From Oscillospiraceae bacterium (GTDB lineage: Bacteria > Bacillota > Clostridia > Oscillospirales > Ruminococcaceae): DNA of 64,000 nucleotides. Of this stretch, positions 1 to 64,000 are shown piece by piece. A model generated the notes under the pieces. That model saw only the letters and a list, made by a program, of their open reading frames with translations. It did not search any database and was not told the DNA's origin. Within the stretch, counting starts at the first letter, position 1, and the number at the start of each line of letters is the position of its first letter. A program made the position numbers and the translations under genes. The stretch lies in NCBI GenBank assembly GCA_017472735.1, contig JAFUOD010000003.1, positions 116,559-180,558 on the forward strand, given 5' to 3'.

Positions 1-1312
1 TGATTTCGGAGTGGATCTTGGAAACGCCGTTTACACTGTGAGAAGCCGCAACACAAAGGCGTGCCATGTGAACGGTGTTGTTGCTTATGATAGACATAGA
101 GCTGACTCTGCTATCATCGTGATACTTTTCCCAAAGCTCTTTGCAGTAACGCTCGTTGATTTCGACAATGATCGAGTAAATTCTGGGCACAACCGACTGA
201 AGAAGCTGAGAGCTCCATTTTTCCAATGCCTCAGCCATAACGGTATGGTTAGTGTAAGCAAATGTCTTGGTAACGATATCCCATGCGTGATCCCAGCTGT
301 AACCGCAGTCGTCTAAAAGAACACGCATAAGCTCGGGAATTGCAAGTGTGGGGTGAGTATCGTTAATCTGGATAGCAACCTTGTCTGCAAGGTTATCAAG
401 TGTGCCGTAAGTTGCCATGTGGTGGTTTACAATATCTCCAACAGATGCGGCACACATGAAATATTGCTGACGAAGGCGCAAGCTTTTACCCTCGAGATGG
501 TTATCGTTAGGATATAAAACCTTTGAGATAGCCTGAGCTACAATGTTCTGTCCCAAAGCTTTTTCATAGTTGCCCGAGTTAAACATATTCATATCGAACG
601 ATGGGCAAACTGCCTTCCAAAGTCTGAGCTTGGAAACAGCCTCGGAGCCGTAGCCCGAAACGAACATATCGTAGGGCACAGCGTTAACTGTGGTGTAGTT
701 TTCGTGGGTTACATGGTGGTGGTGCTTATCCCAGTATTCGCGAATGTTACCGTCGAAATGGATCTCGATCTGGTGTTCGGGGCGTGCAACGAGCCAACAG
801 CTGCCGCCGGGGAGCCAGTTATCGGGAAGCTCGACCTGCCAGCCTTCTTCGATCTTTTGGCAGAAGATACCGTATTCATAAAGAATTGAGTAGCCGGTTG
901 CAGGGTAACCGTCGGTAGCAAGACCGTCTAAATAACAAGCTGCAAGTCTGCCCAAACCGCCGTTGCCAAGACCTGCATCAGGTTCCTGCTCGTAAAGTGA
1001 TTTAAGGCTTACGCCCATATCCTTAAGAGCAGCTTCGGCAATGCTTGTAAGCTCTAAATTATAAAGATTTGTCTTTAATGAACGGCCCATCAAGAATTCC
1101 ATGGACATATAATAGACCTGCTTCTGTCCCTGAGAGTGAACTTTGTTAATGAAGCGACGGCGCTTGGCACGAAGTTCATCGACAACAATGGAGGACAAAG
1201 CCTCGTATAGCTGTCTGTCTGAGGCGGAATCTGCTAAGACATTATGTTTTTCCTGAAGAATTCTTGAAAGCTCAGCCTTCAAGGTTTCTTTGGTATACTT
1301 CTTGTTTGGCAT
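1..1312 (-). CDS. glgP: Glycogen/starch phosphorylase, N-terminal part (runs off the window)
   Basis: This gene is cut by the left edge, so only the first 437 codons are present; family members have roughly 800 or more residues. The enzyme releases glucose-1-phosphate from glycogen or maltodextrin in the cytoplasm. Translation from the ATG at 1312 gives a typical alpha-glucan phosphorylase N-terminus, including YYMSMEFLMGRSL and the GNGGLGRLAACYLDG block at about residues 112-126, then the INDTHPTLAIPELMR segment. The PLP-binding lysine lies in the missing C-terminal part. An AGGAGTG ribosome binding site sits just upstream and a consensus promoter precedes it. The family is certain; the preferred glucan is not decidable here. 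Confidence 0.95.
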   Translation of the reverse strand, partial: MPNKKYTKETLKAELSRILQEKHNVLADSASDRQLYEALSSIVVDELRAKRRRFINKVHSQGQKQVYYMSMEFLMGRSLKTNLYNLELTSIAEAALKDMGVSLKSLYEQEPDAGLGNGGLGRLAACYLDGLATDGYPATGYSILYEYGIFCQKIEEGWQVELPDNWLPGGSCWLVARPEHQIEIHFDGNIREYWDKHHHHVTHENYTTVNAVPYDMFVSGYGSEAVSKLRLWKAVCPSFDMNMFNSGNYEKALGQNIVAQAISKVLYPNDNHLEGKSLRLRQQYFMCAASVGDIVNHHMATYGTLDNLADKVAIQINDTHPTLAIPELMRVLLDDCGYSWDHAWDIVTKTFAYTNHTVMAEALEKWSSQLLQSVVPRIYSIIVEINERYCKELWEKYHDDSRVSSMSIISNNTVHMARLCVAASHSVNGVSKIHSEI

Positions 1313-1359
1313 AATATATAACACTCCTATATTATTTGGATGTAGACTCTAACATTCCT

Positions 1360-1388
1360 ATTATAGTATTTTGCAATAAGTGTGTCAA
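1360..1388 (-). promoter_or_regulatory. Sigma-A promoter of glgP
   Basis: On the minus strand TTGACA (1388-1383) and TATAAT (1365-1360) are separated by exactly 17 bp. This gives a leader of about 40 nt before the glgP start. Confidence 0.8.
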
Positions 1389-1402
1389 TAACCACATTAT
1401 AC

Positions 1403-1437
1403 AAAAAAATCCCCGCAAAGCGGAGATACTTTGCGGG
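1403..1437 (-). terminator. Terminator of the MFS transporter gene
   Basis: CCCGCAAAG (1412-1420) pairs with CTTTGCGGG (1429-1437) over an 8-nt loop. On the minus strand the hairpin is followed by ATTTTTTT, so it ends transcription from the gene at 1463-2788. Confidence 0.8.
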
Positions 1438-1462
1438 TTTTGAAAGCGATTATGCAAAAATA

Positions 1463-2788
1463 TTAATCATCGACATCAAAGTTTTCAAGAACGGATTTTT
1501 TCGCCTGTGGCTTTGAGTCTCCGTGACAGACAAATATCATTGTTAAAATTGCAAGTGCCGAGAACACAACAGCATAAGGGAACAAAGCGTCGTAACCAAG
1601 GCCCAAGCCTATGTTTAAACCAAAAACGTTGGTTTTGCTGATGACAAGTGCCGAGAGGAAGGGTGTGACGATTTGAGCAGACATGGAAAATGCGTAATAG
1701 TAGCCTGTGAACTTTCCGACATCTGAGCCTGTGCACATTTCGACAACCATTGGGAAGGAGTTGACATTGATCGCTGCCCAGCCGATTCCTACAAGGCCGA
1801 AAATGATATACATTAAAACACTGACCTCGGTAAGGAAGAACATGACGGCATAGCAGACTGTCATTAACACAACGCCGAAGATAATGGTTTTCTTTCTTCC
1901 CAGCTTGCTTGAAACCGTGCCCAAAGGAATGAATGAAATGATTGCAACAATTGTTGCAACAGTTAAGTAAAGCGAGGAGTCACCTGCATCGACATGGAAT
2001 TTATTTTCGAAATAGCGGGAGAACGAGGTTGTAACGCCGTTATAAGCAGTAAACCAAAGGAATACTGACAAAAGAATGAAGATAAGACTCTTTTTAACCT
2101 CTTTAGGGAGCTTTTGCACAGAAGCGGCAGATACGGTCTCCTCCTCGACCATTTCGTGGGCGGTTTCGGCAACTACCTTGTTTTCATTAACAGTGAACAC
2201 CATTATGAGGACAGCTATAAGCATGAATGCGGCAACCACAGTGAAAATGGGAATGAAGCTGCCGTAAACAAGCTTGCCGTCATCCCCTTCGGTGCTGGTG
2301 ACAATGAACATCATGATGATGGTGGAGAAGATCCCTCCTACATAACCGACAAGATTTATAATGGCGTTACCCTTTGAACGCAGGGGCTTTGGGGTGACAT
2401 CGGGCATATAGGCTGCTGTTGGCGAGCGGTAAATGCTCATGGTAACAAGCAGAAGCATTAAACAGATAAAGAAGCCCGCAAAATTGTTTGCCTCGGTTAA
2501 AAAGCACATAACAAGCATTAAAGCAACAGCAGCAACTGTGCCAAAGAGTATGTAAGGTGTGCGCTTGCCAAGGCGTGATTGTGTTTTATCCGAGATCATG
2601 CCGAAGAGCGGCAACATGAATACTGCTAAAATATTGTCGATTGACATGATGGCGTTTGTAATCATGGTTGACCGACCGAAATGGTTTTCGAGGATGACGG
2701 GAATCATCTGATCGTAAAACTGCCAAAAAGCCAAAACAGACATGAATGCAAGACCAATGAGAACGGTGCGTTTTGTGTTTAGTTTCAT
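1463..2788 (-). CDS. MFS sugar transporter (GPH/SLC45-like)
   Basis: A 441-residue membrane protein with about 12 hydrophobic segments. The cytoplasmic loop between helices 2 and 3 reads SDKTQSRLGKRTP (about residues 66-78), a motif shared by glycoside-pentoside-hexuronide and sucrose/maltose-type MFS symporters, and a second MFS loop (GRKK) follows mid-protein. The start has a clear AGGAGG site. It is monocistronic, with its own promoter and terminator. Its position beside glycogen phosphorylase fits import of a disaccharide or oligosaccharide such as a maltose- or sucrose-like sugar, but the substrate is inference only. Confidence 0.85.
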   Translation of the reverse strand: MKLNTKRTVLIGLAFMSVLAFWQFYDQMIPVILENHFGRSTMITNAIMSIDNILAVFMLPLFGMISDKTQSRLGKRTPYILFGTVAAVALMLVMCFLTEANNFAGFFICLMLLLVTMSIYRSPTAAYMPDVTPKPLRSKGNAIINLVGYVGGIFSTIIMMFIVTSTEGDDGKLVYGSFIPIFTVVAAFMLIAVLIMVFTVNENKVVAETAHEMVEEETVSAASVQKLPKEVKKSLIFILLSVFLWFTAYNGVTTSFSRYFENKFHVDAGDSSLYLTVATIVAIISFIPLGTVSSKLGRKKTIIFGVVLMTVCYAVMFFLTEVSVLMYIIFGLVGIGWAAINVNSFPMVVEMCTGSDVGKFTGYYYAFSMSAQIVTPFLSALVISKTNVFGLNIGLGLGYDALFPYAVVFSALAILTMIFVCHGDSKPQAKKSVLENFDVDD

Positions 2789-2821
2789 ATTAGCCTCCTG
2801 AAAGGGGGAATTTATGTAATT

Positions 2822-2851
2822 ATTTTAGCATGAGATGGCGATTGTTGTCAA
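2822..2851 (-). promoter_or_regulatory. Promoter of the MFS gene
   Basis: TTGACA (2851-2846) and TAAAAT (2827-2822) on the minus strand with an 18-bp spacer, about 35 bp ahead of the start codon. Confidence 0.65.
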
Positions 2852-2860
2852 TAAATAAAC

Positions 2861-2896
2861 AAAAAGGGCGGCGGGGAGGGTGGGTGGGAGCCGCCC
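2861..2896 (-). terminator. Terminator of the HAD phosphatase gene
   Basis: GGGCGGC (2866-2872) and GCCGCCC (2890-2896) form a GC-rich stem. On the minus strand it is followed by TTTTTG, just beyond the stop at 2907. Confidence 0.75.
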
Positions 2897-2906
2897 GTCG
2901 GTTTTA

Positions 2907-3548
2907 TCACATAATAAGTTTTGCAGCAAGGTCGGGCAGCTCGCTTAGTGACGCGATCTTTGGGGTGCCTGCAGGAACCTCACCGAAGCCATAGCTTGCG
3001 TGGACGAACTTTACGCCTGCTTCGTTTGCCGAGTTATAATCGCCCAAGGTGTCACCGACATATACAACATGGGTAAGTTTATTTCTTTTTGCTGTTAAGG
3101 CAATGTTATAAGCCTTAAGCTTTAAAGTGTTGCCCCAACATTCAATATCGTCGAAATATTCGCCTAAGCCGGAAAATTGCAAGAATGCCTCGATATAACC
3201 GGACTGACAGTTTGAAACACAGGCGATAAACCAACCCTCTTGCTTAAGCTGTTTTAGCGTTTCTTCAAGCCCTGCATAAAGAGGACCGCCGAATTTGGCA
3301 ATGTACTCCCCTTCTATTTTGGTGCAATAGCGCATTATGTCTTCGGCCTTGTCGGGGTCGATACAGTCGAAAAAGATATGCGCAATTTCATCCATAACCT
3401 TGCCCATTACGGATTGCAGATCATTTGCAGTAAGCTTAAGGTCATAGCCTAACTGCTCTAAAGCTATATTGAAGGACCGTGCAACACCTTCGGAGGAATT
3501 CCATAGTGTACCGTCAAGGTCGAAAAGTATTCCTTTTTTATTAAACAT
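2907..3548 (-). CDS. HAD-superfamily phosphatase (phosphoglycolate phosphatase-like)
   Basis: A 213-residue HAD hydrolase. All four motifs are visible: LFDLDGTLW near the N-terminus (the first Asp is the nucleophile), SNC for motif II, the Lys in LKLK for motif III, and GDTLGD for motif IV. A helical cap lies between motifs I and II, as in the Gph/PgmB group. The ATG at 3548 is chosen because AGGAG lies directly upstream and the protein then begins at the HAD core; an upstream in-frame ATG would add a hydrophobic, unrelated extension. It is divergent from the ABC exporter at 3701. Likely substrates are small sugar phosphates or phosphoglycolate, unproven. Confidence 0.88.
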   Translation of the reverse strand: MFNKKGILFDLDGTLWNSSEGVARSFNIALEQLGYDLKLTANDLQSVMGKVMDEIAHIFFDCIDPDKAEDIMRYCTKIEGEYIAKFGGPLYAGLEETLKQLKQEGWFIACVSNCQSGYIEAFLQFSGLGEYFDDIECWGNTLKLKAYNIALTAKRNKLTHVVYVGDTLGDYNSANEAGVKFVHASYGFGEVPAGTPKIASLSELPDLAAKLIM

Positions 3549-3582
3549 ATGTAAATCTCCTTGAAAGTTTATATCTACAAAG

Positions 3583-3611
3583 ATTATACGACAAGGCAAA
3601 AAAGATTTCAA
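3583..3611 (-). promoter_or_regulatory. Promoter of the HAD gene
   Basis: TTGAAA (3611-3606) and TATAAT (3588-3583) on the minus strand with a 17-bp spacer. Confidence 0.7.
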
Positions 3612-3643
3612 TATAAATTTTATTATTTTAAACCTTATAACTA

Positions 3644-3683
3644 TTGACAGCATATAGAAAAAGTTATATAATTAACGCGTTAA
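3644..3683 (+). promoter_or_regulatory. Consensus promoter with palindromic operator for the ABC exporter
   Basis: TTGACA (3644-3649), a 17-bp spacer and TATAAT (3667-3672) form a perfect sigma-A promoter. The 12-bp palindrome TTAACGCGTTAA (3672-3683) starts in the -10 box and covers the expected transcription start, where a repressor would block initiation. Confidence 0.75.
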
Positions 3684-3700
3684 CTAATTTGAAAGAAGTG

Positions 3701-5692
3701 ATGTTTATGCCGCCAAGAATGAGGCCGCACGAAGTAAACAAGCAGTATCAGATTCCTAAGCCGACAAGCATTAAGGAAGTCCCCTCTTACATAATTAAGC
3801 TTATTAAAACTTTCTTTGTAAGACTGTTTTATATTTATAAGCTTGTGTGGGAAGCAAGACCCTCGCTTTTGTTTGTGATGACATTTATGTCGGTATTCAA
3901 CGGTGTTTCGCCTGTTTTCGGCGCATACATCGGAGCTGAGGTTTTGAACACATTAGCACTTGCTTTTACCGGAGAATTATCGAGCTTCGACCCTATAATC
4001 AAGCTTTTGGTAATAAACTTTGTTTATCTGTTCTTGATTAACATTGTAAACCGTGTTTATAACATGGTTACCAGAATTTCGGGCGAAGTGGTATCGAACC
4101 ACATTAAAATGAAGATTGTTAACAAGGCTAAGGATGTTGACCTCGCGAGCTTTGACTCTCCCGAGTTTTACGCAAAGCTTGAAAATGCAAACCGAGAGGC
4201 CGGTTCGAGACCTGTTAATATTTTAAGCTCAACATTTTCGATGATAAGCTCTATTATAAGCTTGGTAAGCTTTGTTGTAATTCTGTTTGCAATAAGCCCA
4301 TGGGCACCGTTTATTATTGTTTTAATGTCGATTCCGATTACAATTGTAAACTTTGTTTTCAGAAACAAAAACGTTCAGTATATGTGGTGGAGATCGAAAG
4401 ACCGCAGACAGATGAACTATTACTCGGATATTGTTGTTAACAAGGACCTTGTTAAAGAAGTGAAGCTGTTCGGACTTTCGGATACATTTATTGAAAGATA
4501 TAAGCAGGTATTCAAAAATTACTTTGCCGGCATTAAAAAGCTGATCGTTGACGAAGGACTTTGGAGCATTGGCGCTACTGTTGTTTCGACTGCTGTTAAC
4601 TGCGGACTTTTCATTTATATTGCAAAAATGGTATTTGAGGGCATTTTGCAGGTGGGCGACTATTCGCTTTACACAGGTGCGCTTAATTCGATCAGCGGCG
4701 GCGTAACCTCGATTATAACAACGACAGCAACCATTTATGAGGGCACACTGTTTATTAACAACATGATATCTTACATGAACGAGCAACCTCATGTTGTATC
4801 TACCCTGCCCGAGCCCAGAAAGGTTGAACGACACGTTGGTCATACAATTGTTTTTGACCACGTATACTTTAAATATCCCGGTACCGAAAAGTATGTTTTA
4901 GAGGACGTTAACTTAACCATTAATGCCGGCGACACGGTTGTTATTGTTGGCTTGAACGGTGCAGGCAAAACAACACTTATTAAGCTTTTGACAAGACTTT
5001 ATGACCCGAGCGAGGGCACGATTTATCTTGACGGGCATGATATTAAGGAATATAACGTTGAAGAGCTTTATAAGATGTACGGAATCATCTTCCAGGACTT
5101 TGGTAAGTATGCGATGAACGTTAAAGAGAATATTCAGTTTGGCCAGATTGACGCAAAACACACAATGGAAGCTGTTTCGAACGCTGCCGAGGCTGCGAAT
5201 GCGACCGACTTTATTAACCGTCTGCCCGATGGGTTTGAAACACCGCTTATGCGCTGGTTTGAAGAAAACGGTATTGAGCTTTCTATCGGTCAGTGGCAGA
5301 AGCTTGCGATTGCAAGAGCTTTCTACAGCGACTCGGATATTCTGATTCTTGATGAGCCTACAGCCTCGCTTGACCCGATGGCAGAGCAGGAAATCTTCAA
5401 CCAGTTTGATAACCTGCGTAAGGATAAGACAACATTCTTTGTTTCGCACAGACTTTCGAGTGCGACACAGGCAAATAAAATTGTTGTTTTAGAGCATGGC
5501 AAGATTATTGAAGTTGGCAACCACTCGCAGCTTATGAACCTTAAGGGAAAATATTACGAGCTGTTCTCAACTCAGGCACAGAGATACATTACCCCTGTTG
5601 ATGAGACTGACACGGTTGATAACCCGCATTTCGGTTCAGTACCGCATATGCCTCCTCACCCCGACATGGCGGGACAGTTGCCGCATAAATAA
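3701..5692 (+). CDS. ABC exporter, permease-ATPase half transporter
   Basis: A 663-residue protein with an N-terminal six-helix exporter membrane domain (about residues 40-340) fused to an ATPase. Walker A is GLNGAGKT, the signature is LSIGQWQKLAIARA and Walker B plus D-loop is LILDEPTASLDP, followed by the switch His in FVSHR, so the site looks catalytically competent. The GQWQK form of the signature is common in peptide (NisT-like) exporters. The ATG at 3701 follows GAAAGAAG; ATG 3707 is an alternative. A 30-residue Pro/His-rich tail follows the ATPase. It is monocistronic under a strong promoter with an operator-like palindrome. Homodimeric export of a peptide or drug is likely; no partner gene or peptide precursor is adjacent. 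Confidence 0.88.
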   Translation: MFMPPRMRPHEVNKQYQIPKPTSIKEVPSYIIKLIKTFFVRLFYIYKLVWEARPSLLFVMTFMSVFNGVSPVFGAYIGAEVLNTLALAFTGELSSFDPIIKLLVINFVYLFLINIVNRVYNMVTRISGEVVSNHIKMKIVNKAKDVDLASFDSPEFYAKLENANREAGSRPVNILSSTFSMISSIISLVSFVVILFAISPWAPFIIVLMSIPITIVNFVFRNKNVQYMWWRSKDRRQMNYYSDIVVNKDLVKEVKLFGLSDTFIERYKQVFKNYFAGIKKLIVDEGLWSIGATVVSTAVNCGLFIYIAKMVFEGILQVGDYSLYTGALNSISGGVTSIITTTATIYEGTLFINNMISYMNEQPHVVSTLPEPRKVERHVGHTIVFDHVYFKYPGTEKYVLEDVNLTINAGDTVVIVGLNGAGKTTLIKLLTRLYDPSEGTIYLDGHDIKEYNVEELYKMYGIIFQDFGKYAMNVKENIQFGQIDAKHTMEAVSNAAEAANATDFINRLPDGFETPLMRWFEENGIELSIGQWQKLAIARAFYSDSDILILDEPTASLDPMAEQEIFNQFDNLRKDKTTFFVSHRLSSATQANKIVVLEHGKIIEVGNHSQLMNLKGKYYELFSTQAQRYITPVDETDTVDNPHFGSVPHMPPHPDMAGQLPHK

Positions 5693-5708
5693 AGATGTCG
5701 AATAATGC

Positions 5709-5737
5709 TTGATTTTTTAAAGTAAGCATGATATAAT
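5709..5737 (+). promoter_or_regulatory. Promoter of the small membrane protein gene
   Basis: TTGATT (5709-5714), 17-bp spacer, TATAAT (5732-5737). Confidence 0.7.
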
Positions 5738-5792
5738 GTTATTAAGAGAATTTTTTCTCAAATTTCTTACATAAGATTGGAGACTTTATAAC

Positions 5793-6038
5793 ATGAACGT
5801 TAACATTACCGGTATGTACGAAGACCTTCCTAAGCTCGTCAAGATCATTCTTCAGATTTTTCTTGGCGGTTTGATTGCTGGCGTTTACAGAATTATTCGC
5901 TTTGCTGAAACCAAGAATGTTGTTACCCTTGTTGTTGGTATCTTGGTACTTGTAACAGGTGTTGGCAATATGATTGCTTGGATCGTTGACCTTGTAACAG
6001 AAATTCTTTATAACAAGATTACAGTATTTGCCGCTTAA
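5793..6038 (+). CDS. Small two-helix membrane protein, unknown function
   Basis: An 81-residue protein that I do not recognise. It has two hydrophobic segments, about residues 14-34 (KLVKIILQIFLGGLIAG) and 43-72, separated by a short basic stretch containing RIIRF, which suggests a membrane hairpin. The gene is clearly genuine: it has a consensus promoter, a GGAG ribosome binding site before ATG 5793, and a strong terminator directly behind the stop. It stands alone, so nothing in the context assigns a role. Confidence 0.75.
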   Translation: MNVNITGMYEDLPKLVKIILQIFLGGLIAGVYRIIRFAETKNVVTLVVGILVLVTGVGNMIAWIVDLVTEILYNKITVFAA

Positions 6039-6049
6039 TCAAAAAGCTT

Positions 6050-6086
6050 CAGCGCACTCTTTTAACAAGGAGTGCGCTGTTTTTTT
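6050..6086 (+). terminator. Terminator of the small membrane protein gene
   Basis: CAGCGCACTC (6050-6059) pairs with GAGTGCGCTG (6070-6079), followed by seven T (6080-6086). Confidence 0.9.
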
Positions 6087-6099
6087 ATGCTTATACATC

Positions 6100-6128
6100 T
6101 TGAAATAACGGTAAAGTAGGCGTATAAT
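6100..6128 (+). promoter_or_regulatory. Promoter of uxaC
   Basis: TTGAAA (6100-6105), 17-bp spacer, TATAAT (6123-6128), 33 bp before the uxaC start. No catabolite-response or operator palindrome was obvious. Confidence 0.75.
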
Positions 6129-6161
6129 TAAACCAAGTATTAAATACGGGAGGATTTACTG

Positions 6162-7559
6162 ATGGAATTTATGAACGACAATTTTTTGCTTAGTAACGAA
6201 ACTGCTATAAAGCTGTATCATAATTACGCTAAGCAGTGCCCTATTATTGACTATCACTGCCACATTAACCCCATGGAGATTGCCCTTGACAAGAAGTTTG
6301 AAAACATAACCGAAATTTGGCTGGGCGGCGACCACTATAAGTGGAGAATGATAAGATCGAACGGTGTGCCCGAAAATGAAATTACGGGCGATGCTGATGA
6401 TTATGTTAAGTTCAGACGTTTTGCCGAGGCTTTGCCCAGAGCTATCGGCAACCCGATGTATCACTGGACACACCTTGAGCTTAAGCGTTATTTTGGCTTT
6501 GACAAGCCCTTAAGTGCTGACACTGCTGACGAAGCATGGGAAGTTTGCAACGCACGTCTTAAAGAAGACGGAATGAGTGCTAAAAACATCATTAAAAGCT
6601 CGAATGTTAAGATGATAGGCACAACAGACGACCCGATAGACTCGCTTGAATGGCACAAAAAGATTGCCGCTGACGGCGACTGTGCGGCAAAGGTTTTGCC
6701 CTCGTTTAGACCTGACAAGGCAGTTAACATTGAAAAAGCAGGCTTTAAGGAATATATTGAAAAGCTTGGTGAGGTTTCGGGCATAAAGATTAAAACCGCA
6801 GAGGACGTTAAGAAGGCTTTGACTTTAAGACTTGATTACTTCTGTGAAAACGGCTGTAAGGTAACAGACCACGGTTTAGACTATATGTGCTTCTCTCCTG
6901 CTGACAGCGGCGAGGTAGAAGCTGTTTTCGCAAAAGCAATGGCTGACGAGGCTGTAAGCCTTGCCGATGCTGAAAAGTATAAGACTGCGATACTCCTCCA
7001 CTTGGGAAGAGAATACGCAAAAAGAAACATTGTAATGCAGATTCATTATAACGTGCAAAGAAACCAAAACACCGCAAAATTTAATGCTATCGGACCCGAC
7101 ACGGGCTTTGACTGCATTGCTACTGTTGAATGCGGTGCGGCTGTTACGGGATTTTTGAACGCCTTGGATAAGGACGGCTTGTTGCCAAAGACTATCCTTT
7201 ATTCGTTAAACCCGCACGATAACGAGCTTTTGGACACCGTTATCGGCTGCTTCCAAGGGGCAGAGGCAAGAGGAAAGATCCAGCATGGCTCGGCATGGTG
7301 GTTCTCGGACACCAAATCGGGAATGGAAGCACAGCTTAAGTCACTTGCTAATCTTTCAATCTTGGGCAATTTTGTCGGCATGCTTACCGACTCGAGAAGC
7401 TTCCTTTCTTACACAAGGCACGAATACTTTAGAAGAATTTTGTGTAACCTTATTGGCACATGGGTTGAAAACGGTGAATACCCCGACGATGAAAAGATGC
7501 TTGGCGCACTTGTTGAGGACATTTGCTATAACAACGCAAAAGAATATTTTGGGCTTTAA
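6162..7559 (+). CDS. uxaC: Glucuronate (uronate) isomerase
   Basis: A 465-residue protein matching uronate isomerase along its length. The enzyme converts D-glucuronate to D-fructuronate and D-galacturonate to D-tagaturonate in the cytoplasm, the first step of hexuronate breakdown. The amidohydrolase-type metal motif DYHCHINP is at residues 30-37 (His32 and His34). GDHYKWRMIRSNG, YHWTHLELKRYFG and the C-terminal GMLTDSRSFLSYTRHEYFRR are typical of the family. ATG 6162 has GGAGG eight bases upstream. No other hexuronate genes (uxuA, uxuB, kdgK) are adjacent; the gene is monocistronic between a promoter and a strong terminator. It would use glucuronate cut from xylan side chains, consistent with the hydrolases nearby. 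Confidence 0.95.
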   Translation: MEFMNDNFLLSNETAIKLYHNYAKQCPIIDYHCHINPMEIALDKKFENITEIWLGGDHYKWRMIRSNGVPENEITGDADDYVKFRRFAEALPRAIGNPMYHWTHLELKRYFGFDKPLSADTADEAWEVCNARLKEDGMSAKNIIKSSNVKMIGTTDDPIDSLEWHKKIAADGDCAAKVLPSFRPDKAVNIEKAGFKEYIEKLGEVSGIKIKTAEDVKKALTLRLDYFCENGCKVTDHGLDYMCFSPADSGEVEAVFAKAMADEAVSLADAEKYKTAILLHLGREYAKRNIVMQIHYNVQRNQNTAKFNAIGPDTGFDCIATVECGAAVTGFLNALDKDGLLPKTILYSLNPHDNELLDTVIGCFQGAEARGKIQHGSAWWFSDTKSGMEAQLKSLANLSILGNFVGMLTDSRSFLSYTRHEYFRRILCNLIGTWVENGEYPDDEKMLGALVEDICYNNAKEYFGL

Positions 7560-7566
7560 TTAACAT

Positions 7567-7595
7567 AAAAAGCATCTCTTAGTGAGATGCTTTTT
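7567..7595. terminator. Bidirectional terminator between uxaC and radC
   Basis: AAAAGCATCTC (7568-7578) pairs with GAGATGCTTTT (7584-7594) around a 5-nt loop. The A- and T-flanks let it serve the converging genes on both strands. Confidence 0.88.
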
Positions 7596-7605
7596 CGTTT
7601 ATGGA

Positions 7606-8277
7606 TCATATTTTTCCGCCGGCTTTTAATGACCATACACCGTCGTTGCCGACGATAATGTGATCAAAAAGCTCGACTTTAACAGTGTTAAGCAATGCGG
7701 TTATTCCCTTTGTTATTGCAATATCCTCCTGCGAGGGCTCGCATTTGCCCTGCGGATGATTATGCCCCATAATACAGCCAACACAGTCACTGCTTATTAC
7801 CTGTGAGATCAGCTGACGGGCATTTATCATAACCGATGATGCCTCGCCGCCTGCAACAGTGCAAACGTTGAGTATTTGAAGCTTTTTATCTAAACAGACA
7901 ATCTTTACGACTTCACGGTCTAATCCGTAAAACTGAGCATTGAAAAAGTCGCGTATCTGGCTCATTTGCATTAAAGCGCCATTCTCGGTGCAGGATTTTG
8001 TGTATTGTACGCACATTGATGGTATGAGCTTGATAAAGGCTGCGGCTTTTTCAGTCATTTTGTGAACTTCAAGCAACGAATCGAACGATGCGGTTAAAAT
8101 ACCGTTTATTGAACCGAAACGTTCAAGCAAAGCATCGGCACATTCTAAAGCAGTGGCTGAGGGCATTGAATAAAATAAAACAAGCTCGAGGATCTCACGG
8201 GGAGAAAGCGATTTAAGCCCAAATTCTTTATACTTGTTTTTTAGCTGAGATTTATATTTACTTTCTGAATTTGCCAT
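7606..8277 (-). CDS. radC: RadC-family JAB/MPN protein with intact metal motif
   Basis: A 223-residue RadC-type protein. The N-terminal half is helical with a helix-hairpin-helix-like stretch (about residues 25-85). The C-terminal JAB/MPN domain carries the JAMM motif HNHPQGKCEPSQED: His172, His174 and Asp185 in the spacing H-x-H-x10-D, so the zinc site looks complete. Of three possible starts (GTG 8286, ATG 8283, ATG 8277), 8277 is chosen because AGAGGTG lies six bases before it. RadC was once linked to DNA repair, but its role is unsettled, and many copies sit in mobile or defence regions. It is divergent from a RadC paralogue at 8411 and shares its promoter region. Confidence 0.9.
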   Translation of the reverse strand: MANSESKYKSQLKNKYKEFGLKSLSPREILELVLFYSMPSATALECADALLERFGSINGILTASFDSLLEVHKMTEKAAAFIKLIPSMCVQYTKSCTENGALMQMSQIRDFFNAQFYGLDREVVKIVCLDKKLQILNVCTVAGGEASSVMINARQLISQVISSDCVGCIMGHNHPQGKCEPSQEDIAITKGITALLNTVKVELFDHIIVGNDGVWSLKAGGKI

Positions 8278-8310
8278 GCCCATCACCTCTTTTAGAATTA
8301 TCTAATATTG

Positions 8311-8386
8311 ATTATCGCAGAGTAATACACAGTTGTCAAGTGGCAGCTTTGCCATACTTGACAAAACCGTTATGCTTTGAGATAAT
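8311..8386. promoter_or_regulatory. Symmetrical divergent promoters of the two RadC-family genes
   Basis: Minus strand: TTGACA (8339-8334), 17 bp, GATAAT (8316-8311). Plus strand: TTGACA (8358-8363), 17 bp, GATAAT (8381-8386). The two -35 boxes lie within an inverted repeat, TTGTCAAGT (8333-8341) and ACTTGACAA (8356-8364), with GGCA and TGCC inside it. The layout suggests balanced, possibly co-regulated expression. Confidence 0.75.
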
Positions 8387-8410
8387 ATATCTGAAGATGG
8401 GGGTGAAAGC

Positions 8411-9097
8411 ATGGCTGACGGTAATGTTCACGCAGGGCACAGAAAGCGTTTGAGAGACAGATTTTTAGAAAACGGACTTGATACTTTTTTGCCTCACCAA
8501 ATGCTTGAGCTTTTACTGTTTTATTCTTTTGCAAGAGAAGACACCAACATATATGCTCACAGGCTTTTGAACCGATTCGGTAGTCTTTCGGGTGTGTTTA
8601 ATGCAAGCGTTGACGAGCTTTGCGAGGTGCAGGGAATCGGCGAAAACACCGCACTGTTGATTAAGCTGATACCTCAGTTTTATGAAATGATTGATGAATT
8701 TAAAACAAGCAGAACGACCCTTAACACAAGACAGACTATTTGCAATTATTTTAACAACCTGTTTAAAGATGAAGACAGCGAAAAGATTTATATTGCGTGT
8801 TTGGATGACACGCTTTGCCTTATAAAACTGGTTTCGATTGATTTTGACAAAAATAAATTTGGCAAAGACGTTATAAGAACCATGACAAAAGAGATTCTTG
8901 GTACCAACTGCACACAGTGCATTATCGCGGTCAATCATATAAAAGGTTATGCAACACCTAATAAAGATGAAATTGCTTTTGCCAAGAGCATTTCGGAATA
9001 TCTTGAGGCAATAAGAACAAGGCTTGCTGAATTTGTTATTTATGGAACAGACGGAACAAGACTTATTTTGGAAGCTATTAACGCAGGAATATTATAA
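8411..9097 (+). CDS. RadC-family paralogue with degenerate JAMM motif
   Basis: A 228-residue protein with the same two-domain layout as the neighbouring RadC (helix-hairpin-helix-like GIGENTALLIKLIPQF at about residues 75-90, then a JAB/MPN fold). The expected HNHP...D motif reads VNHIKGYATPNKDE: the first His is Val174, His176 is kept, the next residue is Ile in place of Pro, and the position of the metal Asp is Glu187 with Asp186 beside it. Loss of a first-shell ligand makes zinc hydrolysis unlikely, so it may be a structural or regulatory partner, as in paired MPN+/MPN- proteins of eukaryotes (analogy only). The start at 8411 follows a G-rich site (GGGGGTG). The gene ends in a strong terminator. 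Confidence 0.85.
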   Translation: MADGNVHAGHRKRLRDRFLENGLDTFLPHQMLELLLFYSFAREDTNIYAHRLLNRFGSLSGVFNASVDELCEVQGIGENTALLIKLIPQFYEMIDEFKTSRTTLNTRQTICNYFNNLFKDEDSEKIYIACLDDTLCLIKLVSIDFDKNKFGKDVIRTMTKEILGTNCTQCIIAVNHIKGYATPNKDEIAFAKSISEYLEAIRTRLAEFVIYGTDGTRLILEAINAGIL

Positions 9098-9103
9098 AAG
9101 CAA

Positions 9104-9132
9104 AACGCCGATGCTAAGCATCGGCGTTTTTT
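9104..9132. terminator. Bidirectional terminator
   Basis: AACGCCGATGC (9104-9114) pairs with GCATCGGCGTT (9118-9128) over a 3-nt loop, followed by T residues on the plus strand and A/T-rich flank on the other. It separates the RadC paralogue from the converging GH43 gene. Confidence 0.88.
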
Positions 9133-9137
9133 ACTGT

Positions 9138-10535
9138 TTAATTGAGCTCGAAGGATTTCAGATGTCCTCCGCCTGTGCCCTTGAAGTGGATAAAGAATGC
9201 ATATACACCATCGGGCAGGTCGATGGGAGCAGTATACTTAGTCCAGATATTTGTACCCTGAACACGGATAGTAGCCAAAGGCTCGGCATCGAGTGCTGTT
9301 TTGATTTCAAACTCGCCGTGAATGTAGGCACGGGTAGTAATGCTTACTTCTTTAATGCCCTCGCACTTGAAGTATTTGAAGCCTGCAACCATACCGCGGT
9401 TAACATTGCCAATGTAGCCGGTCTCTTCATCGCCGTCACGTCCGTCCTGAGTGATTTTAGGTGCATTGCCACGCATCGGCATGCCGTTATCGTCAACCAT
9501 AAAGAGGTTGCACGCAAGATAAGCGGGATGCTCTCCCCTGCCCTCTAAAGGTCCGCCGTTTAAGCCGCAAGAGGTCATTTCGACCTGCTTGATGCTGCCG
9601 TCAGCTTCTACTGTGAGCTTTTCGGCACAGCCCTGACGGCTGAACCACGAGCCGTTGGTCTGACGGTGATAGAAGATGTACCATTCGCCGTTAATCTCGA
9701 CCATACTGCCGTGGTTGTTGCCTATCTGGCCGACAGACATATTGGCAGGCTTGCCGTTTGCAAGACCGATATCGCCGTTGGAGACTAATACGCCGCCGTA
9801 AGTGAAGGGACCCCTGGGGTCGTTAGAGGTTGCATAGCAAAGCTCGTGCATAACCTCGGACGAGTAGATGAAGTAATATGTATCACCGATCTTTCTGATT
9901 GAGGAAGCCTCGAAGAAGGCGTGATTTTCAAAGCTTGTGCCAGCTGAATATGAACTGCCGGGAACAACGATCACGGGGTCTTCAATGATAGTGAGCATGT
10001 CGCTGTCTAAAACTGTGAGCATGGAGCCGTGACGGGACTTATCCCCTCTTCCGCAGAAGCCTGTGTACATATAGGTCTTGCCGTTTTCAGTGATAACACC
10101 GGGGTCGAACTGAGGCTCGTCTCCGGGTCTTGAGCCGAGAAGCGTTCCATCGGCATAATGAACGTAGCCAAGGAATTCGTATTTGCCTGCAGGGGTGTCG
10201 CAAACTGCAACAGAAACATTGCTTACCTTATCTAAAACATAATAAAGGTAGTATCTTCCGTCGGGTCCTACTGTTACATCCGGCGCATAGAGGCACATGC
10301 TGCGGTCGGGGTTGTAGGGGTCGGAGGTTGCGGGGTAGATAACACCCTCGTATCTCCAGTTGCCCAAATCGTCAATGGGTGCAGACCAGCAAACATAGTC
10401 GCCCATGCAGAATACATGGCCGTTGAAATAGTCGTGCGAGCCGTAAACATAAACTCTGTCGCCAAATACATAAGGCTCACCGTCGGGAATGTATTCCCAT
10501 GACGGAAGATATGGGTTGAATGCCTGTTTTTTCAT
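9138..10535 (-). CDS. Cytoplasmic GH43 glycosidase (beta-xylosidase / arabinofuranosidase type)
   Basis: A 465-residue GH43 enzyme without a signal peptide, so intracellular. The five-bladed propeller domain fills about residues 5-320, with the catalytic triad visible as Asp18 (YIPDGEP), Asp144 (QFDPGV) and Glu209 (FFEASSIRK). About 130 further residues form a beta-rich C-terminal domain, possibly CBM6-like. These enzymes remove xylose or arabinose from short oligosaccharides. The start lies 38 bp after the stop of the upstream GH31 gene, so the two form an operon. A secreted paralogue with the same SWEYIPDGEPYVF and FFEASSIRK blocks is encoded at 27934. Exact linkage specificity cannot be read from the sequence. 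Confidence 0.9.
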   Translation of the reverse strand: MKKQAFNPYLPSWEYIPDGEPYVFGDRVYVYGSHDYFNGHVFCMGDYVCWSAPIDDLGNWRYEGVIYPATSDPYNPDRSMCLYAPDVTVGPDGRYYLYYVLDKVSNVSVAVCDTPAGKYEFLGYVHYADGTLLGSRPGDEPQFDPGVITENGKTYMYTGFCGRGDKSRHGSMLTVLDSDMLTIIEDPVIVVPGSSYSAGTSFENHAFFEASSIRKIGDTYYFIYSSEVMHELCYATSNDPRGPFTYGGVLVSNGDIGLANGKPANMSVGQIGNNHGSMVEINGEWYIFYHRQTNGSWFSRQGCAEKLTVEADGSIKQVEMTSCGLNGGPLEGRGEHPAYLACNLFMVDDNGMPMRGNAPKITQDGRDGDEETGYIGNVNRGMVAGFKYFKCEGIKEVSITTRAYIHGEFEIKTALDAEPLATIRVQGTNIWTKYTAPIDLPDGVYAFFIHFKGTGGGHLKSFELN

Positions 10536-10573
10536 AAGTGTTCCTCCAAAATATAATAATTACAATATATATT

Positions 10574-12919
10574 TTACTTGCCAATCACTCTTACGTCAAT
10601 ATCTTTAAGCCTGTTATCGCTTATATTCAGGCAATTTTCATTATCGTTCCATAAAAGCGTAGTGTAAAGGTAATCACCTTGCTCGTAGCCGTAGCCGTCG
10701 CCTGAGTCGGAATAGAAGCCGAATCTGCCATTAGCTCCCTTATAGACCTTAATATAGTCGATTTCGCTTTGTGCGGCAGTCGAGCCTTTGAACTGAGCCA
10801 TGGGGATAATGGCACCTGCCTTTACAAACAGAGGAATTTTTGTAATGTCGGCATCAGCCTCGATCCACTGTCCTCCCGAATATTTTTCTTCAGTGTAGAA
10901 GTCGTACCACTCACCCTCGGGCAGATAAACCTTGCGTGTCTTGGGTGCGTTTTCAATGGGGGCGGAGTTAACGCCGTAATACATAGGCTCGGTAACAGGG
11001 CAGACCATTATGCTGTCGCCGAACATATACTGGTCTTTAATTTCACAGGCGGTCTTATCGAAAGGATAATCGAATGCTAAGAATCTTATCATAGATTCAT
11101 CGTTAAGCCATGTTCTGCCTGCTAACGAATAAATATAAGGCATAAGCTCGTATCTTAAGCGGTTTACGCTTAAAATGGCATCGTAGAAGTCGGTACCCTC
11201 TTTATCGAAGTACCAAAGCTCGCGGCGGCAATCGGTGCCATGACCACGGAAAATGGGCAGAAATGCACCCCACTGATACCATCGTGTAAACAGTTCGACA
11301 TAGCCAAGGTCGTTTGAGGTGTCGTCGTAGTCGCCCTTCCAGAACCATGAGTTAGCGTTTTTAATGAAGAATGAGCCTATGTCAACTGTCCAATAAGGCA
11401 AGCCGCTTGCGCTAAATCCAAGGCCCGTTGCAATCTGGCGGCGGTAAGTATCCCAGCTTGCTGAAATATCGCCCGACCAGAGCACCGTGCCCAAGCGCTG
11501 CTGACCTGTGTGTGCGCTTCGGGTAAGGTTGCAAACACGCTTATCGTTTGTAACGCTGCGCTGACCGTCATACATGGTAAGTGCGTGGTAGAATGAATAG
11601 GAGTTCATTTCCTCGTAAGGCAGGTGGTTGCTTACATCTTTGCAGTAAGTGTCAAAAAGCTTTGAAGGCTCGGGCTTTACGGAAACGTTCCATTCGGGAG
11701 TGAAGGGCTCGGAGCTATCGCACCACCAAGCGTCTACGCCGTTGGAGAAGAGACCCTTGTTTGCCTGATTCCAATACATTTCACGCGCATTGGGCGAATA
11801 AGCATTATAAACATTGGTTGCAGGAAGCATGAAGCCTGCGTTTTTGAGCTCTTTATAGTCGTCCGAGGTCTCGCCGGGATTAGCCCAGATTGAGAGCATG
11901 AAGCGGACATCCATATCGTGAAGCTTATCTGTCATTTCGTGAGGGGTGGGATAACGGGAAGCATCAAAATTCTTATCGCCCCACTTTGCGCCGTCCCACG
12001 ATATCCAGTCCTGAACGATGCAGTCAAGACCGATGCCACGCTTGCGGTATTCGGCGGCAACATTTAAAACCTCTTCCTGAGTTTCGTAACGCTCCTGCGA
12101 CTGCATGTAGCCAAATGCCCACTTAGGAAGCATTGCAGCCTTACCTGTTAAGAAGCGGTATTCTTTGATAGCGCCATCCATCGAGCCGCCGTTCATGAAG
12201 TAATAGTCGAGCTCGCTTGAAGCCTCGCTATAAATATAAGTGCCGTAAAGTGTATCGCTGAAGATAAGCGGGCTGTTGGTATCCACAAGTATGCCGTAGC
12301 CAAAGTTTGAAACAAAGACAGGGATTGCGATTTTGCGATTGGCTTGATGAACATAAACAGTCTGTCCACGCAGCGAACCAAAACCCTCTTCGTGCTGGCC
12401 AAGACCATAGATATACTCGCCTTCGCTGAATTTAAGGTTAAGGCGCGTGTGATAGCTTTCACCGGTGGCAGTGCGCTTAGCCTCCTGCACTACGTTCTTC
12501 TTGCCGTCGGCAGTCTGAATTTCTTCGACCTTGGCGCCCTCCTCTATCAAAGAATAAGTGGTGAAGCTATCAAGTTCTTTGCTTTCAAAGTCCTTTTCTG
12601 CTAAAAGAAGCTTATTAGAAGCATCGAAATATTTATAGCTGCCTGTTGATTTGTTGATCTCAACTGTAAGCTCGGGCATTTTTAAGATAACAGTCTTGTC
12701 AGAGTCTTCATATGACCAATCAGAGAATGGAGTTAAAGCGACAACAGTATCTTTGATTTTAGACGAGAAATCCTCGCGCGAGGTGTAGGTGACACGGACT
12801 GTGCGTGGATCTTTGGGCGTTATTCTGTGCTTGCCATGCAAAGATATTAAGATAAGTGAATCACCTTGGCGTGTAACCTCGGTTATCACACGGGATTTCC
12901 CTTTAAAAGCATATAACAT
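10574..12919 (-). CDS. GH31 alpha-glycosidase (alpha-xylosidase type)
   Basis: A 781-residue GH31 enzyme lacking a signal peptide. The N-terminal beta-sandwich precedes a TIM barrel holding the nucleophile block WWCDSSEP (Asp) and the acid/base block LWSGDI (Asp). WGAFLPIFRGHGTD and the C-terminal beta domains complete the family layout. The WWxDxxEP form resembles characterised alpha-xylosidases, so a xyloglucan- or isoprimeverose-like substrate is likely, though alpha-glucosidase activity is possible. ATG 12919 is preferred over an ATG 105 bp upstream because AAGGAGG sits directly before it and the extension is unlike the family. It is first in the operon with the GH43 gene at 9138. Confidence 0.9.
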   Translation of the reverse strand: MLYAFKGKSRVITEVTRQGDSLILISLHGKHRITPKDPRTVRVTYTSREDFSSKIKDTVVALTPFSDWSYEDSDKTVILKMPELTVEINKSTGSYKYFDASNKLLLAEKDFESKELDSFTTYSLIEEGAKVEEIQTADGKKNVVQEAKRTATGESYHTRLNLKFSEGEYIYGLGQHEEGFGSLRGQTVYVHQANRKIAIPVFVSNFGYGILVDTNSPLIFSDTLYGTYIYSEASSELDYYFMNGGSMDGAIKEYRFLTGKAAMLPKWAFGYMQSQERYETQEEVLNVAAEYRKRGIGLDCIVQDWISWDGAKWGDKNFDASRYPTPHEMTDKLHDMDVRFMLSIWANPGETSDDYKELKNAGFMLPATNVYNAYSPNAREMYWNQANKGLFSNGVDAWWCDSSEPFTPEWNVSVKPEPSKLFDTYCKDVSNHLPYEEMNSYSFYHALTMYDGQRSVTNDKRVCNLTRSAHTGQQRLGTVLWSGDISASWDTYRRQIATGLGFSASGLPYWTVDIGSFFIKNANSWFWKGDYDDTSNDLGYVELFTRWYQWGAFLPIFRGHGTDCRRELWYFDKEGTDFYDAILSVNRLRYELMPYIYSLAGRTWLNDESMIRFLAFDYPFDKTACEIKDQYMFGDSIMVCPVTEPMYYGVNSAPIENAPKTRKVYLPEGEWYDFYTEEKYSGGQWIEADADITKIPLFVKAGAIIPMAQFKGSTAAQSEIDYIKVYKGANGRFGFYSDSGDGYGYEQGDYLYTTLLWNDNENCLNISDNRLKDIDVRVIGK

Positions 12920-12952
12920 TGGTGTATTCCTCCTTTTAGTGCTACTAATTTT

Positions 12953-12980
12953 ATTATACAAAATATGCAAATTAACACAA
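12953..12980 (-). promoter_or_regulatory. Promoter of the GH31-GH43 operon
   Basis: TTGTGT (12980-12975), 16-bp spacer and TATAAT (12958-12953) on the minus strand, giving a leader of about 28 nt. Confidence 0.6.
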
Positions 12981-13040
12981 TGATTTTTTGTAACTTTTGA
13001 TTGATTTATTATTGCAAAAAGCACCTTAAAGAGGATTGCA

Positions 13041-13074
13041 TAAAAACAAGCGACCCTGCAAAACAGAGTCGCTT
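13041..13074 (-). terminator. Terminator of the 23-codon gene
   Basis: AAGCGACcCTG (13048-13058) pairs with CAGaGTCGCTT (13064-13074) around CAAAA. On the minus strand GTTTTTA follows. It lies 35 bp downstream of the small gene's stop codon. Confidence 0.8.
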
Positions 13075-13108
13075 TATATATTATGTCAAGAAAAATGATG
13101 TCTATGGA

Positions 13109-13180
13109 TTAGCAGCCGAAGCCGAAGAACTGGCAAAGAAGCTCCCAAATGGAGTTGCAGTTAAAGTTAAAATTGCACAT
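13109..13180 (-). CDS. 23-residue Cys- and Phe-rich peptide gene
   Basis: The predicted product is MCNFNFNCNSIWELLCQF followed by FGFGC. It has four Cys (residues 2, 8, 16, 23), five Phe and one Trp, and one charged side chain (Glu13). I do not recognise it. The case for a real gene is the complete unit around it: TTGCAA-17-TATAAT promoter (13257-13229), CAGGAGG ribosome binding site (13197-13191) ten bases before the ATG, a TAA stop, then an intrinsic terminator. It sits between the pilus locus and the GH31 operon but is transcriptionally separate from both. Possible roles are a small membrane-associated or secreted peptide, a metal-binding peptide, or the coding part of a dual-function RNA; none can be chosen from sequence. 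Confidence 0.65.
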   Translation of the reverse strand: MCNFNFNCNSIWELLCQFFGFGC

Positions 13181-13228
13181 CTTTTGTTTACCTCCTGTAA
13201 AATTTATTTGTCTCGCGAAGACAATATT

Positions 13229-13257
13229 ATTATAACTTATTGGTAAGCAAATTGCAA
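13229..13257 (-). promoter_or_regulatory. Promoter of the 23-codon gene
   Basis: TTGCAA (13257-13252), 17-bp spacer, TATAAT (13234-13229) on the minus strand, giving a leader of about 45 nt that ends in a near-perfect Shine-Dalgarno sequence. Confidence 0.7.
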
Positions 13258-13331
13258 ATGCAATTGTTGCCATGGTAATTAATTTGGTAAGCCTTGCAAA
13301 AAAAGCGAACAGCAAATGCCGTCCGCCGATT

Positions 13332-13979
13332 TTATCTTTTTATCTTATCGCAGAATACTGTTATACGCTCTTGTCCGCTGTAGGTACAGGTGAATAAAGT
13401 CAAGTCATAAGCTCCAGAGGTCATTTCCTCAATAGCTGTGGCAGCCAAGACATCTTTAGCAATAACCTCGTAAGCGGTAACATTGCCCTTTATATCTACA
13501 AAGAGGACACTGTCACCCTCGGTAAGGTCAGAAAGTCTGCCAAAATGCCTTTTATAATTGTGCGCCATAAGCACTAAATCCTCACCCGTAACAGAACCGT
13601 AATAACGGCAGGGAGCAATCTTAAGGCTATCGTAATCCCAGTTCGACATTATCGGCAAATCGAGGCCAAGCTTAGGAATTGAAAGATAGCCTATGTAGCT
13701 GTGATCTTCAATTTCAAGCTCGCTCATAATTTCGCTTTCGGTCTCGGGCAAAACAGGAGGGAGGTCAAGATCTTCAAATCCCGGAGGGACTTCGTACTCT
13801 TGTTCAGGCTCAGCGGTTATGCTGTCTTCCTGCATTTTTTGAATCAACTGAGGTAAAAGTTCCTGAGCAGATTGCTCGGCGGCCGTTGCTTCGCGCTGAT
13901 TATAAACAAAAAGCGAAAGAGCACCCAAAAGGAAAACCATGCCGACAGCCATGAAAATGTTACCGATTTTAGCCTTCAT
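13332..13979 (-). CDS. Sortase (short, second sortase of the pilus locus)
   Basis: A 215-residue sortase with an N-terminal membrane anchor (about residues 8-27) and an acidic linker. The catalytic His lies in LMAHNYKRHFG, the Cys in TLFTCTYSG and the Arg in ERITVFCD. It is last in the pilus operon and overlaps the end of the LPQTG gene by 11 bp when started at ATG 13979, which has GGAGG about 14 bases upstream; ATG 14000 is in frame but lacks a ribosome binding site. The sequence is closer to housekeeping-like or class D/B-type sortases than to the class C enzyme two genes upstream, so it may attach the finished pilus or adhesin to the cell wall. Confidence 0.85.
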   Translation of the reverse strand: MKAKIGNIFMAVGMVFLLGALSLFVYNQREATAAEQSAQELLPQLIQKMQEDSITAEPEQEYEVPPGFEDLDLPPVLPETESEIMSELEIEDHSYIGYLSIPKLGLDLPIMSNWDYDSLKIAPCRYYGSVTGEDLVLMAHNYKRHFGRLSDLTEGDSVLFVDIKGNVTAYEVIAKDVLAATAIEEMTSGAYDLTLFTCTYSGQERITVFCDKIKR

Positions 13980-14841
13980 AAGAATCTTTCTTGCCTCCAT
14001 AACGAAGCGACCAGCCGATTGAGAAAATCAGCAAGCCTGCTATTGCCAAAACAGGTACAGGCCAGTTAAGCTGACCGGTCTGAGGAAGCTTTGGCTCATC
14101 GGTAGAGTCGTCAGGGTCTTGGGGATCATCGTCGGGAATATCAGCATCAACCGTGTCCTCGTCACCGCTTGGTTCCTCGGGGTCGTAAGGGCCGTCCTCG
14201 GGGTCGTATGGATAATTGGGATCGTCGGGATCGTCGGGATCGTCGGGGTCATCGGGATCGTCAGGATCATCGGGATCGTCGGGATCATCAGGATTTTCCG
14301 GCAAATCCGGCCATTCGGGTGGAAGTGTAGGGTGAGTGTAGATCGGTACCTTTGAGTCGATTTCAATATCGTAGTTATAGCTTCCATAATAGCTTGATGG
14401 AACAACAACCAAGAAAGGAGTAATACCGCCAAAGCCTTCAGCCGCTGTGGGCTGGAAAACCAAGTAAATACCAAGCTCCAAATCCTCGAACGTTGCAATG
14501 CCTTTGTCATTAACAGGCTGAACAACTGCAGGAGTGAGGTTTGAAAGCTCATAAGCAGCTATTAAAAACGCAAGGCGTTCGGAGTATATATCATTTGAAT
14601 TAAAAGAATCGGCGTATTCTTCAAGGCCGTTTGTCGGAACATATACATATTTTCCGTTGTTATCTGAAATGGTGGCAACATGATATAAAGCCAAGGAGCC
14701 ACCGGGAACAGGAGTATCGCCGTAAGACATGCTGATGGTGACAGAGCCTTTACGCGATAAGTCTATATCTGCGGCGTAGGCGGTTATGCTTAAGCCAAAC
14801 AGCAAAGCAATGACAATGATTAATGAAAATAATCTTCTCAT
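13969..14841 (-). CDS. LPQTG-anchored minor/basal pilin with Asp-Pro repeat stalk
   Basis: A 290-residue surface protein. It has a Sec signal peptide (ending near AYA), a pilin-like beta domain (about residues 28-160), a stalk of repeated D-D-P triplets (about residues 180-235), then LPQTG, a hydrophobic helix and a charged tail (RYGGKKDSYEG). LPQTG is the sortase target. In two-pilin operons such short proteins act as the base subunit that receives the wall anchor. AGGAGGAAAGGAAC precedes the ATG. It lies between two sortase genes and overlaps the downstream one. The repeat is encoded by 9-bp units, so its length can change without a frameshift. Confidence 0.87.
   Translation of the reverse strand: MRRLFSLIIVIALLFGLSITAYAADIDLSRKGSVTISMSYGDTPVPGGSLALYHVATISDNNGKYVYVPTNGLEEYADSFNSNDIYSERLAFLIAAYELSNLTPAVVQPVNDKGIATFEDLELGIYLVFQPTAAEGFGGITPFLVVVPSSYYGSYNYDIEIDSKVPIYTHPTLPPEWPDLPENPDDPDDPDDPDDPDDPDDPDDPDDPNYPYDPEDGPYDPEEPSGDEDTVDADIPDDDPQDPDDSTDEPKLPQTGQLNWPVPVLAIAGLLIFSIGWSLRYGGKKDSYEG
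14205..14300. repeat. 9-bp tandem repeat encoding the D-D-P stalk
   Basis: Plus-strand units of the form GGATCGTCG, with slight variants, are repeated about eight to nine times within the LPQTG gene and its flank. A 9-bp period keeps the reading frame when units are gained or lost. Confidence 0.8.
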
Positions 14842-14853
14842 GTTCCTTTCCTC

Positions 14854-15669
14854 CTATTTTTTCTTGGGTTTGGGCAATAATATGCAGAACAGTAAAATAA
14901 GCAACAACGGCGACGCAACAATCGGGGCGACAACAACCGGGTCGATCTGAATGGCATCGGCGGTGATGCGCACGACCTTTACCTCTTCGGGGTTTTCAAT
15001 GCGTGTGCCGCGAACTAACATTCGGTGGCTGTTGATGCCGTAAGGCGTGCAGGTAACTAAGGTTACATGATCCTCGCCTTCGATAACGCTGAGCGCATCA
15101 ACTTGGTTGGGTTCAACAATTAAAATTTGATCAATTTCGTAGGTTAAAAGGCGGTCGAGTACGGTGATGGAAAAAGTGTCGCCGACTGCAAGCTTGTCAA
15201 GATCGGTGAAAAGACGGGCAGAGGGTAATCCTCGGTGGGCGGAAAGCGCCGCGTGTGTGCCTGCACCGCCTATTGGCAGGGTCGTCCCCTCGAGATGGCC
15301 GACAGCAATTTGCAAAACACCCTCGGAAGTGCCGTGATAAATGGGAAGCTCGACATCGATAAGCGGAATGTTGATGTAACCGATTATGCCTGTGCCGCTG
15401 ACATCAAGCGCCTCGTAATAACCCTCGACCTCGGAATGATACATTAAGGGATAGGCGATTTTTTTGATGCGGGAGTTATAATCCTCGGCGGCGGCAAAAA
15501 GGCTTGAATAGTCTTCCTCGGATAAATTTTCGAGCGCGGCATCGTAATTGGCGATGGCGTAAGACTGGTGAAGCGAGTTCCAATAATCGCTGAACGAGGG
15601 GTACAGAAGCAAGGACAGCCCAACGACAAGCACGATGAACAAAAAGATTGTTGAAAGATACTTTTTCAT
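14854..15669 (-). CDS. srtC: Class C (pilin-polymerising) sortase
   Basis: A 271-residue sortase with an N-terminal membrane segment (residues 5-25) and a second hydrophobic segment near the C-terminus (about 245-264), the layout of class C sortases. The core holds AALSAHRGLPS (catalytic His), TLVTCTPYGINSHR (catalytic Cys) and LVRGTR (Arg). Class C sortases join pilin subunits through LPxTG and a pilin-motif Lys. The gene lies 106 bp after the major pilin and 12 bp before the LPQTG pilin gene. Its genomic partners make the LPSTG protein at 15776 its expected main substrate. Confidence 0.92.
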   Translation of the reverse strand: MKKYLSTIFLFIVLVVGLSLLLYPSFSDYWNSLHQSYAIANYDAALENLSEEDYSSLFAAAEDYNSRIKKIAYPLMYHSEVEGYYEALDVSGTGIIGYINIPLIDVELPIYHGTSEGVLQIAVGHLEGTTLPIGGAGTHAALSAHRGLPSARLFTDLDKLAVGDTFSITVLDRLLTYEIDQILIVEPNQVDALSVIEGEDHVTLVTCTPYGINSHRMLVRGTRIENPEEVKVVRITADAIQIDPVVVAPIVASPLLLILLFCILLPKPKKK

Positions 15670-15775
15670 GGGGTTCTCCTTGCTTTTGCACGAGATGAGA
15701 TGTGGGGATAAAAACTTTTACTCGGGGAGAGCGAAAAAGCTCTCCCCGAATGTGTGTGAATTATGTAGTGCCGAA

Positions 15776-17257
15776 TTATTCTTCTTCAGCGCCGGACATT
15801 CTCTTCTTGGTTACCAAGAATACTACAGCTGCGATTGCCAAAACAGCACCGCTGATGTAGAAGATTGTGGTACCGATACCACCGGTCGAAGGAAGTTCAG
15901 AACCGGAGTTGTTAACTACCTTCTGAGACTTCATAAGGTTGCTATTGGTGTAGTTCTTGCTATCGATAGTAATGTTAACATCAGCAGCCTTGTTGTAACC
16001 AGCGGGAACAGTCTTTTCTACGAGAGTGTATGTACCGTTAGCCAAACCAACAAATTCAACTGCTGCAACGTCTTCTACAACTTCAGTTACATATTCAGTT
16101 GCATTAGCAATATCAGCTTCCCAAGATACTACGTTACCAGTAAGCTTGTAGTAATCGCCGTCAGCGTTCATAAGAACGAAGCCTGCGCCAGCAAGAGGCT
16201 GTTCGTTACCGTCAGTCTTAGTTACAGTGAACTTAGCATTGTAAACCTTAACTTCAGAAGGAGGTGTTGTGTTCGAACCATCGCCAGGGTCGTTACCGTA
16301 TGTAAGCCAAGCAGTGTTCTTTTCAGGATCAGTATTCAAAGCTTCTTCTGTTATTGTTGCAGTATAAGTAATTGTAATTTGTGCATTCTTTGTTTTACTA
16401 GACAAATATTTTTCGGTGAATGTTACAGTAATGTCATCAGCATCAGTATCACGATCTTCATCAGTCTGATCATTATCAAGAACGATTGTGTAATCCTTGT
16501 CAGTACCTTCTACAAGATTAGCGCCATCATTAATAGTGATATCATTGTTATAAACAAGACCAGAAGTAAGTTCATCATGGAATACATAATTTGTAGCACC
16601 AGCGCCAACATTGATGGTAACGGTAAATGTTACAGTACTGCCAATCTGAGCAATTGCATTCTTACCATCTTCATCGAAGTCACCAGCAGTAGCACCTGTG
16701 ATTTCCTTGTCAAGAATAGGAACGGTGTTCTTATCTTCAACACTAGCATTAGGAGTTGTACTGTCGACAGTTACAAGGGTACCAGTTGTAGTTGTGATGT
16801 AATAGTAACCGTAAGGCAAGTTATCAACGGTGAAAGAAGAATCATTTTTTTCTGTAGTAACGGTTGCAACTAACATATCATTTGTTACATAAGCCTTGAT
16901 TGCTTCGATGTCAGCAGTAGACAATTCCGATGCGTTGTTAGGAGTAATATTACCTTCGTTATCTTTTGTTCCATAGAATACGTTACCAGCGGCATCTGTA
17001 ACAAATCCTTTAGGAGCATCCGTTTTTCCACTGACCAACTTATAACTGATGTTAGTACCGTTGGCTTCAGCATCGAAAACCTTGTAAATCTTATAGGTGT
17101 CAGTATTTTCAGATACAGGAACAGTAACTGTGATGCTTGCTTTGTCAGTAGTATCAGTTACTACTTGGTCTATAGTTGCAGCGAATGCGGATGTTGTCAT
17201 GGTGAGAACCATAACGAGTGCCAGCAAAATGCCGGCGAGTTTTTTAAAGTTTTTCAT
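15776..17257 (-). CDS. LPSTG major pilin (isopeptide-forming fimbrial protein)
   Basis: A 493-residue fimbrial backbone protein. The signal peptide ends at TSAFA, followed by two or three Ig-like pilin domains, the E-box VEKTVPAGYN (about residue 430) needed for an intramolecular isopeptide bond, and the sorting signal LPSTGGIGTT with a hydrophobic helix and KKR tail. FDEDGKN near the middle may contain the pilin-motif Lys, which is tentative. ATG 17257 follows AAGGA and begins a normal signal peptide; the upstream in-frame extension is basic and unrelated. It is 53 bp behind the giant adhesin and ahead of its sortase. Polymerised by the class C sortase into a covalent pilus. Confidence 0.92.
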   Translation of the reverse strand: MKNFKKLAGILLALVMVLTMTTSAFAATIDQVVTDTTDKASITVTVPVSENTDTYKIYKVFDAEANGTNISYKLVSGKTDAPKGFVTDAAGNVFYGTKDNEGNITPNNASELSTADIEAIKAYVTNDMLVATVTTEKNDSSFTVDNLPYGYYYITTTTGTLVTVDSTTPNASVEDKNTVPILDKEITGATAGDFDEDGKNAIAQIGSTVTFTVTINVGAGATNYVFHDELTSGLVYNNDITINDGANLVEGTDKDYTIVLDNDQTDEDRDTDADDITVTFTEKYLSSKTKNAQITITYTATITEEALNTDPEKNTAWLTYGNDPGDGSNTTPPSEVKVYNAKFTVTKTDGNEQPLAGAGFVLMNADGDYYKLTGNVVSWEADIANATEYVTEVVEDVAAVEFVGLANGTYTLVEKTVPAGYNKAADVNITIDSKNYTNSNLMKSQKVVNNSGSELPSTGGIGTTIFYISGAVLAIAAVVFLVTKKRMSGAEEE

Positions 17258-17310
17258 GTCATTTTTCCTTTCTGATTTATGTTTTTTGTAAATGCGCAAG
17301 TTAGTTAGCG

Positions 17311-20300
17311 TCAGGAGGACGCGTGATCCTCCTTTCCGCACTTAATTCTATTATACAACAGGACAGCAAAGATTGCAAGCAGCAATATACCGCCTGAGGC
17401 ATACAAGTAAATTCCGGGTCCGCCGGTGCGAGGCAGCTCGAAGCCTCGAACATTGGTGAAGGTTACGTTTGCTCCACGGTCGATGTTGAAGCTAGCAGTT
17501 TTGCCCGAGTCTGAATAAACCCTAGTCTCGGTCTCGCTCGAGACTACTGCCCTGTAAGAGGTTGAACAACCGAGGTTGTTGGATTCTTTAACCTCGATAT
17601 TCGACCAGAGGGGCACCATGAACTCGATGGATTGATTATGCTTAAGTTTGAAGGTGATGTAGCCTTCGCTATCGACCTCGTAACCCTTGAATTCGCTGAA
17701 TACGGTGTCTTGGCCATCAACATTATAGTTGACTTTAAGCTTGAATTCAAATTCGCCCGAGGTATCGGTACCGACAACCTCTTTATAAATTACAAGCTTT
17801 GCCATGAACTTATTTACAAAGGCAAGAGCGGGCATATCGGTGCCTGTGCCTGTGTAATATTCACTGTTTTCATCGCCGTTTTTGAGGACTCTGACATTTT
17901 GAATGTTGCCATTACTTACCACAACCTCGACAATGTAGAAGGTTTCATCGTAAATGAAGTTACCGCCTGCATTGTATTCGGAAATTCTGTAGTAGAATGT
18001 GCCGTTATCTGTTTCGCTGTAACCAAGAACTACGTGATGATTAGCGCCGCTGTCGGACGTTTGAACGACCTCACTGCTCCAAGCGTTAACGCTTAGCAAG
18101 GTACTGTCGAGCGAAGCGGATTTAGTCCATTTGCCGTCTTCCCATGTTCCCTTTTCAACATCAAATCTGAATTCGGAAGCGGAGTTATTTGAGTTTCCGG
18201 GAATTTGTTTGCTGATGGGAATGCTTATTGAGTTAACGTTCTTAACATTGGTAACAGTGATTTGCACGGTATCGCCCTCGCCGATGATAACCTTACCATC
18301 GTTTTCACCGAGCTCGCTACCTATAGCGCCTTCTTCATAATCGTAAAGAATCGTTTCAGTGTAAGAAGGCGTGTAGTCTTGATCTGCGTTAAGCAGCTCG
18401 ATAACCTCAACAAATGTGCCGGGGGCAATGCCGTTGATAACTGCGACCTCGCCTTTTTTAATTTGAATGATACCGTTAGCACCGACGTATCTGGTTTCAG
18501 TACCCACAGTGTAAGCTGTGCCCTGAGTTAAGGGAGTGAGCAATGCACGGGTAACGGTACCGCTGCCGACAAGCACCTGCATATCGAAGATTTCATTGGA
18601 ATCTACGTCGCCATCCTTGGTGATCTTAAGTTCACCAAGCTTTGTAGTCATTACGTTTGTGACAACAACAGTGGTAGCCTTGTTACCGTCATCATTATCT
18701 AATGAGTTGAGTGCACCGGTCTGATAAACAACGTATTCTACACCGTTTATAGTTTCTGTTGCGGGACCTATGGGAGCAACAGCTTCGGTTTTGGTTGCAC
18801 CGCAACCATTTGCTGTGCAAGTGTAAGTTGTAACGCCGTTATCAGTTACACCGGTGTCCCAGGTGTGGCCTGTTGCAGGAATTGTTTCTGTGTAAGTATC
18901 ATTACACGAACAAGTGTAGGTTCTTACTCCCGATGCAATACACGTAGGTTCGGTTGTAACAGCGGTGGTGTAAGAATGTGTGTGTGATTCACCATTGGGA
19001 TTGCAAATGGTGCAGTTTGTAACCCTGTTAGTTGAAGTGCAACGGATCTCGGCACCACACCGTGAACAACTACCCTTATGCTCAGTATCGCTTGCGTAGC
19101 TCCATACAGTGAAATCATGTGATTCAGTAGCAACATCCATATTGCATGAAGTGCAATAAACTCGATGTGTAGCGTCATCAACTTTATAATAGTTGCAATT
19201 AGTATGCTCACATTCATCCGCCAAGAGCAATGTACTATAGTAGTTAAGCAACATGGTTTGAGTATCTGTTACATTTTTAAGTACGCCTTCGGGTGTGCCG
19301 TCGGTTCTGTATTCGATCTTTCCGTACATGTCGTCAACATCGATAGGCATAAGCTCTTGAACTATGTAGTTTTCTTTATCAGCGTCAGAAAGTGTCGGGA
19401 ATACAGCAGTTTGGCCTGCCTTAAGTGTGAAGATGCCGTTTGCATCAACTGAACCTCTGCCAACAAGAACACCGTTATTGTAGATATCAAAAGGAGTACC
19501 TACAGTAAAGAAGGGCTTGCTTGTGTCATTAGCATCAACTACACGGAAGGTGTAATCATTATCGGATTCGATATGGTTGCCTTCGCTATCAACCAGTTCC
19601 TTAGCGACCATAAGGTCATATTCAGGGATGGAAGGAAGGTTAAAACGGATACCGCAGTAAGAGATCGAACCGCCGCGCTCCATATAGAAGAACTTGAGGT
19701 TGTGGGTTGTGAAATCTTTGAAGGTGGTGTAATTGCCATTAGCATCCTTTTCAAAGTTTGCTTCCATATAAGCTTCATCTTTTACTTTTGCAAAGATTTC
19801 ACCAAGGGTTGTATTTACTTTTCCACCATATTCGTTTGTTTGGTAATAAACCTCACCGGTAGCAAAATTGATATTACCATCCAAAGCTGCGTGACAGCCG
19901 CCTATATCAAGAACGAGGACATCATCGATGTAAACGAACACGTCATCGTCGCCGTGGAAGTCGAATACCATTGGGTTACCGTTAACCTTTGCATCTTCCG
20001 GAATAAAGAAGTCGTATTCGATATTCATACCGAACCAGAGGTCAGTTACGCCGTTAAGATAAGTGGTATCGGAGAGGCGACCATCTACGCTTGAGGGGAC
20101 TTCATAATAAGCATCGCCTTCAACAGGGTGATCGTACATAACTAAGCTGTTGCCGTTTTCATCAACGATTGGGTTAAACGGGAGGAAATTAGATACATGG
20201 TCGGGCAATGACTCCATTGTGTTCAAACTGCCATCAGGCTGGTTAGGCTGACTTTCGGGACGAACAACAACGTCATACAAAACGAATTTATTCTCAGCTT

Positions 20301-23300
20301 CGTTGTACCAAGCAGCATTTGTATCGGAATAGTAGTAATAATAGCCGTCAGCATCCTGCTGGAAGAGGCCGCCGCCGTCGGTCATTGTTCCCTTGTGATA
20401 AGTACTACCTTCAGAGAAGAGATAATCTAATTCACGACCACCGTTATTAATGGTAACATATTGAACATCGTCGACCATTACCGGATTGCCACTAGAATCA
20501 ACTTTTGGAGTACCATCACTGTTTGTGTCTTGCTTTTCTACAACGGTTTTAATCTGTGTAATAACAGGATAACCGTTACTGCCAATCGTACTGCTAATTA
20601 TCGGGCGGTCAGAATCTCCGGAACTTGGTTCCAATTTACCATCTTCGGACTTTTCAGCTTCAGACCAGTTGTAGAATGCATAGTGCGGTTCAATCTGAGA
20701 GCCATCAGTTGTAGTAGCTGAAAGAATATAATCACTATTTACAGTAGGATCGTAGTTGAACACCTTAACGGTTGCATTGAGAGCAACTGAAGGAACGACA
20801 TTAGGATTCGGTCTCCAGAGGAACTCGTAATCCTCGATAAGTTTTTTAATACGCTCTGCGCCGACAAAGTTCAACTGCAAAGCAGCGTCACTATCGGTGC
20901 TGGTATTAAGCACGTCGTAAGCAGCCTTTGCTTTTATCGCAATTTCGCGCAACTGGTCACGGTAATCACACTGTGCCTGGAAGTTGCCCTTTGCAGCTAC
21001 TTCTGCTTCAAAGTCTTCGATATCGGGCATGCTGTCGATCATATCTCTGAGTTCGCAAACATCTTCATCAATAATATCAACTATAACAAAGTGATTGCCA
21101 AGATAAGAGGTGTCGTTAGAGGAAGAAGATATGAAGTTGTTACCACCGTTGTTGCCGCTAAGCTGAATATAATAATATTTTCCGTCAACCTTTGCACGGA
21201 GGCTGACAACGTTATCGGTAAAGACTACGTTATCTGCGGCGGTTACGTTGCACTTAACAACCTCGATAGGCTGTTTGGTTGTAGACAACGATAAACCGGT
21301 GGATGAAATGTTAAGGTAAAGACCGTCGTTGGGATTATCAATACTGCCGAAAACATTTGCACATTTAATGTAATAACTTCCTATATCTTCTGCAGCTTCA
21401 AATTCCCAAACGATTCTGTTGCCGGAAGAATCACCATTGGCGATATCGTCATCTTCAAATCTATACTCGCCATTTTCAGTATAGAATCTATCAAGGTCAG
21501 CGCCTATTAAGCCGTTGCCGCTGACGGTTGACGAGACGGCAGGATAGATAATAATATCGGAATTGGTTTCGTTGTTAACTGCAACGATTGCCGCAATCTG
21601 ACCGTCGAGGTTGGTGACAAGATCGGTTTCAGCGGGGTCTCTTTCAAGCTTGTCATAAGTAGCTTGAGGCATTGTGAAGGAAACTTTGTGGAGTTCGAAA
21701 TCACTGCACCAAAGCTGAACGCCAATGTTGGATATATCCTCAATTGTTAAGCCCTTTGCTTCAAGTTTGTCAACTAAATCCTTTACTTTAAGGCGTGTTT
21801 GATATTTGCCGCCATCAATAGGATCACAGTTAGGACCAACTTGAAGATTGTTTTCATCATCCCAAGCATTGAACTGGGTTTCCATTAACGGACCACCAGA
21901 AGACTTCTGAGAATAGCTGAACTCAATAATTAGCTCGATATCTTCGCCTGATTTTGCAGCTTCGGCAAGCATCTTAATATCATTAAGCGTGTAATCACCG
22001 ATTTCTATGCCATTTACAGGAGCGCCTATACCGAAGCCGTCCCAAGTATTCACTAATCCAAGCGAATCGCCTTCTTCACTTTCGAAGAGGACGTCTTCAA
22101 CGGTGGGAACGATAATCTCAAATTTATAGATAATATTGCCTCCACCATTAATGCCCAATTGCTTTAAATCGTTAATATCGTCAACGGCTTTATATGCTTC
22201 TAAAAGTGGTGCTACGTCAAACACAACTGTTTTATATTGTGTACCGCTTATTGATGTTACCTCAGGTGTCTGAGATGAAGTATTAACTAAATTCCATTTA
22301 CCACCCTGCAATGAAACATCAAGATCAGCGTTACCGAAATAAGTAATCTTAATTTTTGCTCCAGGCAACTGCAGGAACTGTGCAATTTTTTGAATATCTT
22401 CTTGATTGTCCGACAACAAAGGGTACCAACCACTGTCGACTATAACGCCATCAGTTAATGGTATTGTTCCTTTACCGCCTATAGTAGAATTAACTAACTC
22501 ATATTCTTGATCTTCATCGTCTTCAAATATAGTCGGTGCTTCTATCCAAGCTTTTGTAACACTAATAGTGTTGGACGTTTCGATATTGAAGTTGATAATA
22601 TCAGCTTCATTACCGCCATTGCTAATGTATGCGTTGTATAGATCATTAAGCTTAATACTTGCAACACCAGAACCATTTTCGTAGATTACAGTGGGATTTA
22701 CAATAAAGCTAGCGTTATTACTTCCGGATTTGTTAAACTGTGCTGTAAAAGTAGGCTGAACATCACCCGTGAACTCGAAATAAAAAACAGTATCGGGATT
22801 CTTAGCATATCCAACAAGTCCTTTGACATCTATATTCTTAAAGGAGCTGAAGTTTTCAAAGCCCGTAATTCCCGTATAAGAATAATCACCTTCGCCAAAG
22901 CCTTGTGCTCCTGCAACATTCAACGGATTAGGGTCGGAGTTTAGTACTAAGGAAAAATCGCCAGCACAAATTACCTCGCCCGGGGTGATTTCTACTTCTT
23001 CGCCGTTACCGTCTGCAGAGCCGCCGAATTTGGAACGCTCGGCTTCGTATTCGGCTAATGTACCATAATAAACGCCAACGTGGGTGAGGTTGAGATCAGC
23101 CTGATCTTTAAATTCTACATAGTTAGCAACAGTAACTGAATCTGATTCGGGAGAATTAGCTGTGTATTCAATGAAATATTCAAACTCACCAGATGCATTC
23201 ATTGTTTGGACTGATGAAGCTCTTCTGTTTGAATAATCATTACATAACCATGTTCTGAACGTGCCGGGTGCGGTTCCCTTGATGTGGACAACAACTGTAT

Positions 23301-25815
23301 TTTCGTTATTCGGATCATTAACAGTTACCTGCTCAGGCAACTTATACATGAAAATAGTATTGTTATCGGGAGCAACATCCTTTGTATCGGTTATATCAAC
23401 TTCCAATATTTCGCAAGGATCGGCTTCGGTGCTTACCTCTACAACAGCGAACACAGAGAAGCCGGGGGTGCCAAAGGTTACAACGGTGTCGGTGGTCTCG
23501 ATAATGCTTGAGTTAAGGGTATAAGTATCAACGCTGACAACTACCTGCTGTTCAACGTTAACGCCATCAAGTACAACGGGTGCACTTTCGTTTTCGTCAT
23601 AGTGGAGGATAACGGTATCGGCGGCAGGGTTAACTTCGCCCTCGTTAAAGCGCATTGTAACCTGTGCGAAATCGCTTACGGGAATGTACTCCATTTCGGG
23701 AGTGTAGAAGCTGATATCGTAGAACTTGATCTGCGATACAGAGCCGTCAACTGCAGCCTGTGCCTGAGCTAACAGAGAGTAATAGTTTTCATCGAATACC
23801 TCGATGGGTGTTACGGTAAGAATTGCATTGCTGGGAACACCGCTGCTTTCGGGCAGTGTGACATCTACCTCTACAGTGCCGTCGAAGTAATCGAAATTGT
23901 AAGTAGTTTCTTCCTGCTTGGGCAAAGTGCCGTAGCCCATAATGGTGGGATCGCCGATAACGTATGTCATCTGTCCTACCTGATTGAGGCAGTCACCCTC
24001 GATAGTAATAATGGTGGCAGGTGTTGTCTCGGTAGCTGACGTTACCTGTGCAACAATGCCGACGCGGTCAGCAACTGCGTCACCGTCCAAATCGAAGAAT
24101 ACCAAATCGCCGTGAGTGGGAATGTATTCATCAGCTGAACGGTAAAGGTTCTGCCAGCCGGCAGAAAGGTCGTTGACCCATTCTTCGCAATTTTTGTTTA
24201 AAGTTATGCTTTCAACTTCGGCGTAGTTCAAGCAGAAGGAAGCAAACATTGCGCTCCAGTCATCATAAGGAATTCCGTACCACTGACCGTAACGGGTGTA
24301 ACCGCAGGCAGTAACGCCGTCATCTAACACCTTATAATTAAGAGCACTTTCGGCATAGCCGAGCTGGCTTTGTGCGATTGCAACAACATCATCGGCCCAA
24401 ACGCCTGTAAGTGAAACGTTTTCAAGAGTCTTTTCCCAATCCTCCTGAGTTTCGAGGTCAGCCTCGGGGTCGGAGAAGCAGGAAAGAATGTGAGAGTGTT
24501 CTTCGCCCTCACAGGTGAGAACCCAAGTGCCATAGCACAAATTGCTGTGGGTGTGTTCTTCATTTTCCTCAAGTGTGCAGGTGAGAGGCTGTTCCTTGGC
24601 TGCAAAGCATTCAGCACCGTGAACATGCTCCTGAGTTTCGAGGAAGGGGCAAACAAGGCTGCCGTTTTTATCATAACAATAGTTAATATCGTGAACGTGA
24701 GCTACATAATCAGCCAAACCGCAGATAATGCTGCCAAGCTCGTCATAGCAAGCTTCGGTGTGGGTGTGAACCAAAACATTTTCGGGTCGGCAGATAAGTT
24801 CGGTAGCCGGAATCTCGATATAACATTCATCTGCATGAATGTGCGAAGCGGTTTCGGGTATTAAGCAAACGAGGTTGCCAAGTTCATCAAAGCACTCAAC
24901 ACCGTGAGTATGAACAAAGGTTTCTTCTAATCCGCAAATAAGATTTCCGAGTTCATCGAAACAAACAACATCGTGAACGTGTGTAAGGGCTTCTTCAAGT
25001 GTGCAGATAAGCACCTTTTCAGAGGCGGGATATTCATAACACTCGGCTGTGTGAGAGTGAGGCACTCCCTCCTCTAAAGTGCAGATGAGAATTTTTTCTT
25101 CGGTAATCTCGTAGCAGCTGTCGGCGTGCATATGCTGAACAGTTTCTTCAAGTGTGCAAATAAGATTACCCAATTCGTCGAAACATTCGGTGCCATGAGT
25201 GTGAACCGAAGCTTCTTCCAATCCGCAAATGATGTTTCCGAGTTCATCATAGCAGATGGGACTGTGGGTGTGGGTAAATGTTTCTTCCAATCCGCAAACA
25301 AGATTTTTGGAGATCGTTACATGAATCATGTAACAAGAATCATCGTGGATATGTACATCACATTCGGCAACGCCGCAGGTTGCAACAGGTCTGACCTCGC
25401 TAACGCAGGTTTCATCATGAACATGCCAAATTGTTTCAAGCAAGGTGCAAACAAGGTTTCCGTTTGCATCATAGCAATCTTCGTTGTGGGTGTGACCGAT
25501 GCAATCAGCCATGCCGCAGACGATGTTGCCAAGCTCGTCAAAGCATTCTGCCGTGTGGTTGTGAACGTTTATAGTATCAGGGGTACAAATCAAGTTGGCA
25601 GACACATCAAGCTGAGTGTAGCAATCTTCGGTATGAATATGTTCTTCGTGACCGCAGAATGTGGGTTGCTCCATTGTAAGGGCGGGAAGGATAAGCGCAT
25701 AAGTTGTGCAGAAAACAACAACACACGCAAAAAAGCGAACAATTTTACGCCATATGCTGCGATGACGGTTGCGCTTAGTATATTGTTCTAAATTTTTAAT
25801 GATATCTGACTGCAT
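17311..25815 (-). CDS. Giant LPRTG adhesin with His/Cys repeats, CHAP-like and fibro-slime domains
   Basis: A 2834-residue surface protein. An N-terminal export segment (about residues 22-47, ending ALILPALTM) is followed by 17 copies of H-x-H-x4/5-C (about 54-445), each with a second Cys near CGLEE or CTLEE. A CHAP/NlpC-like domain (about 470-630) has DDWSAMF and ADRVGIV where active enzymes have WC and H-V, so it looks dead. Long beta-rich repeats follow, a fibro-slime/PA14-like block (about 1930-2060, FHGDDDVFVYIDD), a second Cys-rich region with C-x2-C pairs (about 2190-2330), SpaA/isopeptide pilin-like domains, then LPRTGGPG, a hydrophobic helix and KCGKED. It heads the pilus operon and is probably the tip adhesin. 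Ligand unknown. Confidence 0.9.
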   Translation of the reverse strand: MQSDIIKNLEQYTKRNRHRSIWRKIVRFFACVVVFCTTYALILPALTMEQPTFCGHEEHIHTEDCYTQLDVSANLICTPDTINVHNHTAECFDELGNIVCGMADCIGHTHNEDCYDANGNLVCTLLETIWHVHDETCVSEVRPVATCGVAECDVHIHDDSCYMIHVTISKNLVCGLEETFTHTHSPICYDELGNIICGLEEASVHTHGTECFDELGNLICTLEETVQHMHADSCYEITEEKILICTLEEGVPHSHTAECYEYPASEKVLICTLEEALTHVHDVVCFDELGNLICGLEETFVHTHGVECFDELGNLVCLIPETASHIHADECYIEIPATELICRPENVLVHTHTEACYDELGSIICGLADYVAHVHDINYCYDKNGSLVCPFLETQEHVHGAECFAAKEQPLTCTLEENEEHTHSNLCYGTWVLTCEGEEHSHILSCFSDPEADLETQEDWEKTLENVSLTGVWADDVVAIAQSQLGYAESALNYKVLDDGVTACGYTRYGQWYGIPYDDWSAMFASFCLNYAEVESITLNKNCEEWVNDLSAGWQNLYRSADEYIPTHGDLVFFDLDGDAVADRVGIVAQVTSATETTPATIITIEGDCLNQVGQMTYVIGDPTIMGYGTLPKQEETTYNFDYFDGTVEVDVTLPESSGVPSNAILTVTPIEVFDENYYSLLAQAQAAVDGSVSQIKFYDISFYTPEMEYIPVSDFAQVTMRFNEGEVNPAADTVILHYDENESAPVVLDGVNVEQQVVVSVDTYTLNSSIIETTDTVVTFGTPGFSVFAVVEVSTEADPCEILEVDITDTKDVAPDNNTIFMYKLPEQVTVNDPNNENTVVVHIKGTAPGTFRTWLCNDYSNRRASSVQTMNASGEFEYFIEYTANSPESDSVTVANYVEFKDQADLNLTHVGVYYGTLAEYEAERSKFGGSADGNGEEVEITPGEVICAGDFSLVLNSDPNPLNVAGAQGFGEGDYSYTGITGFENFSSFKNIDVKGLVGYAKNPDTVFYFEFTGDVQPTFTAQFNKSGSNNASFIVNPTVIYENGSGVASIKLNDLYNAYISNGGNEADIINFNIETSNTISVTKAWIEAPTIFEDDEDQEYELVNSTIGGKGTIPLTDGVIVDSGWYPLLSDNQEDIQKIAQFLQLPGAKIKITYFGNADLDVSLQGGKWNLVNTSSQTPEVTSISGTQYKTVVFDVAPLLEAYKAVDDINDLKQLGINGGGNIIYKFEIIVPTVEDVLFESEEGDSLGLVNTWDGFGIGAPVNGIEIGDYTLNDIKMLAEAAKSGEDIELIIEFSYSQKSSGGPLMETQFNAWDDENNLQVGPNCDPIDGGKYQTRLKVKDLVDKLEAKGLTIEDISNIGVQLWCSDFELHKVSFTMPQATYDKLERDPAETDLVTNLDGQIAAIVAVNNETNSDIIIYPAVSSTVSGNGLIGADLDRFYTENGEYRFEDDDIANGDSSGNRIVWEFEAAEDIGSYYIKCANVFGSIDNPNDGLYLNISSTGLSLSTTKQPIEVVKCNVTAADNVVFTDNVVSLRAKVDGKYYYIQLSGNNGGNNFISSSSNDTSYLGNHFVIVDIIDEDVCELRDMIDSMPDIEDFEAEVAAKGNFQAQCDYRDQLREIAIKAKAAYDVLNTSTDSDAALQLNFVGAERIKKLIEDYEFLWRPNPNVVPSVALNATVKVFNYDPTVNSDYILSATTTDGSQIEPHYAFYNWSEAEKSEDGKLEPSSGDSDRPIISSTIGSNGYPVITQIKTVVEKQDTNSDGTPKVDSSGNPVMVDDVQYVTINNGGRELDYLFSEGSTYHKGTMTDGGGLFQQDADGYYYYYSDTNAAWYNEAENKFVLYDVVVRPESQPNQPDGSLNTMESLPDHVSNFLPFNPIVDENGNSLVMYDHPVEGDAYYEVPSSVDGRLSDTTYLNGVTDLWFGMNIEYDFFIPEDAKVNGNPMVFDFHGDDDVFVYIDDVLVLDIGGCHAALDGNINFATGEVYYQTNEYGGKVNTTLGEIFAKVKDEAYMEANFEKDANGNYTTFKDFTTHNLKFFYMERGGSISYCGIRFNLPSIPEYDLMVAKELVDSEGNHIESDNDYTFRVVDANDTSKPFFTVGTPFDIYNNGVLVGRGSVDANGIFTLKAGQTAVFPTLSDADKENYIVQELMPIDVDDMYGKIEYRTDGTPEGVLKNVTDTQTMLLNYYSTLLLADECEHTNCNYYKVDDATHRVYCTSCNMDVATESHDFTVWSYASDTEHKGSCSRCGAEIRCTSTNRVTNCTICNPNGESHTHSYTTAVTTEPTCIASGVRTYTCSCNDTYTETIPATGHTWDTGVTDNGVTTYTCTANGCGATKTEAVAPIGPATETINGVEYVVYQTGALNSLDNDDGNKATTVVVTNVMTTKLGELKITKDGDVDSNEIFDMQVLVGSGTVTRALLTPLTQGTAYTVGTETRYVGANGIIQIKKGEVAVINGIAPGTFVEVIELLNADQDYTPSYTETILYDYEEGAIGSELGENDGKVIIGEGDTVQITVTNVKNVNSISIPISKQIPGNSNNSASEFRFDVEKGTWEDGKWTKSASLDSTLLSVNAWSSEVVQTSDSGANHHVVLGYSETDNGTFYYRISEYNAGGNFIYDETFYIVEVVVSNGNIQNVRVLKNGDENSEYYTGTGTDMPALAFVNKFMAKLVIYKEVVGTDTSGEFEFKLKVNYNVDGQDTVFSEFKGYEVDSEGYITFKLKHNQSIEFMVPLWSNIEVKESNNLGCSTSYRAVVSSETETRVYSDSGKTASFNIDRGANVTFTNVRGFELPRTGGPGIYLYASGGILLLAIFAVLLYNRIKCGKEDHASS
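24478..25660 (-). repeat. 17-copy His-x-His/Cys repeat region of the adhesin gene
   Basis: The head of the adhesin gene encodes 17 diverged copies of a roughly 20-25 codon unit, for example HTHGTECFDELGNLICTLEE. DNA identity between neighbours is high in places, such as the CGLEE and DELGN segments, so unequal crossing-over could change copy number. Confidence 0.85.
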
Positions 25816-25901
25816 CTTGATTCTCCCCCCTTTCCTTAAATGAATAAATTCGGTTTGTCAAACTTGGAAGAAACAACAGTTAAAAAATGTATATAAGTTT
25901 T

Positions 25902-25949
25902 CAAAAAATTAGGTTTTAAAAAGCTGAATGCCTAAGCTGTTTTAAAACC
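25902..25949 (-). terminator. Candidate transcription attenuator in the adhesin leader
   Basis: GGTTTTAAAACAGCT (25949-25935) pairs with AGCTTTTTAAAACC (25925-25912) with one bulge over a 9-nt loop, then TAATTTTTT. It lies between the promoter and the adhesin start, about 90 bp before the ATG. Confidence 0.55.
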
Positions 25950-26014
25950 GTGCCGAAAAAAGATATTTGCGAAAATGTTAGTAAATTCGTCCTAACAAAA
26001 ATATGATATTAAAA

Positions 26015-26043
26015 ATTTAACATATTTTTATTTACTCTGTCAA
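26015..26043 (-). promoter_or_regulatory. Candidate promoter of the adhesin-pilus operon
   Basis: TTGACA (26043-26038), 17-bp spacer, TTAAAT (26020-26015) on the minus strand, upstream of the leader hairpin. Confidence 0.55.
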
Positions 26044-26372
26044 TGTTTTAAAGGGTAAAAGTGTTTGTATAAATCAACGAAATATTCCAAAAAACTGCTA
26101 AAAATTTTAGAACCCTTGGGGAAATATACAATGCAAGCTTTTGAAACTATTTCCATGTATACAAATTATACAAAATGCATAAAATCAGCCGAATTAGGCT
26201 GTGTTTTATGACGGAAGGTTTGCTTATGTGTTGTAGTTTATTCAAATATTGAACAGATAATGCGCTGAATTTCTTAAAAAACTTATATTATATAAAATGT
26301 GCAATTCTATCACATTGTATAAACAGATAACAGACTTTGTGAATGTTATGCAAAGTTTATAAGCCAAGAGTA

Positions 26373-26957
26373 TCAGTTTATCTCGCCCATTTCCTCGAAC
26401 GGCCAAATGCGGAATACGATTTTACCGACTACTTGTTCCTCGGCTATACAGCCCATGGCTGTGTTTCGTGAGTCAACCGAGGTTGAACGGTGGTCGCCGA
26501 TAACGAAGAAGCGTCCGTCAGGCACCTGGAAAGGAAGTTCAATATTGGTTTCGCCCAGCGCAAGTTCCTCAACATAAGGCTCGTCAAGCTTAACCTCGTT
26601 AACATAAACGGTGCCGTCTTCCTTAATGTCTACCCAGTCGCCCTGCTGGGCGATAACTCTTTTTACCAGAATCTTGTTATTGTAATAAAAGGCTATAACG
26701 TCGCCCGGCTCGAACTGGGATGTTTTGACCGAAACAATAATCTGTCCGTCCTGCAGGGTGGGAGTCATCGAACTGCCGTAAATCTGCAATACCGGCAACC
26801 ACAAGGTTGCAACCAAAACAGCAACCGCAGCAACGGTAATTAAGGTATAAAGTGTGCTTTTTAATACTGTACGGTAACGGCTTTTGTATCTGACACGCTT
26901 GAGTTCTTTTTCTATCTGCTGTGCAGATGGCCTTTCAATAGTCTTGTTCTTTTTCAT
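26373..26957 (-). CDS. lepB: Signal peptidase I
   Basis: A 194-residue type I signal peptidase. A single membrane helix (about residues 32-55) is followed by the catalytic Ser in GSSMTPTL, the Lys in ILVKRVIA and the family block IGDHRSTSVDSR. It removes signal peptides on the outer face of the membrane. ATG 26957 gives the normal short cytoplasmic N-terminus; an in-frame ATG at 27002 would overlap the upstream gene. It is preceded by the coiled-coil gene (28-bp gap) and followed by the pilus genes. Such a linked copy is common in sortase-pilus loci, where it can process the pilins, or even assist their polymerisation. Confidence 0.93.
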   Translation of the reverse strand: MKKNKTIERPSAQQIEKELKRVRYKSRYRTVLKSTLYTLITVAAVAVLVATLWLPVLQIYGSSMTPTLQDGQIIVSVKTSQFEPGDVIAFYYNNKILVKRVIAQQGDWVDIKEDGTVYVNEVKLDEPYVEELALGETNIELPFQVPDGRFFVIGDHRSTSVDSRNTAMGCIAEEQVVGKIVFRIWPFEEMGEIN

Positions 26958-26985
26958 TAAAATCCGTCCTGTGCGTGGAATCAAC

Positions 26986-27399
26986 TCAATTCTCTGAATC
27001 ACTGTTCAGCGCAAGGTCGTTATCTTTTGGCTGTTCAGTATTCAACATTGCCTCTTTTAAATATGTATCTGCCTGCTTTTTTGCTTCTTCCAGCATAAGG
27101 TCGCATTTTTGCTTGGTTTCAAGCTCAATACGGTCACACGTTTCTTCTATTTGCTGACTGCGTTTTAAAACGTTATGCAAATACTGTTCACAAGCTGCCT
27201 GCGCAGATTCAAAAACACCGTTTAGCTTTAATGCAGCTTCCGCCAAAGAGCCGACAGGTTCAATAGCGATCGAACGGTCTTCAAGCTGCTTTTGGGCTGC
27301 TGCAAGCTGCTCACGCAGTTCGTCATTCTCTTTCGCGAGGTTCAGAAGCATTTCAAGCAAGTCTGCACGACGCAATTTCTTAAGTTGTTTTTCAGTCAC
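26986..27399 (-). CDS. Coiled-coil protein upstream of signal peptidase, unknown function
   Basis: A 137-residue, strongly charged protein predicted to be mostly coiled coil (about residues 12-120, with regular Leu/Ala spacing and many Glu/Lys). It has no signal peptide or membrane segment and therefore should be cytoplasmic. The start is GTG 27399 with AAGGAG seven bases upstream. It probably forms a transcription unit with the signal peptidase gene. Similar short coiled-coil proteins, with DivIVA- or SPase-associated features, occur next to pilus genes in clostridia, so a scaffold for locating the secretion or assembly site is possible. This is context-based inference only. Confidence 0.7.
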   Translation of the reverse strand: MTEKQLKKLRRADLLEMLLNLAKENDELREQLAAAQKQLEDRSIAIEPVGSLAEAALKLNGVFESAQAACEQYLHNVLKRSQQIEETCDRIELETKQKCDLMLEEAKKQADTYLKEAMLNTEQPKDNDLALNSDSEN

Positions 27400-27933
27400 G
27401 CAAATGCTCCTTACCGATTCATTAATCCATCATCATTTTTGGAATATTTGAAATCAAAACAGTGAAACCGAGGACAAAATGTGCTATAAAAGGGATACAA
27501 GTAACAGACCTGCCACAATTGTCCATTATTTCTGACATTAAACAGTATACCACTGAAATGATTATTAGTCAATATGCATAAAGGAAAAAATGTTGCGCTA
27601 AAGCATTTATTCATGGGCATTTGCTCACCTTTTCAATAGTTGATAAATCAACATCTTGCGGATGACTTTTGGTTAAAGTAATTATAAAAAATCAATCTTT
27701 GCCGTAATGAGCTTAAAGCAAGTAAAATTAGCCTTTAGTTAGATTACTGATAAAAACTGAACTGCAATGAAATTGCTTTACGTCAATAATTCAATATCGT
27801 TTATTCGGGTCTTTAACGGTTTTTGTCAAACCGAGAAAGAAAAATACATGGTTTTTGAAAATTTTTATTGAAATTTTACTGTAACGCCGATATAATATAA
27901 TACACTATATTTTATTTCGGAGGATGGAATGAA
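27400..27933. other. Intergenic region between pilus locus and GH43 lipoprotein
   Basis: This AT-rich stretch shows no convincing gene. It contains the divergent promoters; only the rightward one is clear (27868-27896). Confidence 0.5.
27868..27896 (+). promoter_or_regulatory. Promoter of the GH43 lipoprotein gene
   Basis: TTGAAA (27868-27873), 17-bp spacer, TATAAT (27891-27896). GGAGG lies before the ATG at 27934. Confidence 0.75.
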
Positions 27934-29607
27934 ATGAGCAAAAGGATTCTGGCAATAATTTTAGCCGCCGTTACGTCGATAACTGTATTAACGGCATGTG
28001 CAGATAACGGAGGTAATAACAGAGTGGCAGTAGTAGATTATAACAACACATATCAGGGTAATCCTTTTCTCCCTCTTTGGGAATATATACCCGACGGTGA
28101 GCCTTATGTTTTTGAGGACCCTGACAATCCTGGAAAATACCGTGTTTATATTTATGGCTCGCATGATATTCTTAAAACAGAATACTGCGGAAAAGATCTG
28201 GTCGTATGGTCGGCACCCGTTGAGGACCTCTCGGCGTGGAGAAACGACGGCGTTATTTTTGAGTGCTTTGTAGACGGAAAGGCTGACACTCTTTATGCTC
28301 CCGATATTGCGCTGGTTGAGGATAAAGACACAGGCGAAAAAACATATTACCTTTATCCTAACAATCAGGGTTGGGGCAGAAACACCATGGTGTGCAAATC
28401 CTCAAGACCTGACGGACCTTTTGAGGTCATCAACTGGATCGGTGAAAGCAAAACTCAGACCGCAGGCGTTTTGGGATTTGACCCTGCCGTTTATGTTGAT
28501 GACAACGGTGAGGTTTATGGCTACTGGGGCTTCCAAAGCTCGTGGTGGGGCAAGCTTAGCAGTTTTAATATGTCGGAGCTTGATTTCGGCGAAACAAGCC
28601 ACAAAAACATTCCCAGTTATGACCAGATGATGGCTGAGGACTATAATCCCGAAGAATACAACATTTATCAGGATAAAAACACAAAAAAATGGGGCTTCTT
28701 TGAGGCTTCCTCTATACGCAAGGTTGGTAATAAGTATGTATTCATATACAGCCGTAACGGTTTGCATGAAGAGCCTACCGGCAAAAACTACAGCCAGCTT
28801 GCTTATGGCTACAGCGACAGTCCCGAAGGTCCATGGAAGTGGGGCGGAATTATTGTTGATGCCGCAGGTGAAGTTATTCCCAACGGCGACGGCGGTTATT
28901 ACAGAACATTTAACGGCGGCAACACCCACGGAAGCATCTGCGAAATTAACGGTCAGTGGTATGTTTTCTACCACAGAAATCTTCACACATATGCACGCCA
29001 GTCTATGGTTGAACCTATTGAGATCGAATGGGATGAAAAGCCTGTTTCGGAAGGCGGCAAGGTAAAGATTTCAACAGCAGAAGTAACCTCGAACGGATTT
29101 TACATAAACGGCCTTAATCCTTATGTTAAGCATTCGGCAGGCAATGTTTGCTATCTTACAGGCGGCTCAAGCATAGTTCCCGCATATACCGAGGATACCA
29201 CTACCCTGCCTATTACCGACTTAAGAAGAGACTCGATTGCCGGCTTTAAGTATTTTAATTTTGATATTGAATCTTCCGGCGGCTCGACAAGCCTTGAAGT
29301 CGAGGTTGTTCCCAAGGGCGTTAACGGACGAATTGATGTTTATCTGCGTCCGATGTCAGCAGTTAACACGCCAAGTGAAAAGACCGACGGCGTTGTGACC
29401 TCGGTTGGTAAGGGCAGCTATATCATCGGTTCGTTCGAGCTGACCGAAGATATGCCGCAGGAGCTTACAACGCTTAGAATTGAAACTCCTGAGATTGATA
29501 AAGTTAACGGACAATGGGGTATATTCTTTGTGTTTGAAAGCAAGAGAAGCTATCCTATATGCGACTTCTATACGATGCAGTTTGTTGACAGCAATGAAGC
29601 AAGCTGA
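27934..29607 (+). CDS. Secreted GH43 glycosidase lipoprotein
   Basis: A 557-residue lipoprotein. The signal peptide ends in the lipobox LTAC (Cys22), so the enzyme is tethered to the outer face of the membrane. The GH43 propeller carries Asp54 in YIPDGEP, the FDPAVY Asp and the FFEASSIRK Glu, the same three blocks as the cytoplasmic GH43 at 9138, and the two are paralogues. A beta-sandwich C-terminal domain (about residues 430-557, CBM6-like) ends the protein. It probably trims arabinose or xylose from polysaccharide outside the cell, while the 9138 enzyme works on imported fragments. It is monocistronic with its own promoter and terminator. Confidence 0.9.
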   Translation: MSKRILAIILAAVTSITVLTACADNGGNNRVAVVDYNNTYQGNPFLPLWEYIPDGEPYVFEDPDNPGKYRVYIYGSHDILKTEYCGKDLVVWSAPVEDLSAWRNDGVIFECFVDGKADTLYAPDIALVEDKDTGEKTYYLYPNNQGWGRNTMVCKSSRPDGPFEVINWIGESKTQTAGVLGFDPAVYVDDNGEVYGYWGFQSSWWGKLSSFNMSELDFGETSHKNIPSYDQMMAEDYNPEEYNIYQDKNTKKWGFFEASSIRKVGNKYVFIYSRNGLHEEPTGKNYSQLAYGYSDSPEGPWKWGGIIVDAAGEVIPNGDGGYYRTFNGGNTHGSICEINGQWYVFYHRNLHTYARQSMVEPIEIEWDEKPVSEGGKVKISTAEVTSNGFYINGLNPYVKHSAGNVCYLTGGSSIVPAYTEDTTTLPITDLRRDSIAGFKYFNFDIESSGGSTSLEVEVVPKGVNGRIDVYLRPMSAVNTPSEKTDGVVTSVGKGSYIIGSFELTEDMPQELTTLRIETPEIDKVNGQWGIFFVFESKRSYPICDFYTMQFVDSNEAS

Positions 29608-29615
29608 CATACAAC

Positions 29616-29648
29616 AAAAAATTCCACCTGTTTCAGGTGGAATTTTTT
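29616..29648 (+). terminator. Terminator of the GH43 lipoprotein gene
   Basis: AAATTCCACCTG (ending 29630) pairs with CAGGTGGAATTT (from 29634) over a TTT loop, followed by T residues. Confidence 0.9.
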
Positions 29649-29789
29649 ATCTTTTAAGTGTTTTGCTGTGGTTAAGATAAGCGAGGCGTGAAGCTTCGCC
29701 TGCCCAAAAGGCAGAGTGGAGCTTCGTGCCGAGCTGTGAAGCAGTGCGAAAAAATGAAGCAAGCCATTAGTCGCTTCAACATTAAATGC

Positions 29790-30866
29790 TTATTTTAAAA
29801 CTATTGCTTTTTGTTGAGCTTGCAGGCAAAGCTCAGCAGCTTTGAATGCATGTGCCTGTGTCATGGCGTTTTCGGTGCGGTTAAGGCAGTCAAGAATCAG
29901 CTTGCCAAAGAACGGGAAGCCCGTTACGCCGCTTGCGTTGAAGTATTGCTCGCCTTTTTTGTTAACAAGAAAAACGTGATCGCCGTCAACCTTTTCGGAG
30001 CCGATGTTAATGTATTTGCGAATTTCGATATAACCCTCGGTTCCCAAAATAAAGGTTCTGCCGTCGCCCCACGTACGAAGTCCGTCGGGATTGAACCAGT
30101 CAACTCGGAAATAGTTGGCGGTTCCGTTTTTTCCTGTTATTGTGCAGTCACCGAAATCTTCAAGCTCGGGGTAATCGGGATGAGCATAGTTTGCAATTCT
30201 TGCCGACTGAACAGTTGCATCCTCTTCTCCTGCGAAGTGTAAATACTGCTCGATCTGGTGACTGCCGATATCGCACAGGATACCGCCGTATTTTTCTCTT
30301 TCAAAGAACCATGCAGGGCGGCTGGGAGCATTCAATCGGTGAGGGCCAAAGCCTGTTACACTTATAACCTTGCCTATCTCTCCCTGATCGATCATATATC
30401 CTGCCAAAATTGCGCCCTCTACATGAAGTCTTTCTGAGTAGTATACCATATACTTGCGGGCGGTTTCTTTAACCATAGCCTTTGCGCTGTTAAGCTGTTC
30501 CATTGTGGTAAAGGGTGCTTTGTCGGTAAAGTAGTCCTTGCCTGCCGACATTGCGCGCAAGCCCAAAGCACAGCGTTCGCTTGTTATGGCGGCACCTGCA
30601 ATAAGATTAGTTTCGGTGTCAGCCAAAGCTTCTTCCTCGCTTGCGGCGGGTCTTGCCTGAGGGTAAGCTTTTATGAAAGCTTCAACCTTTTTGGGGTCGG
30701 GGTCGTAAACATATTTTAAAGTTGCGCCTGCCTCTAAAAGACCGTTTGTCATGCCATAAATATGACCGTGATCGAGCCTTACGGCAGAAAAGACGAATTC
30801 ACCGGGTTTAACCACGGGTTGGGGCTTGCCCTGAGGGGCATAGTTCATTCCGTCTGATTTGTTCAT
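29790..30866 (-). CDS. Gfo/Idh/MocA-family oxidoreductase
   Basis: A 358-residue NAD(P)-dependent dehydrogenase of the Gfo/Idh/MocA family. The protein starts later than usual in the Rossmann fold (FVFSAVRLDHGHIYG instead of a plain GxGxxG), yet the conserved cofactor-binding Lys region FTDKAPFTT (the EKP-type motif, here DKA) and the C-terminal substrate block SHQIEQYLHFAG with a catalytic-type His are present. Family members oxidise or reduce sugars and sugar derivatives. It lies 15 bp behind a second oxidoreductase of the same family (30882), so both probably act in one pathway for a sugar released by the neighbouring enzymes. The exact reaction is unknown. Confidence 0.85.
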   Translation of the reverse strand: MNKSDGMNYAPQGKPQPVVKPGEFVFSAVRLDHGHIYGMTNGLLEAGATLKYVYDPDPKKVEAFIKAYPQARPAASEEEALADTETNLIAGAAITSERCALGLRAMSAGKDYFTDKAPFTTMEQLNSAKAMVKETARKYMVYYSERLHVEGAILAGYMIDQGEIGKVISVTGFGPHRLNAPSRPAWFFEREKYGGILCDIGSHQIEQYLHFAGEEDATVQSARIANYAHPDYPELEDFGDCTITGKNGTANYFRVDWFNPDGLRTWGDGRTFILGTEGYIEIRKYINIGSEKVDGDHVFLVNKKGEQYFNASGVTGFPFFGKLILDCLNRTENAMTQAHAFKAAELCLQAQQKAIVLK

Positions 30867-30881
30867 ATATGCATACCTCTC

Positions 30882-32033
30882 TTACTTTTTATAATTACTG
30901 CCAAGGGTGATCTCACCGTTAAGCTCTATAACCGAAGCGGACTTTTCATAAAAATGAGGGACGTTTTTCATAATCCCCTCGACAGTGTAGAACGGGTGGG
31001 ATTTGTCAAGCGGCAGGTCAATTGTCTGATTGGTTGCGCCTGAAGCATAAATTGCGGTTATAAGCTCGATAGTGCGCCTTCCGTCTTCGCCGCCGATTGA
31101 GGGGTCGGTATCGTTTTCGATGGCAAAGAGCATATCGGAAAGCTGTGCGATATGGCCCTCGTAAGGAAGCTCGGGCAGAGAATCTACATAATTTGAAATC
31201 TCAGCTTCAAGCTCTTTATTAACTACAGGGAAGCCGTTAGGCATTGCAGTCGATGCATGACAGTCAAAGGGCGCAGAGATTTTTGCTTTGTCGCACTGAA
31301 AAACGACCTTCTGCTCTTCTCCGTGATGGACAACAGAGGCGGTTATTTGTGCTAAAGCGTTAGGGTACTTAAGAATCGAAACGGATAAATCCTCTACCTC
31401 GGCGTTATCGTGTGCGGTGTTAGCCAAAACACTTGTTACCTTGTCGGGAAGTCCCATCATCCAGCAAAGCATATCGATATGATGAACAGCGTGATTAAGG
31501 GTGCAGCCGCCGCCTTCTTTCTCCCATGTTCCGCGCCACCAAAGATCATAATAACTGTGTCCGCGCCACCAAAGTGAATCGACCTGTGCGTGTCTTATCT
31601 CGCCTGCCAAGCCGCTTTCAAGAAGCTTTTTCAAATCTCTTATAGGCTTGCGGAAACGGTTTTGCGCAATGATCGAAAGCTTTTTGCCGCTTTCATCTCT
31701 TGCCTTAAGCATGGCATCACATTCTTCAAGCGATGCTGCCATGGGCTTTTCGCAAACAACGTTTTTGCCCGATTTAAGGCAGTTTATGCTTATTGACGCA
31801 TGAACATAAGGCGGTGTGCAAACGTCAACAAGGTCGATATCGTTGCGGTCAAGAATATCTAAGTGATCCTCGTAAACATCGCAGGTGATACCGAACTCAT
31901 CCATAAAACGCTTTGCTTTTCCGGGTACGATATCCACCAACGCAACGACCTCGCATCTGTGAGAAAGCTTTTTGTAGGCATCCATGTGGGCATGCGCAAT
32001 GCTTCCTGTTCCGACAATCGCTACTCTAATCAT
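30882..32033 (-). CDS. Gfo/Idh/MocA-family oxidoreductase, first of pair
   Basis: A 383-residue dehydrogenase with the full Rossmann motif VGTGSIAHAH (residues 6-15), the EKP motif in VCEKPMAAS and a substrate-side histidine block GGCTLNHAVHHIDM. It differs clearly from the next gene and probably handles a different step. ATG 32033 follows AAGGACGTG and starts directly at the nucleotide-binding strand; an upstream in-frame ATG would add 18 unrelated residues. The pair lies between a GH43 lipoprotein and a lipoprotein esterase, which suggests metabolism of a plant-derived sugar or sugar acid. Confidence 0.88.
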   Translation of the reverse strand: MIRVAIVGTGSIAHAHMDAYKKLSHRCEVVALVDIVPGKAKRFMDEFGITCDVYEDHLDILDRNDIDLVDVCTPPYVHASISINCLKSGKNVVCEKPMAASLEECDAMLKARDESGKKLSIIAQNRFRKPIRDLKKLLESGLAGEIRHAQVDSLWWRGHSYYDLWWRGTWEKEGGGCTLNHAVHHIDMLCWMMGLPDKVTSVLANTAHDNAEVEDLSVSILKYPNALAQITASVVHHGEEQKVVFQCDKAKISAPFDCHASTAMPNGFPVVNKELEAEISNYVDSLPELPYEGHIAQLSDMLFAIENDTDPSIGGEDGRRTIELITAIYASGATNQTIDLPLDKSHPFYTVEGIMKNVPHFYEKSASVIELNGEITLGSNYKK

Positions 32034-32173
32034 AAATATCACGTCCTTGATTAAATGTATAATATTTTTATCAGTATATCTTAGCACAATTCGAGTGTCA
32101 ATTGTAAAACAGCAATTGTTTATTGCGCAAAATCGGATAGGGAGATTTTAAAATATTTTTTATTAAACTTTTC

Positions 32174-32201
32174 TTGCAAATTGCTATAAAAATGATATAA
32201 T
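32174..32201 (+). promoter_or_regulatory. Promoter of the esterase gene
   Basis: TTGCAA (32174-32179), 16-bp spacer, TATAAT (32196-32201), giving a leader of about 115 nt. Confidence 0.6.
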
Positions 32202-32242
32202 GATATTATGTTTTTGGATTTTAGCAAATCTGAAAAACTGTA

Positions 32243-32292
32243 TAAGTAATGAAACATTCGGCAATTTTGCCGAGGTTTATTCATATTACTTA
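32243..32292 (+). other. Two-level stem-loop in the esterase 5-prime leader
   Basis: Outer arms TAAGTAAT (32243-32250) and ATTACTTA (32285-32292) are perfectly complementary. Inside them AAAC pairs with GTTT, and CGGCAA (32259-32264) pairs with TTGCCG (32267-32272). The structure ends 20 bp before the AGGAGG site. Confidence 0.6.
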
Positions 32293-32322
32293 AGAACACT
32301 ATTGTTTTAGGAGGCTATTTAA

Positions 32323-33294
32323 TTGAAAAAAGGACTTATTTTTTTAATTGCCGCTGTACTTGCATTTTCATCTTTGGTATTGGTAGGCTGCAGTAACAAC
32401 GGTGATGTACCTGCAAACAACGATGTTTCGAACGAGGACACACCAAAAACACCTGAAAGGACACTTGATTTGATGAAAGACTTTACGCCCGAAATCACCT
32501 GCCCCAGTGTATATCAAGTTCAGAAGCTTGATGTTACATATGGCGAAATGATTAAAACCAAGTATTATTCGACAACATGTGAGAAGGACAGAAACGTTAT
32601 TGTTTTGCTTCCTGCAGACTATGACGAGAAAAAGGAATACCCTGTGATGTATGTTCTTCACGGAATCTTCGGAGATGAGACCTCGATGATCGGCGACGGC
32701 AACAGCGGTATGCGTATTTTGCTTGGCAATCTTATGCATGAAGGTCTTGCCGAGGATATGATCGTTGTATTCCCCTATATGTATGCAAGCAAGACACAGG
32801 ATGTTTGCACAGCTATTGACATTGCAAACGTTGAGGCTTATGATAACTTTGTAAACGACCTTGTTACAGACCTTATGCCTTTTATGAAGGAGAATTATTC
32901 TGTTGCCGAGGGTAAAGAAAACACCGCTATCATTGGCTTCTCGATGGGCGGCAGAGAATCGCTTGCGATCGGACTTCAGCAGCCCGACTTGTTTGGTTAT
33001 GTCGGTGCTATTGCACCTGCACCCGGCCTCACCCCCGGCAAAGACTGGGCAATGGAACACCCCGGACAGTTTGAGGAAGATGAGCTTTTGTATGAAGAAG
33101 GCCACACGCCTTACTTCCTTATGGTTTGCAGCGGCGATAAAGACGGCACCGTAGGCACCTTCCCCAAGAGCTATCATGAGATTTTCACAAGAAACGAAGT
33201 TGAGCACGTTTGGTATGAGATCCCCGGTTCAGACCACGGCGAGCCTGCGATCAGCAGTGGTATTTATAACTTCTGCATAACTATTTTTAAGTGA
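32323..33294 (+). CDS. Lipoprotein esterase (CE1 / esterase D-like alpha/beta hydrolase)
   Basis: A 323-residue alpha/beta hydrolase carried as a lipoprotein (lipobox VGC at about residue 23). Start is TTG at 32323 with AGGAGG eight to nine bases upstream. The catalytic Ser is in GFSMGGR, the oxyanion side in VLHGIFGDE, and the His in GSDHGEP; the acid is likely the Asp in SGDKDG. This is the pattern of acetyl-xylan and feruloyl esterases of family CE1 and of the putative esterase family around EstD. It probably removes acetyl or feruloyl groups from xylan at the cell surface, together with the nearby GH43 lipoprotein. Confidence 0.88.
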   Translation: MKKGLIFLIAAVLAFSSLVLVGCSNNGDVPANNDVSNEDTPKTPERTLDLMKDFTPEITCPSVYQVQKLDVTYGEMIKTKYYSTTCEKDRNVIVLLPADYDEKKEYPVMYVLHGIFGDETSMIGDGNSGMRILLGNLMHEGLAEDMIVVFPYMYASKTQDVCTAIDIANVEAYDNFVNDLVTDLMPFMKENYSVAEGKENTAIIGFSMGGRESLAIGLQQPDLFGYVGAIAPAPGLTPGKDWAMEHPGQFEEDELLYEEGHTPYFLMVCSGDKDGTVGTFPKSYHEIFTRNEVEHVWYEIPGSDHGEPAISSGIYNFCITIFK

Positions 33295-33298
33295 TAAT

Positions 33299-33322
33299 AA
33301 AAGCACCCAAGAGGGTGCTTTT
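33299..33322 (+). terminator. Terminator of the esterase gene
   Basis: AAAAGCACCC (33299-33308) and GGGTGCTTTT (33313-33322) with a 4-nt loop. Confidence 0.9.
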
Positions 33323-33364
33323 ATTTACTGTGTATCTATCTCCACAACATGAAAAGGCTGCAAA

Positions 33365-33420
33365 GCGCAAAGCGTAGAGAATTCTTCGCATTCTCGGTCT
33401 TGCGTCGGTGAATCGGATAA
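33365..33420. repeat. Dispersed hairpin repeat, copy 1
   Basis: The segment shares GCGCAAA at its left end and TGCGTCGGT-AATCGGATAA at its right end with two copies near tRNA-Pro (44112-44167, 44258-44313). The middle is a hairpin of different sequence (GAGAAT and ATTCTC) in the same place. Confidence 0.65.
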
Positions 33421-33627
33421 TCAAAGCCATCGGTGAAGCTGATGGTTTGCTCTGCCCCCGAAAGGAGCTGTTACCGACTTAGCCCTTAGAAGGGGCACTG
33501 AATTTATACACACGCACTGCAACTCGTGAACGGGTCTTAGGTATAGTTGCGAAAACTTTAAGCGGAGTTTTACTCTAACCGAGCTTGCGTAAAGCTCGCA
33601 CAAATTCTTTTAGCCCCGCTCTTTTTC

Positions 33628-33656
33628 TTCCCTCGGCATAACCGAGGGAATTTTTT
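33628..33656 (+). terminator. Orphan intrinsic terminator
   Basis: TTCCCTCGG (33628-33636) and CCGAGGGAA (33642-33650) are followed by six T on the plus strand. No plus-strand gene precedes it within 300 bp. Confidence 0.7.
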
Positions 33657-33722
33657 CACCTAAAGGCATTGAACAGAGTACCCGGAAATTCCGTGAGCGT
33701 AATCTCCGCAGGATCGCCTCAC

Positions 33723-36065
33723 TTAGTACTTATATTTTTTTGCAATAATAAGACCAATGCCAAGAATCAGTACGGATACCGTTATCCATATCCATCCTAC
33801 ACTGCTTGAAGAAGCAGCTCCCATACTGCTGAAATCTCTGCTTGGCATCTGAATATTGCCATCAGAGGGACGGTTGCTTCCCTTAGATGAATCCGTGTTA
33901 TTGAAACTGTCTGAATCGGTGGACGGTGTTGTTTCCGTTCTGTCAGACGATTGACCGGGGAAGTCTCCGTTGAAATCTACGGGTCTCTGCGAAGCGTCAA
34001 ACCCTTCAGGCATTTGTGAGGGATCGAAACCTTCCGGCATTTCTCCCGTGAATCCCTCCGGAATATCGGAAGGCATACTATTGGACAGATTTTGGAACAT
34101 TCCACCGGATGTGGCGGCAGAAGTGCCTTTCGCATCCAAAACCGATTCGGTGGAAGTGTCGGGAATTCCATGCATATTCGGTTCCCTTTCTCCTGTGTTA
34201 TCGAAATTACTGCGTTTGCCGCCCATGTTCTGCATGCCTCCGCCTCGCATATTCATAGAACCCATGTCGGACAGGTTAAGATCGGACGCATCCGCATAGC
34301 TCATATCACTTGTGGTTTCGCCGTTTTCAAGCTGCATTGAGATGCTTTGAGAACGCAGACTGCAGAACTGACGCAGAGTTTCTACACCAAGCTCAAATTC
34401 TTCATAGGTGTAGAACGCCGTTGGATCTTTTTCTACATAGGATTTAATCAGATTATAAGCATTGTCAATTATGCCGTTAATATCTACAGTATTCAAGAAT
34501 TCCGCAAAATACTGATGATACAGTTCTGTGTAGTTTTCATTTGATATGATCCAGTTCCACATGGGACGGTCTTCAGCGGAACCGCCGTCAATGGGAGAAT
34601 CGATCGGCGTGTTGACAGTGCTTTGTGCATTGGAACCTTGAAATGTTCCGAACGCCAGATTATAGTCCCACGGGATCATAGCAAGCTGACCGTTTTCTTC
34701 ATACAAATAATAATTGTGGATCATAGATCCGGTATAGCTGTCGCCGTTGCACACATAGTTATGAACGACAAAATAACGTATGACTTGCTCAATATCCACG
34801 ACCGATTCGATCTGCTCGCCGTTTGACAGTTTTTCAAGGGATTCGATCAGACGGGTCTGGTCTGCCTCGGTGATATCTGTTTTTGCATTATTCCAGATAT
34901 TGGAATAGCTGTCTATGTTGTCATCAACATATTGCAGTTTAACATCCGAGGAGCCCATGCCCATGCCGCCCATGCCGTCTCCGCCGAAACCATCTCGGTC
35001 AAAAGAAACATTACCCATGATTTCCTGCATAAGCGCCTGTATTGTTTTTTCATCCAAAGAGGAAAGCAAAGACCGGAACGTTTCCGTGGTAATATTCTCA
35101 AAATCAACGCCATCCAATAGCGACAGATCAATCTCCAATTTTTCAAAAGCGGCACGGAGCGTTTCCTCATCGACCCGGAAACTGAAATCTCCTCTGCCGC
35201 CAACGGTTGAGTTATCGCCGTTCCCGAAATCACCTTGTGCCATACCACCCGGCATTTGTGAAAAGCCGGCATCCCCCGCGTTATTCATAGCGCCGCCGAA
35301 GCCCCCTTGTGTCTGTGATGGATCCATATTACCCATATCAGGCATCTGCGGTGTTGCCGTGTTCTGATCGGAATTGCCGGAAGCATCCGTATTGCCCATG
35401 AAGTCATTCATATCAAAATCTTTGCCGTTCCCGCGTCCTCCGCCGAAGCTCATGCTGTCGGGCTTATACAAATCTCCGTAATCAGAGCCGTAATTGCGTT
35501 CAAGGAAGCTGTCCTCCACGCCTTCCACAGCCAGATACAGTCCCCAGTCCTCCCCGTTGACCGTGATATATACGAAACTGCAAAGCGGAGCTGCAGCACC
35601 GAGCTCGTTCATCATAGTGTAGGTCAGGTAGTCTTTCATCATGGTAGAGTCTTGGATAAGATTATTGAGACTCAGCTTATCCAGTCCGTGATAGGAAACA
35701 GAGCTGTCATACTGGTCAAATTCAATCTTGAAGCTGTACCGTTCACTGCCAAGAGAGGATACCGTAGAAAGCGAAGTGTTCCCCTTCCCTCTGATACCTA
35801 CGTTTTTATAAGCTTCTCCATCAATCACCACATTGGCGGCATAATATTCCTCGCTTGTGGCGTTTGCAATAAATTCATTCCAATCGTTCATGACAATATC
35901 AATGGTATGAACACTTGTATTGTCAAACAATCGGTTCTCATACCCCATGGTATGTGCCATTACTTTGAGGCCGAGCGCACCGCCGTTCATAAAAAGAATG
36001 GTAACTGCCAGCATCAAAGCTGTTACTATCCATGCGATTTTATCGAAATGTTTACTTCCCGACAT
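33723..36065 (-). CDS. CotH kinase family membrane protein
   Basis: A 780-residue protein of the spore-coat CotH kinase family. An N-terminal hydrophobic anchor (about residues 9-35) precedes the kinase-like domain: GIRGKGNTS, YSFKIEFDQY, LSLNNLIQDSTMMKDYLTY, VYITVNGEDWGLYLAVEG and the metal-binding IPWDYNLAFG. A Gly/Asn/Met/Gln-rich insertion (about 205-300, many MP, GN and GG steps) interrupts the domain, and a similar low-complexity tail (about 590-750) leads to a C-terminal membrane helix (SVLILGIGLIIAKKYKY). CotH proteins are atypical protein kinases. It is last in an operon with DUF4956 and VTC-domain proteins, 3 bp behind the former. Target unknown. Confidence 0.9.
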   Translation of the reverse strand: MSGSKHFDKIAWIVTALMLAVTILFMNGGALGLKVMAHTMGYENRLFDNTSVHTIDIVMNDWNEFIANATSEEYYAANVVIDGEAYKNVGIRGKGNTSLSTVSSLGSERYSFKIEFDQYDSSVSYHGLDKLSLNNLIQDSTMMKDYLTYTMMNELGAAAPLCSFVYITVNGEDWGLYLAVEGVEDSFLERNYGSDYGDLYKPDSMSFGGGRGNGKDFDMNDFMGNTDASGNSDQNTATPQMPDMGNMDPSQTQGGFGGAMNNAGDAGFSQMPGGMAQGDFGNGDNSTVGGRGDFSFRVDEETLRAAFEKLEIDLSLLDGVDFENITTETFRSLLSSLDEKTIQALMQEIMGNVSFDRDGFGGDGMGGMGMGSSDVKLQYVDDNIDSYSNIWNNAKTDITEADQTRLIESLEKLSNGEQIESVVDIEQVIRYFVVHNYVCNGDSYTGSMIHNYYLYEENGQLAMIPWDYNLAFGTFQGSNAQSTVNTPIDSPIDGGSAEDRPMWNWIISNENYTELYHQYFAEFLNTVDINGIIDNAYNLIKSYVEKDPTAFYTYEEFELGVETLRQFCSLRSQSISMQLENGETTSDMSYADASDLNLSDMGSMNMRGGGMQNMGGKRSNFDNTGEREPNMHGIPDTSTESVLDAKGTSAATSGGMFQNLSNSMPSDIPEGFTGEMPEGFDPSQMPEGFDASQRPVDFNGDFPGQSSDRTETTPSTDSDSFNNTDSSKGSNRPSDGNIQMPSRDFSSMGAASSSSVGWIWITVSVLILGIGLIIAKKYKY

Positions 36066-36068
36066 AGC

Positions 36069-36740
36069 TTACCCCATATAATCGCCGTTGTAGGAGACGA
36101 TTACTGCGCTGTTTACACCGGGCATTTCGGAAAGAATGTTGATAAAATCGGTGTCGTCTTCCCTCAAACGAACTTCAATATTCATTTCAATTGCCCCTTT
36201 GACAGCAGATTTACTTTTGACGGTGGTGCGGGTTACATTCTTTGCAAGGAACTCCTTGGCTTTTACTTCTGCGTCATGATTTACACAGTTCAGCACGACC
36301 ATATAAGGGTGCGTGTGGGATTTCTTGTTGACAAACACCAAGAGGATCAGGCCAATGCAAACACTGCCGATAATAGCAAGAGGGATCATACCTGCCGCAA
36401 GGATAATACCTGCACCGATCGACCAGAACAGAAACGCAATGTCAAGCGGTTCTTTGATGGCGGTACGGAAACGAACGATGGAAAGCGCACCGACCATACC
36501 GAGGGACAGCACAACGTTGGAGGTTACGGCAAGGATGACGGTCGAGGTGATCATGGTCAATGCAATCAGCGTTGTGCCAAAGCCTGCGGAATACATGACA
36601 CCGCGGTAGGTTTTCTTATAGATAAGGAAGATGAACAGACCGATGCCGAAGGACAGGACAATGGTCAAAATCATGTCGAGAATGCTGATGGAAGCTACGT
36701 TTTCTAAAAAGCTGGATTTGAAAATATCGTTGAAATTCAT
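36069..36740 (-). CDS. DUF4956 membrane protein
   Basis: A 223-residue integral membrane protein with four hydrophobic segments in its first 135 residues and a soluble C-terminal domain. The block SLGMVGALSIVRFRTAIKEP (about residues 80-100) is the hallmark of the DUF4956 family. The soluble part resembles a ferredoxin-like sensor domain. Family members are commonly encoded between VTC-type polyphosphate polymerase and CotH-like proteins, exactly the arrangement here (32-bp and 3-bp gaps), so it likely serves the polymerase as a membrane partner or channel. This role is inferred from gene order only. Confidence 0.88.
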   Translation of the reverse strand: MNFNDIFKSSFLENVASISILDMILTIVLSFGIGLFIFLIYKKTYRGVMYSAGFGTTLIALTMITSTVILAVTSNVVLSLGMVGALSIVRFRTAIKEPLDIAFLFWSIGAGIILAAGMIPLAIIGSVCIGLILLVFVNKKSHTHPYMVVLNCVNHDAEVKAKEFLAKNVTRTTVKSKSAVKGAIEMNIEVRLREDDTDFINILSEMPGVNSAVIVSYNGDYMG

Positions 36741-36772
36741 TGTTTGGGTTACTCCTTTGTTAATTTTGTTTC

Positions 36773-37444
36773 TTAATCATACATGCGGCAAGCTGCATAT
36801 TTTGAGAAGGCGGCACTATGTCTGCCGTCAAGCTGTACCGCATCCCGAATCACATCCGGAAGATAGTTGTCCCATTTCACTTCAAGAATACAGGGCGAAT
36901 CCTTGATGGGGACGGTAACACAGTCCGGGTTCAAAAAATCCGTACAGCTCATGCCTGTTCGGATATCATAGTCCAATGTCACACGGACATTGCCGGGACC
37001 GAATATAAACGGCTCGCGGGTATAATCAACTATCACCTTTGCCGCCATTCCCTCATTTCGTATACGGGTATAAAAGCCGAGAACAACTTCATCCGTGCTT
37101 GATGCCATCCATCCGATGTCGCCGTTCGCAATCGCTAGCGCCTGCTCGGGTGTAAGCTTTGCAGAATCCTTATAGCCCAGACCGCCGTGTTTGAATTTGC
37201 GTTCCAAGTGGATAACGGAAGGGTCGTTGTTGTACAGACGAATCCTATATTTTTCACGGATATTTACCCCATCAAGCTTCTCTCGGAGAGCTTTATCGTC
37301 AAGATTGTCAAAATACAAACTGCGTATTTCATACTGTCCGTTTACTGCGTGAGTATCCGGTTTCATGACTGCTCGAAGTCTCTGACGCAGGATCAACATA
37401 TCATGATTTGTGATTTCATGTTTTACTTCGTGTCTGAATTGCAA
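36773..37444 (-). CDS. VTC-domain polyphosphate polymerase
   Basis: A 223-residue protein with a VTC (CYTH-like tunnel) domain, the fold that makes polyphosphate from ATP in yeast. Basic and acidic tunnel residues are visible in EVKHEI, IRSLYFDN, REKYRIRLYN, HLERKFKHGG, VIVDYTREPF and ILEVKWDNYLP. The start is TTG at 37444, with AAAGGAGG eight bases upstream; no ATG fits the domain boundary. It heads the operon VTC-DUF4956-CotH and lies just after the terminator of the two-component genes, which are its probable regulators. Activity in bacteria is established for few family members, so substrate assignment is moderate. Confidence 0.87.
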   Translation of the reverse strand: MQFRHEVKHEITNHDMLILRQRLRAVMKPDTHAVNGQYEIRSLYFDNLDDKALREKLDGVNIREKYRIRLYNNDPSVIHLERKFKHGGLGYKDSAKLTPEQALAIANGDIGWMASSTDEVVLGFYTRIRNEGMAAKVIVDYTREPFIFGPGNVRVTLDYDIRTGMSCTDFLNPDCVTVPIKDSPCILEVKWDNYLPDVIRDAVQLDGRHSAAFSKYAACRMYD

Positions 37445-37501
37445 GCAGCATTCCTCCTTTCTTTGCCTATAATTATACGCTGTGAACCTATGAGAAACAT
37501 T

Positions 37502-37540
37502 AGAAAAACCTTCCCATGTGTGAATGAACACGGGAAGGTT
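37502..37540 (-). terminator. Terminator behind the histidine kinase gene
   Basis: AACCTTCCC (37507-37515) pairs with GGGAAGGTT (37532-37540); GTGT and ACAC extend the stem. On the minus strand TTTTTC follows. Confidence 0.8.
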
Positions 37541-37563
37541 TGTGAATTTTTAATGAAATCTTC

Positions 37564-38775
37564 TTAAAAGCGTGCTGTGAATCGAATTCTGCCTTGTTTC
37601 ACATATTCTGCCGTCAGTTTACCGCCAAAGGTCTCTGCAATAGCTCTCGCGGCAGAAAGCCCGATTCCGTAACCGGAAACAGTTGCACTCTGCGTTCTGG
37701 CATCATCTCCACGATAAAACCGCTCGAAGAGCCGTTCGGGATTTATCTTTTGCGACTGCTCACAGGAATTTTCCTCAACCAACCAAACATGATTGTTTTC
37801 ATAAAGCAGTGAAAACAGGATAGTGCCTCCCTCCGGTGTATATTTTACTGCATTGTCGAGCAGAACTGTTATCATCTGCACGAAGGTATCCTTATGTATC
37901 TGCATATAAACACCTGACATAATATTTGTTGAGAATGATATTTGTCTGCTTGCCGCCGCGTCATCATACGGCGGAAGCATCAAGGTAATCAATTCGCTGA
38001 TATTAACCGATTCTGTGGGAAGTTTCACTTCTTCATCCAGCTTGGAAAGTGTCAAAAGATTTGTCATCAGTGTGTTCAACCTTTGCGTTTGAAGCCGGAT
38101 GTTATTGTTGTATTTGTTTTCGCCGTGAATCAACATCATGGCATCGTTGTTGGATTGAATGATCGCAAGCGGGGTTTTCAGTTCGTGACCGGCATTTGTA
38201 ATAAATTGCTTCTGCTTTTCCATACCGGCAATAATAGGGCGGACGATTCTGTTAGACACGAGAATTGCAAACAACAAAATAGCAAGCCAACATACCAAAG
38301 CAATTGCGGATGAAACGATCAGAACTGTGATAAATGTATTTCGCTGACCGGAGGTATCCAAAAAGAAGATAAGTCTTTCTGTGCCGAAGGTTTTGACTTC
38401 ATATTTGTAGCCGTCAATCCTTCCGGCGTTTTCATTTACTTGCTTTGCATATTGTTCGGCAGCTTCAGTGCTGACCGACGAAATCTGATCGATGTTGACA
38501 TCAATCACACGGCCTTTCTCATCTGTGAGTACGATAAAGAAACGGGCTGATTTCATGATATCCATGTTCAACGGCGGTGCAAGCGGAGGCTGATTGTGAA
38601 AATCCATGTGCATAAACTTGCCATCGGCATTTACCAATGTATGAAGGACGTTATCTGACTGTCTTTCTAAGATCATCCAGTTGAATCCATTGATAGCACC
38701 AACCAAAACCAACAGAAGAATGGTAACCGCAGACATAGCAAAAACAACAAATTTTCTTCGTAAAATCCTCATCAT
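37564..38775 (-). CDS. Sensor histidine kinase
   Basis: A 403-residue sensor kinase with two membrane helices (about residues 10-32 and 155-178) around an extracytoplasmic sensor domain of some 120 residues. The H-box is NAGHELKTPLA (about residue 195), followed by the ATPase domain with N-box LLDNAVKYTP, FERFYRGDDAR and the G-box GYGIGLSAARAI. It therefore looks fully active. It overlaps the response regulator gene by four bases (ATGA), showing translational coupling. The nearest targets are the VTC-DUF4956-CotH genes directly downstream on the same strand. The signal is unknown. Confidence 0.93.
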   Translation of the reverse strand: MMRILRRKFVVFAMSAVTILLLVLVGAINGFNWMILERQSDNVLHTLVNADGKFMHMDFHNQPPLAPPLNMDIMKSARFFIVLTDEKGRVIDVNIDQISSVSTEAAEQYAKQVNENAGRIDGYKYEVKTFGTERLIFFLDTSGQRNTFITVLIVSSAIALVCWLAILLFAILVSNRIVRPIIAGMEKQKQFITNAGHELKTPLAIIQSNNDAMMLIHGENKYNNNIRLQTQRLNTLMTNLLTLSKLDEEVKLPTESVNISELITLMLPPYDDAAASRQISFSTNIMSGVYMQIHKDTFVQMITVLLDNAVKYTPEGGTILFSLLYENNHVWLVEENSCEQSQKINPERLFERFYRGDDARTQSATVSGYGIGLSAARAIAETFGGKLTAEYVKQGRIRFTARF

Positions 38776-39446
38776 AGCGGTATCTCCAATCGATAACCGA
38801 CATTTCGTTTGGAAACGATCTCAACGCGGGAATCCATTGCCACCAATCTTTTCCGAAGGTATGAGATATACAGCCATACGCTGTTTATATCTGTCTCGGT
38901 ATTATATCCCCATGCTTTCACAAGCAGATCTTCTGTTGACATATAGATAGTATGGTTTATCATCAGCTGTTCCATAAGACGATATTCCTGTTTGGGAAGA
39001 GCAAATTCTGTGCCTTTGCAGGACAATGTACCGGATTGTACATTCAAAGATAGATCGCCGAAGGAAAGAAGATCAGAATGAAATTCGTCCCGCCGACGCA
39101 GCATTGCACGAATTCTGGCAAGCAGCTCTCCCATATCAAAAGGCTTGGGCAGATAATCATCTGCACCGGTATCGAGTCCGCGGATACGATCCTCTACCTG
39201 CGTTTTTGCCGTCAGCAGCAGTACCGGTGTTCTGCATCCGTTACGGCGAAGATCGGCAAGGACTTCCAGCCCATCACGCTTTGGCATCATAATATCAAGA
39301 ATGATTCCGTCATAATCACCGGATGTGGCATAATCATAGGCATCCGCACCATCATAAACGGCATCGACTATGTATTTATGAAAAGTAAGAATATCCACTA
39401 CCGCTTCGGATAGTGAACGCTCATCTTCGGCATATAGCAGTTTCAT
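38772..39446 (-). CDS. OmpR-family response regulator
   Basis: A 224-residue regulator. The receiver domain (1-115) has the acidic pair ED near the N-terminus, phosphoacceptor Asp51 in ILDIMMPKRDG, the Thr in LLLTAK and Lys101 in LPKPFD. The winged-helix DNA-binding domain (about 125-222) ends in the usual NSVWLYISYLRKRL and RNVGYRLE. ATG 39446 has AAGGAGG upstream and starts right at the first beta strand; the in-frame extension upstream is not conserved-looking. It is first in the two-gene operon with the kinase. Confidence 0.94.
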   Translation of the reverse strand: MKLLYAEDERSLSEAVVDILTFHKYIVDAVYDGADAYDYATSGDYDGIILDIMMPKRDGLEVLADLRRNGCRTPVLLLTAKTQVEDRIRGLDTGADDYLPKPFDMGELLARIRAMLRRRDEFHSDLLSFGDLSLNVQSGTLSCKGTEFALPKQEYRLMEQLMINHTIYMSTEDLLVKAWGYNTETDINSVWLYISYLRKRLVAMDSRVEIVSKRNVGYRLEIPL

Positions 39447-39539
39447 GGCAGCCTCCTTGAAATCTAAATAACATTCCATATTAATTATATCATGTGAATG
39501 TGAAAATATCTTAAAAGACTCGTGTAGACACAGAAAATT

Positions 39540-39553
39540 ATACAATATTGTAT
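39540..39553. promoter_or_regulatory. Perfect 14-bp palindrome upstream of the two-component operon
   Basis: ATACAATATTGTAT is fully self-complementary and lies about 95 bp before the regulator start, next to a TATAAT-like box. It could be an operator for this or the neighbouring genes. Confidence 0.4.
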
Positions 39554-39582
39554 CAAACGAACCTTAGAAAAACATAAGAAAC

Positions 39583-39629
39583 ACAAAAAAGCCACGGCAA
39601 CTTTTTTCAACTAAGTGTTGTCATGGCTT
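39583..39629 (-). terminator. Orphan terminator-like hairpin
   Basis: AAGCCA (39589-39594) and CAAC (39598-39601) pair with GTTG (39617-39620) and TGGCTT (39624-39629). On the minus strand a T-run follows. No minus-strand gene ends nearby, so it may remain from a lost gene. Confidence 0.45.
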
Positions 39630-39810
39630 GCAATTAATCTAAAGGTCTGTATTCAGCTATTGCTTTCAAATATGCATTGTGCTTTATATAATTCACCTAA
39701 AAAGAATTATACCACACTTTTTTCTAACTGCCTCAGCTTATATTGAATTTGCACTGCTGTAAGCAAAGAAAGACTTAAAATGAAACAAGGAGCTACTAAT
39801 TCTTTTAAGT

Positions 39811-39951
39811 GAACAATTGACCAAATATGATGGTTTTATTTACGAATATGATTGGGCATCCAGCAGAATCGATTATATGAAAGCACGCGTTACCGCCGAT
39901 GAAGCACTGACGAATTATCAGCGACAGATTGAGATTTGGCTGAATGAGTAA
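39811..39951 (+). pseudogene. C-terminal remnant of a solute-binding lipoprotein paralogue
   Basis: Translation from 39811 to the TAA at 39951 gives 46 residues without a start codon or ribosome binding site. The segment with DGFIYEYDW and TNYQRQIEIWLNE matches the end of the intact lipoprotein encoded just downstream (DGFIFGYDC and SDYQRQVEIRLNE). The rest of the paralogue is missing. The most economical reading is a duplicated lipoprotein gene that decayed by deletion, leaving its last 46 codons. Confidence 0.8.
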
Positions 39952-40016
39952 ATTATTCATCATGCCTGTCCCCAAAAGCTCCGTTTCGGTGATATATGGG
40001 TAAAGGAGGAATATCT

Positions 40017-42083
40017 ATGAAAAGCCTATTCTCACTCATCATTGCCATTGTACTTGTTACCGGCTTAATGTCAGGCTGTACTTTAACAGGCGATAAGCCG
40101 TTCAGCAACTACACCGAAGTCTGCAATACCGAAGAGTATTACGAGCGCCCGTTGTCTTTGCCGGTAGGCTTCCAAAACTTTTCTATGGGCAGGTATATGG
40201 ACTTTTACGCTTCGTATAACGGCTCGGTTTGCAAATTCTTAGACACAGGAGAATTAAGGATAACCTACGAAGACACTCTCGGCTTTAGTGCGCCGTATTA
40301 TTATGACGGCTACATATACGCCGTTTCAAACGGCTGTCTTTACAAAATCAATAGCGGCTTAAAGGGTGGCATGGCTCAAATTGGCGAAAAAATGGACGGA
40401 ACAGGCGCAAACTGCGTGGTAGTCAACAACAGCTTCGCTCTTATTACTCTGCATCATTACAATGAAAACAACAAGTTCTCACTCAAATTAATGCGTGTTG
40501 ACCTTGCAACAGGTGAAGCGATGGAACTCGACCTTGGCACAGAACAGCATATCTATTGCTCTGCAGGCGGCGTGATGTATGTATATACCAAAGAGATTGT
40601 TGACCGTGAAGAAGTGTACTCTCTTTACGAGATACCGACAGATGGCGAACCTATCTACCTCTGCGATATGACCGATGTTGGTGCTACTCCTCGCTTTGTT
40701 CTTGAAAATGGGTACTTCTATTACGCCGATATAAGCGGTAACCTTTGTGCAAAGTCAATGGCAACCGGAGAAACCAAAATCTGCGTTTTAAATGCAGGGA
40801 TATATGAGTTGGGAGATTACAATGAAACCGGTATGGTATTCTATCAAGGAAATGTTGTTTTCTATAATTTTAATACGGGATGCATTGAGTCTGCATATAT
40901 ACCTGACTTCGGAACAGGCGGCAGAAAATTTGTCACCATTGCAGCTTCCGAGTCTGACAGCGTATCTCATATAAACATGTCTGCACTGTCGGGTCTTGCT
41001 GAGGATTTAACGATCAGTTATAGCACCTTTAGCGAGGATGAGATAATAGTGAAGCTTTTGGCAGGCGACAGCGATGTTGATGTCTATTTCATTTCGGCAT
41101 CAACCGCAAAAACTCTTTTAGATAAGAACATATACTCGCCCATAGAGTCGGATATTGTAAAAAGTTTTAATAACAGTTGTTTTGATTATCTTGCCGAATA
41201 CTGCCTGTCCGAAAACGGAGAAACTGCACTAATGCCGATTTCCAATTACGTATACGGCGTTGTATATCCTCTTGAAGCGCAAGAAGAAGCGGGCTTTGAA
41301 AGAGAAGATCTTATGTATTACGACAGCTTTATGGATGTAGCTAAAAACCACGGTACTGACAGACATGTTTTTCAGTATGGAGAGATAATATATAATTGTG
41401 TACATATGCAGTATGCCGAGTATTACTGCGACTTTGAAAACGGAGAATTTGACTTTACAACAGATCTGTATAAACGTCTTTTTGCTGAACTGTGGGATTA
41501 CACCGATTATGAGAACCAACGACACAGCGTTTTCACACACCCCAATTACATTGATGATGAGCGCTACCCCAAGCAAACGGATGCTTTAGGAAAGACAATA
41601 CCGTTCGGAACTATTCAATACTTCCCCGAAGCAACGCTCCTCAGTACAGGCTTTTTCACCTACCACAATTATTCATCTGACTGTCCTACATTTGCTGATG
41701 AGTGGCGAGCTGTTCCTATGCCGAGGATTTCAGAAAAGGTAGATGGAAATTATGTTAAGGTCAAGTTTGCTTACATAAATCCATACAGCCCCAAAAAAGA
41801 AGCGGCTGAAAAGGCGCTTGAAGCAATTGCCGAGAATTATATGAAAATACGAGGCGGTCAGGCGGTATATTCGTTCCTGCTTGAGGATAAATCTGCTTAT
41901 TCGAGCGACTATTACCCTGAATCACAAGTGTTTAATGACTTTTACGACATTGCAGCCGATGGATTCATTTTCGGCTATGATTGCGGCTATCCCGAAAGAA
42001 GCAATTACGCAAAAGGCCTTGTCAGCCTTGAGGATGAACTGAGCGATTATCAAAGACAAGTCGAAATACGATTGAATGAGTAA
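40017..42083 (+). CDS. Lipoprotein joining a beta-propeller-like half to a solute-binding half
   Basis: A 688-residue lipoprotein with signal peptide and lipobox MSGC (Cys at about residue 20). The first half (about 60-310) is built of short repeated strands with Tyr- and Gly-rich turns (YYYDGYIYAVSNGCLYKI, FVLENGYFYYADISGNL), like a DUF5050-type propeller. The second half (about 330-688) resembles family 1 extracellular sugar-binding proteins (DVYFISASTAKTLLDKN, EEWRAVPMPRI-type block, KKEAAEKALEAI). ATG 40017 has AGGAGG nearby; ATG 39996 is less likely. No ABC permease or ATPase genes are adjacent, so it is either an orphan binding protein or a sensor-type surface protein. A fragment of a paralogue precedes it. 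Confidence 0.78.
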   Translation: MKSLFSLIIAIVLVTGLMSGCTLTGDKPFSNYTEVCNTEEYYERPLSLPVGFQNFSMGRYMDFYASYNGSVCKFLDTGELRITYEDTLGFSAPYYYDGYIYAVSNGCLYKINSGLKGGMAQIGEKMDGTGANCVVVNNSFALITLHHYNENNKFSLKLMRVDLATGEAMELDLGTEQHIYCSAGGVMYVYTKEIVDREEVYSLYEIPTDGEPIYLCDMTDVGATPRFVLENGYFYYADISGNLCAKSMATGETKICVLNAGIYELGDYNETGMVFYQGNVVFYNFNTGCIESAYIPDFGTGGRKFVTIAASESDSVSHINMSALSGLAEDLTISYSTFSEDEIIVKLLAGDSDVDVYFISASTAKTLLDKNIYSPIESDIVKSFNNSCFDYLAEYCLSENGETALMPISNYVYGVVYPLEAQEEAGFEREDLMYYDSFMDVAKNHGTDRHVFQYGEIIYNCVHMQYAEYYCDFENGEFDFTTDLYKRLFAELWDYTDYENQRHSVFTHPNYIDDERYPKQTDALGKTIPFGTIQYFPEATLLSTGFFTYHNYSSDCPTFADEWRAVPMPRISEKVDGNYVKVKFAYINPYSPKKEAAEKALEAIAENYMKIRGGQAVYSFLLEDKSAYSSDYYPESQVFNDFYDIAADGFIFGYDCGYPERSNYAKGLVSLEDELSDYQRQVEIRLNE

Positions 42084-42187
42084 TAAAAAGCCACAGACCT
42101 GTCAACCAAATAATATATAATCGTGCATACCTAAGATTTCTCGGCAGAGACGGCCTCGGCAAAAACGAGAAACAGCCTTCACCGAGC

Positions 42188-42403
42188 TTGATGAAAACAA
42201 CATTGCCGCAACCGAATGCGATCGTAACGGCAGCGCTTTACGACAAGGCGCAGACCTTTCCTCTGCCCGATATGTACGGCAAGAATCTGACCTTCAAGAC
42301 CAGCGGTGTTGACTGCTGTGACTGTGAGGAGAAGCTGAAGGTATTGGTTGCAGAGATGAAAGAGGAACTGGGGATAGATAGGTCAGAATTTGAGATGCTG
42401 TAA
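42188..42403 (+). CDS. Small open reading frame, possibly a gene remnant
   Basis: A 71-codon frame that I do not recognise, with TTG 42188 or ATG 42191 as possible starts and no good ribosome binding site. The frame stays open upstream for at least 60 codons, with a protein-like composition. It contains CCDCEEKLK, a Cys cluster, and an acidic C-terminus. It ends 8 bp before a terminator-like hairpin. The lack of a start signal makes a decayed fragment of a larger gene at least as likely as an active small gene. Confidence 0.35.
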   Translation: MMKTTLPQPNAIVTAALYDKAQTFPLPDMYGKNLTFKTSGVDCCDCEEKLKVLVAEMKEELGIDRSEFEML

Positions 42404-42410
42404 GCAAAGA

Positions 42411-42444
42411 AAAGGCCCCGGCTATTGCCGAGGTCTTTGTTTTG
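42411..42444 (+). terminator. Terminator-like hairpin
   Basis: AAAGGCC-CCGGC (42411-42422) pairs imperfectly with GCCG-A-GGTCTTT (42427-42438), followed by GTTTTG. Confidence 0.6.
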
Positions 42445-42532
42445 TATGGCGTGGGTGTTCATAATGAAAGTCAAGAATGACCTTTGTGCCAATACGGTAT
42501 GATGATTATAAAAACAGCACGAGATGGCGGAA

Positions 42533-43699
42533 TTATTCAAAGCATTTTGAATATTTGGGATTGTTGTGAATCTCATCAACGATATTTTTCTGATAGTTTT
42601 TGAGTTCCTTTTTCCAAAAATCATCTCCAATGGGAGCAAGATCACCTTTTACTATATGTGGTAAATTCGATATCAATGGTGCTGTGTATTGATATTCGCT
42701 CTCATTGTATATACGTCGATACTCCTCACAATGATCAAATCCTTTATCAAAGTAGTAAAGGATCTTCTCTGTACTGCCGCTGTTATCCATTTCATAACCG
42801 GCTAAAGTCAAATACATAGAGCCGATTTCCCAGTGCCATCTTCCGCATTTGCCGTCAATAAATATCGTTTCGTACACATTTATGACCGACAACAAGATTT
42901 TCCTTCCGTATTCCGAAGCAGATACGGCAGGGCGCAAGGCAACAGATTCAGAGACGGCAAAATGAAGATTTGACAGTAGCGCCATCATTCGTTCCCCTTG
43001 ATATCTTGCTTTTTCCTCTCCGACAGTTGCCAAAGGCAGCAGCACTTCTTTGCAAATGACAAGTGCATTTTGATCGTTGGCGAGCGCTTTCGCTTTTTCA
43101 TATGCCCCCATTCTGCAATAAAGCGGAGTTATTTGACGAATGGCGATTTCACGGTCTTCCGAAGATGGATTTGATCTTAATAGCTTTTCATAAACGCGAA
43201 CAGCTTCTTGCCAATAAATATTTTGGGAGTTGTATTGGGTATCATCTTCTATAATACCGCAGGAATCATCGAAATGCCCTTTGGCTCCGTATTTATTCCA
43301 TCCCCACATATGAAGTGCCTGGGCGAGCTTCAAAAGAATTTTGGGCTCGTTTGGAAATTCCTCCGAAGCTGCACGGAGCATATTGACACATTCTTCAACA
43401 TCTTCTGTCAAACTTCCTTGATACATTGTAAAGCCTTGTTTGGTAAGGATCTTGGTAGCCTTTTCAAGGATCGTTTTGATCTTTTCTTCTCGTTTATCGT
43501 GATATCCAAATAGCTCGTCAATCGAAACGTGGAAGTAATTTGCGATAGCAGGGATCATCTCCATATCGGGATAACTACCGCCCGACTCCCAGCGTGATAC
43601 AGCCTGTGCGGTTATGCCAAGCGCTTCCGCAAGAGTATCCTGTGTACGCCCATCGCGTTGGCGCAATTCTCTGATTTTAGTACCTAAAATGAGTTGCAT
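42533..43699 (-). CDS. XRE-type regulator with TPR-like C-terminal domain
   Basis: A 388-residue protein. An N-terminal helix-turn-helix of the Xre/SinR type (about residues 5-62, with TQDTLAEALGITAQAVSRWESG) is followed by a linker and about 300 helical residues in TPR-like repeats (WQEAVRVYEKLLRSNPSSEDREIAIRQI and similar). This is the layout of quorum-sensing or stress regulators that bind a ligand or peptide in the TPR part. A GGAGG site precedes ATG 43699. An ATCAC/GTGAT palindrome lies between promoter and start, so autoregulation is likely. The target is unknown; the lipoprotein gene at 40017 is on the other strand. Confidence 0.88.
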   Translation of the reverse strand: MQLILGTKIRELRQRDGRTQDTLAEALGITAQAVSRWESGGSYPDMEMIPAIANYFHVSIDELFGYHDKREEKIKTILEKATKILTKQGFTMYQGSLTEDVEECVNMLRAASEEFPNEPKILLKLAQALHMWGWNKYGAKGHFDDSCGIIEDDTQYNSQNIYWQEAVRVYEKLLRSNPSSEDREIAIRQITPLYCRMGAYEKAKALANDQNALVICKEVLLPLATVGEEKARYQGERMMALLSNLHFAVSESVALRPAVSASEYGRKILLSVINVYETIFIDGKCGRWHWEIGSMYLTLAGYEMDNSGSTEKILYYFDKGFDHCEEYRRIYNESEYQYTAPLISNLPHIVKGDLAPIGDDFWKKELKNYQKNIVDEIHNNPKYSKCFE

Positions 43700-43722
43700 A
43701 AATGTTCCTCCAAAAAATAGTT

Positions 43723-43767
43723 ATCACCGGTGTGATCATATTATAGCACACATTTATATCAAAACAA
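43723..43767 (-). promoter_or_regulatory. Promoter and candidate operator of the XRE/TPR regulator
   Basis: TTGTTT (43767-43762), 16-bp spacer, TATAAT (43745-43740) on the minus strand. Downstream, near the transcription start, ATCAC and GTGAT form an inverted repeat (43723-43736) around CGGT. Confidence 0.6.
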
Positions 43768-43978
43768 TTATCAAATAGTTGTTTATGACTCAACCAATGT
43801 TTGATTTTGTCAACGTATAAATTTAGAACCGAAAGCAAGTGACAAAATGAACACCAGTTGACTCGAAAGCGGCGGACTTCATCCTACACTGTAGCAAGCA
43901 TAGCAAACGTGGCTGCACCAGCTTGCCGTCTTTGCACGCAAAGAAATACCCTCGTTTACAAACCGGAAAATAAAAAAT

Positions 43979-44014
43979 CGAGTGTCCATAACTCAAGTCC
44001 GTTATGGGCACTCG
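43979..44014 (-). terminator. 14-bp hairpin with T-rich tail downstream of the tRNA-Pro repeats
   Basis: CGAGTGTCCATAAC (43979-43992) pairs with GTTATGGGCACTCG (44001-44014) with one wobble. On the minus strand ATTTTTTATTTT follows, so it can end transcripts reading out of the tRNA-Pro region. Confidence 0.7.
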
Positions 44015-44029
44015 ATATGGTCTGAGTGA
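44015..44029. repeat. tRNA-Pro 3-prime end fragment
   Basis: TATGGTCTGAGTGA is identical to the CCA-bearing 3-prime end of the tRNA-Pro gene and its flank (44355-44368), followed by unrelated sequence. Confidence 0.65.
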
Positions 44030-44063
44030 AAAACAAACCGAGCGAAGCTCGCTTTGTTTGGAC

Positions 44064-44187
44064 GTTGAACAATTTTGCGCCAGCATTTTGTCTAATGCAC
44101 AACAGTGCGAAGCGCAAAATCAGCAAATCCTTACGGATTTGCGGTCCTGCGTCGGTAAATCGGATAACACAAAACAAAAGCCGCCCT
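44064..44187. repeat. Tandem unit A behind tRNA-Pro (hairpin repeat copy 2)
   Basis: This segment repeats at 44210-44334 with a 146-bp period and a few substitutions. It includes the hairpin repeat core 44112-44167 (stem GCAAATCC and GGATTTGC) and the left half of the tRNA terminator (CCGCCCT). Confidence 0.8.
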
Positions 44188-44193
44188 ATAGTC

Positions 44194-44209
44194 GACGAGT
44201 GACGGGACT
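44194..44209. repeat. Second tRNA-Pro 3-prime fragment
   Basis: GAGTGACGGGACT matches the T-arm and acceptor side of tRNA-Pro (44363-44375) and lies exactly between tandem units A and B. Confidence 0.65.
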
Positions 44210-44334
44210 GTTGAACAATTTTGCGCCAACATTTTGCCTAATGCGCTACGTTGTGAAGCGCAAAATCAGCAAATCCTAACGGATTTGCGGCCCTGCGTCG
44301 GTAAATCGGATAATACAAAAACAAAAGCCGCCCT
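44210..44334. repeat. Tandem unit B behind tRNA-Pro (hairpin repeat copy 3)
   Basis: The second copy of the 125-bp unit. Its hairpin core is 44258-44313. It is followed by an intact terminator and then by the functional tRNA-Pro. Confidence 0.8.
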
Positions 44335-44347
44335 TTTGGACGGCTTT
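44317..44347 (-). terminator. Terminator of tRNA-Pro
   Basis: GCCGTCC and GGGCGGC form a 7-bp stem with an AAAA loop on the minus strand, followed by TTTTGTTTTT. Confidence 0.8.
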
Positions 44348-44356
44348 TGTTTTGTA

Positions 44357-44433
44357 TGGTCTGAGTGACGGGACTTGAACCCACGGCCTCTACCACCCCA
44401 AGGTAGCGCTCTACCAAGCTGAGCTACACCCAG
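44357..44433 (-). tRNA. tRNA-Pro (GGG)
   Basis: Read on the minus strand, the acceptor arms CTGGGTG and CACTCAG pair, the D-arm GCTC..GAGC is normal, and the anticodon stem CTACC/GGTAG holds the loop TTGGGGT with anticodon GGG. The T-arm contains GGTTCAAGTCC. The discriminator A and CCA are encoded (44360-44357). Confidence 0.95.
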
Positions 44434-44567
44434 ATTCACAACGTTTTGTATTATAACATACTCTTTATGAAAAAGCAAGAGATTTTTAGAAAAAAAGTTC
44501 TAAAAAATACAAAAATTATTTGTGCGGTTTCACGAACAAATAACGTCAAAAAACACATCGGGTATAT

Positions 44568-44596
44568 TTGATTTATTTTAAAAGTTGTGGTACAAT
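44568..44596 (+). promoter_or_regulatory. Promoter of trkA-trkH
   Basis: TTGATT (44568-44573), 17-bp spacer, TACAAT (44591-44596), 34 bp before the trkA start. Confidence 0.65.
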
Positions 44597-44630
44597 TATA
44601 TCATTAATATTTCTAAGCGAGGTTCATCTT

Positions 44631-45992
44631 ATGAACATAATTATTGTTGGCGGAGGCAAGGTAGGAATAAGCCTGACTTCCCTTTTATCTAACGAGGGGC
44701 ACAACGTAACCATTATTGACACGATGCCCAAGTTGATTGAAAACATTGTTAACGACTATGACGTTATTGGATATTGCGGAAACGGCGCTGCTTTTACTGT
44801 TCAGGCGGAGGCAGGCGTTTCTAAGTGCGACATTTTTATTGCTGTTACAGGTTCGGATGAGCTTAACATCATGAGCTGCATTGTTGCGGAAAAGCTTGGT
44901 GCAAAGCACTCGGTAGCAAGAGTCAGAGACCCCGAGTATTCACACCAGACAGAATTTATGAGAAACAAGCTTGGTATAGATATGATAATAAATCCCGAGC
45001 TTGAAGCTGCAAACGAAATTTCTCGAATTGTAGAGTTCCCTGCCGCCACAAAAATTGAGAGTTTTGCCAAAAGCCGTGTTGAGCTTTGCGAGATAACCAT
45101 TTCGCAGGACAGCGTTTTGAACGAAATGCCCTTGTTCGAACTTAGAAAAAAGCTTAATGTTGCAATGCTTATCTGTGCTGTTCAGCGAGGAGACGAGTTG
45201 TTTATTCCAAAAGGCAACTTTGTTTTAAAGGCCGGCGACAGAATTCACTTTACCGCTTCGAGAAGTGAGCTTGGCAAGATATTCAGACTGCTTGGAATGC
45301 AGAAGAAAAAGATAAAGTCGGCGCTTATTGTGGGCGGCAGCAGAACTTCTTACTACCTCTGCCAAAGGCTTGCAACCGCAGGAATTAAAGTTAAGCTTAT
45401 TGAAAGCGACCCTGCGCGTGCCTCGCGCCTTGAAGCTGAGCTTGACGGCATTACCGTAATTTGCGGTGACGGCACAGATACCGATATACTTAACGAAGAA
45501 GGACTTGCTAACTTTGACGCCTCGGTGGCTTTAACAGACATTGACGAAGAAAACCTTATTATGTCGATGTATGCAAACAAGCTTGGCGTTGAAAAGACCA
45601 TTTGCAAAATTAACCGCACAGCGCTTTTGGGTATGTTCTCATCGGTGGTGGCAAATTGCAGTATAATTTCGCCGAAGGATTTAACTGCAGGAATGATTTT
45701 AAGATATGCAAGGGCGGTTAACAACCTTGACGGCAGCAGAATTAAAACGCTTTACAGAATTGTTGAGGGCATGGCTGAAGCGCTTGAGTTTATTTCAGCA
45801 GACAACTGCAGTCTTAACGGCAAGCCTTTAAAGGATTTGAAGCTTAAGCCAAATATGCTTATTGCTTGCGTAACCCATGGCAACACGGTCCTTATTCCCG
45901 ACGGTAACACTGTTATCTCGGCCGGAGACAGCGTTATTGTTATTACAAGCGCCGACCACGCCGTGAGCGACCTTAACGAAATCTTGCTTTAA
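44631..45992 (+). CDS. trkA: Trk potassium uptake regulatory subunit TrkA
   Basis: A 453-residue cytoplasmic protein made of two RCK_N-RCK_C repeats. The first nucleotide-binding motif is IIVGGGKVGISL (residues 3-14); the second (about 232-243) reads LIVGGSRTSYYL, where the GxGxxG pattern is altered, so the second site may not bind NAD normally. TrkA-type rings gate the TrkH channel in response to nucleotides. ATG 44631 is preceded by GAGG; an upstream frame start adds 21 unrelated residues. TrkH follows after 13 bp, so both are one operon. Confidence 0.93.
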   Translation: MNIIIVGGGKVGISLTSLLSNEGHNVTIIDTMPKLIENIVNDYDVIGYCGNGAAFTVQAEAGVSKCDIFIAVTGSDELNIMSCIVAEKLGAKHSVARVRDPEYSHQTEFMRNKLGIDMIINPELEAANEISRIVEFPAATKIESFAKSRVELCEITISQDSVLNEMPLFELRKKLNVAMLICAVQRGDELFIPKGNFVLKAGDRIHFTASRSELGKIFRLLGMQKKKIKSALIVGGSRTSYYLCQRLATAGIKVKLIESDPARASRLEAELDGITVICGDGTDTDILNEEGLANFDASVALTDIDEENLIMSMYANKLGVEKTICKINRTALLGMFSSVVANCSIISPKDLTAGMILRYARAVNNLDGSRIKTLYRIVEGMAEALEFISADNCSLNGKPLKDLKLKPNMLIACVTHGNTVLIPDGNTVISAGDSVIVITSADHAVSDLNEILL

Positions 45993-46005
45993 GGGAATTT
46001 GACTT

Positions 46006-47457
46006 ATGAATTACAGAATGCTTTTTTACATATTGGGAAGGATTTTGGGCACCGAAGCTATACTTATGATTCTGCCGCTTATTTGCGCTGTCATTTATAA
46101 AGAAAACCTTTTGCCCTTTATAATTCCTATATTGATTTTAGCGGCAATTGCCGCAGTGCTTTCGTTTAAAAAGCCAAAGGAGACGACCATCAGCTCTCGT
46201 GAGGGCTTTATGTGCGTGGCACTTGCATGGATACTTCTTTCGGTATTCGGAGCGCTCCCCTTTGTTATAAGCGGTGATATTCCCGACTATGTCGATGCTT
46301 TCTTTGAAACGGTTTCGGGCTTTACAACAACCGGCGCTTCTATATTGACAGATGTCGAATCCTTGGGTCGCGGTGTTATGTTCTGGCGAAGCTTTACCCA
46401 CTGGGTAGGAGGCATGGGCGTTTTGGTGTTTGTTTTGGCAATTATGCCTAAATCGGACATTAAGGGCACGAAATATATGCACTTGATGAGGGCGGAGGTT
46501 CCCGGCCCGACTGTTGGAAAGCTCGTTCCGAAGATTTCTGAGACTGCAAGAGTTATGTATGGAATATACATAGTTTTAACCGTTGTGGTTATCGCTCTGC
46601 TTCTGGCAGGCGGTATGACGTTGTTTGACGCAACTACCCATGCATTCGGCACTGCCGGAACAGGCGGTTTTGGAATTAAGAATGATTCGCTTGCAAGCTA
46701 TTCGCCTTATTGCCAGTATGTGATAGGTATATTCATGGTGGTGTTCGGCGTTAACTTCAACCTCTATTATTTCCTGTTGATAGGTCAGTTCAGCAAGGCG
46801 TTTAAAAACGAGGAGCTTTGGTGCTATTTAGGTATTGTGGCTGTTTCAACAACTATCATTACCGTTAACATTTTCTCTACTTACGGCACGCTTAGCGAAA
46901 GCTTCAGGCATTCTTTCCTGCAGGTAACCTCGATAATTTCCACCTCAGGCTTTTCTACGGTCGACTTTAACACATGGCCTGTCCTTTCTAAGGTCGTTCT
47001 TGTTTTGCTGATGTTCAGCGGCGCCTCTGCAGGCTCTACGGCAGGCGGCATTAAGGTAGGACGAATTCTCCTTTTGTTCAAAAATGCCAGAAGAGAAGTA
47101 CATTATATATTGCATCCGCGTTCTGTGCGTTCCGTTAAGATCGACGGAGGAGCCGTTGACAGCGACACAATAAGAGGAACTACCTCTTATATAATAATGT
47201 ACATCGGAATTTTTGTGACAAGCTTACTGTTGCTAACGATATTCGATGGGGTTGACATGGTTTCGGGATTCACTGCGGTTGCCACAGCGTTCAACAACGT
47301 AGGCCCTGCTCTTGAGAAATTCGGGCCGGCAAGCAACTTTTCATCATTATCGCAGATTTCTAAGTTGCTTTTAAGCTTTGATATGCTTGCGGGACGACTT
47401 GAGATATTCCCCATTTTAATTCTTTTGTCGCCGTCATCTTGGAAAAAATCCTCGTAA
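46006..47457 (+). CDS. trkH: Trk/Ktr potassium uptake channel subunit TrkH
   Basis: A 483-residue integral membrane protein with the pore-loop signature segments of the Trk/Ktr/HKT family: TVSGFTTTGASI, FGTAGTGGFG, TSTSGFSTVD-type block (SIISTSGFSTVDF) and FNNVGPAL, one per repeat. ASAGSTAGGIKVGR is also typical. It forms the potassium-conducting dimer gated by TrkA. Start ATG 46006 follows GGGAATTTGACTT. It is second in the trkA-trkH operon and ends at a bidirectional terminator. Confidence 0.94.
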   Translation: MNYRMLFYILGRILGTEAILMILPLICAVIYKENLLPFIIPILILAAIAAVLSFKKPKETTISSREGFMCVALAWILLSVFGALPFVISGDIPDYVDAFFETVSGFTTTGASILTDVESLGRGVMFWRSFTHWVGGMGVLVFVLAIMPKSDIKGTKYMHLMRAEVPGPTVGKLVPKISETARVMYGIYIVLTVVVIALLLAGGMTLFDATTHAFGTAGTGGFGIKNDSLASYSPYCQYVIGIFMVVFGVNFNLYYFLLIGQFSKAFKNEELWCYLGIVAVSTTIITVNIFSTYGTLSESFRHSFLQVTSIISTSGFSTVDFNTWPVLSKVVLVLLMFSGASAGSTAGGIKVGRILLLFKNARREVHYILHPRSVRSVKIDGGAVDSDTIRGTTSYIIMYIGIFVTSLLLLTIFDGVDMVSGFTAVATAFNNVGPALEKFGPASNFSSLSQISKLLLSFDMLAGRLEIFPILILLSPSSWKKSS

Positions 47458-47468
47458 ATAAAAAACTA

Positions 47469-47502
47469 CAGCTCTTAAGCAAAATGCCTAAGAGCTGTTT
47501 TT
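47469..47502. terminator. Bidirectional terminator between trkH and the DegV gene
   Basis: CAGCTCTTA (47469-47477) and TAAGAGCTG (47489-47497), then T residues on the plus strand and AAAAA on the left flank. Confidence 0.85.
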
Positions 47503-47509
47503 GTGTTTG

Positions 47510-48355
47510 TTATTTTTCAAAGAATGCGACTGCAACTGCACCGGGGCCAACGTGGGTGCCGATGGCACAGCCCACGGTTGCAACAGGCAGGTTTTGGGTT
47601 TGGTGTTGCCAAAGGTCGGCGCTGTCTTCGATATATTTTTGAAGCAAAGTGTCACTTAAGCCGCTGTAAGCCAAGCAAAGGGGCTTTGAGAAGTCAATTC
47701 CTCGCTGAAGGACAAGCTCTCGCAGAAGGTTGTTGCCCTGACGTGAACCGCGAGCCTTGCCGACAAGAACGACTTCGCCGTCGGCAACGGTAACAACAGG
47801 CTTAATTGAAAGCATGGTGCCTGCAAATGCAACTGCTTTAGAGATTCTTCCGCCCTTTTTAAGATATTCTAAGGTGTCTAAAAGTGCCAAAAGGCGAATC
47901 TTTTTCTTTTCCTCGTTTAAAACGGCAGCAATTTCGTGAATGTTCTTGCCCTCGTCACGCATGGCAGTGGCAAGCTGAACCAAGACTCTTATTCCAAGTG
48001 TGGCGTTTAAGCTATCGACAACTTCTACCCTGTTGCCAAAATTCTCTGCAGCAATGCAAGCGCTTTGATATGTACCCGAAAGTTTGCTTGAAAGCGTGAT
48101 TATAAGCACATCATTTCCTGCTTCGATTGCAGATGTGATCGCTGCTTCGTAAGCCGCCGGAGTGATTTGACAGGTTGTGGGTAGTGTATCTGATTCGATG
48201 AGCTTTTCGTAAAAATCTTTGTGCGTAAGGTTTACGGCGTCCTCAAACTCATCATCACCAAAAACTACCTTTAGCGGCAAATGAGTGATACCAAGTTCTT
48301 TCGCCTCATTTGGCAAAATGTCAGAGCCGGAATCGACAATGATTTGAAGTGACAT
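47510..48355 (-). CDS. DegV-family fatty-acid-binding protein
   Basis: A 281-residue DegV protein, a cytoplasmic fatty-acid-binding fold (relatives such as FakB hand fatty acids to a kinase). The motifs VDSGSDI near the N-terminus, TTCQITPAAY, SSKLSGTYQSA and the C-terminal GCAIGTHVGPGAVAVAFF are present. It lies 2 bp behind the MarR gene on the same strand and is therefore co-transcribed with it. No fatty acid kinase gene (fakA) is adjacent. Coupling with a MarR regulator and ABC exporter may link lipid state to export, but this is inference. Confidence 0.92.
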   Translation of the reverse strand: MSLQIIVDSGSDILPNEAKELGITHLPLKVVFGDDEFEDAVNLTHKDFYEKLIESDTLPTTCQITPAAYEAAITSAIEAGNDVLIITLSSKLSGTYQSACIAAENFGNRVEVVDSLNATLGIRVLVQLATAMRDEGKNIHEIAAVLNEEKKKIRLLALLDTLEYLKKGGRISKAVAFAGTMLSIKPVVTVADGEVVLVGKARGSRQGNNLLRELVLQRGIDFSKPLCLAYSGLSDTLLQKYIEDSADLWQHQTQNLPVATVGCAIGTHVGPGAVAVAFFEK

Positions 48356-48357
48356 GG

Positions 48358-48807
48358 TTAGATTTTCTCCTTTGTCTTTGAGCGTAGATTATTTGAAATT
48401 ATGTCAAGCGCATTATAAAAAGTCTCGCGCTCATAGTCGGTCAAGCCGTCTCCGCCCAATCCTACCCATTGTTCAATAAGCGAAACGACATTTTTGGCAA
48501 GCTCCTCTCCGTTCGGGGTGAGAGTTACAAGCGAGCGGTATTTCTTTTTGTTTTCGGCGCTGACTGAGCTTGTATAGCCTTTTTCCTCAAGCTCGGAAAG
48601 AGTGCGTGAGATAGCGGCTTTATCCTCCTCGCAAAGGGTGCAAAGCTGAGAAGCCGTTAAACCATTCGGGTTGCGATGAAGGTAAAAAACACACATTGCA
48701 TGTGTACCCTTAAGTCCAAGCTCGGTCATCTCGATAGATTTGATTTTTTGAATGTATTTGTAACAAACAGTTATTCCGTTTATAAAATTTTCGAAACGGT
48801 TTACCAT
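48358..48807 (-). CDS. MarR-family transcriptional regulator
   Basis: A 149-residue winged-helix regulator with the MarR layout: N-terminal helices, the recognition helix region LTASQLCTLCEEDKAAISRTLSELEEKGY and a wing (SVSAENKKKYRSLVTLTPNG). ATG 48807 has GGGAGA upstream; the in-frame ATG 48852 would lie in the promoter. It is first in an operon with DegV and divergent from a heterodimeric ABC exporter. Inverted repeats over its own -35 box and between the two promoters indicate that it represses itself and probably the exporter, until a ligand is sensed. Confidence 0.92.
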   Translation of the reverse strand: MVNRFENFINGITVCYKYIQKIKSIEMTELGLKGTHAMCVFYLHRNPNGLTASQLCTLCEEDKAAISRTLSELEEKGYTSSVSAENKKKYRSLVTLTPNGEELAKNVVSLIEQWVGLGGDGLTDYERETFYNALDIISNNLRSKTKEKI

Positions 48808-48841
48808 AAGTACATCTCCCTTAAAATTCATGTCGAATACT

Positions 48842-48894
48842 ATTATACACAAAGATGTTGATTTGTCAACATCTTTTAGATAATTAGTTAACTA
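48842..48894. promoter_or_regulatory. marR promoter with inverted-repeat operators
   Basis: On the minus strand TTGACA (48869-48864), 16 bp, TATAAT (48847-48842). A 20-bp inverted repeat, GATGTTGA (48854-48861) and TCAACATC (48866-48873), covers the -35 box. A second palindrome, TAGTTAACTA (48885-48894), lies toward the ABC promoter. Confidence 0.78.
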
Positions 48895-48907
48895 TATTTA
48901 CAGTCGA

Positions 48908-48936
48908 TTGACAAAAGAAAGCCGATGAAGTAAAAT
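48908..48936 (+). promoter_or_regulatory. Promoter of the heterodimeric ABC exporter operon
   Basis: TTGACA (48908-48913), 17-bp spacer, TAAAAT (48931-48936), 42 bp before the first gene. Confidence 0.75.
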
Positions 48937-48978
48937 AAAAGGGTTAATGTATAAGACTTTAAGGAGGAAAACCAAACA

Positions 48979-50721
48979 ATGTTAAAAAGACTTTTGCGGT
49001 GTATCGGCGAATATAAAAAGCCGGCAATTTTAACACCGCTGTTTATGATTGGTGAAGTGGCGATAGACTGCCTTATACCTTTTATGATAGCTAACCTTAT
49101 TAATCAGATAAAAGCAGGCTGTGAGATCAGCCAAATAATAAGAATCGGCGTTATACTTTTGATCATGGCGCTGTTTTCGCTTTTGTTCGGCGGACTTGCA
49201 GGCTTTACGGCTTCGAAAGCTGCAGCAGGCTTTGCAAAGAACCTAAGACACAAGCTTTATGAAAGAATTCAGGCATTTTCGTTTGAGAATATCGATAAGT
49301 TCTCAACAGCCTCGTTGGTAACAAGAATGACAACAGACGTTGCGAACGTGCAGATGTCGTTTATGATGGTAATACGTTCGGCAATAAGAAGCCCGCTTAT
49401 GTTCATTTTCTCGATTATAATGTCGTTTTACATGGGCGGACCGCTTGCGGCATCGTTTGTTATTGTTGTTCCGATTCTTATATTCGGGCTTTTGATGGTT
49501 GCAAAAAAAGCCATGCCCTCGTTTAGAGCAGTGTTTAAAAAATATGACAAGTTAAACGAATCGATTGAAGAAAACGTTATGGCAATGCGTGTTGTTAAGG
49601 GCTTTGTAAGAGAAGACTATGAAAAAGAAAAGTTTGGCAAGGCGAGCGACAACATAAGACGTGATTTTACAAGAGCCGAGCGAATTGTTGCGCTTAACAA
49701 CCCTATAATGCAGTTCTGCACCTATTTTAACATGATCTTTGTTATGCTTGTAGGCTCGCAGATTATTGTTACAACAAGCGGTGCCGACATTGATGTAGGT
49801 CAGCTTTCGGCAATGCTTACATATGGTATGCAGATTTTAATGTCGCTTATGATGCTTTCGATGATTTATGTTATGCTTACCATGTCGCACGAGTCGATGA
49901 GAAGAATTGACGAGGTTTTGTGCGAGGAATCGGCACTTAAGAACCCCGAAAACCCTGTTTATGATGTAAAAGACGGTTCGGTTGACTTTAAAGATGTAAG
50001 CTTTAAATATTCGGCAGAGGCTGAAAAGTATGCGCTTTATGATATTGACTTGCACATAAACTCGGGAGAGACTGTTGGCATTATAGGCGGTACAGGCTCG
50101 AGTAAATCGACACTTGTTCAGCTTATTTCACGACTTTATGATACAACTGTAGGCGAAGTGAGCGTTGGTGGGATCAACGTTAAGGACTATGACCTTAACA
50201 CGCTTAGAAACGCAGTTGCGGTGGTTTTGCAAAAGAACGTTTTGTTCTCGGGAACAATTAAGGAAAACCTGCGTTGGGGCAACAACGAAGCAAGCGATGA
50301 CGAGCTTGTTAATGCCTGCAAGCTGGCACAGGCGCATGATTTTATAAGCGCCTTCCCCGATGGTTACGACACGATGATCGAACAGGGCGGAACAAACGTC
50401 TCGGGCGGACAAAAGCAAAGGCTTTGCATTGCCCGTGCGCTTTTGAAAAAGCCGAAGATACTTATTCTGGACGACTCGACAAGTGCTGTTGACACTAAAA
50501 CTGACGCACTTATAAGACAGGGCTTTGAAAAGTATATCCCCTCGACGACAAAAATTATTATTGCACAGAGAATTTCATCGGTTGAGCATGCCGATAAGAT
50601 CATTGTTATGGACAACGGCAAGATAATTAACGTTGGCACACACGATGAACTTATTAAAAGCAGCGACATTTACCGCGAGGTTTATGAACAGCAGACAAGA
50701 GGAGGTGCCGACAATGAGTAA
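48979..50721 (+). CDS. Heterodimeric ABC exporter, subunit 1 (degenerate ATPase site)
   Basis: A 580-residue half transporter with six membrane helices (about residues 15-310) and an ATPase. Walker A is GGTGSSKS, the signature is NVSGGQKQRL and Walker B reads LILDDSTSAVD. The catalytic Glu after Walker B is Asp, the usual sign of the non-hydrolysing site in heterodimeric multidrug exporters (BmrC/D, TM287/288 type). The stop overlaps the next gene by 8 bp. A strong AAGGAGG site precedes ATG 48979. The pair is divergent from marR and likely under its control, consistent with drug or lipid export. Confidence 0.93.
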   Translation: MLKRLLRCIGEYKKPAILTPLFMIGEVAIDCLIPFMIANLINQIKAGCEISQIIRIGVILLIMALFSLLFGGLAGFTASKAAAGFAKNLRHKLYERIQAFSFENIDKFSTASLVTRMTTDVANVQMSFMMVIRSAIRSPLMFIFSIIMSFYMGGPLAASFVIVVPILIFGLLMVAKKAMPSFRAVFKKYDKLNESIEENVMAMRVVKGFVREDYEKEKFGKASDNIRRDFTRAERIVALNNPIMQFCTYFNMIFVMLVGSQIIVTTSGADIDVGQLSAMLTYGMQILMSLMMLSMIYVMLTMSHESMRRIDEVLCEESALKNPENPVYDVKDGSVDFKDVSFKYSAEAEKYALYDIDLHINSGETVGIIGGTGSSKSTLVQLISRLYDTTVGEVSVGGINVKDYDLNTLRNAVAVVLQKNVLFSGTIKENLRWGNNEASDDELVNACKLAQAHDFISAFPDGYDTMIEQGGTNVSGGQKQRLCIARALLKKPKILILDDSTSAVDTKTDALIRQGFEKYIPSTTKIIIAQRISSVEHADKIIVMDNGKIINVGTHDELIKSSDIYREVYEQQTRGGADNE

Positions 50722-52636
50722 TGTTAACGAAGTCACCAAAAAGCCTCGAATGGATAAAGAAAAAAGGCGCTCGCTGATGAGAGTTATTAAAATGTTATGG
50801 CAGGCATACCCTGTTTTGGTGCCTTTAACGGCGGCATGCATTTTGTTCTCGTCACTTGTTTCGGCGGCACCTGCTTTGTTTAACCAGCAGATAATTGCTG
50901 TTATTGAAAAGTGGTATGTAAGCGGCGACTGGGCCTCGGCTAAGGCTGAGATTTTGCCGCTTATCGGTGTTCTGATAGTTTTGTATATTTTATCGCTGGC
51001 TTCGATGTTTACTTATAATCAGCTTATGGCTTACATCACCCAAGGCTTTTTAAGCAAAATGCGCGAAGCAATGTTTAACAAAATGCAGGATCTGCCGATA
51101 AAGTATTTCGACACTAACCGCCACGGCGACATTATGAGCCATTACACCAACGATATTGACACCTTAAGGCAGCTTGTTTCGCAGGCCTTGCCTGCACTTT
51201 TGCAGTCGGTAATGGTAGTATCGGTTATCCTTTGCATAATGATCTATTTCAGCGGTTGGCTGACCCTTTTGGTGCTTTTGGGCGTTCTGGCAATGATGCT
51301 TGTTACTAAGAAGATAGGCGGAGGCTCGAAGAAATATTTTAAGCGCCAGCAAAAGGCAATGGGCAAGACCGAAGGATATATTCAGGAAATGATGAGCGGC
51401 ATGAAAGTTGTTAAGGTGTTCTGCCATGAAGAAGAAAGCCAGGCTGACTTTGATGAGATAAACAACGCACTTTTCGAGGACAGTTACCGTGCAAACGCTT
51501 TTGCCAACTCGTTGGGACCTATTATATTCAATATCGGCATTTTGCTTTATGTTTTGGTAGCCATTGTGGGCGGCGCTTTGATGATTTGGAATGTGCCTAA
51601 CTTCAGCCTTTCGGGAATGCCTTTAACAATAAGCATTGTTATCCCCTTTTTGAACATGACAAAGCAGTTTACGGGTAACTTTAACACGGTTTCTCAGCAG
51701 ATGAACTCGATCGTTATGGCTATGGCAGGTGCCGACAGAGTATTTGCCCTTATGGACGAAGAGCCGGAGGTTGACGACGGTTATGTAACCCTTGTAAACG
51801 CTGAGATTTCCGAGGGCGGAACTATTACCGAAACAAATAAGCGCACAGGCAAGTGGGCTTGGAAGCACCCTCACCAAGACGGAACCACTACCTATACCGA
51901 GCTTAAGGGCGATGTGGTTTTGGACATGGTTGATTTCTCTTATGACGGAGAGAAGCAGGTTTTAACCGATATTTCGCTTTATGCCAGACCCGGACAAAAG
52001 GTTGCGTTTGTTGGTGCAACAGGTGCAGGTAAAACAACCATTACAAACCTCATAAACCGTTTTTACGACATTGCAGACGGCAAGGTACGTTACGACGGCA
52101 TTAATATCAATAAGATCAAGAAGGCTGACTTAAGACGCTCGTTGGGGCTTGTTTTGCAGGATACGAACTTATTTACAGGCACGGTTTTAGAAAACATAAG
52201 ATACGGTAGACTTGACGCTTCTGACGATGACTGTATTACCGCAGCTAAGCTTGCGGGTGCAGATGATTTCATCACACGACTTCCTCAGGGATATAATACA
52301 GTGCTTGCAAATAACGGCTCGAACCTCTCGCAGGGACAAAGACAGCTTATTGCAATTGCACGTGCGGCTGTTGCTGACCCGCCGGTTATGATTCTGGATG
52401 AAGCTACTTCTTCGATTGACACAAGAACAGAAGCTATTGTTTCACGGGGAATGGATAAGCTGATGGAAGGAAGAACTGTTTTTGTTATTGCACACAGGCT
52501 TTCGACCGTTATGAATTCGGACGTGATTATTGTTTTGGACCACGGCAAAATTATTGAACGCGGAAACCACGAACAGCTTATTTCCCAAAAGGGCACATAC
52601 TATCAGCTCTATACAGGCGCATTCGAACTTGAATAA
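50714..52636 (+). CDS. Heterodimeric ABC exporter, subunit 2 (canonical ATPase site)
   Basis: A 640-residue half transporter. Its ATPase has GATGAGKT, LSQGQRQLIAIARA and Walker B MILDEATSSID with the catalytic Glu present, so it complements the degenerate subunit encoded just before. An insertion of about 50 residues between membrane and ATPase domains (about 360-420, rich in TETNKRTGKW and HPHQDGTTTY) is typical of this subunit type. ATG 50714 has AGGAGG and overlaps the upstream stop (translational coupling); a longer in-frame start at 50633 lies inside subunit 1. A terminator follows at once. Confidence 0.93.
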   Translation: MSNVNEVTKKPRMDKEKRRSLMRVIKMLWQAYPVLVPLTAACILFSSLVSAAPALFNQQIIAVIEKWYVSGDWASAKAEILPLIGVLIVLYILSLASMFTYNQLMAYITQGFLSKMREAMFNKMQDLPIKYFDTNRHGDIMSHYTNDIDTLRQLVSQALPALLQSVMVVSVILCIMIYFSGWLTLLVLLGVLAMMLVTKKIGGGSKKYFKRQQKAMGKTEGYIQEMMSGMKVVKVFCHEEESQADFDEINNALFEDSYRANAFANSLGPIIFNIGILLYVLVAIVGGALMIWNVPNFSLSGMPLTISIVIPFLNMTKQFTGNFNTVSQQMNSIVMAMAGADRVFALMDEEPEVDDGYVTLVNAEISEGGTITETNKRTGKWAWKHPHQDGTTTYTELKGDVVLDMVDFSYDGEKQVLTDISLYARPGQKVAFVGATGAGKTTITNLINRFYDIADGKVRYDGININKIKKADLRRSLGLVLQDTNLFTGTVLENIRYGRLDASDDDCITAAKLAGADDFITRLPQGYNTVLANNGSNLSQGQRQLIAIARAAVADPPVMILDEATSSIDTRTEAIVSRGMDKLMEGRTVFVIAHRLSTVMNSDVIIVLDHGKIIERGNHEQLISQKGTYYQLYTGAFELE

Positions 52637-52644
52637 TTGAATTA

Positions 52645-52677
52645 AACCTTCGCTTGCACTGCGGGCGAAGGTTTTTT
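52645..52677 (+). terminator. Terminator of the ABC exporter operon
   Basis: AACCTTCGC (52645-52653) and GCGAAGGTT (52665-52673) with a T-run. Confidence 0.88.
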
Positions 52678-52750
52678 GCTTGGTACCCCCTCCCCTAAAG
52701 AAAGAAATTGACAAGTGAATAAGAATATCGGAAAATAAATTAAGAGAAAT

Positions 52751-52777
52751 TGCAACCTTTTGGCGGTTTGCGTTGTA
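52751..52777 (+). promoter_or_regulatory. Candidate ECF-type promoter of the sigma factor gene
   Basis: TGCAACC (52751-52757) and CGTTGTA (52771-52777) resemble the AAC and CGT boxes of ECF-dependent promoters and lie about 36 bp before the gene. The spacing is slightly short, so this is tentative. Confidence 0.35.
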
Positions 52778-52812
52778 ATTATTAGTGAAAGAATAAAAAA
52801 GGAGGGGTTAGG

Positions 52813-53349
52813 ATGCTCTCGTTTTATATATCGCAGATTGACGCTGATTATCAGTCTGAGAGGTTTATAAGGCTTTATAACAAGCACCGTGACAAGATGA
52901 TGTCGGCGGCATTTGCGATCTTGAAGAACCATCACGATGCCGAAGAAGCTGTGCAAAATGCTCTTTTTGCGATTGCGAAAAATATAGCTGTGATGCCCGA
53001 CCCCGATACCAAGCACGGCGAGAACTATGCCGTTAAGGCGGCAAAAAACCACGCACTAAACATTGCAAAAAAGCGCAGGCTTTCGGCACCTATAATTGAG
53101 ATATATGCCGATGGAATTGACATTGCGGCAGAAATTGATGACCGTGACGAGTGCAAGCGTGTGGTTGAAGCTATTTACAAAATGAAATCGTGCTATCGTG
53201 ATGTTTTGAGCGCAAAATTTCTTTACGGAATGAGTGCTAAAGAAATATCGGTTTTGTTTGGTGTGCCTTTGCAAACTGTTAAAAGTCGAATTAACAGAGG
53301 GATTAAAATTTTGAAAAAAGCTTTTGAAGGAGATGATTACGATGTTTGA
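52813..53349 (+). CDS. ECF-family RNA polymerase sigma factor
   Basis: A 178-residue sigma factor with region 2 (about residues 18-85, HHDAEEAVQNALFAIAKNI) and region 4 (about 120-172, MSAKEISVLFGVPLQTVKSRINRG) as in extracytoplasmic-function sigmas. AAGGAGGGGTTAGG precedes ATG 52813. Its stop overlaps the start of a membrane-anchored protein by 8 bp, which is the normal arrangement of a sigma and its anti-sigma factor. A self-recognised promoter may lie upstream. Confidence 0.92.
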   Translation: MLSFYISQIDADYQSERFIRLYNKHRDKMMSAAFAILKNHHDAEEAVQNALFAIAKNIAVMPDPDTKHGENYAVKAAKNHALNIAKKRRLSAPIIEIYADGIDIAAEIDDRDECKRVVEAIYKMKSCYRDVLSAKFLYGMSAKEISVLFGVPLQTVKSRINRGIKILKKAFEGDDYDV

Positions 53350-54574
53350 TGCAAAGCAAATTGAAGTTATCAAGCTGGCGCTAACAGAGGCTGACAACCG
53401 CGAAACTCTTGCACTTGCGGGAGCTGAAAAAGTAACGTATGAATTTACAAAGGAATTTGAAGAAAAAGCAGAAGTACTGAAAAGGAGGGTTGTTTTTAGA
53501 ATGAAGCTGACTCTTAAAAGGCTTTTGATTGCAGCGGTCATAGTTGTTCTTATGTTGATTGCTACTGTTGCTATTGTTGCAAACCGTGACGGAATGAAGG
53601 TGATTCATTTTGGCAATAACATAAACCGCACCGGCGGAAACACAATTACCGACCTACCCTACCCCAACAAAAACGAGCGCACGCTTGATATATCAGCCCT
53701 AATGATCGAAGCCGATCTGCCTATTCCCGAAGGGTATGAGTGTTCATATTTCGACCCATACCATTCTTCGTATTCTATTATGTATGGCAAAGACAGCGAG
53801 AGCGCCGCATATGGCTACGCAAGTCTTAATATAAACATATATGAAGTTTACCCCGAATCACACATTATGCTTGAGCACGACGGCGAAATGCTGGTGCTTG
53901 AAACAGATAACCTAAAGATATATCATTATGACACTGAATATATGACAAAGGGAGATAACTACGTCACCAGGATATCGACAAACGACCGGGATATTGATGA
54001 TTCACAGATTCTTGCGATATTTGATGCCATTGATGAAATGCTCCATGCACCCATGAGAACCGAGGAAGAAATAAGGGCAGAAGCATTGTTCGAGCCGAAT
54101 CCTATGATGCACACAGGTTGGACGGACATGGCAAACATTGATGAATATAACCTTGACTTCAGCGACATCAGATATAAATGGCTTCCTGTTCCCGAAGGAT
54201 ATGATATAAAAAAGGTGGAGGCATATGTTCGTGCAACATATGAAAAGTTCGACGAAAGCGGATTCCTTTCGGTTGCCGACTTAATAATTGAAATGGTTGA
54301 TTTAACTATTGACCCGTATATTCACACGCTTTATGAAAACAGCGGCGAGCCTGTAAACGTGGGTGATATTACGCTTTACCGTAAGGCAGCAGGATATGTT
54401 GATGATCACTATGGAGCGACAGCCGAATATGTTTATGTTGCCGAAAAATATGCAATTGTGCTTACTGCAAGAACTTCTCCTCAATACGGGGAGGAGGAGC
54501 TTCCCACAGCAGAAGAACTGGCATTGATCGTTGAGGATATTAACAAATACGATTTTCCTGTTAAAATTAAGTAA
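53342..54574 (+). CDS. Membrane-anchored anti-sigma-like protein with repeated extracytoplasmic domain
   Basis: A 410-residue protein. A cytoplasmic N-terminal region of about 58 residues (helical, ending KRRVVFRMKLTLKR) precedes one membrane helix (about 61-80). The outer part contains two copies of a domain starting D-L-P-I-P-E-G-Y and W-L-P-V-P-E-G-Y, related to DUF4367-type sensor domains. ATG 53342 with AAGGAG nearby is chosen. The layout and overlap with the ECF sigma gene argue for an anti-sigma factor that senses an envelope signal. No classical zinc-binding anti-sigma motif is visible, so the mode of binding is unclear. Confidence 0.8.
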   Translation: MFDAKQIEVIKLALTEADNRETLALAGAEKVTYEFTKEFEEKAEVLKRRVVFRMKLTLKRLLIAAVIVVLMLIATVAIVANRDGMKVIHFGNNINRTGGNTITDLPYPNKNERTLDISALMIEADLPIPEGYECSYFDPYHSSYSIMYGKDSESAAYGYASLNINIYEVYPESHIMLEHDGEMLVLETDNLKIYHYDTEYMTKGDNYVTRISTNDRDIDDSQILAIFDAIDEMLHAPMRTEEEIRAEALFEPNPMMHTGWTDMANIDEYNLDFSDIRYKWLPVPEGYDIKKVEAYVRATYEKFDESGFLSVADLIIEMVDLTIDPYIHTLYENSGEPVNVGDITLYRKAAGYVDDHYGATAEYVYVAEKYAIVLTARTSPQYGEEELPTAEELALIVEDINKYDFPVKIK

Positions 54575-54588
54575 GCTGTTGAGTCTGT

Positions 54589-54617
54589 GCCCCTCCTGCC
54601 AAAAAAGCAGGAGGGGC
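54589..54617 (+). terminator. Terminator of the sigma/anti-sigma operon
   Basis: GCCCCTCCTGC (54589-54599) and GCAGGAGGGGC (54607-54617), an 11-bp perfect stem; the T-run after it is weak. Confidence 0.7.
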
Positions 54618-54663
54618 AGTTTGTGAAGTTGTATAAATTTTTAAATAAAATTTGTTTATTATA

Positions 54664-54692
54664 TTGACAAAGTAAATTTGGTTTGCTATAAT
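54664..54692 (+). promoter_or_regulatory. Promoter of tRNA-Lys
   Basis: TTGACA (54664-54669), 17-bp spacer, TATAAT (54687-54692), a fully consensus promoter. Confidence 0.85.
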
Positions 54693-54716
54693 GATATGGC
54701 TGTCTGAAAGGACAAC

Positions 54717-54792
54717 GAGCCACTAGCTCAGTTGGCAGAGCATTTGACTTTTAATCAAAGGGTCTGGAGTTCGAATCTCCAGTGGCTCACCA
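54717..54792 (+). tRNA. tRNA-Lys (TTT)
   Basis: Acceptor arms GAGCCAC and GTGGCTC pair. The anticodon stem TTTGA/TCAAA holds the loop CTTTTAA with anticodon TTT. The T-arm has GGAGTTCGAATCTCC, and CCA is encoded (54790-54792). Confidence 0.96.
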
Positions 54793-54802
54793 TAAAACAA
54801 GA

Positions 54803-54851
54803 ACCGCCCAAGGGAGACACTTCGTAAGGAAGTTGTCTCCCTTCGGCTTTT
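54803..54851 (+). terminator. Terminator of tRNA-Lys
   Basis: GGGAGACA-CTTC pairs with GAAG-TTGTCTCCC (54812-54841), and GCC/CGGC flanks extend it before CTTTTG. Confidence 0.7.
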
Positions 54852-54867
54852 GTAGTCAGCCAGAATG

Positions 54868-54891
54868 ATTGAATTGTAAGGATAATTCAAT
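54868..54891. promoter_or_regulatory. Inverted repeat ahead of the mobile-element gene cluster
   Basis: ATTGAATT (54868-54875) and AATTCAAT (54884-54891) are perfectly complementary, 20 bp before the next gene. Confidence 0.4.
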
Positions 54892-54911
54892 TCATAACGG
54901 AGGATTACACA

Positions 54912-55211
54912 ATGGCAAACTTTATTGAAGAATTTTTCTACGGAAATCTTGATCCACAGGCACGTTGCACAAAGCAAAACAAGGCTGTTCAGAAGCAGAT
55001 GGAAATTCTGATGAACAACGAGGAAAAGCTGACAGCGGCATTGGATGAAGAAAACAAGAAGTTATTTCTTGATTTTGCAAACGCTTGGAGTGTTGTAAAC
55101 GGCGAATCAACATTAGACGGTTTTATAATGGGTTTTCGGTTAGGTGCTAAATTTACATACGACACCTTTATCGGAACAGATGCTCCGTTCGAGGATCTCT
55201 TGAAGGAGTGA
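54912..55211 (+). CDS. DUF6809-like small mobile-element protein
   Basis: A 99-residue soluble protein, helical and acidic, with the pattern EEFFYGNLDPQ near the N-terminus and DGFIMGFRLGAKFTYDTF toward the C-terminus. Proteins of this type (DUF6809) are common accessory genes in clostridial transposons and integrative elements. GGAGG lies before ATG 54912. It is followed by two further element genes and stands right behind tRNA-Lys, which marks the start of the remnant. Function unknown. Confidence 0.75.
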   Translation: MANFIEEFFYGNLDPQARCTKQNKAVQKQMEILMNNEEKLTAALDEENKKLFLDFANAWSVVNGESTLDGFIMGFRLGAKFTYDTFIGTDAPFEDLLKE

Positions 55212-55216
55212 TGATA

Positions 55217-55396
55217 ATGAAAAAGTATTACATAGCATTTGACGAATACGAAAGAGGAATTATCATCAATGCTCTTAATGACAAGCGGAACGCTCTCATA
55301 AAAGAAGGGCGATATACCGATGCAGTTGACGAAGTCCTGCTGAAAGTCATTAACGCAAAACAAAAGAGATTTAAGATTAGATATACGGAGGATTAA
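55217..55396 (+). CDS. Small mobile-element protein, unknown function
   Basis: A 59-residue basic, helical protein (YYIAFDEYERGIIINALNDK near the N-terminus, INAKQKRFKI near the C-terminus). ATG 55217 has AAGGAG eight bases upstream, at the end of the previous gene. Similar proteins accompany TnpV genes in clostridial elements. No function is assigned. Confidence 0.65.
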   Translation: MKKYYIAFDEYERGIIINALNDKRNALIKEGRYTDAVDEVLLKVINAKQKRFKIRYTED

Positions 55397-55400
55397 GATT

Positions 55401-55775
55401 ATGAGAAAGACTATATTTGAGCAAATGGGCGGTACATATACAAGGGTAGGAGATTATTATTTACCTAATCTTCTACCTGCTGAGCAAGAAGAACAGTCTA
55501 TTGGTGTATGGGGACAACGACACCTACGGTATATTAAGCAACACCGCAAGGTTTTGTATGTGAATTTGCTTACAAGCGGCAAACTGAACTCACACCTTGC
55601 AGAGATTGACGAGCAAGCGGAAGATATGTTTTTTCGGCTTGTAAATCAAATGGCAGAGCGTGAGGGCGTTACTGAACAACTCAAAGCAGAAAACCAAATG
55701 GAGTGGGTTGGTCGGATGAATAACATTCGCAGCAGAGCAACGGAGATTGTAAATGCAGAATTGATATTCGCATAA
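55401..55775 (+). CDS. tnpV: TnpV transposon protein
   Basis: A 124-residue protein with the features of TnpV from Tn4451-type mobilizable transposons: EQMGGTYTRVGDYYLPNL at the N-terminus, RYIKQHRKVLYVNLLTSGKL, and QMAEREGVTEQLKAENQMEW then MNNIRSRAEEI-type C-terminus. It is complete and has GGAGG before ATG 55401. Its job is not established in the family. No recombinase or relaxase is nearby on this side, so the cluster is a remnant or a passenger set. Its last codons and terminator belong to the 37-bp direct repeat seen again at 56660. Confidence 0.88.
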   Translation: MRKTIFEQMGGTYTRVGDYYLPNLLPAEQEEQSIGVWGQRHLRYIKQHRKVLYVNLLTSGKLNSHLAEIDEQAEDMFFRLVNQMAEREGVTEQLKAENQMEWVGRMNNIRSRATEIVNAELIFA

Positions 55776-55795
55776 CGTCAGCGGCGGCAGGGAGA
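55759..55795. repeat. 37-bp direct repeat, copy 1 (end of tnpV)
   Basis: The 37 bp from AATTGATATTCGCATAA to GGCGGCAGGGAGA recur at 56660-56696 with three C/T differences. This copy covers the last codons of tnpV and the left arm of its terminator (CGGCAGGGA pairs with TCCCTGCCG to 55811). Confidence 0.85.
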
Positions 55796-55828
55796 TGAAA
55801 AATCCCTGCCGATAATTCGTTATATGTA

Positions 55829-55857
55829 TTGACAATAATATAAATTTTGTATATAAT
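55829..55857 (+). promoter_or_regulatory. Promoter of the XRE-DUF4180 module
   Basis: TTGACA (55829-55834), 17-bp spacer, TATAAT (55852-55857), 31 bp before the XRE gene. Confidence 0.75.
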
Positions 55858-55888
55858 ATTTATATTATCACGATTATGGGAGAATATT

Positions 55889-56293
55889 ATGGAAAAGAAA
55901 CCCGCCATTGTTGCACATAGATTGACCGAGCTGAGAGAAGGGATACACGTCTCACAAGCAAGGCTTGCGGCTGTTTTTGATTTAGATCAGCCTGCCATCT
56001 TTCGCTATGAAAACGCTCAATCCTTTCCGCCTTACGGTGTGTTGATGAAGTATGCGGGTTTTTTCAATGTATCGCTGGATTATATTTTCGGAAGATGTGA
56101 CGAGCCGCACGGACAGTTGTACGACGCTCAGCCAAAACCGTTAGAGGACATACAACTCTCATCGTTTCTTTCGATGTGCTTTGATCCGTCATCGCCGGCT
56201 AATGCAAAATTGAAAGAGGCGGTTCGCAGGATATTGCAGGAGGAAACTGCCAATCGTGAAATAACAAATGGAGAAACAGAAAATGAATGTTGA
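55889..56293 (+). CDS. XRE-family regulator
   Basis: A 134-residue protein with an Xre-type helix-turn-helix (about residues 8-66; VSQARLAAVFDLDQPAIFRYENAQ) and a helical C-terminus. GGGAGA precedes ATG 55889. It overlaps the following DUF4180 gene by 11 bp, so the pair is translationally coupled, like many two-gene modules in which one protein regulates the other. The module has its own consensus promoter and lies between two 37-bp direct repeats. Confidence 0.85.
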   Translation: MEKKPAIVAHRLTELREGIHVSQARLAAVFDLDQPAIFRYENAQSFPPYGVLMKYAGFFNVSLDYIFGRCDEPHGQLYDAQPKPLEDIQLSSFLSMCFDPSSPANAKLKEAVRRILQEETANREITNGETENEC

Positions 56294-56645
56294 GAAATTT
56301 ATAAGAAATGAAAAAACGGTTGCCGTGATCACGGGAACTGAAAAAGTATTGACCGATGTGCAATCGGCACTTGACCTCATTATGACCGCTAAATATGAGG
56401 TTGGTACAAAGCTGATTGCCATTGAAAAAAGTGCCGTAGCCGATGACTTCTTTATCCTTAGTCGAGGTCTTGCGGGCGAGATGCTCGAAAAATTCATCAC
56501 CTATCAAGCAAAACTCGCCATCTTCGGAGATTATTCTCACTATACAAGCAAGCCGCTGAAGGATTTTATTTACGAGAGTAATAAAGGCAAGGATGTGTTC
56601 TTTGTTGCTACGCAGGATGAGGCACTTGAAAGGTTGACGAGATAA
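56283..56645 (+). CDS. DUF4180 domain protein
   Basis: A 120-residue protein matching DUF4180: VAVITGTEKVLTDVQSALDL, AKYEVGTKLIAIEKSAV, DFFILSRGLAGEMLEKF and KLAIFGDYSHYTSKPLKDFI, followed by ESNKGKDVFFV. The family is cytoplasmic and of unknown function, with an alternating beta/alpha pattern similar to STAS-like folds. ATG 56283 is chosen because TGGAGA lies before it. It overlaps the XRE gene and ends before a terminator within the second 37-bp repeat. Confidence 0.85.
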   Translation: MNVEKFIRNEKTVAVITGTEKVLTDVQSALDLIMTAKYEVGTKLIAIEKSAVADDFFILSRGLAGEMLEKFITYQAKLAIFGDYSHYTSKPLKDFIYESNKGKDVFFVATQDEALERLTR

Positions 56646-56659
56646 TTGTCAATAAGCAA

Positions 56660-56696
56660 AATTGATATTCGCATAATGTTAGTGGCGGCAGGGAGA
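56660..56696. repeat. 37-bp direct repeat, copy 2
   Basis: Second copy of the repeat at 55759-55795, here outside any gene, 14 bp after the DUF4180 stop. Its right part forms the terminator GGCGGCA (56684-56690) with TGCCGCC (56709-56715). Confidence 0.85.
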
Positions 56697-56720
56697 GAAA
56701 TATCTCCTTGCCGCCGTTTT
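56684..56720 (+). terminator. Terminator of the XRE-DUF4180 module
   Basis: GGCGGCAGGGAGA pairs with TATCTCCTTGCCGCC, then GTTTTC. Confidence 0.75.
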
Positions 56721-56721
56721 C

Positions 56722-57294
56722 TTATTTGCTATACAATTTCATACTTTCAAGAGCCAAGCCAATGATAGTAGTCAAATAACCTACCGTTTTTTCACGGTCG
56801 TGCTTATCCTTCTCTTTCACCCAATCAATTAACATACCCGAAAGAGCTTCAGTATAAAATTTTGCTACATAGTTTTTGAAATCAGTATCAACTTTTGTTT
56901 CAAGTCTGACTTCTGCCGCATCAATAACCGAAGTGACAATACCGATGAAATCCGCATAGAAAAAGCGTTTCATTTCATCTCTGCCAATGGAGTCGTATGC
57001 ACAGCTTATGATGTATTCGTTTTCATCCACATAGCCCATCACAAAACGGATGGCTTCTTCGTAGTCCACAAGCAGATCAAAATGCTTTACCACCTCGATT
57101 GCTTCTTCTTCAAACATCCATTTAAGCAAAGCATAGATATCTTCAAAATGATAATAAAAGGTCTTTCGGTTCACACCGCAATCGGCAATGATCTCGCTGA
57201 CGGTGATTTTCGCAAAAGCCTTTTGCCGCATAATTTTCTTGAGAGAATCCGCAAGGGTTCTTTTTGTGTTATATGTGGTAATCTCGTGTTTCAT
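56722..57294 (-). CDS. TetR-family repressor
   Basis: A 190-residue regulator. The helix-turn-helix (about residues 10-55) reads LKKIMRQKAFAKITVSEI, then ADCGVNRKTFYYHFEDIY, and the remainder is the helical ligand domain of the DhaS/YhgE-linked type. ATG 57294 is chosen because GGAGG stands seven bases ahead; ATG 57300 would touch it. It is divergent from a four-gene envelope operon. Two inverted repeats in the shared region are its likely operators, so it probably represses itself and that operon. Confidence 0.92.
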   Translation of the reverse strand: MKHEITTYNTKRTLADSLKKIMRQKAFAKITVSEIIADCGVNRKTFYYHFEDIYALLKWMFEEEAIEVVKHFDLLVDYEEAIRFVMGYVDENEYIISCAYDSIGRDEMKRFFYADFIGIVTSVIDAAEVRLETKVDTDFKNYVAKFYTEALSGMLIDWVKEKDKHDREKTVGYLTTIIGLALESMKLYSK

Positions 57295-57325
57295 AAACAT
57301 ACCTCCGAGTATATTTATTATACAC

Positions 57326-57395
57326 TTGTCCGTCAAAATATTCAACGGACAATGTGTAACATTTGTGGGGCAAATCTTCATTTGACCGTCAAATG
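57326..57395. promoter_or_regulatory. Two inverted repeats, likely TetR operators
   Basis: Repeat 1: TTGTCCGT (57326-57333) and ACGGACAA (57345-57352), 11 bp apart, with ACAC and GTGT outside. Repeat 2: CATTTGAC-C-GTCAAATG (57379-57395), a perfect 17-bp palindrome. A third half site, TTGACCGT, occurs near 57434. Confidence 0.75.
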
Positions 57396-57518
57396 TACCC
57401 TATTTGTCCGAAATTCACACAAAGCAGCCAACATTGACCGTGTTATGTTTTTGCTTTTTTCATTATACTGATATGCAGGTAAAGAGCGAAGCTTAGCAAG
57501 TTGAGAGAAAGGAAAGCA

Positions 57519-58259
57519 ATGAGAACGATTATTGTTGGCGACATTCACGGCTCATGTGACGAATGGGAATGTCTTATGGAAACAGTTCATTTTGACAGTG
57601 AAGATGACCGCTTAATACTGATTGGTGACCTTATGGATCGTGGCAAGGACTCATATAAGGTGTTTTGCAAAGCAGTATCGCTACAAGAGAAAATGCAAGA
57701 TAGATTTGTTCTTATTAAGGGCAGTCACGAAAAATTTCTCCTTGAAGAAAATCTTAGTTTGCCGTACAGAGTGCTTTGGAATTTTATCGGCAAAAGAGAG
57801 GCGGTGCGATCATTTAAGCAACACGGGCGAAGGATGGATGAGTGCATACCCTGGTTTAAGGAGCACTGCGTTCCATATTTTGAAGCTGAATTTTTTCAGT
57901 GTGTTCACGCAGGTGTAACGAAGGAAACCCTTCCTGAAAATGATGATTATACTCTATTTATGGATCATAAATGTACTCGTAAGAATCAATACACCGGAAA
58001 ACTGACAATTACAGGACACGTTCGATTTAAAGAACCAATGCGGTTTGACGGATCGGGAAAAAGCGGTGTACCATTGCCATATAATCAGCCGATGTTCCTA
58101 CCTCAAAGCGGATTTATTTGTATTGATACCGGATGTGCAGAAGGAAATAAGTTGACGGCTATGGTCATTGAAGGAGATGAATATTACCTTGCGTGTGCTA
58201 CTTCCGCACGCAACAAAGGTAAATACATAGAAGTAAATAAAGAAAAGGAGAATTTATAA
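57519..58259 (+). CDS. PP2A-like metallophosphoesterase
   Basis: A 246-residue calcineurin-type phosphatase related to bacterial PrpE and ApaH. Motifs are GDIHG (residues 8-12), GDLMDRG (about 40) and KGSHEKF where active relatives have GNHE, so the metal-bridging Asn is Ser. Later His residues (CVHAG and TGHVRF) are kept. ATG 57519 follows AAAGGA; an upstream in-frame ATG adds six residues. It is the first gene of an operon (TAAATG overlap with the next gene) with a membrane transporter and a secreted protein, a setting suited to regulation by dephosphorylation. Substrate unknown. Confidence 0.85.
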   Translation: MRTIIVGDIHGSCDEWECLMETVHFDSEDDRLILIGDLMDRGKDSYKVFCKAVSLQEKMQDRFVLIKGSHEKFLLEENLSLPYRVLWNFIGKREAVRSFKQHGRRMDECIPWFKEHCVPYFEAEFFQCVHAGVTKETLPENDDYTLFMDHKCTRKNQYTGKLTITGHVRFKEPMRFDGSGKSGVPLPYNQPMFLPQSGFICIDTGCAEGNKLTAMVIEGDEYYLACATSARNKGKYIEVNKEKENL

Positions 58260-58574
58260 ATGAAAATCTACGATATTTTAATGAACACCCCTTTAGGACA
58301 GAAAAAAGGAGAACTGAAAGCGAAGATCGAAAACGGGAAACTCAGCGGCTTTCTTTCTCTGTTTGGAAATACAGAGCCTATCGAAGGTACTGTGGATGAA
58401 AAAGGTAACTGTTCCTTAAAAGGAAAATTCATTACACTTATGAAGTCGGTGGATTTTACCGCTGACGGTACGATCGACTTTGATACCTTGCGTTTGGCGG
58501 TTAAAGGCGACTGCGGATATTATGAGATTATGGGGCAACTCAGGAAAGCCGGAGGTCAGATAAATAATGAATAA
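58260..58574 (+). CDS. 104-residue protein, unknown function
   Basis: I do not recognise this protein. It has no signal peptide or membrane segment. It is rich in short strands with Gly/Lys turns (KGELKAKIENGKLSG, DEKGNCSLKG, FTADGTIDFD) and would fit a small beta-barrel or sandwich of about eight strands. Its ATG directly follows the phosphatase stop (TAAATG), and its end overlaps the MMPL gene by 8 bp, so it is made in step with both. AAGGAG stands ahead of the start. It is probably a cytoplasmic accessory of the MMPL transporter or phosphatase. Confidence 0.75.
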   Translation: MKIYDILMNTPLGQKKGELKAKIENGKLSGFLSLFGNTEPIEGTVDEKGNCSLKGKFITLMKSVDFTADGTIDFDTLRLAVKGDCGYYEIMGQLRKAGGQINNE

Positions 58575-60615
58575 ATTCTATACAGCACTCGTAAACAAAC
58601 GCAAACTTATAATTGTGTTGTTTGCGATTGCCTTTGTGATTTCTTTGGTGTGCAGTCAGTTGGTCGGCGTGAATTACGATATGACCGATTATCTTCCCGA
58701 AAACACAAAATCCACTGTGTCGATTGATATTATGGGGGAAGAATTTGAAGGCGGTATCCCCAATGCTCGTGTAATGATAAAAGATGTTACTATACCCGAA
58801 GCATTGGAATATAAAGATAAACTAAAAGCGGTCGAAGGCGTAACAGAAATAACGTGGCTCGATGATACGGTAAGCGTCACCGTTCCCTTGGCAACGCTGC
58901 CTGAAGATACGGTAGAGTCTTATTATAAAGATAATGCCGCTTTATTTACGGTAACGATCAACGAAGACGATCAAGTAGATGCGGTAGCTGAAATAAGAGA
59001 AATTATTGGGGATAAAGGTGCTGTAACCGGAAGCGCTGTATCCACAGCCGATGCGACTACCAATACCGTATCGGAAATATTAAAGGTAACCGCCATTGCC
59101 GTTGCTTTTGTTTTGGTCGTACTGTTACTTACAACAAATTCGTGGCTTGAGCCGATTATCGTACTGGTAGGTTTGGGCGTTGCCATTATACTGAATAACG
59201 GCAGTAACTTGATTTTTGGCGAAATCTCCTTCGTTACCAATGCCGCAGGAAGTGTTTTGCAGCTTGCGGTTTCTCTTGACTATTCTGTATTTTTGCTGCA
59301 CCGTTTTGAAGAATGCCGCAAGGAAAATACCGATGCCAAAAGTGCGATGGTGGATGCACTTTGTAAATCCACATCATCCATACTGTCAAGCGGACTGACA
59401 ACGGTTATCGGATTTATTGCCCTCGTTCTGATGCAGTTCCGTCTTGGTGCTGACCTTGGCATTGCTTTGGCAAAGGGTGTTGCTATCAGCCTTATTGCCG
59501 TCTTTGTATTTATGCCGGCGCTGATCCTTTGTACATATAAATGGATCGACAAATCAAGGCATAAGCAGATATTGCCGCCTTTCAAAAGACTTGGAAAGGT
59601 CGTTTATAGAATGGCAATCCCAATGGTCTGCATCTTCGCCGTGCTTATCGTTCCTTCCTATCTCGGCTCGAATGCAAATAATTACTTATACGGTTCTTCC
59701 GAGGTGCTTGGTGCTGATACACAGTACGGCAAGGATACCGCCGCCATTGAGGAAGTGTTTGGAAAAAGTGACACTTATGTGCTGCTTGTTCCCAAGGGAG
59801 ATACCGCAACACAAACTGCGCTATCGGATGAATTGCACACGATACCCGAAATCACAAGTATTATTTCCTATGTAGATATGGCGGGTGCAGAGATACCGTC
59901 AGCCTACTTAGATGCGGAGACACTCGCTTTGTTGGAGGGTGAAAATTACAGCCGTATGGTGCTGTCGGTAGATGTGCCTTATGAGGGCGAAGAAACCTTT
60001 ACCCTTGTAGAGAAGATTAGAGAAATTGCAGAAAAATACTATCCCGATGACAATTACCTCGCTGGTGAAGGTGTCAGCACCTACGACCTAAAGGAAACCA
60101 TTACAGCCGATACTTTGCTTGTAAATCTTATTTCCATCGGCGCAGTATTCGTTGTTATTATGCTTACAACAAAGTCGCTTTCTATTCCGTTTATCCTTGT
60201 GCTTAGTATTGAAACGGCAATATGGCTCAATCTTACGATGCCGTATTTTTGGGATAAACCGATTTTCTATCTTGCGTATTTGGTCATTAGTTCGGTACAG
60301 TTGGGTGCTACGGTTGATTATGCCATCCTTATGACAGACAGGTATCGGGAAAATCGGGAAACAATGGATAAAAAGACAGCGATACCGCAAACAGTATCGG
60401 ATGTGTTTGTTTCGATTATGACATCAGGCAGTGTACTTACCATCGTCGGATTCCTGCTTTATTGGATGTCTTCAAACCAACTGTTGTCCCAGCTTGGTTT
60501 GTTTGTTGGCAGAGGTGCTGTATTCTCGCTGGTAATTGTTCTGTTCGCTTTACCGGGACTGCTATATATGTTTGATAGATTTGTTATGCACAAAAAACGA
60601 AAGGAAAGGTGTTAA
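58567..60615 (+). CDS. MMPL/RND-family membrane transporter
   Basis: A 682-residue transporter with two repeats, each of one helix, a large outer domain and a five-helix bundle: helices at about 13-30, 180-320, 355-372 and 530-660. The blocks LQLAVSLDYSVFLLHRFEE and VQLGATVDYAILMTDRYRE, which carry the intramembrane Asp of the proton relay, are the MMPL signatures. MMPL proteins export lipids or hydrophobic molecules to the envelope. It overlaps the upstream gene and is 4 bp ahead of the secreted protein gene, as in many clostridial MMPL-Pip pairs regulated by a TetR protein. Confidence 0.92.
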   Translation: MNKFYTALVNKRKLIIVLFAIAFVISLVCSQLVGVNYDMTDYLPENTKSTVSIDIMGEEFEGGIPNARVMIKDVTIPEALEYKDKLKAVEGVTEITWLDDTVSVTVPLATLPEDTVESYYKDNAALFTVTINEDDQVDAVAEIREIIGDKGAVTGSAVSTADATTNTVSEILKVTAIAVAFVLVVLLLTTNSWLEPIIVLVGLGVAIILNNGSNLIFGEISFVTNAAGSVLQLAVSLDYSVFLLHRFEECRKENTDAKSAMVDALCKSTSSILSSGLTTVIGFIALVLMQFRLGADLGIALAKGVAISLIAVFVFMPALILCTYKWIDKSRHKQILPPFKRLGKVVYRMAIPMVCIFAVLIVPSYLGSNANNYLYGSSEVLGADTQYGKDTAAIEEVFGKSDTYVLLVPKGDTATQTALSDELHTIPEITSIISYVDMAGAEIPSAYLDAETLALLEGENYSRMVLSVDVPYEGEETFTLVEKIREIAEKYYPDDNYLAGEGVSTYDLKETITADTLLVNLISIGAVFVVIMLTTKSLSIPFILVLSIETAIWLNLTMPYFWDKPIFYLAYLVISSVQLGATVDYAILMTDRYRENRETMDKKTAIPQTVSDVFVSIMTSGSVLTIVGFLLYWMSSNQLLSQLGLFVGRGAVFSLVIVLFALPGLLYMFDRFVMHKKRKERC

Positions 60616-60619
60616 GCAA

Positions 60620-62650
60620 ATGAAACACACGAAAAGAATAGTATCGGTGCTTCTTGCAGCACTGCTTATAATAGGTATTTTACCGCTTTCAGCATTTGCG
60701 GTAAGCGAAAATACACCCAAGGAAGAGGTTGTATATATAAACCTCAATGCCGACGGTTCGGTAAAAGAGATCAACGTAGTGAATATTTTTGACCTTGATG
60801 AGAACGGTCAGATCATTGACTACGGTAAATATGAGAGCCTTCGCAATATGACCACAACCGATAAAATCGGTTATTCAGGTGAAACGGTTACTATTGATGC
60901 CAAAGCCGGAAAACTTTATTACGAAGGTAAGTTGGATAACAATGTAATGCCTTGGAATATTGCCATTTGTTACTATATGGACGGCAAAGAATATTCTGCA
61001 AGTGAGATCGCAGGCAAAAGCGGTGCTTTGAAAATCACGATGAAAATTACCGAAAACGAAGATTGCATTGGTAATTTCTTTGAAGGATACGCTTTACAGT
61101 CTACCGTTATGCTCGACACGAAAAAGTGCAGCAACATTATGGCTGACGGTGCAACAGTAGCCAACGTGGGTAGTGATAAGCAGCTCACCTATACCATTTT
61201 GCCGAATAAGGGTGCTGATATTGAAATTACAGCCAATGTCACCAACTTTGAAATGAGCGCAATCGCCATTAACGGCATTAAATTAAATCTCGCTATCGAA
61301 ATTGACGATGCCGAGATTCAAAGCAAGATCGACGAAATTATTGGTGCGGTAAGTGATCTCGACGAAGGTGCAACCGACCTTAATGACGGTGCAAAGGAAC
61401 TGTATGACGGCACGGGTGTTCTCAAAGATAAGGTGGGAGAACTGTATACCGGTGTCGGCGCACTGAACAGCGGTGCCGGTGAACTGTCAAGCGGTCTTGC
61501 TGAAATTACATCTAAAAACAAGGAACTTATTGACGGTGCTTACGCCGCTTTCGAGGGGCTGTGTTCCGCCTCTGAAACAATACTGAATGCCGAGCTTACA
61601 AAGAACGGCTTGCCGACCGTAACACTTACGCCCGAAACTTATGCTACCGTTTTAACCGACCTTTTGAAATCAATGGATGCGGATAGCGTTTATACGATGG
61701 CGTACAACAAAGCACTTGCCGAAGTGACAGCGCAGGTAAACGCAAACGCTGATGCGATATATGCAGGGTATGTAGAACAAAACGCTGATGCAATTTATCT
61801 TAGCTATGTGCAGTCGCAGGCGGATACATTGTATGCGCAGGTAGCGGCACAAGCGGTTTTGGAACAGCTTGTTGCAAACGGGTATACGCAGGAACAGGCA
61901 ATGGCTTACTTGCAAACTGCCGAAGGTCAGGCGACAGTAGCACAAGCGGCAGCAGCGATGACAGAAGAACAAAAGCAGCAGATTATTACCGCCGCAGTAC
62001 CCAATTTGACCGATGAACAAAAGGCTGGGATCAAAGCCGGTGCGGTGGAATCGTTTACCGATGAGCAGAAAGAACAGATTAAAAACGGTTACATCGAGCA
62101 GATGATGAAATCCAAGGAAGTGACCGATCAAATCACCGTCGCTGTCAGTGCCGCAAACTCTGCCGCCGCAAGTGTTGCTGAACTGAAAGGTCAGCTTGAT
62201 AATTACAGTCTTTTCTACGAAGGCCTGAAAGCCTATACTTCTGCGGTCAGTGATGCTGCAAGCGGCGCCAAAGACCTTAAAATCAATATGGACACCCTAT
62301 ATACAAATGTCGGAACGCTTAAAACCTCTGTCGGAGATCTGAATGAAGGTGTAAAGGAACTTTTTGACGGTACAACTGAACTGAAGAACGGAACCGGCGA
62401 ATTTGTAACCGAAACTGATGGAATCGAATCAGAAGTTAGTGGTGAAATAGATTCTATGATTACTTCTGCAACCGGCGATGATGTAGAGCTTACATCCTTT
62501 GTTTCGGAAAAGAATACAAATATTAAGTCCGTACAATTTGTTATTCAGACCGAAGCTATTGAAATCGCTGAAACTGTTGATGTTGAACCCGTAGTGGAAG
62601 AAAAGCTGAACTTCTGGCAGAAACTTTTAAGATTGTTTGGATTGTATTAA
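60620..62650 (+). CDS. Secreted Pip/YhgE-like coiled-coil protein
   Basis: A 676-residue exported protein. The signal peptide ends at LSAFA (about residue 24). A beta domain (about 30-225) is followed by a region of heptad-like repeats typical of YhgE/Pip proteins (DLNDGAKELYDGTGVL, GALNSGAGELSSGL), a helical middle with three copies of a T-D/E-E-Q-K unit (about 455-500) and repeated NADAIY segments, then a second heptad block (VGDLNEGVKELFDGTTELKNGTGEF). The C-terminus ends in an amphipathic stretch FWQKLLRLFGLY and no clear membrane helix, unlike full YhgE. It probably works with the MMPL transporter outside the membrane. Confidence 0.85.
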   Translation: MKHTKRIVSVLLAALLIIGILPLSAFAVSENTPKEEVVYINLNADGSVKEINVVNIFDLDENGQIIDYGKYESLRNMTTTDKIGYSGETVTIDAKAGKLYYEGKLDNNVMPWNIAICYYMDGKEYSASEIAGKSGALKITMKITENEDCIGNFFEGYALQSTVMLDTKKCSNIMADGATVANVGSDKQLTYTILPNKGADIEITANVTNFEMSAIAINGIKLNLAIEIDDAEIQSKIDEIIGAVSDLDEGATDLNDGAKELYDGTGVLKDKVGELYTGVGALNSGAGELSSGLAEITSKNKELIDGAYAAFEGLCSASETILNAELTKNGLPTVTLTPETYATVLTDLLKSMDADSVYTMAYNKALAEVTAQVNANADAIYAGYVEQNADAIYLSYVQSQADTLYAQVAAQAVLEQLVANGYTQEQAMAYLQTAEGQATVAQAAAAMTEEQKQQIITAAVPNLTDEQKAGIKAGAVESFTDEQKEQIKNGYIEQMMKSKEVTDQITVAVSAANSAAASVAELKGQLDNYSLFYEGLKAYTSAVSDAASGAKDLKINMDTLYTNVGTLKTSVGDLNEGVKELFDGTTELKNGTGEFVTETDGIESEVSGEIDSMITSATGDDVELTSFVSEKNTNIKSVQFVIQTEAIEIAETVDVEPVVEEKLNFWQKLLRLFGLY

Positions 62651-62694
62651 CAACAAACAGCTATATCCCAAACCACAATATAGATATTGATTCT

Positions 62695-62721
62695 AAAGGC
62701 ATCGCTACGGCGATGCCTTTG
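62695..62721 (+). terminator. Terminator of the phosphatase-MMPL operon
   Basis: AAAGGCATCGC (62695-62705) and GCGATGCCTTT (62710-62720) with a 4-nt loop. Confidence 0.85.
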
Positions 62722-62797
62722 CTTATGCCTAAACCAAATAGTATTCCCACATTTTCGAAAAATATTCAAAAAGTGTTCGTGTTGGGGATAGAAAATA

Positions 62798-62826
62798 TTG
62801 ACAATAGAACGTTCGTTCTGTATAAT
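62798..62826 (+). promoter_or_regulatory. Consensus promoter with LexA-like box in the spacer
   Basis: TTGACA (62798-62803), 17-bp spacer, TATAAT (62821-62826). The spacer contains GAACGTTCGTTC (62807-62818), which fits the Bacillota LexA box GAAC-N4-GTTC and is an inverted repeat AGAACG/CGTTCT. A bound repressor would sit between the -35 and -10 boxes. Confidence 0.72.
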
Positions 62827-62832
62827 ATAAGT

Positions 62833-63084
62833 GTGACGGTTTGACCGTCACGGACAACTGAATATTGATGTAAGATTGAGAATGTGGCAAGAGCCACCCA
62901 ACGCTTGCGGTATGCTAAGAGAAAATGCCGCTACCTATCACTCTATGCTTTTTGGTACTGTTAGCGAGTGAATAGGTGCAAAAACAGTCCCGTCTTTGAA
63001 TTTCAAAGCCGTTACATAGAACATCATTTTGAAGCGAGAGCAACGCTCCCGCCGATTCTTGATGTCTGTGTAGCGGCTTTTTTG
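62833..63084 (+). ncRNA. Candidate structured RNA at the start of the mobile element
   Basis: No reading frame explains this interval. Complementary segments in order: GTGACGGT/ACCGTCAC (62833-62851); GTGGC/GCCAC (62884-62897); GCGGTAT/ATGCCGC (62907-62931); CCTAT-CACTC/GAGTG-A-ATAGG (62934-62976); CTTTGA/TCAAAG (62994-63008); ACATAGAACATCA/TGATGTCTGTGT (63014-63071, with wobble and bulge). GCCGCTAC (62927-62934) also pairs perfectly with GTAGCGGC (63070-63077), closing a multibranch loop, and six T follow (63078-63083). The start is set by the consensus promoter at 62798-62826. The GCGGTAT hairpin and the closing stem share 62927-62931 and cannot form together. I do not recognise the class. 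Confidence 0.6.
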
Positions 63085-63443
63085 TTTTGCTTTTTTCAAA
63101 AATAAATTTTCCAAATCCCGAAATAAGTCAGCAATTAAATATTAGAGAAGAAATTTGCAAAAAGATTGGAATTTTTGCCCTTCTCGCTGCCTACTCATTG
63201 AGGAGTGAAAAATTGAAACACTGAAAAGTTTTTTAAAATGGGTGTGCATTCACCCTCTCCCATTCCAAACAAGTGAGGGATTAAAAGCCGAGTGTACTTA
63301 ACAACTGAATGACCGTCTGAATGGGATACGACTTTGCGAGGATATGAGCAGGGCAACGCCGCTGAAAAAGCAGGGGCAGGAACGACATTCGGGTAGAACG
63401 GCAAAGGGATTGCAAGACCAAAATTATGAAAGGAGCAACTAAA
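63085..63443 (+). other. Non-coding stretch before the accessory gene
   Basis: No gene is seen in these 359 bp. It contains an AT-rich part, an AATGGG/CCCATT inverted repeat around 63235-63270, and GGAGG-like sites not followed by an open frame. It may be a leader or control region of the mobile element. Confidence 0.5.
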
Positions 63444-63761
63444 ATGCAAATGACAAAAGGCGAACGGCTTGTAGCCGAAATGCTTGGAGATATACCGAAC
63501 AGGAATGAACCGGTACTGACCGAAAAACACCCTTTTCTTCGGAAGGTAATAAAGTTTATGCAAGACAGACGGGAATGGCAAGGATCGGCAACCGAACTTT
63601 TGAAAGAAATCGGTGACAGTTATACCCCACCCAATACCGTCACCAAGTTATTAAATCGGTACGAATATGACTGCTTTAATAAAAGGGATATTACTATCAA
63701 ATTCTGCCGTACCAACCGAAAAAGGATAATCCATTTAACCAATTATGGATACCAAAAGTGA
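63444..63761 (+). CDS. Small accessory protein of a mobilizable element
   Basis: A 105-residue basic protein (KGERLVAEMLGD, HPFLRKVIKFMQDR, WQGSATELLKEIGD, TPPNTVTKLLNRY, RIIHLTNYG). The second half resembles a winged-helix DNA-binding fold. Proteins of this type lie just ahead of mobC and relaxase genes in clostridial integrative elements. ATG 63444 has AAAGGAG close by. A +1 frame stays open past the stop for 39 codons and encodes a D/S/G-rich tail, so a frameshift may have shortened the protein. Function unknown. Confidence 0.75.
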   Translation: MQMTKGERLVAEMLGDIPNRNEPVLTEKHPFLRKVIKFMQDRREWQGSATELLKEIGDSYTPPNTVTKLLNRYEYDCFNKRDITIKFCRTNRKRIIHLTNYGYQK

Positions 63762-63840
63762 CGGTTATCGTGACAGTTTTAGTGACGATTTCAATAGCGG
63801 TAATTTACGAGATAGGAGTAACCCGAAGGAGAATGGCATT

Positions 63841-63936
63841 TACCTGACCACAGGTATAACGAGCATCGGATTTTGACACCAAAATCCAATCCACACCCTA
63901 AAGGGATGTGGACTATACTCAGGGGAAGTCCCCTGA
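63841..63936. other. Candidate origin of transfer (oriT)
   Basis: Four inverted repeats in 96 bp: TACCTG/CAGGTA (63841-63856), GGATTTTG/CAAAATCC (63868-63887), CCACACCC/GGG-A-TGTGG (63891-63911) and TCAGGGGA/TCCCCTGA (63919-63936). They stand directly before a MobC-like gene, the usual oriT position. The nick site cannot be assigned. Confidence 0.55.
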
Positions 63937-63964
63937 ATACCCCTAAAGAAAAGGAGATGATTTT

Positions 63965-64000
63965 ATGAAAAACAAGGATTCCGTTCGTATTTCCGTGCGG
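63965..64000 (+). CDS. mobC: MobC-like relaxosome protein, first 12 codons
   Basis: The gene runs off the right edge. ATG 63965 follows AAGGAGATG. The visible residues are MKNKDSVRISVR, the usual opening of MobC-type ribbon-helix-helix proteins that load the relaxase at oriT. Position right behind the inverted-repeat cluster supports this. With only 12 residues the call stays tentative. Confidence 0.6.
   Translation, partial: MKNKDSVRISVR

Follow-up and report, generated by a model that had tools for sequence, protein, structure and literature searches.

A covarying RNA family between a strong promoter and a long terminator hairpin, found mostly ahead of mobilisation genes in Clostridia

The window analysed here, a stretch of 64,000 nucleotides from an Oscillospiraceae bacterium (GCA_017472735.1, contig JAFUOD010000003.1, positions 116,559 to 180,558), carries near its 3ʹ end about 250 nucleotides enclosed by a promoter and a T-run. 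What is transcribed from this segment (62798-63084), and what could it do for the genes that follow? The original prediction was a structured RNA with its own terminator and mutually exclusive stems, which might be a riboswitch, an attenuator or a regulatory RNA of a mobile element. The structured RNA, the promoter and the terminator were upheld by our analysis, whereas the mutually exclusive stem was not.

The sigma-A promoter (62798..62826, + strand), which had been called perfect, matches the consensus at 12 of 12 positions, with TTGACA at 62798-62803 and TATAAT at 62821-62826 separated by 17 bases. Of the 52 aligned homologues, 47 have a promoter scoring at least 10/12 directly 5ʹ of the RNA, compared to a mean of 7.9 in shuffled sequences; these shuffles, like those used for the 5ʹ hairpin and for the promoter scan between terminator and operon, preserved base composition alone. 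Judging from the position of the -10 box, the RNA would start near 62833. The stretch 62833-63084 has the appearance of a genuine structured RNA: its MFE was -90.1 compared to a shuffled mean of -62.2 (z -5.5), and none of 200 shuffles was equally good. It closes with a long GC-rich hairpin followed by a U-run (63005..63083, + strand, about -38 kcal/mol), the form of an intrinsic terminator, and the U-run ends at about 63083, in agreement with the predicted T-run end and own terminator. This hairpin was missing from the + strand of a simple terminator scan because the scan considers no loops other than those of 3-8. Across the 47 homologues with a completely read hairpin, its value was -30 to -50 kcal/mol.

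Partial BLAST relatives in the own genome and family provided a first alignment. The covariance model R1, made from the window and four relatives with sequence group A left out, recovered five group A sequences outside the model (E 5e-8 to 6.5e-13). At E <= 0.1, R1 matched 15 of 396 family genomes, 12 of them judged real and the other three (L049, L051, L052) appearing to be hairpin look-alikes. A pattern scan keyed on the small hairpin P4 and the terminator 5ʹ arm yielded 57 stretches from named genomes and one viral contig, and conservation at these two elements is therefore biased, as the search pattern was built on them. Together with L002, the second copy in the own genome, and the window, this gave 60 sequences, of which 52 distinct ones were aligned; left out were L079 (rejected as a chance match), L080 and L094 (cut by contig ends), L097, L101 and L106 (5ʹ part truncated or divergent), and two identical duplicates. 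The model R2, built from these 52 sequences, matched two places in the own genome, 4 of 391 class genomes and 2 of 299 phylum genomes (own genome counted in both). It also found sequences outside its alignment, namely L101 (E 3.5e-10), L050 (E 9e-8), and a further member adjoining the element block2 described below (L182, 1822-1975, - strand, E 8.7e-8).

The carriers were mostly MAGs and isolates of Clostridia (Merdimmobilis, Yanshouia, Lacrimispora, Faecalibacterium), and also Holdemania and Traorella. Such scattered occurrence fits a mobile element, and the identical cores in records of differently named organisms (L055/L107 and L082/L091) fit transfer. No DNA relatives were found in plasmids and E. 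coli genomes; in phages, a single unannotated record matched in part (11%), within block2, and nothing was obtained with L089. In L011 and L015, the terminator hairpin occurs elsewhere without the remainder of the RNA.

The homologues fell into four sequence groups, A (n = 18), B (n = 20), W (n = 12, including the window) and D (n = 2). The hairpins P2 and P4 and a loop-to-downstream pseudoknot are common to all four, and P1 and P3 to A, B and W, with no P1 assigned in D. The predicted 5ʹ-terminal hairpin, GTGACGGT-TTG-ACCGTCAC in the window (62833..62851), has predicted counterparts at the transcript start in 48 of 52 leaders (exceptions L056, L061, L110 and L111) with a sequence that varies from group to group, a count in which the start position was wrongly placed for L062 and L068. 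P1 (62884..62897) has pairs that covary in groups A, B and W, and P2 (GCGGTAT...ATGCCGC, 62907..62931) was paired in 97.8% of cells, with double changes at five of six pairs. The loop of P3 (62933..62977, alignment columns set per group by hand) holds the 5ʹ strand, ACTGTT (62957..62962), of a pseudoknot that had been missed by the original prediction; its 3ʹ strand is AACAGT (62983..62988). The pseudoknot changes its sequence between groups and retains its pairing (ACUGUU/AACAGU in W, UUCUG/CAGAA in A, ACUGUC/GACAGU in B, UUUCG/CGAAA in L092); it pairs in almost all rows, with a fixed U.C mismatch at one position in 12 of 12 W sequences. P4 (CTTTGAATTTCAAAG, 62994..63008) was paired in 52 of 52 sequences, which lends no independent support because it is nearly invariant and lies within the search pattern. 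All these elements are on the + strand.

On a plain MAFFT alignment of the 52 sequences, 78.2% of cells were paired, compared to 72.4% after shuffling and 31.7-46.5% in slid controls, and these values understate the pairing of group A because P1 and the pseudoknot are one column off there. Cells changed on both sides numbered 135 versus 49.8 ± 8.5 in shuffles; further standard pair types showed no excess in the same alignment (41 versus 42.5). With columns set per group by hand and a few poorly pairing positions left out (B 47-61 and 128-154, A 51-58, W 140-141), there were 85 G.U cells versus 22 A.C cells, indicating that the + strand is the working strand. The longest ORFs within the 52 RNAs were short and variable (median 31 aa, range 9-67), and no conserved reading frame was found among them. 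The proposed structured stretch, and the covariation suggested as its check, were thus confirmed by P1, P2, P3 and the pseudoknot, which recur with sequence changes; by this measure the shape of a non-coding RNA of about 250 bases is kept by evolution. The RNA family is well supported, and its function is what we infer below.

The statement that the RNA matched no known class also held. Rfam 15 gave no match to the RNA when searched with 62700-63450 of the window up to E 10, the sole matches being three weak eukaryotic families on the - strand (E 1.1-6.6), and at the gathering score there was nothing in the RNA of eight homologous loci. Membership in any Rfam 15 family was accordingly rejected by covariance-model search. 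Our searches of open-licence PMC papers listed none on this RNA.

The claimed switch fared differently. It relied on GCCGCTAC (62927-62934) pairing with GTAGCGGC (63070-63077) in exclusion of P2, and among 47 testable homologues this stem was confined to the window, where it spans 8 bp; in the others it did not exceed 6 bp. The remaining five of the 52 drop out of the count because reading stopped at an inner U-run. In the MFE structure, GTAGCGGC pairs instead with the terminator 5ʹ arm AAAGCCGTTACATAGA (63005-63020), and forcing GCCGCTAC/GTAGCGGC costs 14.2 kcal/mol in the window (-76.6 versus -90.8). We take the eight complementary bases for chance complementarity. As the pairing of P2 versus terminator is not conserved, the architecture of an attenuator or riboswitch with conserved mutually exclusive stems was rejected, this stem being the sole alternative compared. 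No conserved upstream competitor of the very long terminator hairpin was found in that comparison, so that any control would need to target the polymerase itself.

The surroundings of the RNA point to gene transfer. Of the 59 loci, 36 carry mobilisation genes (MobC/relaxase-type) in the same orientation downstream of the RNA. Another 12, including the window, end within 1 kb, which leaves 36 of 47 uncut loci with such genes; seven have none in 1.4-6 kb (some of these being remnants), and four (L082, L090, L094, L098) have recombinase or untyped ORFs only. The downstream products are MobC/NikA-like proteins and relaxases of PF03432, PF03389 and PF01076, with serine recombinases further on. The genes 5ʹ of the RNA differ from locus to locus; in the window they include TnpV (55401-55775) and, as cargo, an MMPL transporter and TetR. 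The first operon ORF of the window (63426..63761, + strand) belongs to no Pfam family and is 64% identical to its positional counterpart in L096, and a MobC-like gene begins at 63965..64000 (+ strand), where it is cut by the contig end, its start resembling by eye those of cluster 3 (NikA-like). A segment 5ʹ of this start (63858-63945, AACGAGCATCGGATT...) has an inverted repeat and is possibly an oriT. With mobilisation genes following a covarying structure, the description as a regulatory RNA of a mobile element was supported.

Between the terminator and the first operon gene, no sigma-A promoter above chance was found in 41 loci, the best scores averaging 7.4 over all 41 and 7.8 over the 39 loci with any candidate, compared to 7.8 in shuffles. 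The term attenuator is compatible with this lack of a second recognisable promoter.

A second conserved leader element, block2 (63300..63402, + strand in the window), lies between the RNA and the operon and begins with ACAACTGAATG. From 36 extracted sequences (14 sites had no readable end), 35 were aligned after L074 was left out; the element covaries, nine of its 17 pairs showing double changes. At E <= 0.01 the block2 model had matches in 10 of 245 class genomes, weak ones in three of these. Block2 begins with a boxA-like motif, which takes the full form CCTTGAAAATTGAATG in some elements. Its distance from P4 is 205-316 bases in eight of nine W-type elements versus 84-109 in the others. Hairpin-like units CCCTTCTCGCTGCCTACTCATTGAGG occupy this spacer in W-type elements (63170-63270 in the window), and about three such units were seen by eye after the RNA of L073; a repeat search of the W-type spacer at length 16 found nothing. 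By eye, block2 also precedes an integrase-type ORF in L031, and in L087 and L036 a small reading frame, M(S/N)E(F/L)SCLHG.E..Y..CDDE, is inserted inside it behind a ribosome-binding-site-like AGGAGGA. At 11 readable block2 sites without a nearby RNA, an 11/12 promoter stands about 60 bases 5ʹ in three (L031, L032, L174), and no good promoter was found in the remaining eight; the argument from the missing operon promoter is no more than suggestive for this reason, and the mob genes could be served by promoters without the sigma-A consensus.

Within the promoter of the window lies GAACGTTCGTTC (62807..62818, + strand), which agrees with the LexA pattern GAACNNNNGTTC at 8 of 8 positions. The host genome has 18 LexA-type sites, one of them 18 bp 5ʹ of an IMS-family polymerase gene and another 179 bp 5ʹ of a Mur-ligase gene that is followed by lexA. 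Given these two sites, GAACGTTCGTTC is very likely an SOS box of the host. A LexA-like box (at least 7/8) was present in only 15 of 52 family promoters, two pairs among the 15 being identical RNAs, and LexA control across the whole family was rejected.

Directly after the 5ʹ hairpin lies ACAACTGAATA (62854..62864, + strand), part of a motif which we take, in name and role, to be boxA. At most one mismatch to AAAAYTGAAYA, the rRNA-leader form, which represents the 3ʹ part of the motif only, was found in 44 of 54 RNAs versus 43 of 2160 shuffles (2.0%); the site was absent in five of the 54 (L060, L063, L070, L085, L093). Host rRNA leaders have a promoter, a hairpin and then TTGAAAATTGAACA 152-168 bases 5ʹ of 16S in seven of the eight loci where the start of 16S could be read; the own genome accounts for three of these. 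The leader RNA resembles this antitermination signal in its order of promoter, 5ʹ hairpin and boxA-type motif, a likeness by sequence alone, but the rRNA leaders carry TTGAAAATTGAACA, whereas the RNA carries only the 3ʹ part.

A related motif was seen upstream of xis in Tn916-type loci, as CTTTGAAAACTGAATA in L161 and L168, as CTTTGACAACTGAATA, with one change, in L170 and in a weaker form in L164; of four plasmid stretches around xis, L168 and L170 were examined, and among seven Xis loci the motif was found in two, both from one genome. In L168, a Tn916 relative, CTTTGAAAACTGAATA (1446-1461) starts 124 bases after the orf8 stop, and the active 452-bp canT fragment is described as starting 126 bases after it (PMC11658703). 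There canT is described as a structured, most likely cis-acting RNA by which the Tn916 transfer genes are transcribed past a terminator, and its structure is, by the authors' account, not pursued further (PMC11658703). The main text uses none of the terms boxA, NusB and Nus factor (PMC11658703). The published S3 mutation of canT would fall in GTGATAATGATACTCC, not in the boxA-like CTTTGAAAACTGAATA. The leader RNA would be like canT in being a structured RNA that lets polymerase pass a terminator into transfer genes, but canT lies between orf8 and xis, and the leader RNA before mob genes. R2 reached at best 13.5 bits (E 0.18) with L168 and E 0.21 against the Xis loci, the block2 model R3 gave E 0.69 with L168, and nhmmer indicated no clear kinship; its one weak match joined the block2 model to L090 (E 0.015). 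No profile-level link between the RNA and either block2 or canT emerged from these searches. Membership in canT fails at the level of sequence, and any likeness would lie in the way of working. By eye, the own genome has a canT-like leader in L138 (G000:C29:3054), with CACCTTGAAAACTGAATAG followed by TATAATGATAC.

A further parallel, by description, is conAn of pLS20, in which an RNA (conAn2) at the start of the transfer operon is reported to let polymerase pass terminators; it differs in having a protein partner, ConAn1 (PMC8955417). The EAR RNA and the HK022 put RNA are described as processive antiterminators that consist of RNA only. EAR is an Rfam family, unlike the leader RNA, which matches none.

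The comparisons above establish a covarying fold, promoter and terminator signals, a place before the operon and no other recognisable sigma-A promoter. The reading we prefer, which we hold tentatively at a little under even confidence, is a leader RNA with a conditional terminator before the mobilisation operon of serine-recombinase-bearing mobilisable elements of Clostridia, read through by antitermination. The strong promoter, with its LexA box in the window, would produce a transcript that starts with the hairpin and the boxA-like sequence, folds into P1, P2, P3 and the pseudoknot, and then reaches the very long intrinsic terminator. Most transcripts would end there, so that a small RNA builds up and the operon stays off, and expression of the transfer genes would require polymerase to get past the terminator. 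The boxA-like site and the folded domain may render polymerase resistant to termination in the manner of Tn916 canT, pLS20 conAn2 or rRNA leaders, and probably the terminator is passed by antitermination of the Nus/canT style. This reading would explain why a promoter and a terminator flank the RNA while no second promoter follows, why it begins with a boxA-like site, and why it is spread in modular fashion over relaxase types.

Its close rival, which we regard as possible at a clearly lower probability, is a stand-alone small RNA of 250 bases that acts in trans by binding a protein or pairing with a target, with the mob genes transcribed independently or leakily. Such a discrete RNA would account for most of the same facts, since its ends are set by a near-consensus promoter with a 5ʹ hairpin and by a very strong terminator; in seven of the 59 loci it is followed by a long sequence that contains no mob genes, and the wide P4-to-block2 interval of the W-type elements fits as well. 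It leaves unaccounted for that the operon has no sigma-A promoter above chance and that the RNA precedes it, on the same strand, in most loci not cut within 1 kb.

The other alternatives appear improbable to differing degrees. A ligand-sensing riboswitch, in which an aptamer of P1, P2, P3 and the pseudoknot decides whether the terminator forms, would suit a compact, covarying, pseudoknotted domain directly 5ʹ of a terminator, but we consider it unlikely, as the proposed alternative pairing is not conserved, the loops expected to form a binding pocket vary among groups A, B and W, and transfer genes rather than a metabolic set follow. Slightly less likely still is that the terminator merely insulates the transfer genes from transcription of cargo or host genes and the rest has no role: the upstream genes do differ between loci, and T1 of Tn916 is such an insulator (PMC11658703), but the promoter in front and the covarying P1-P3 and pseudoknot would be left unexplained. 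Least probable, and in our view very doubtful, is a single-strand origin or another ssDNA structure for transfer or rolling-circle replication. It would be in keeping with a strongly folded, strand-specific segment in a transfer region, yet near-consensus double-stranded promoters stand directly 5ʹ of most of the RNAs, a U-run follows the last hairpin, and the segment accompanies three relaxase families.

Returning to the conditional-terminator leader, a broader and more speculative proposal, which we think rather unlikely as it stands, is that mobile elements of Firmicutes took over the Nus-type start signal of host rRNA, so that the RNA, block2 and canT would represent three types of leader headed by boxA and giving a terminator-resistant polymerase, here gated by SOS and an adjoining terminator. 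Our results suggest that the RNA helps control the switching-on of the elements' transfer genes. A covarying RNA family outside Rfam 15, which travels with three relaxase families, thereby joins the regulatory leaders of gene transfer among gut bacteria. If it is an antiterminator, rRNA-style transcription control, the SOS response and gene mobility would be linked, and boxA would be a concrete sequence clue to the mechanism of canT.
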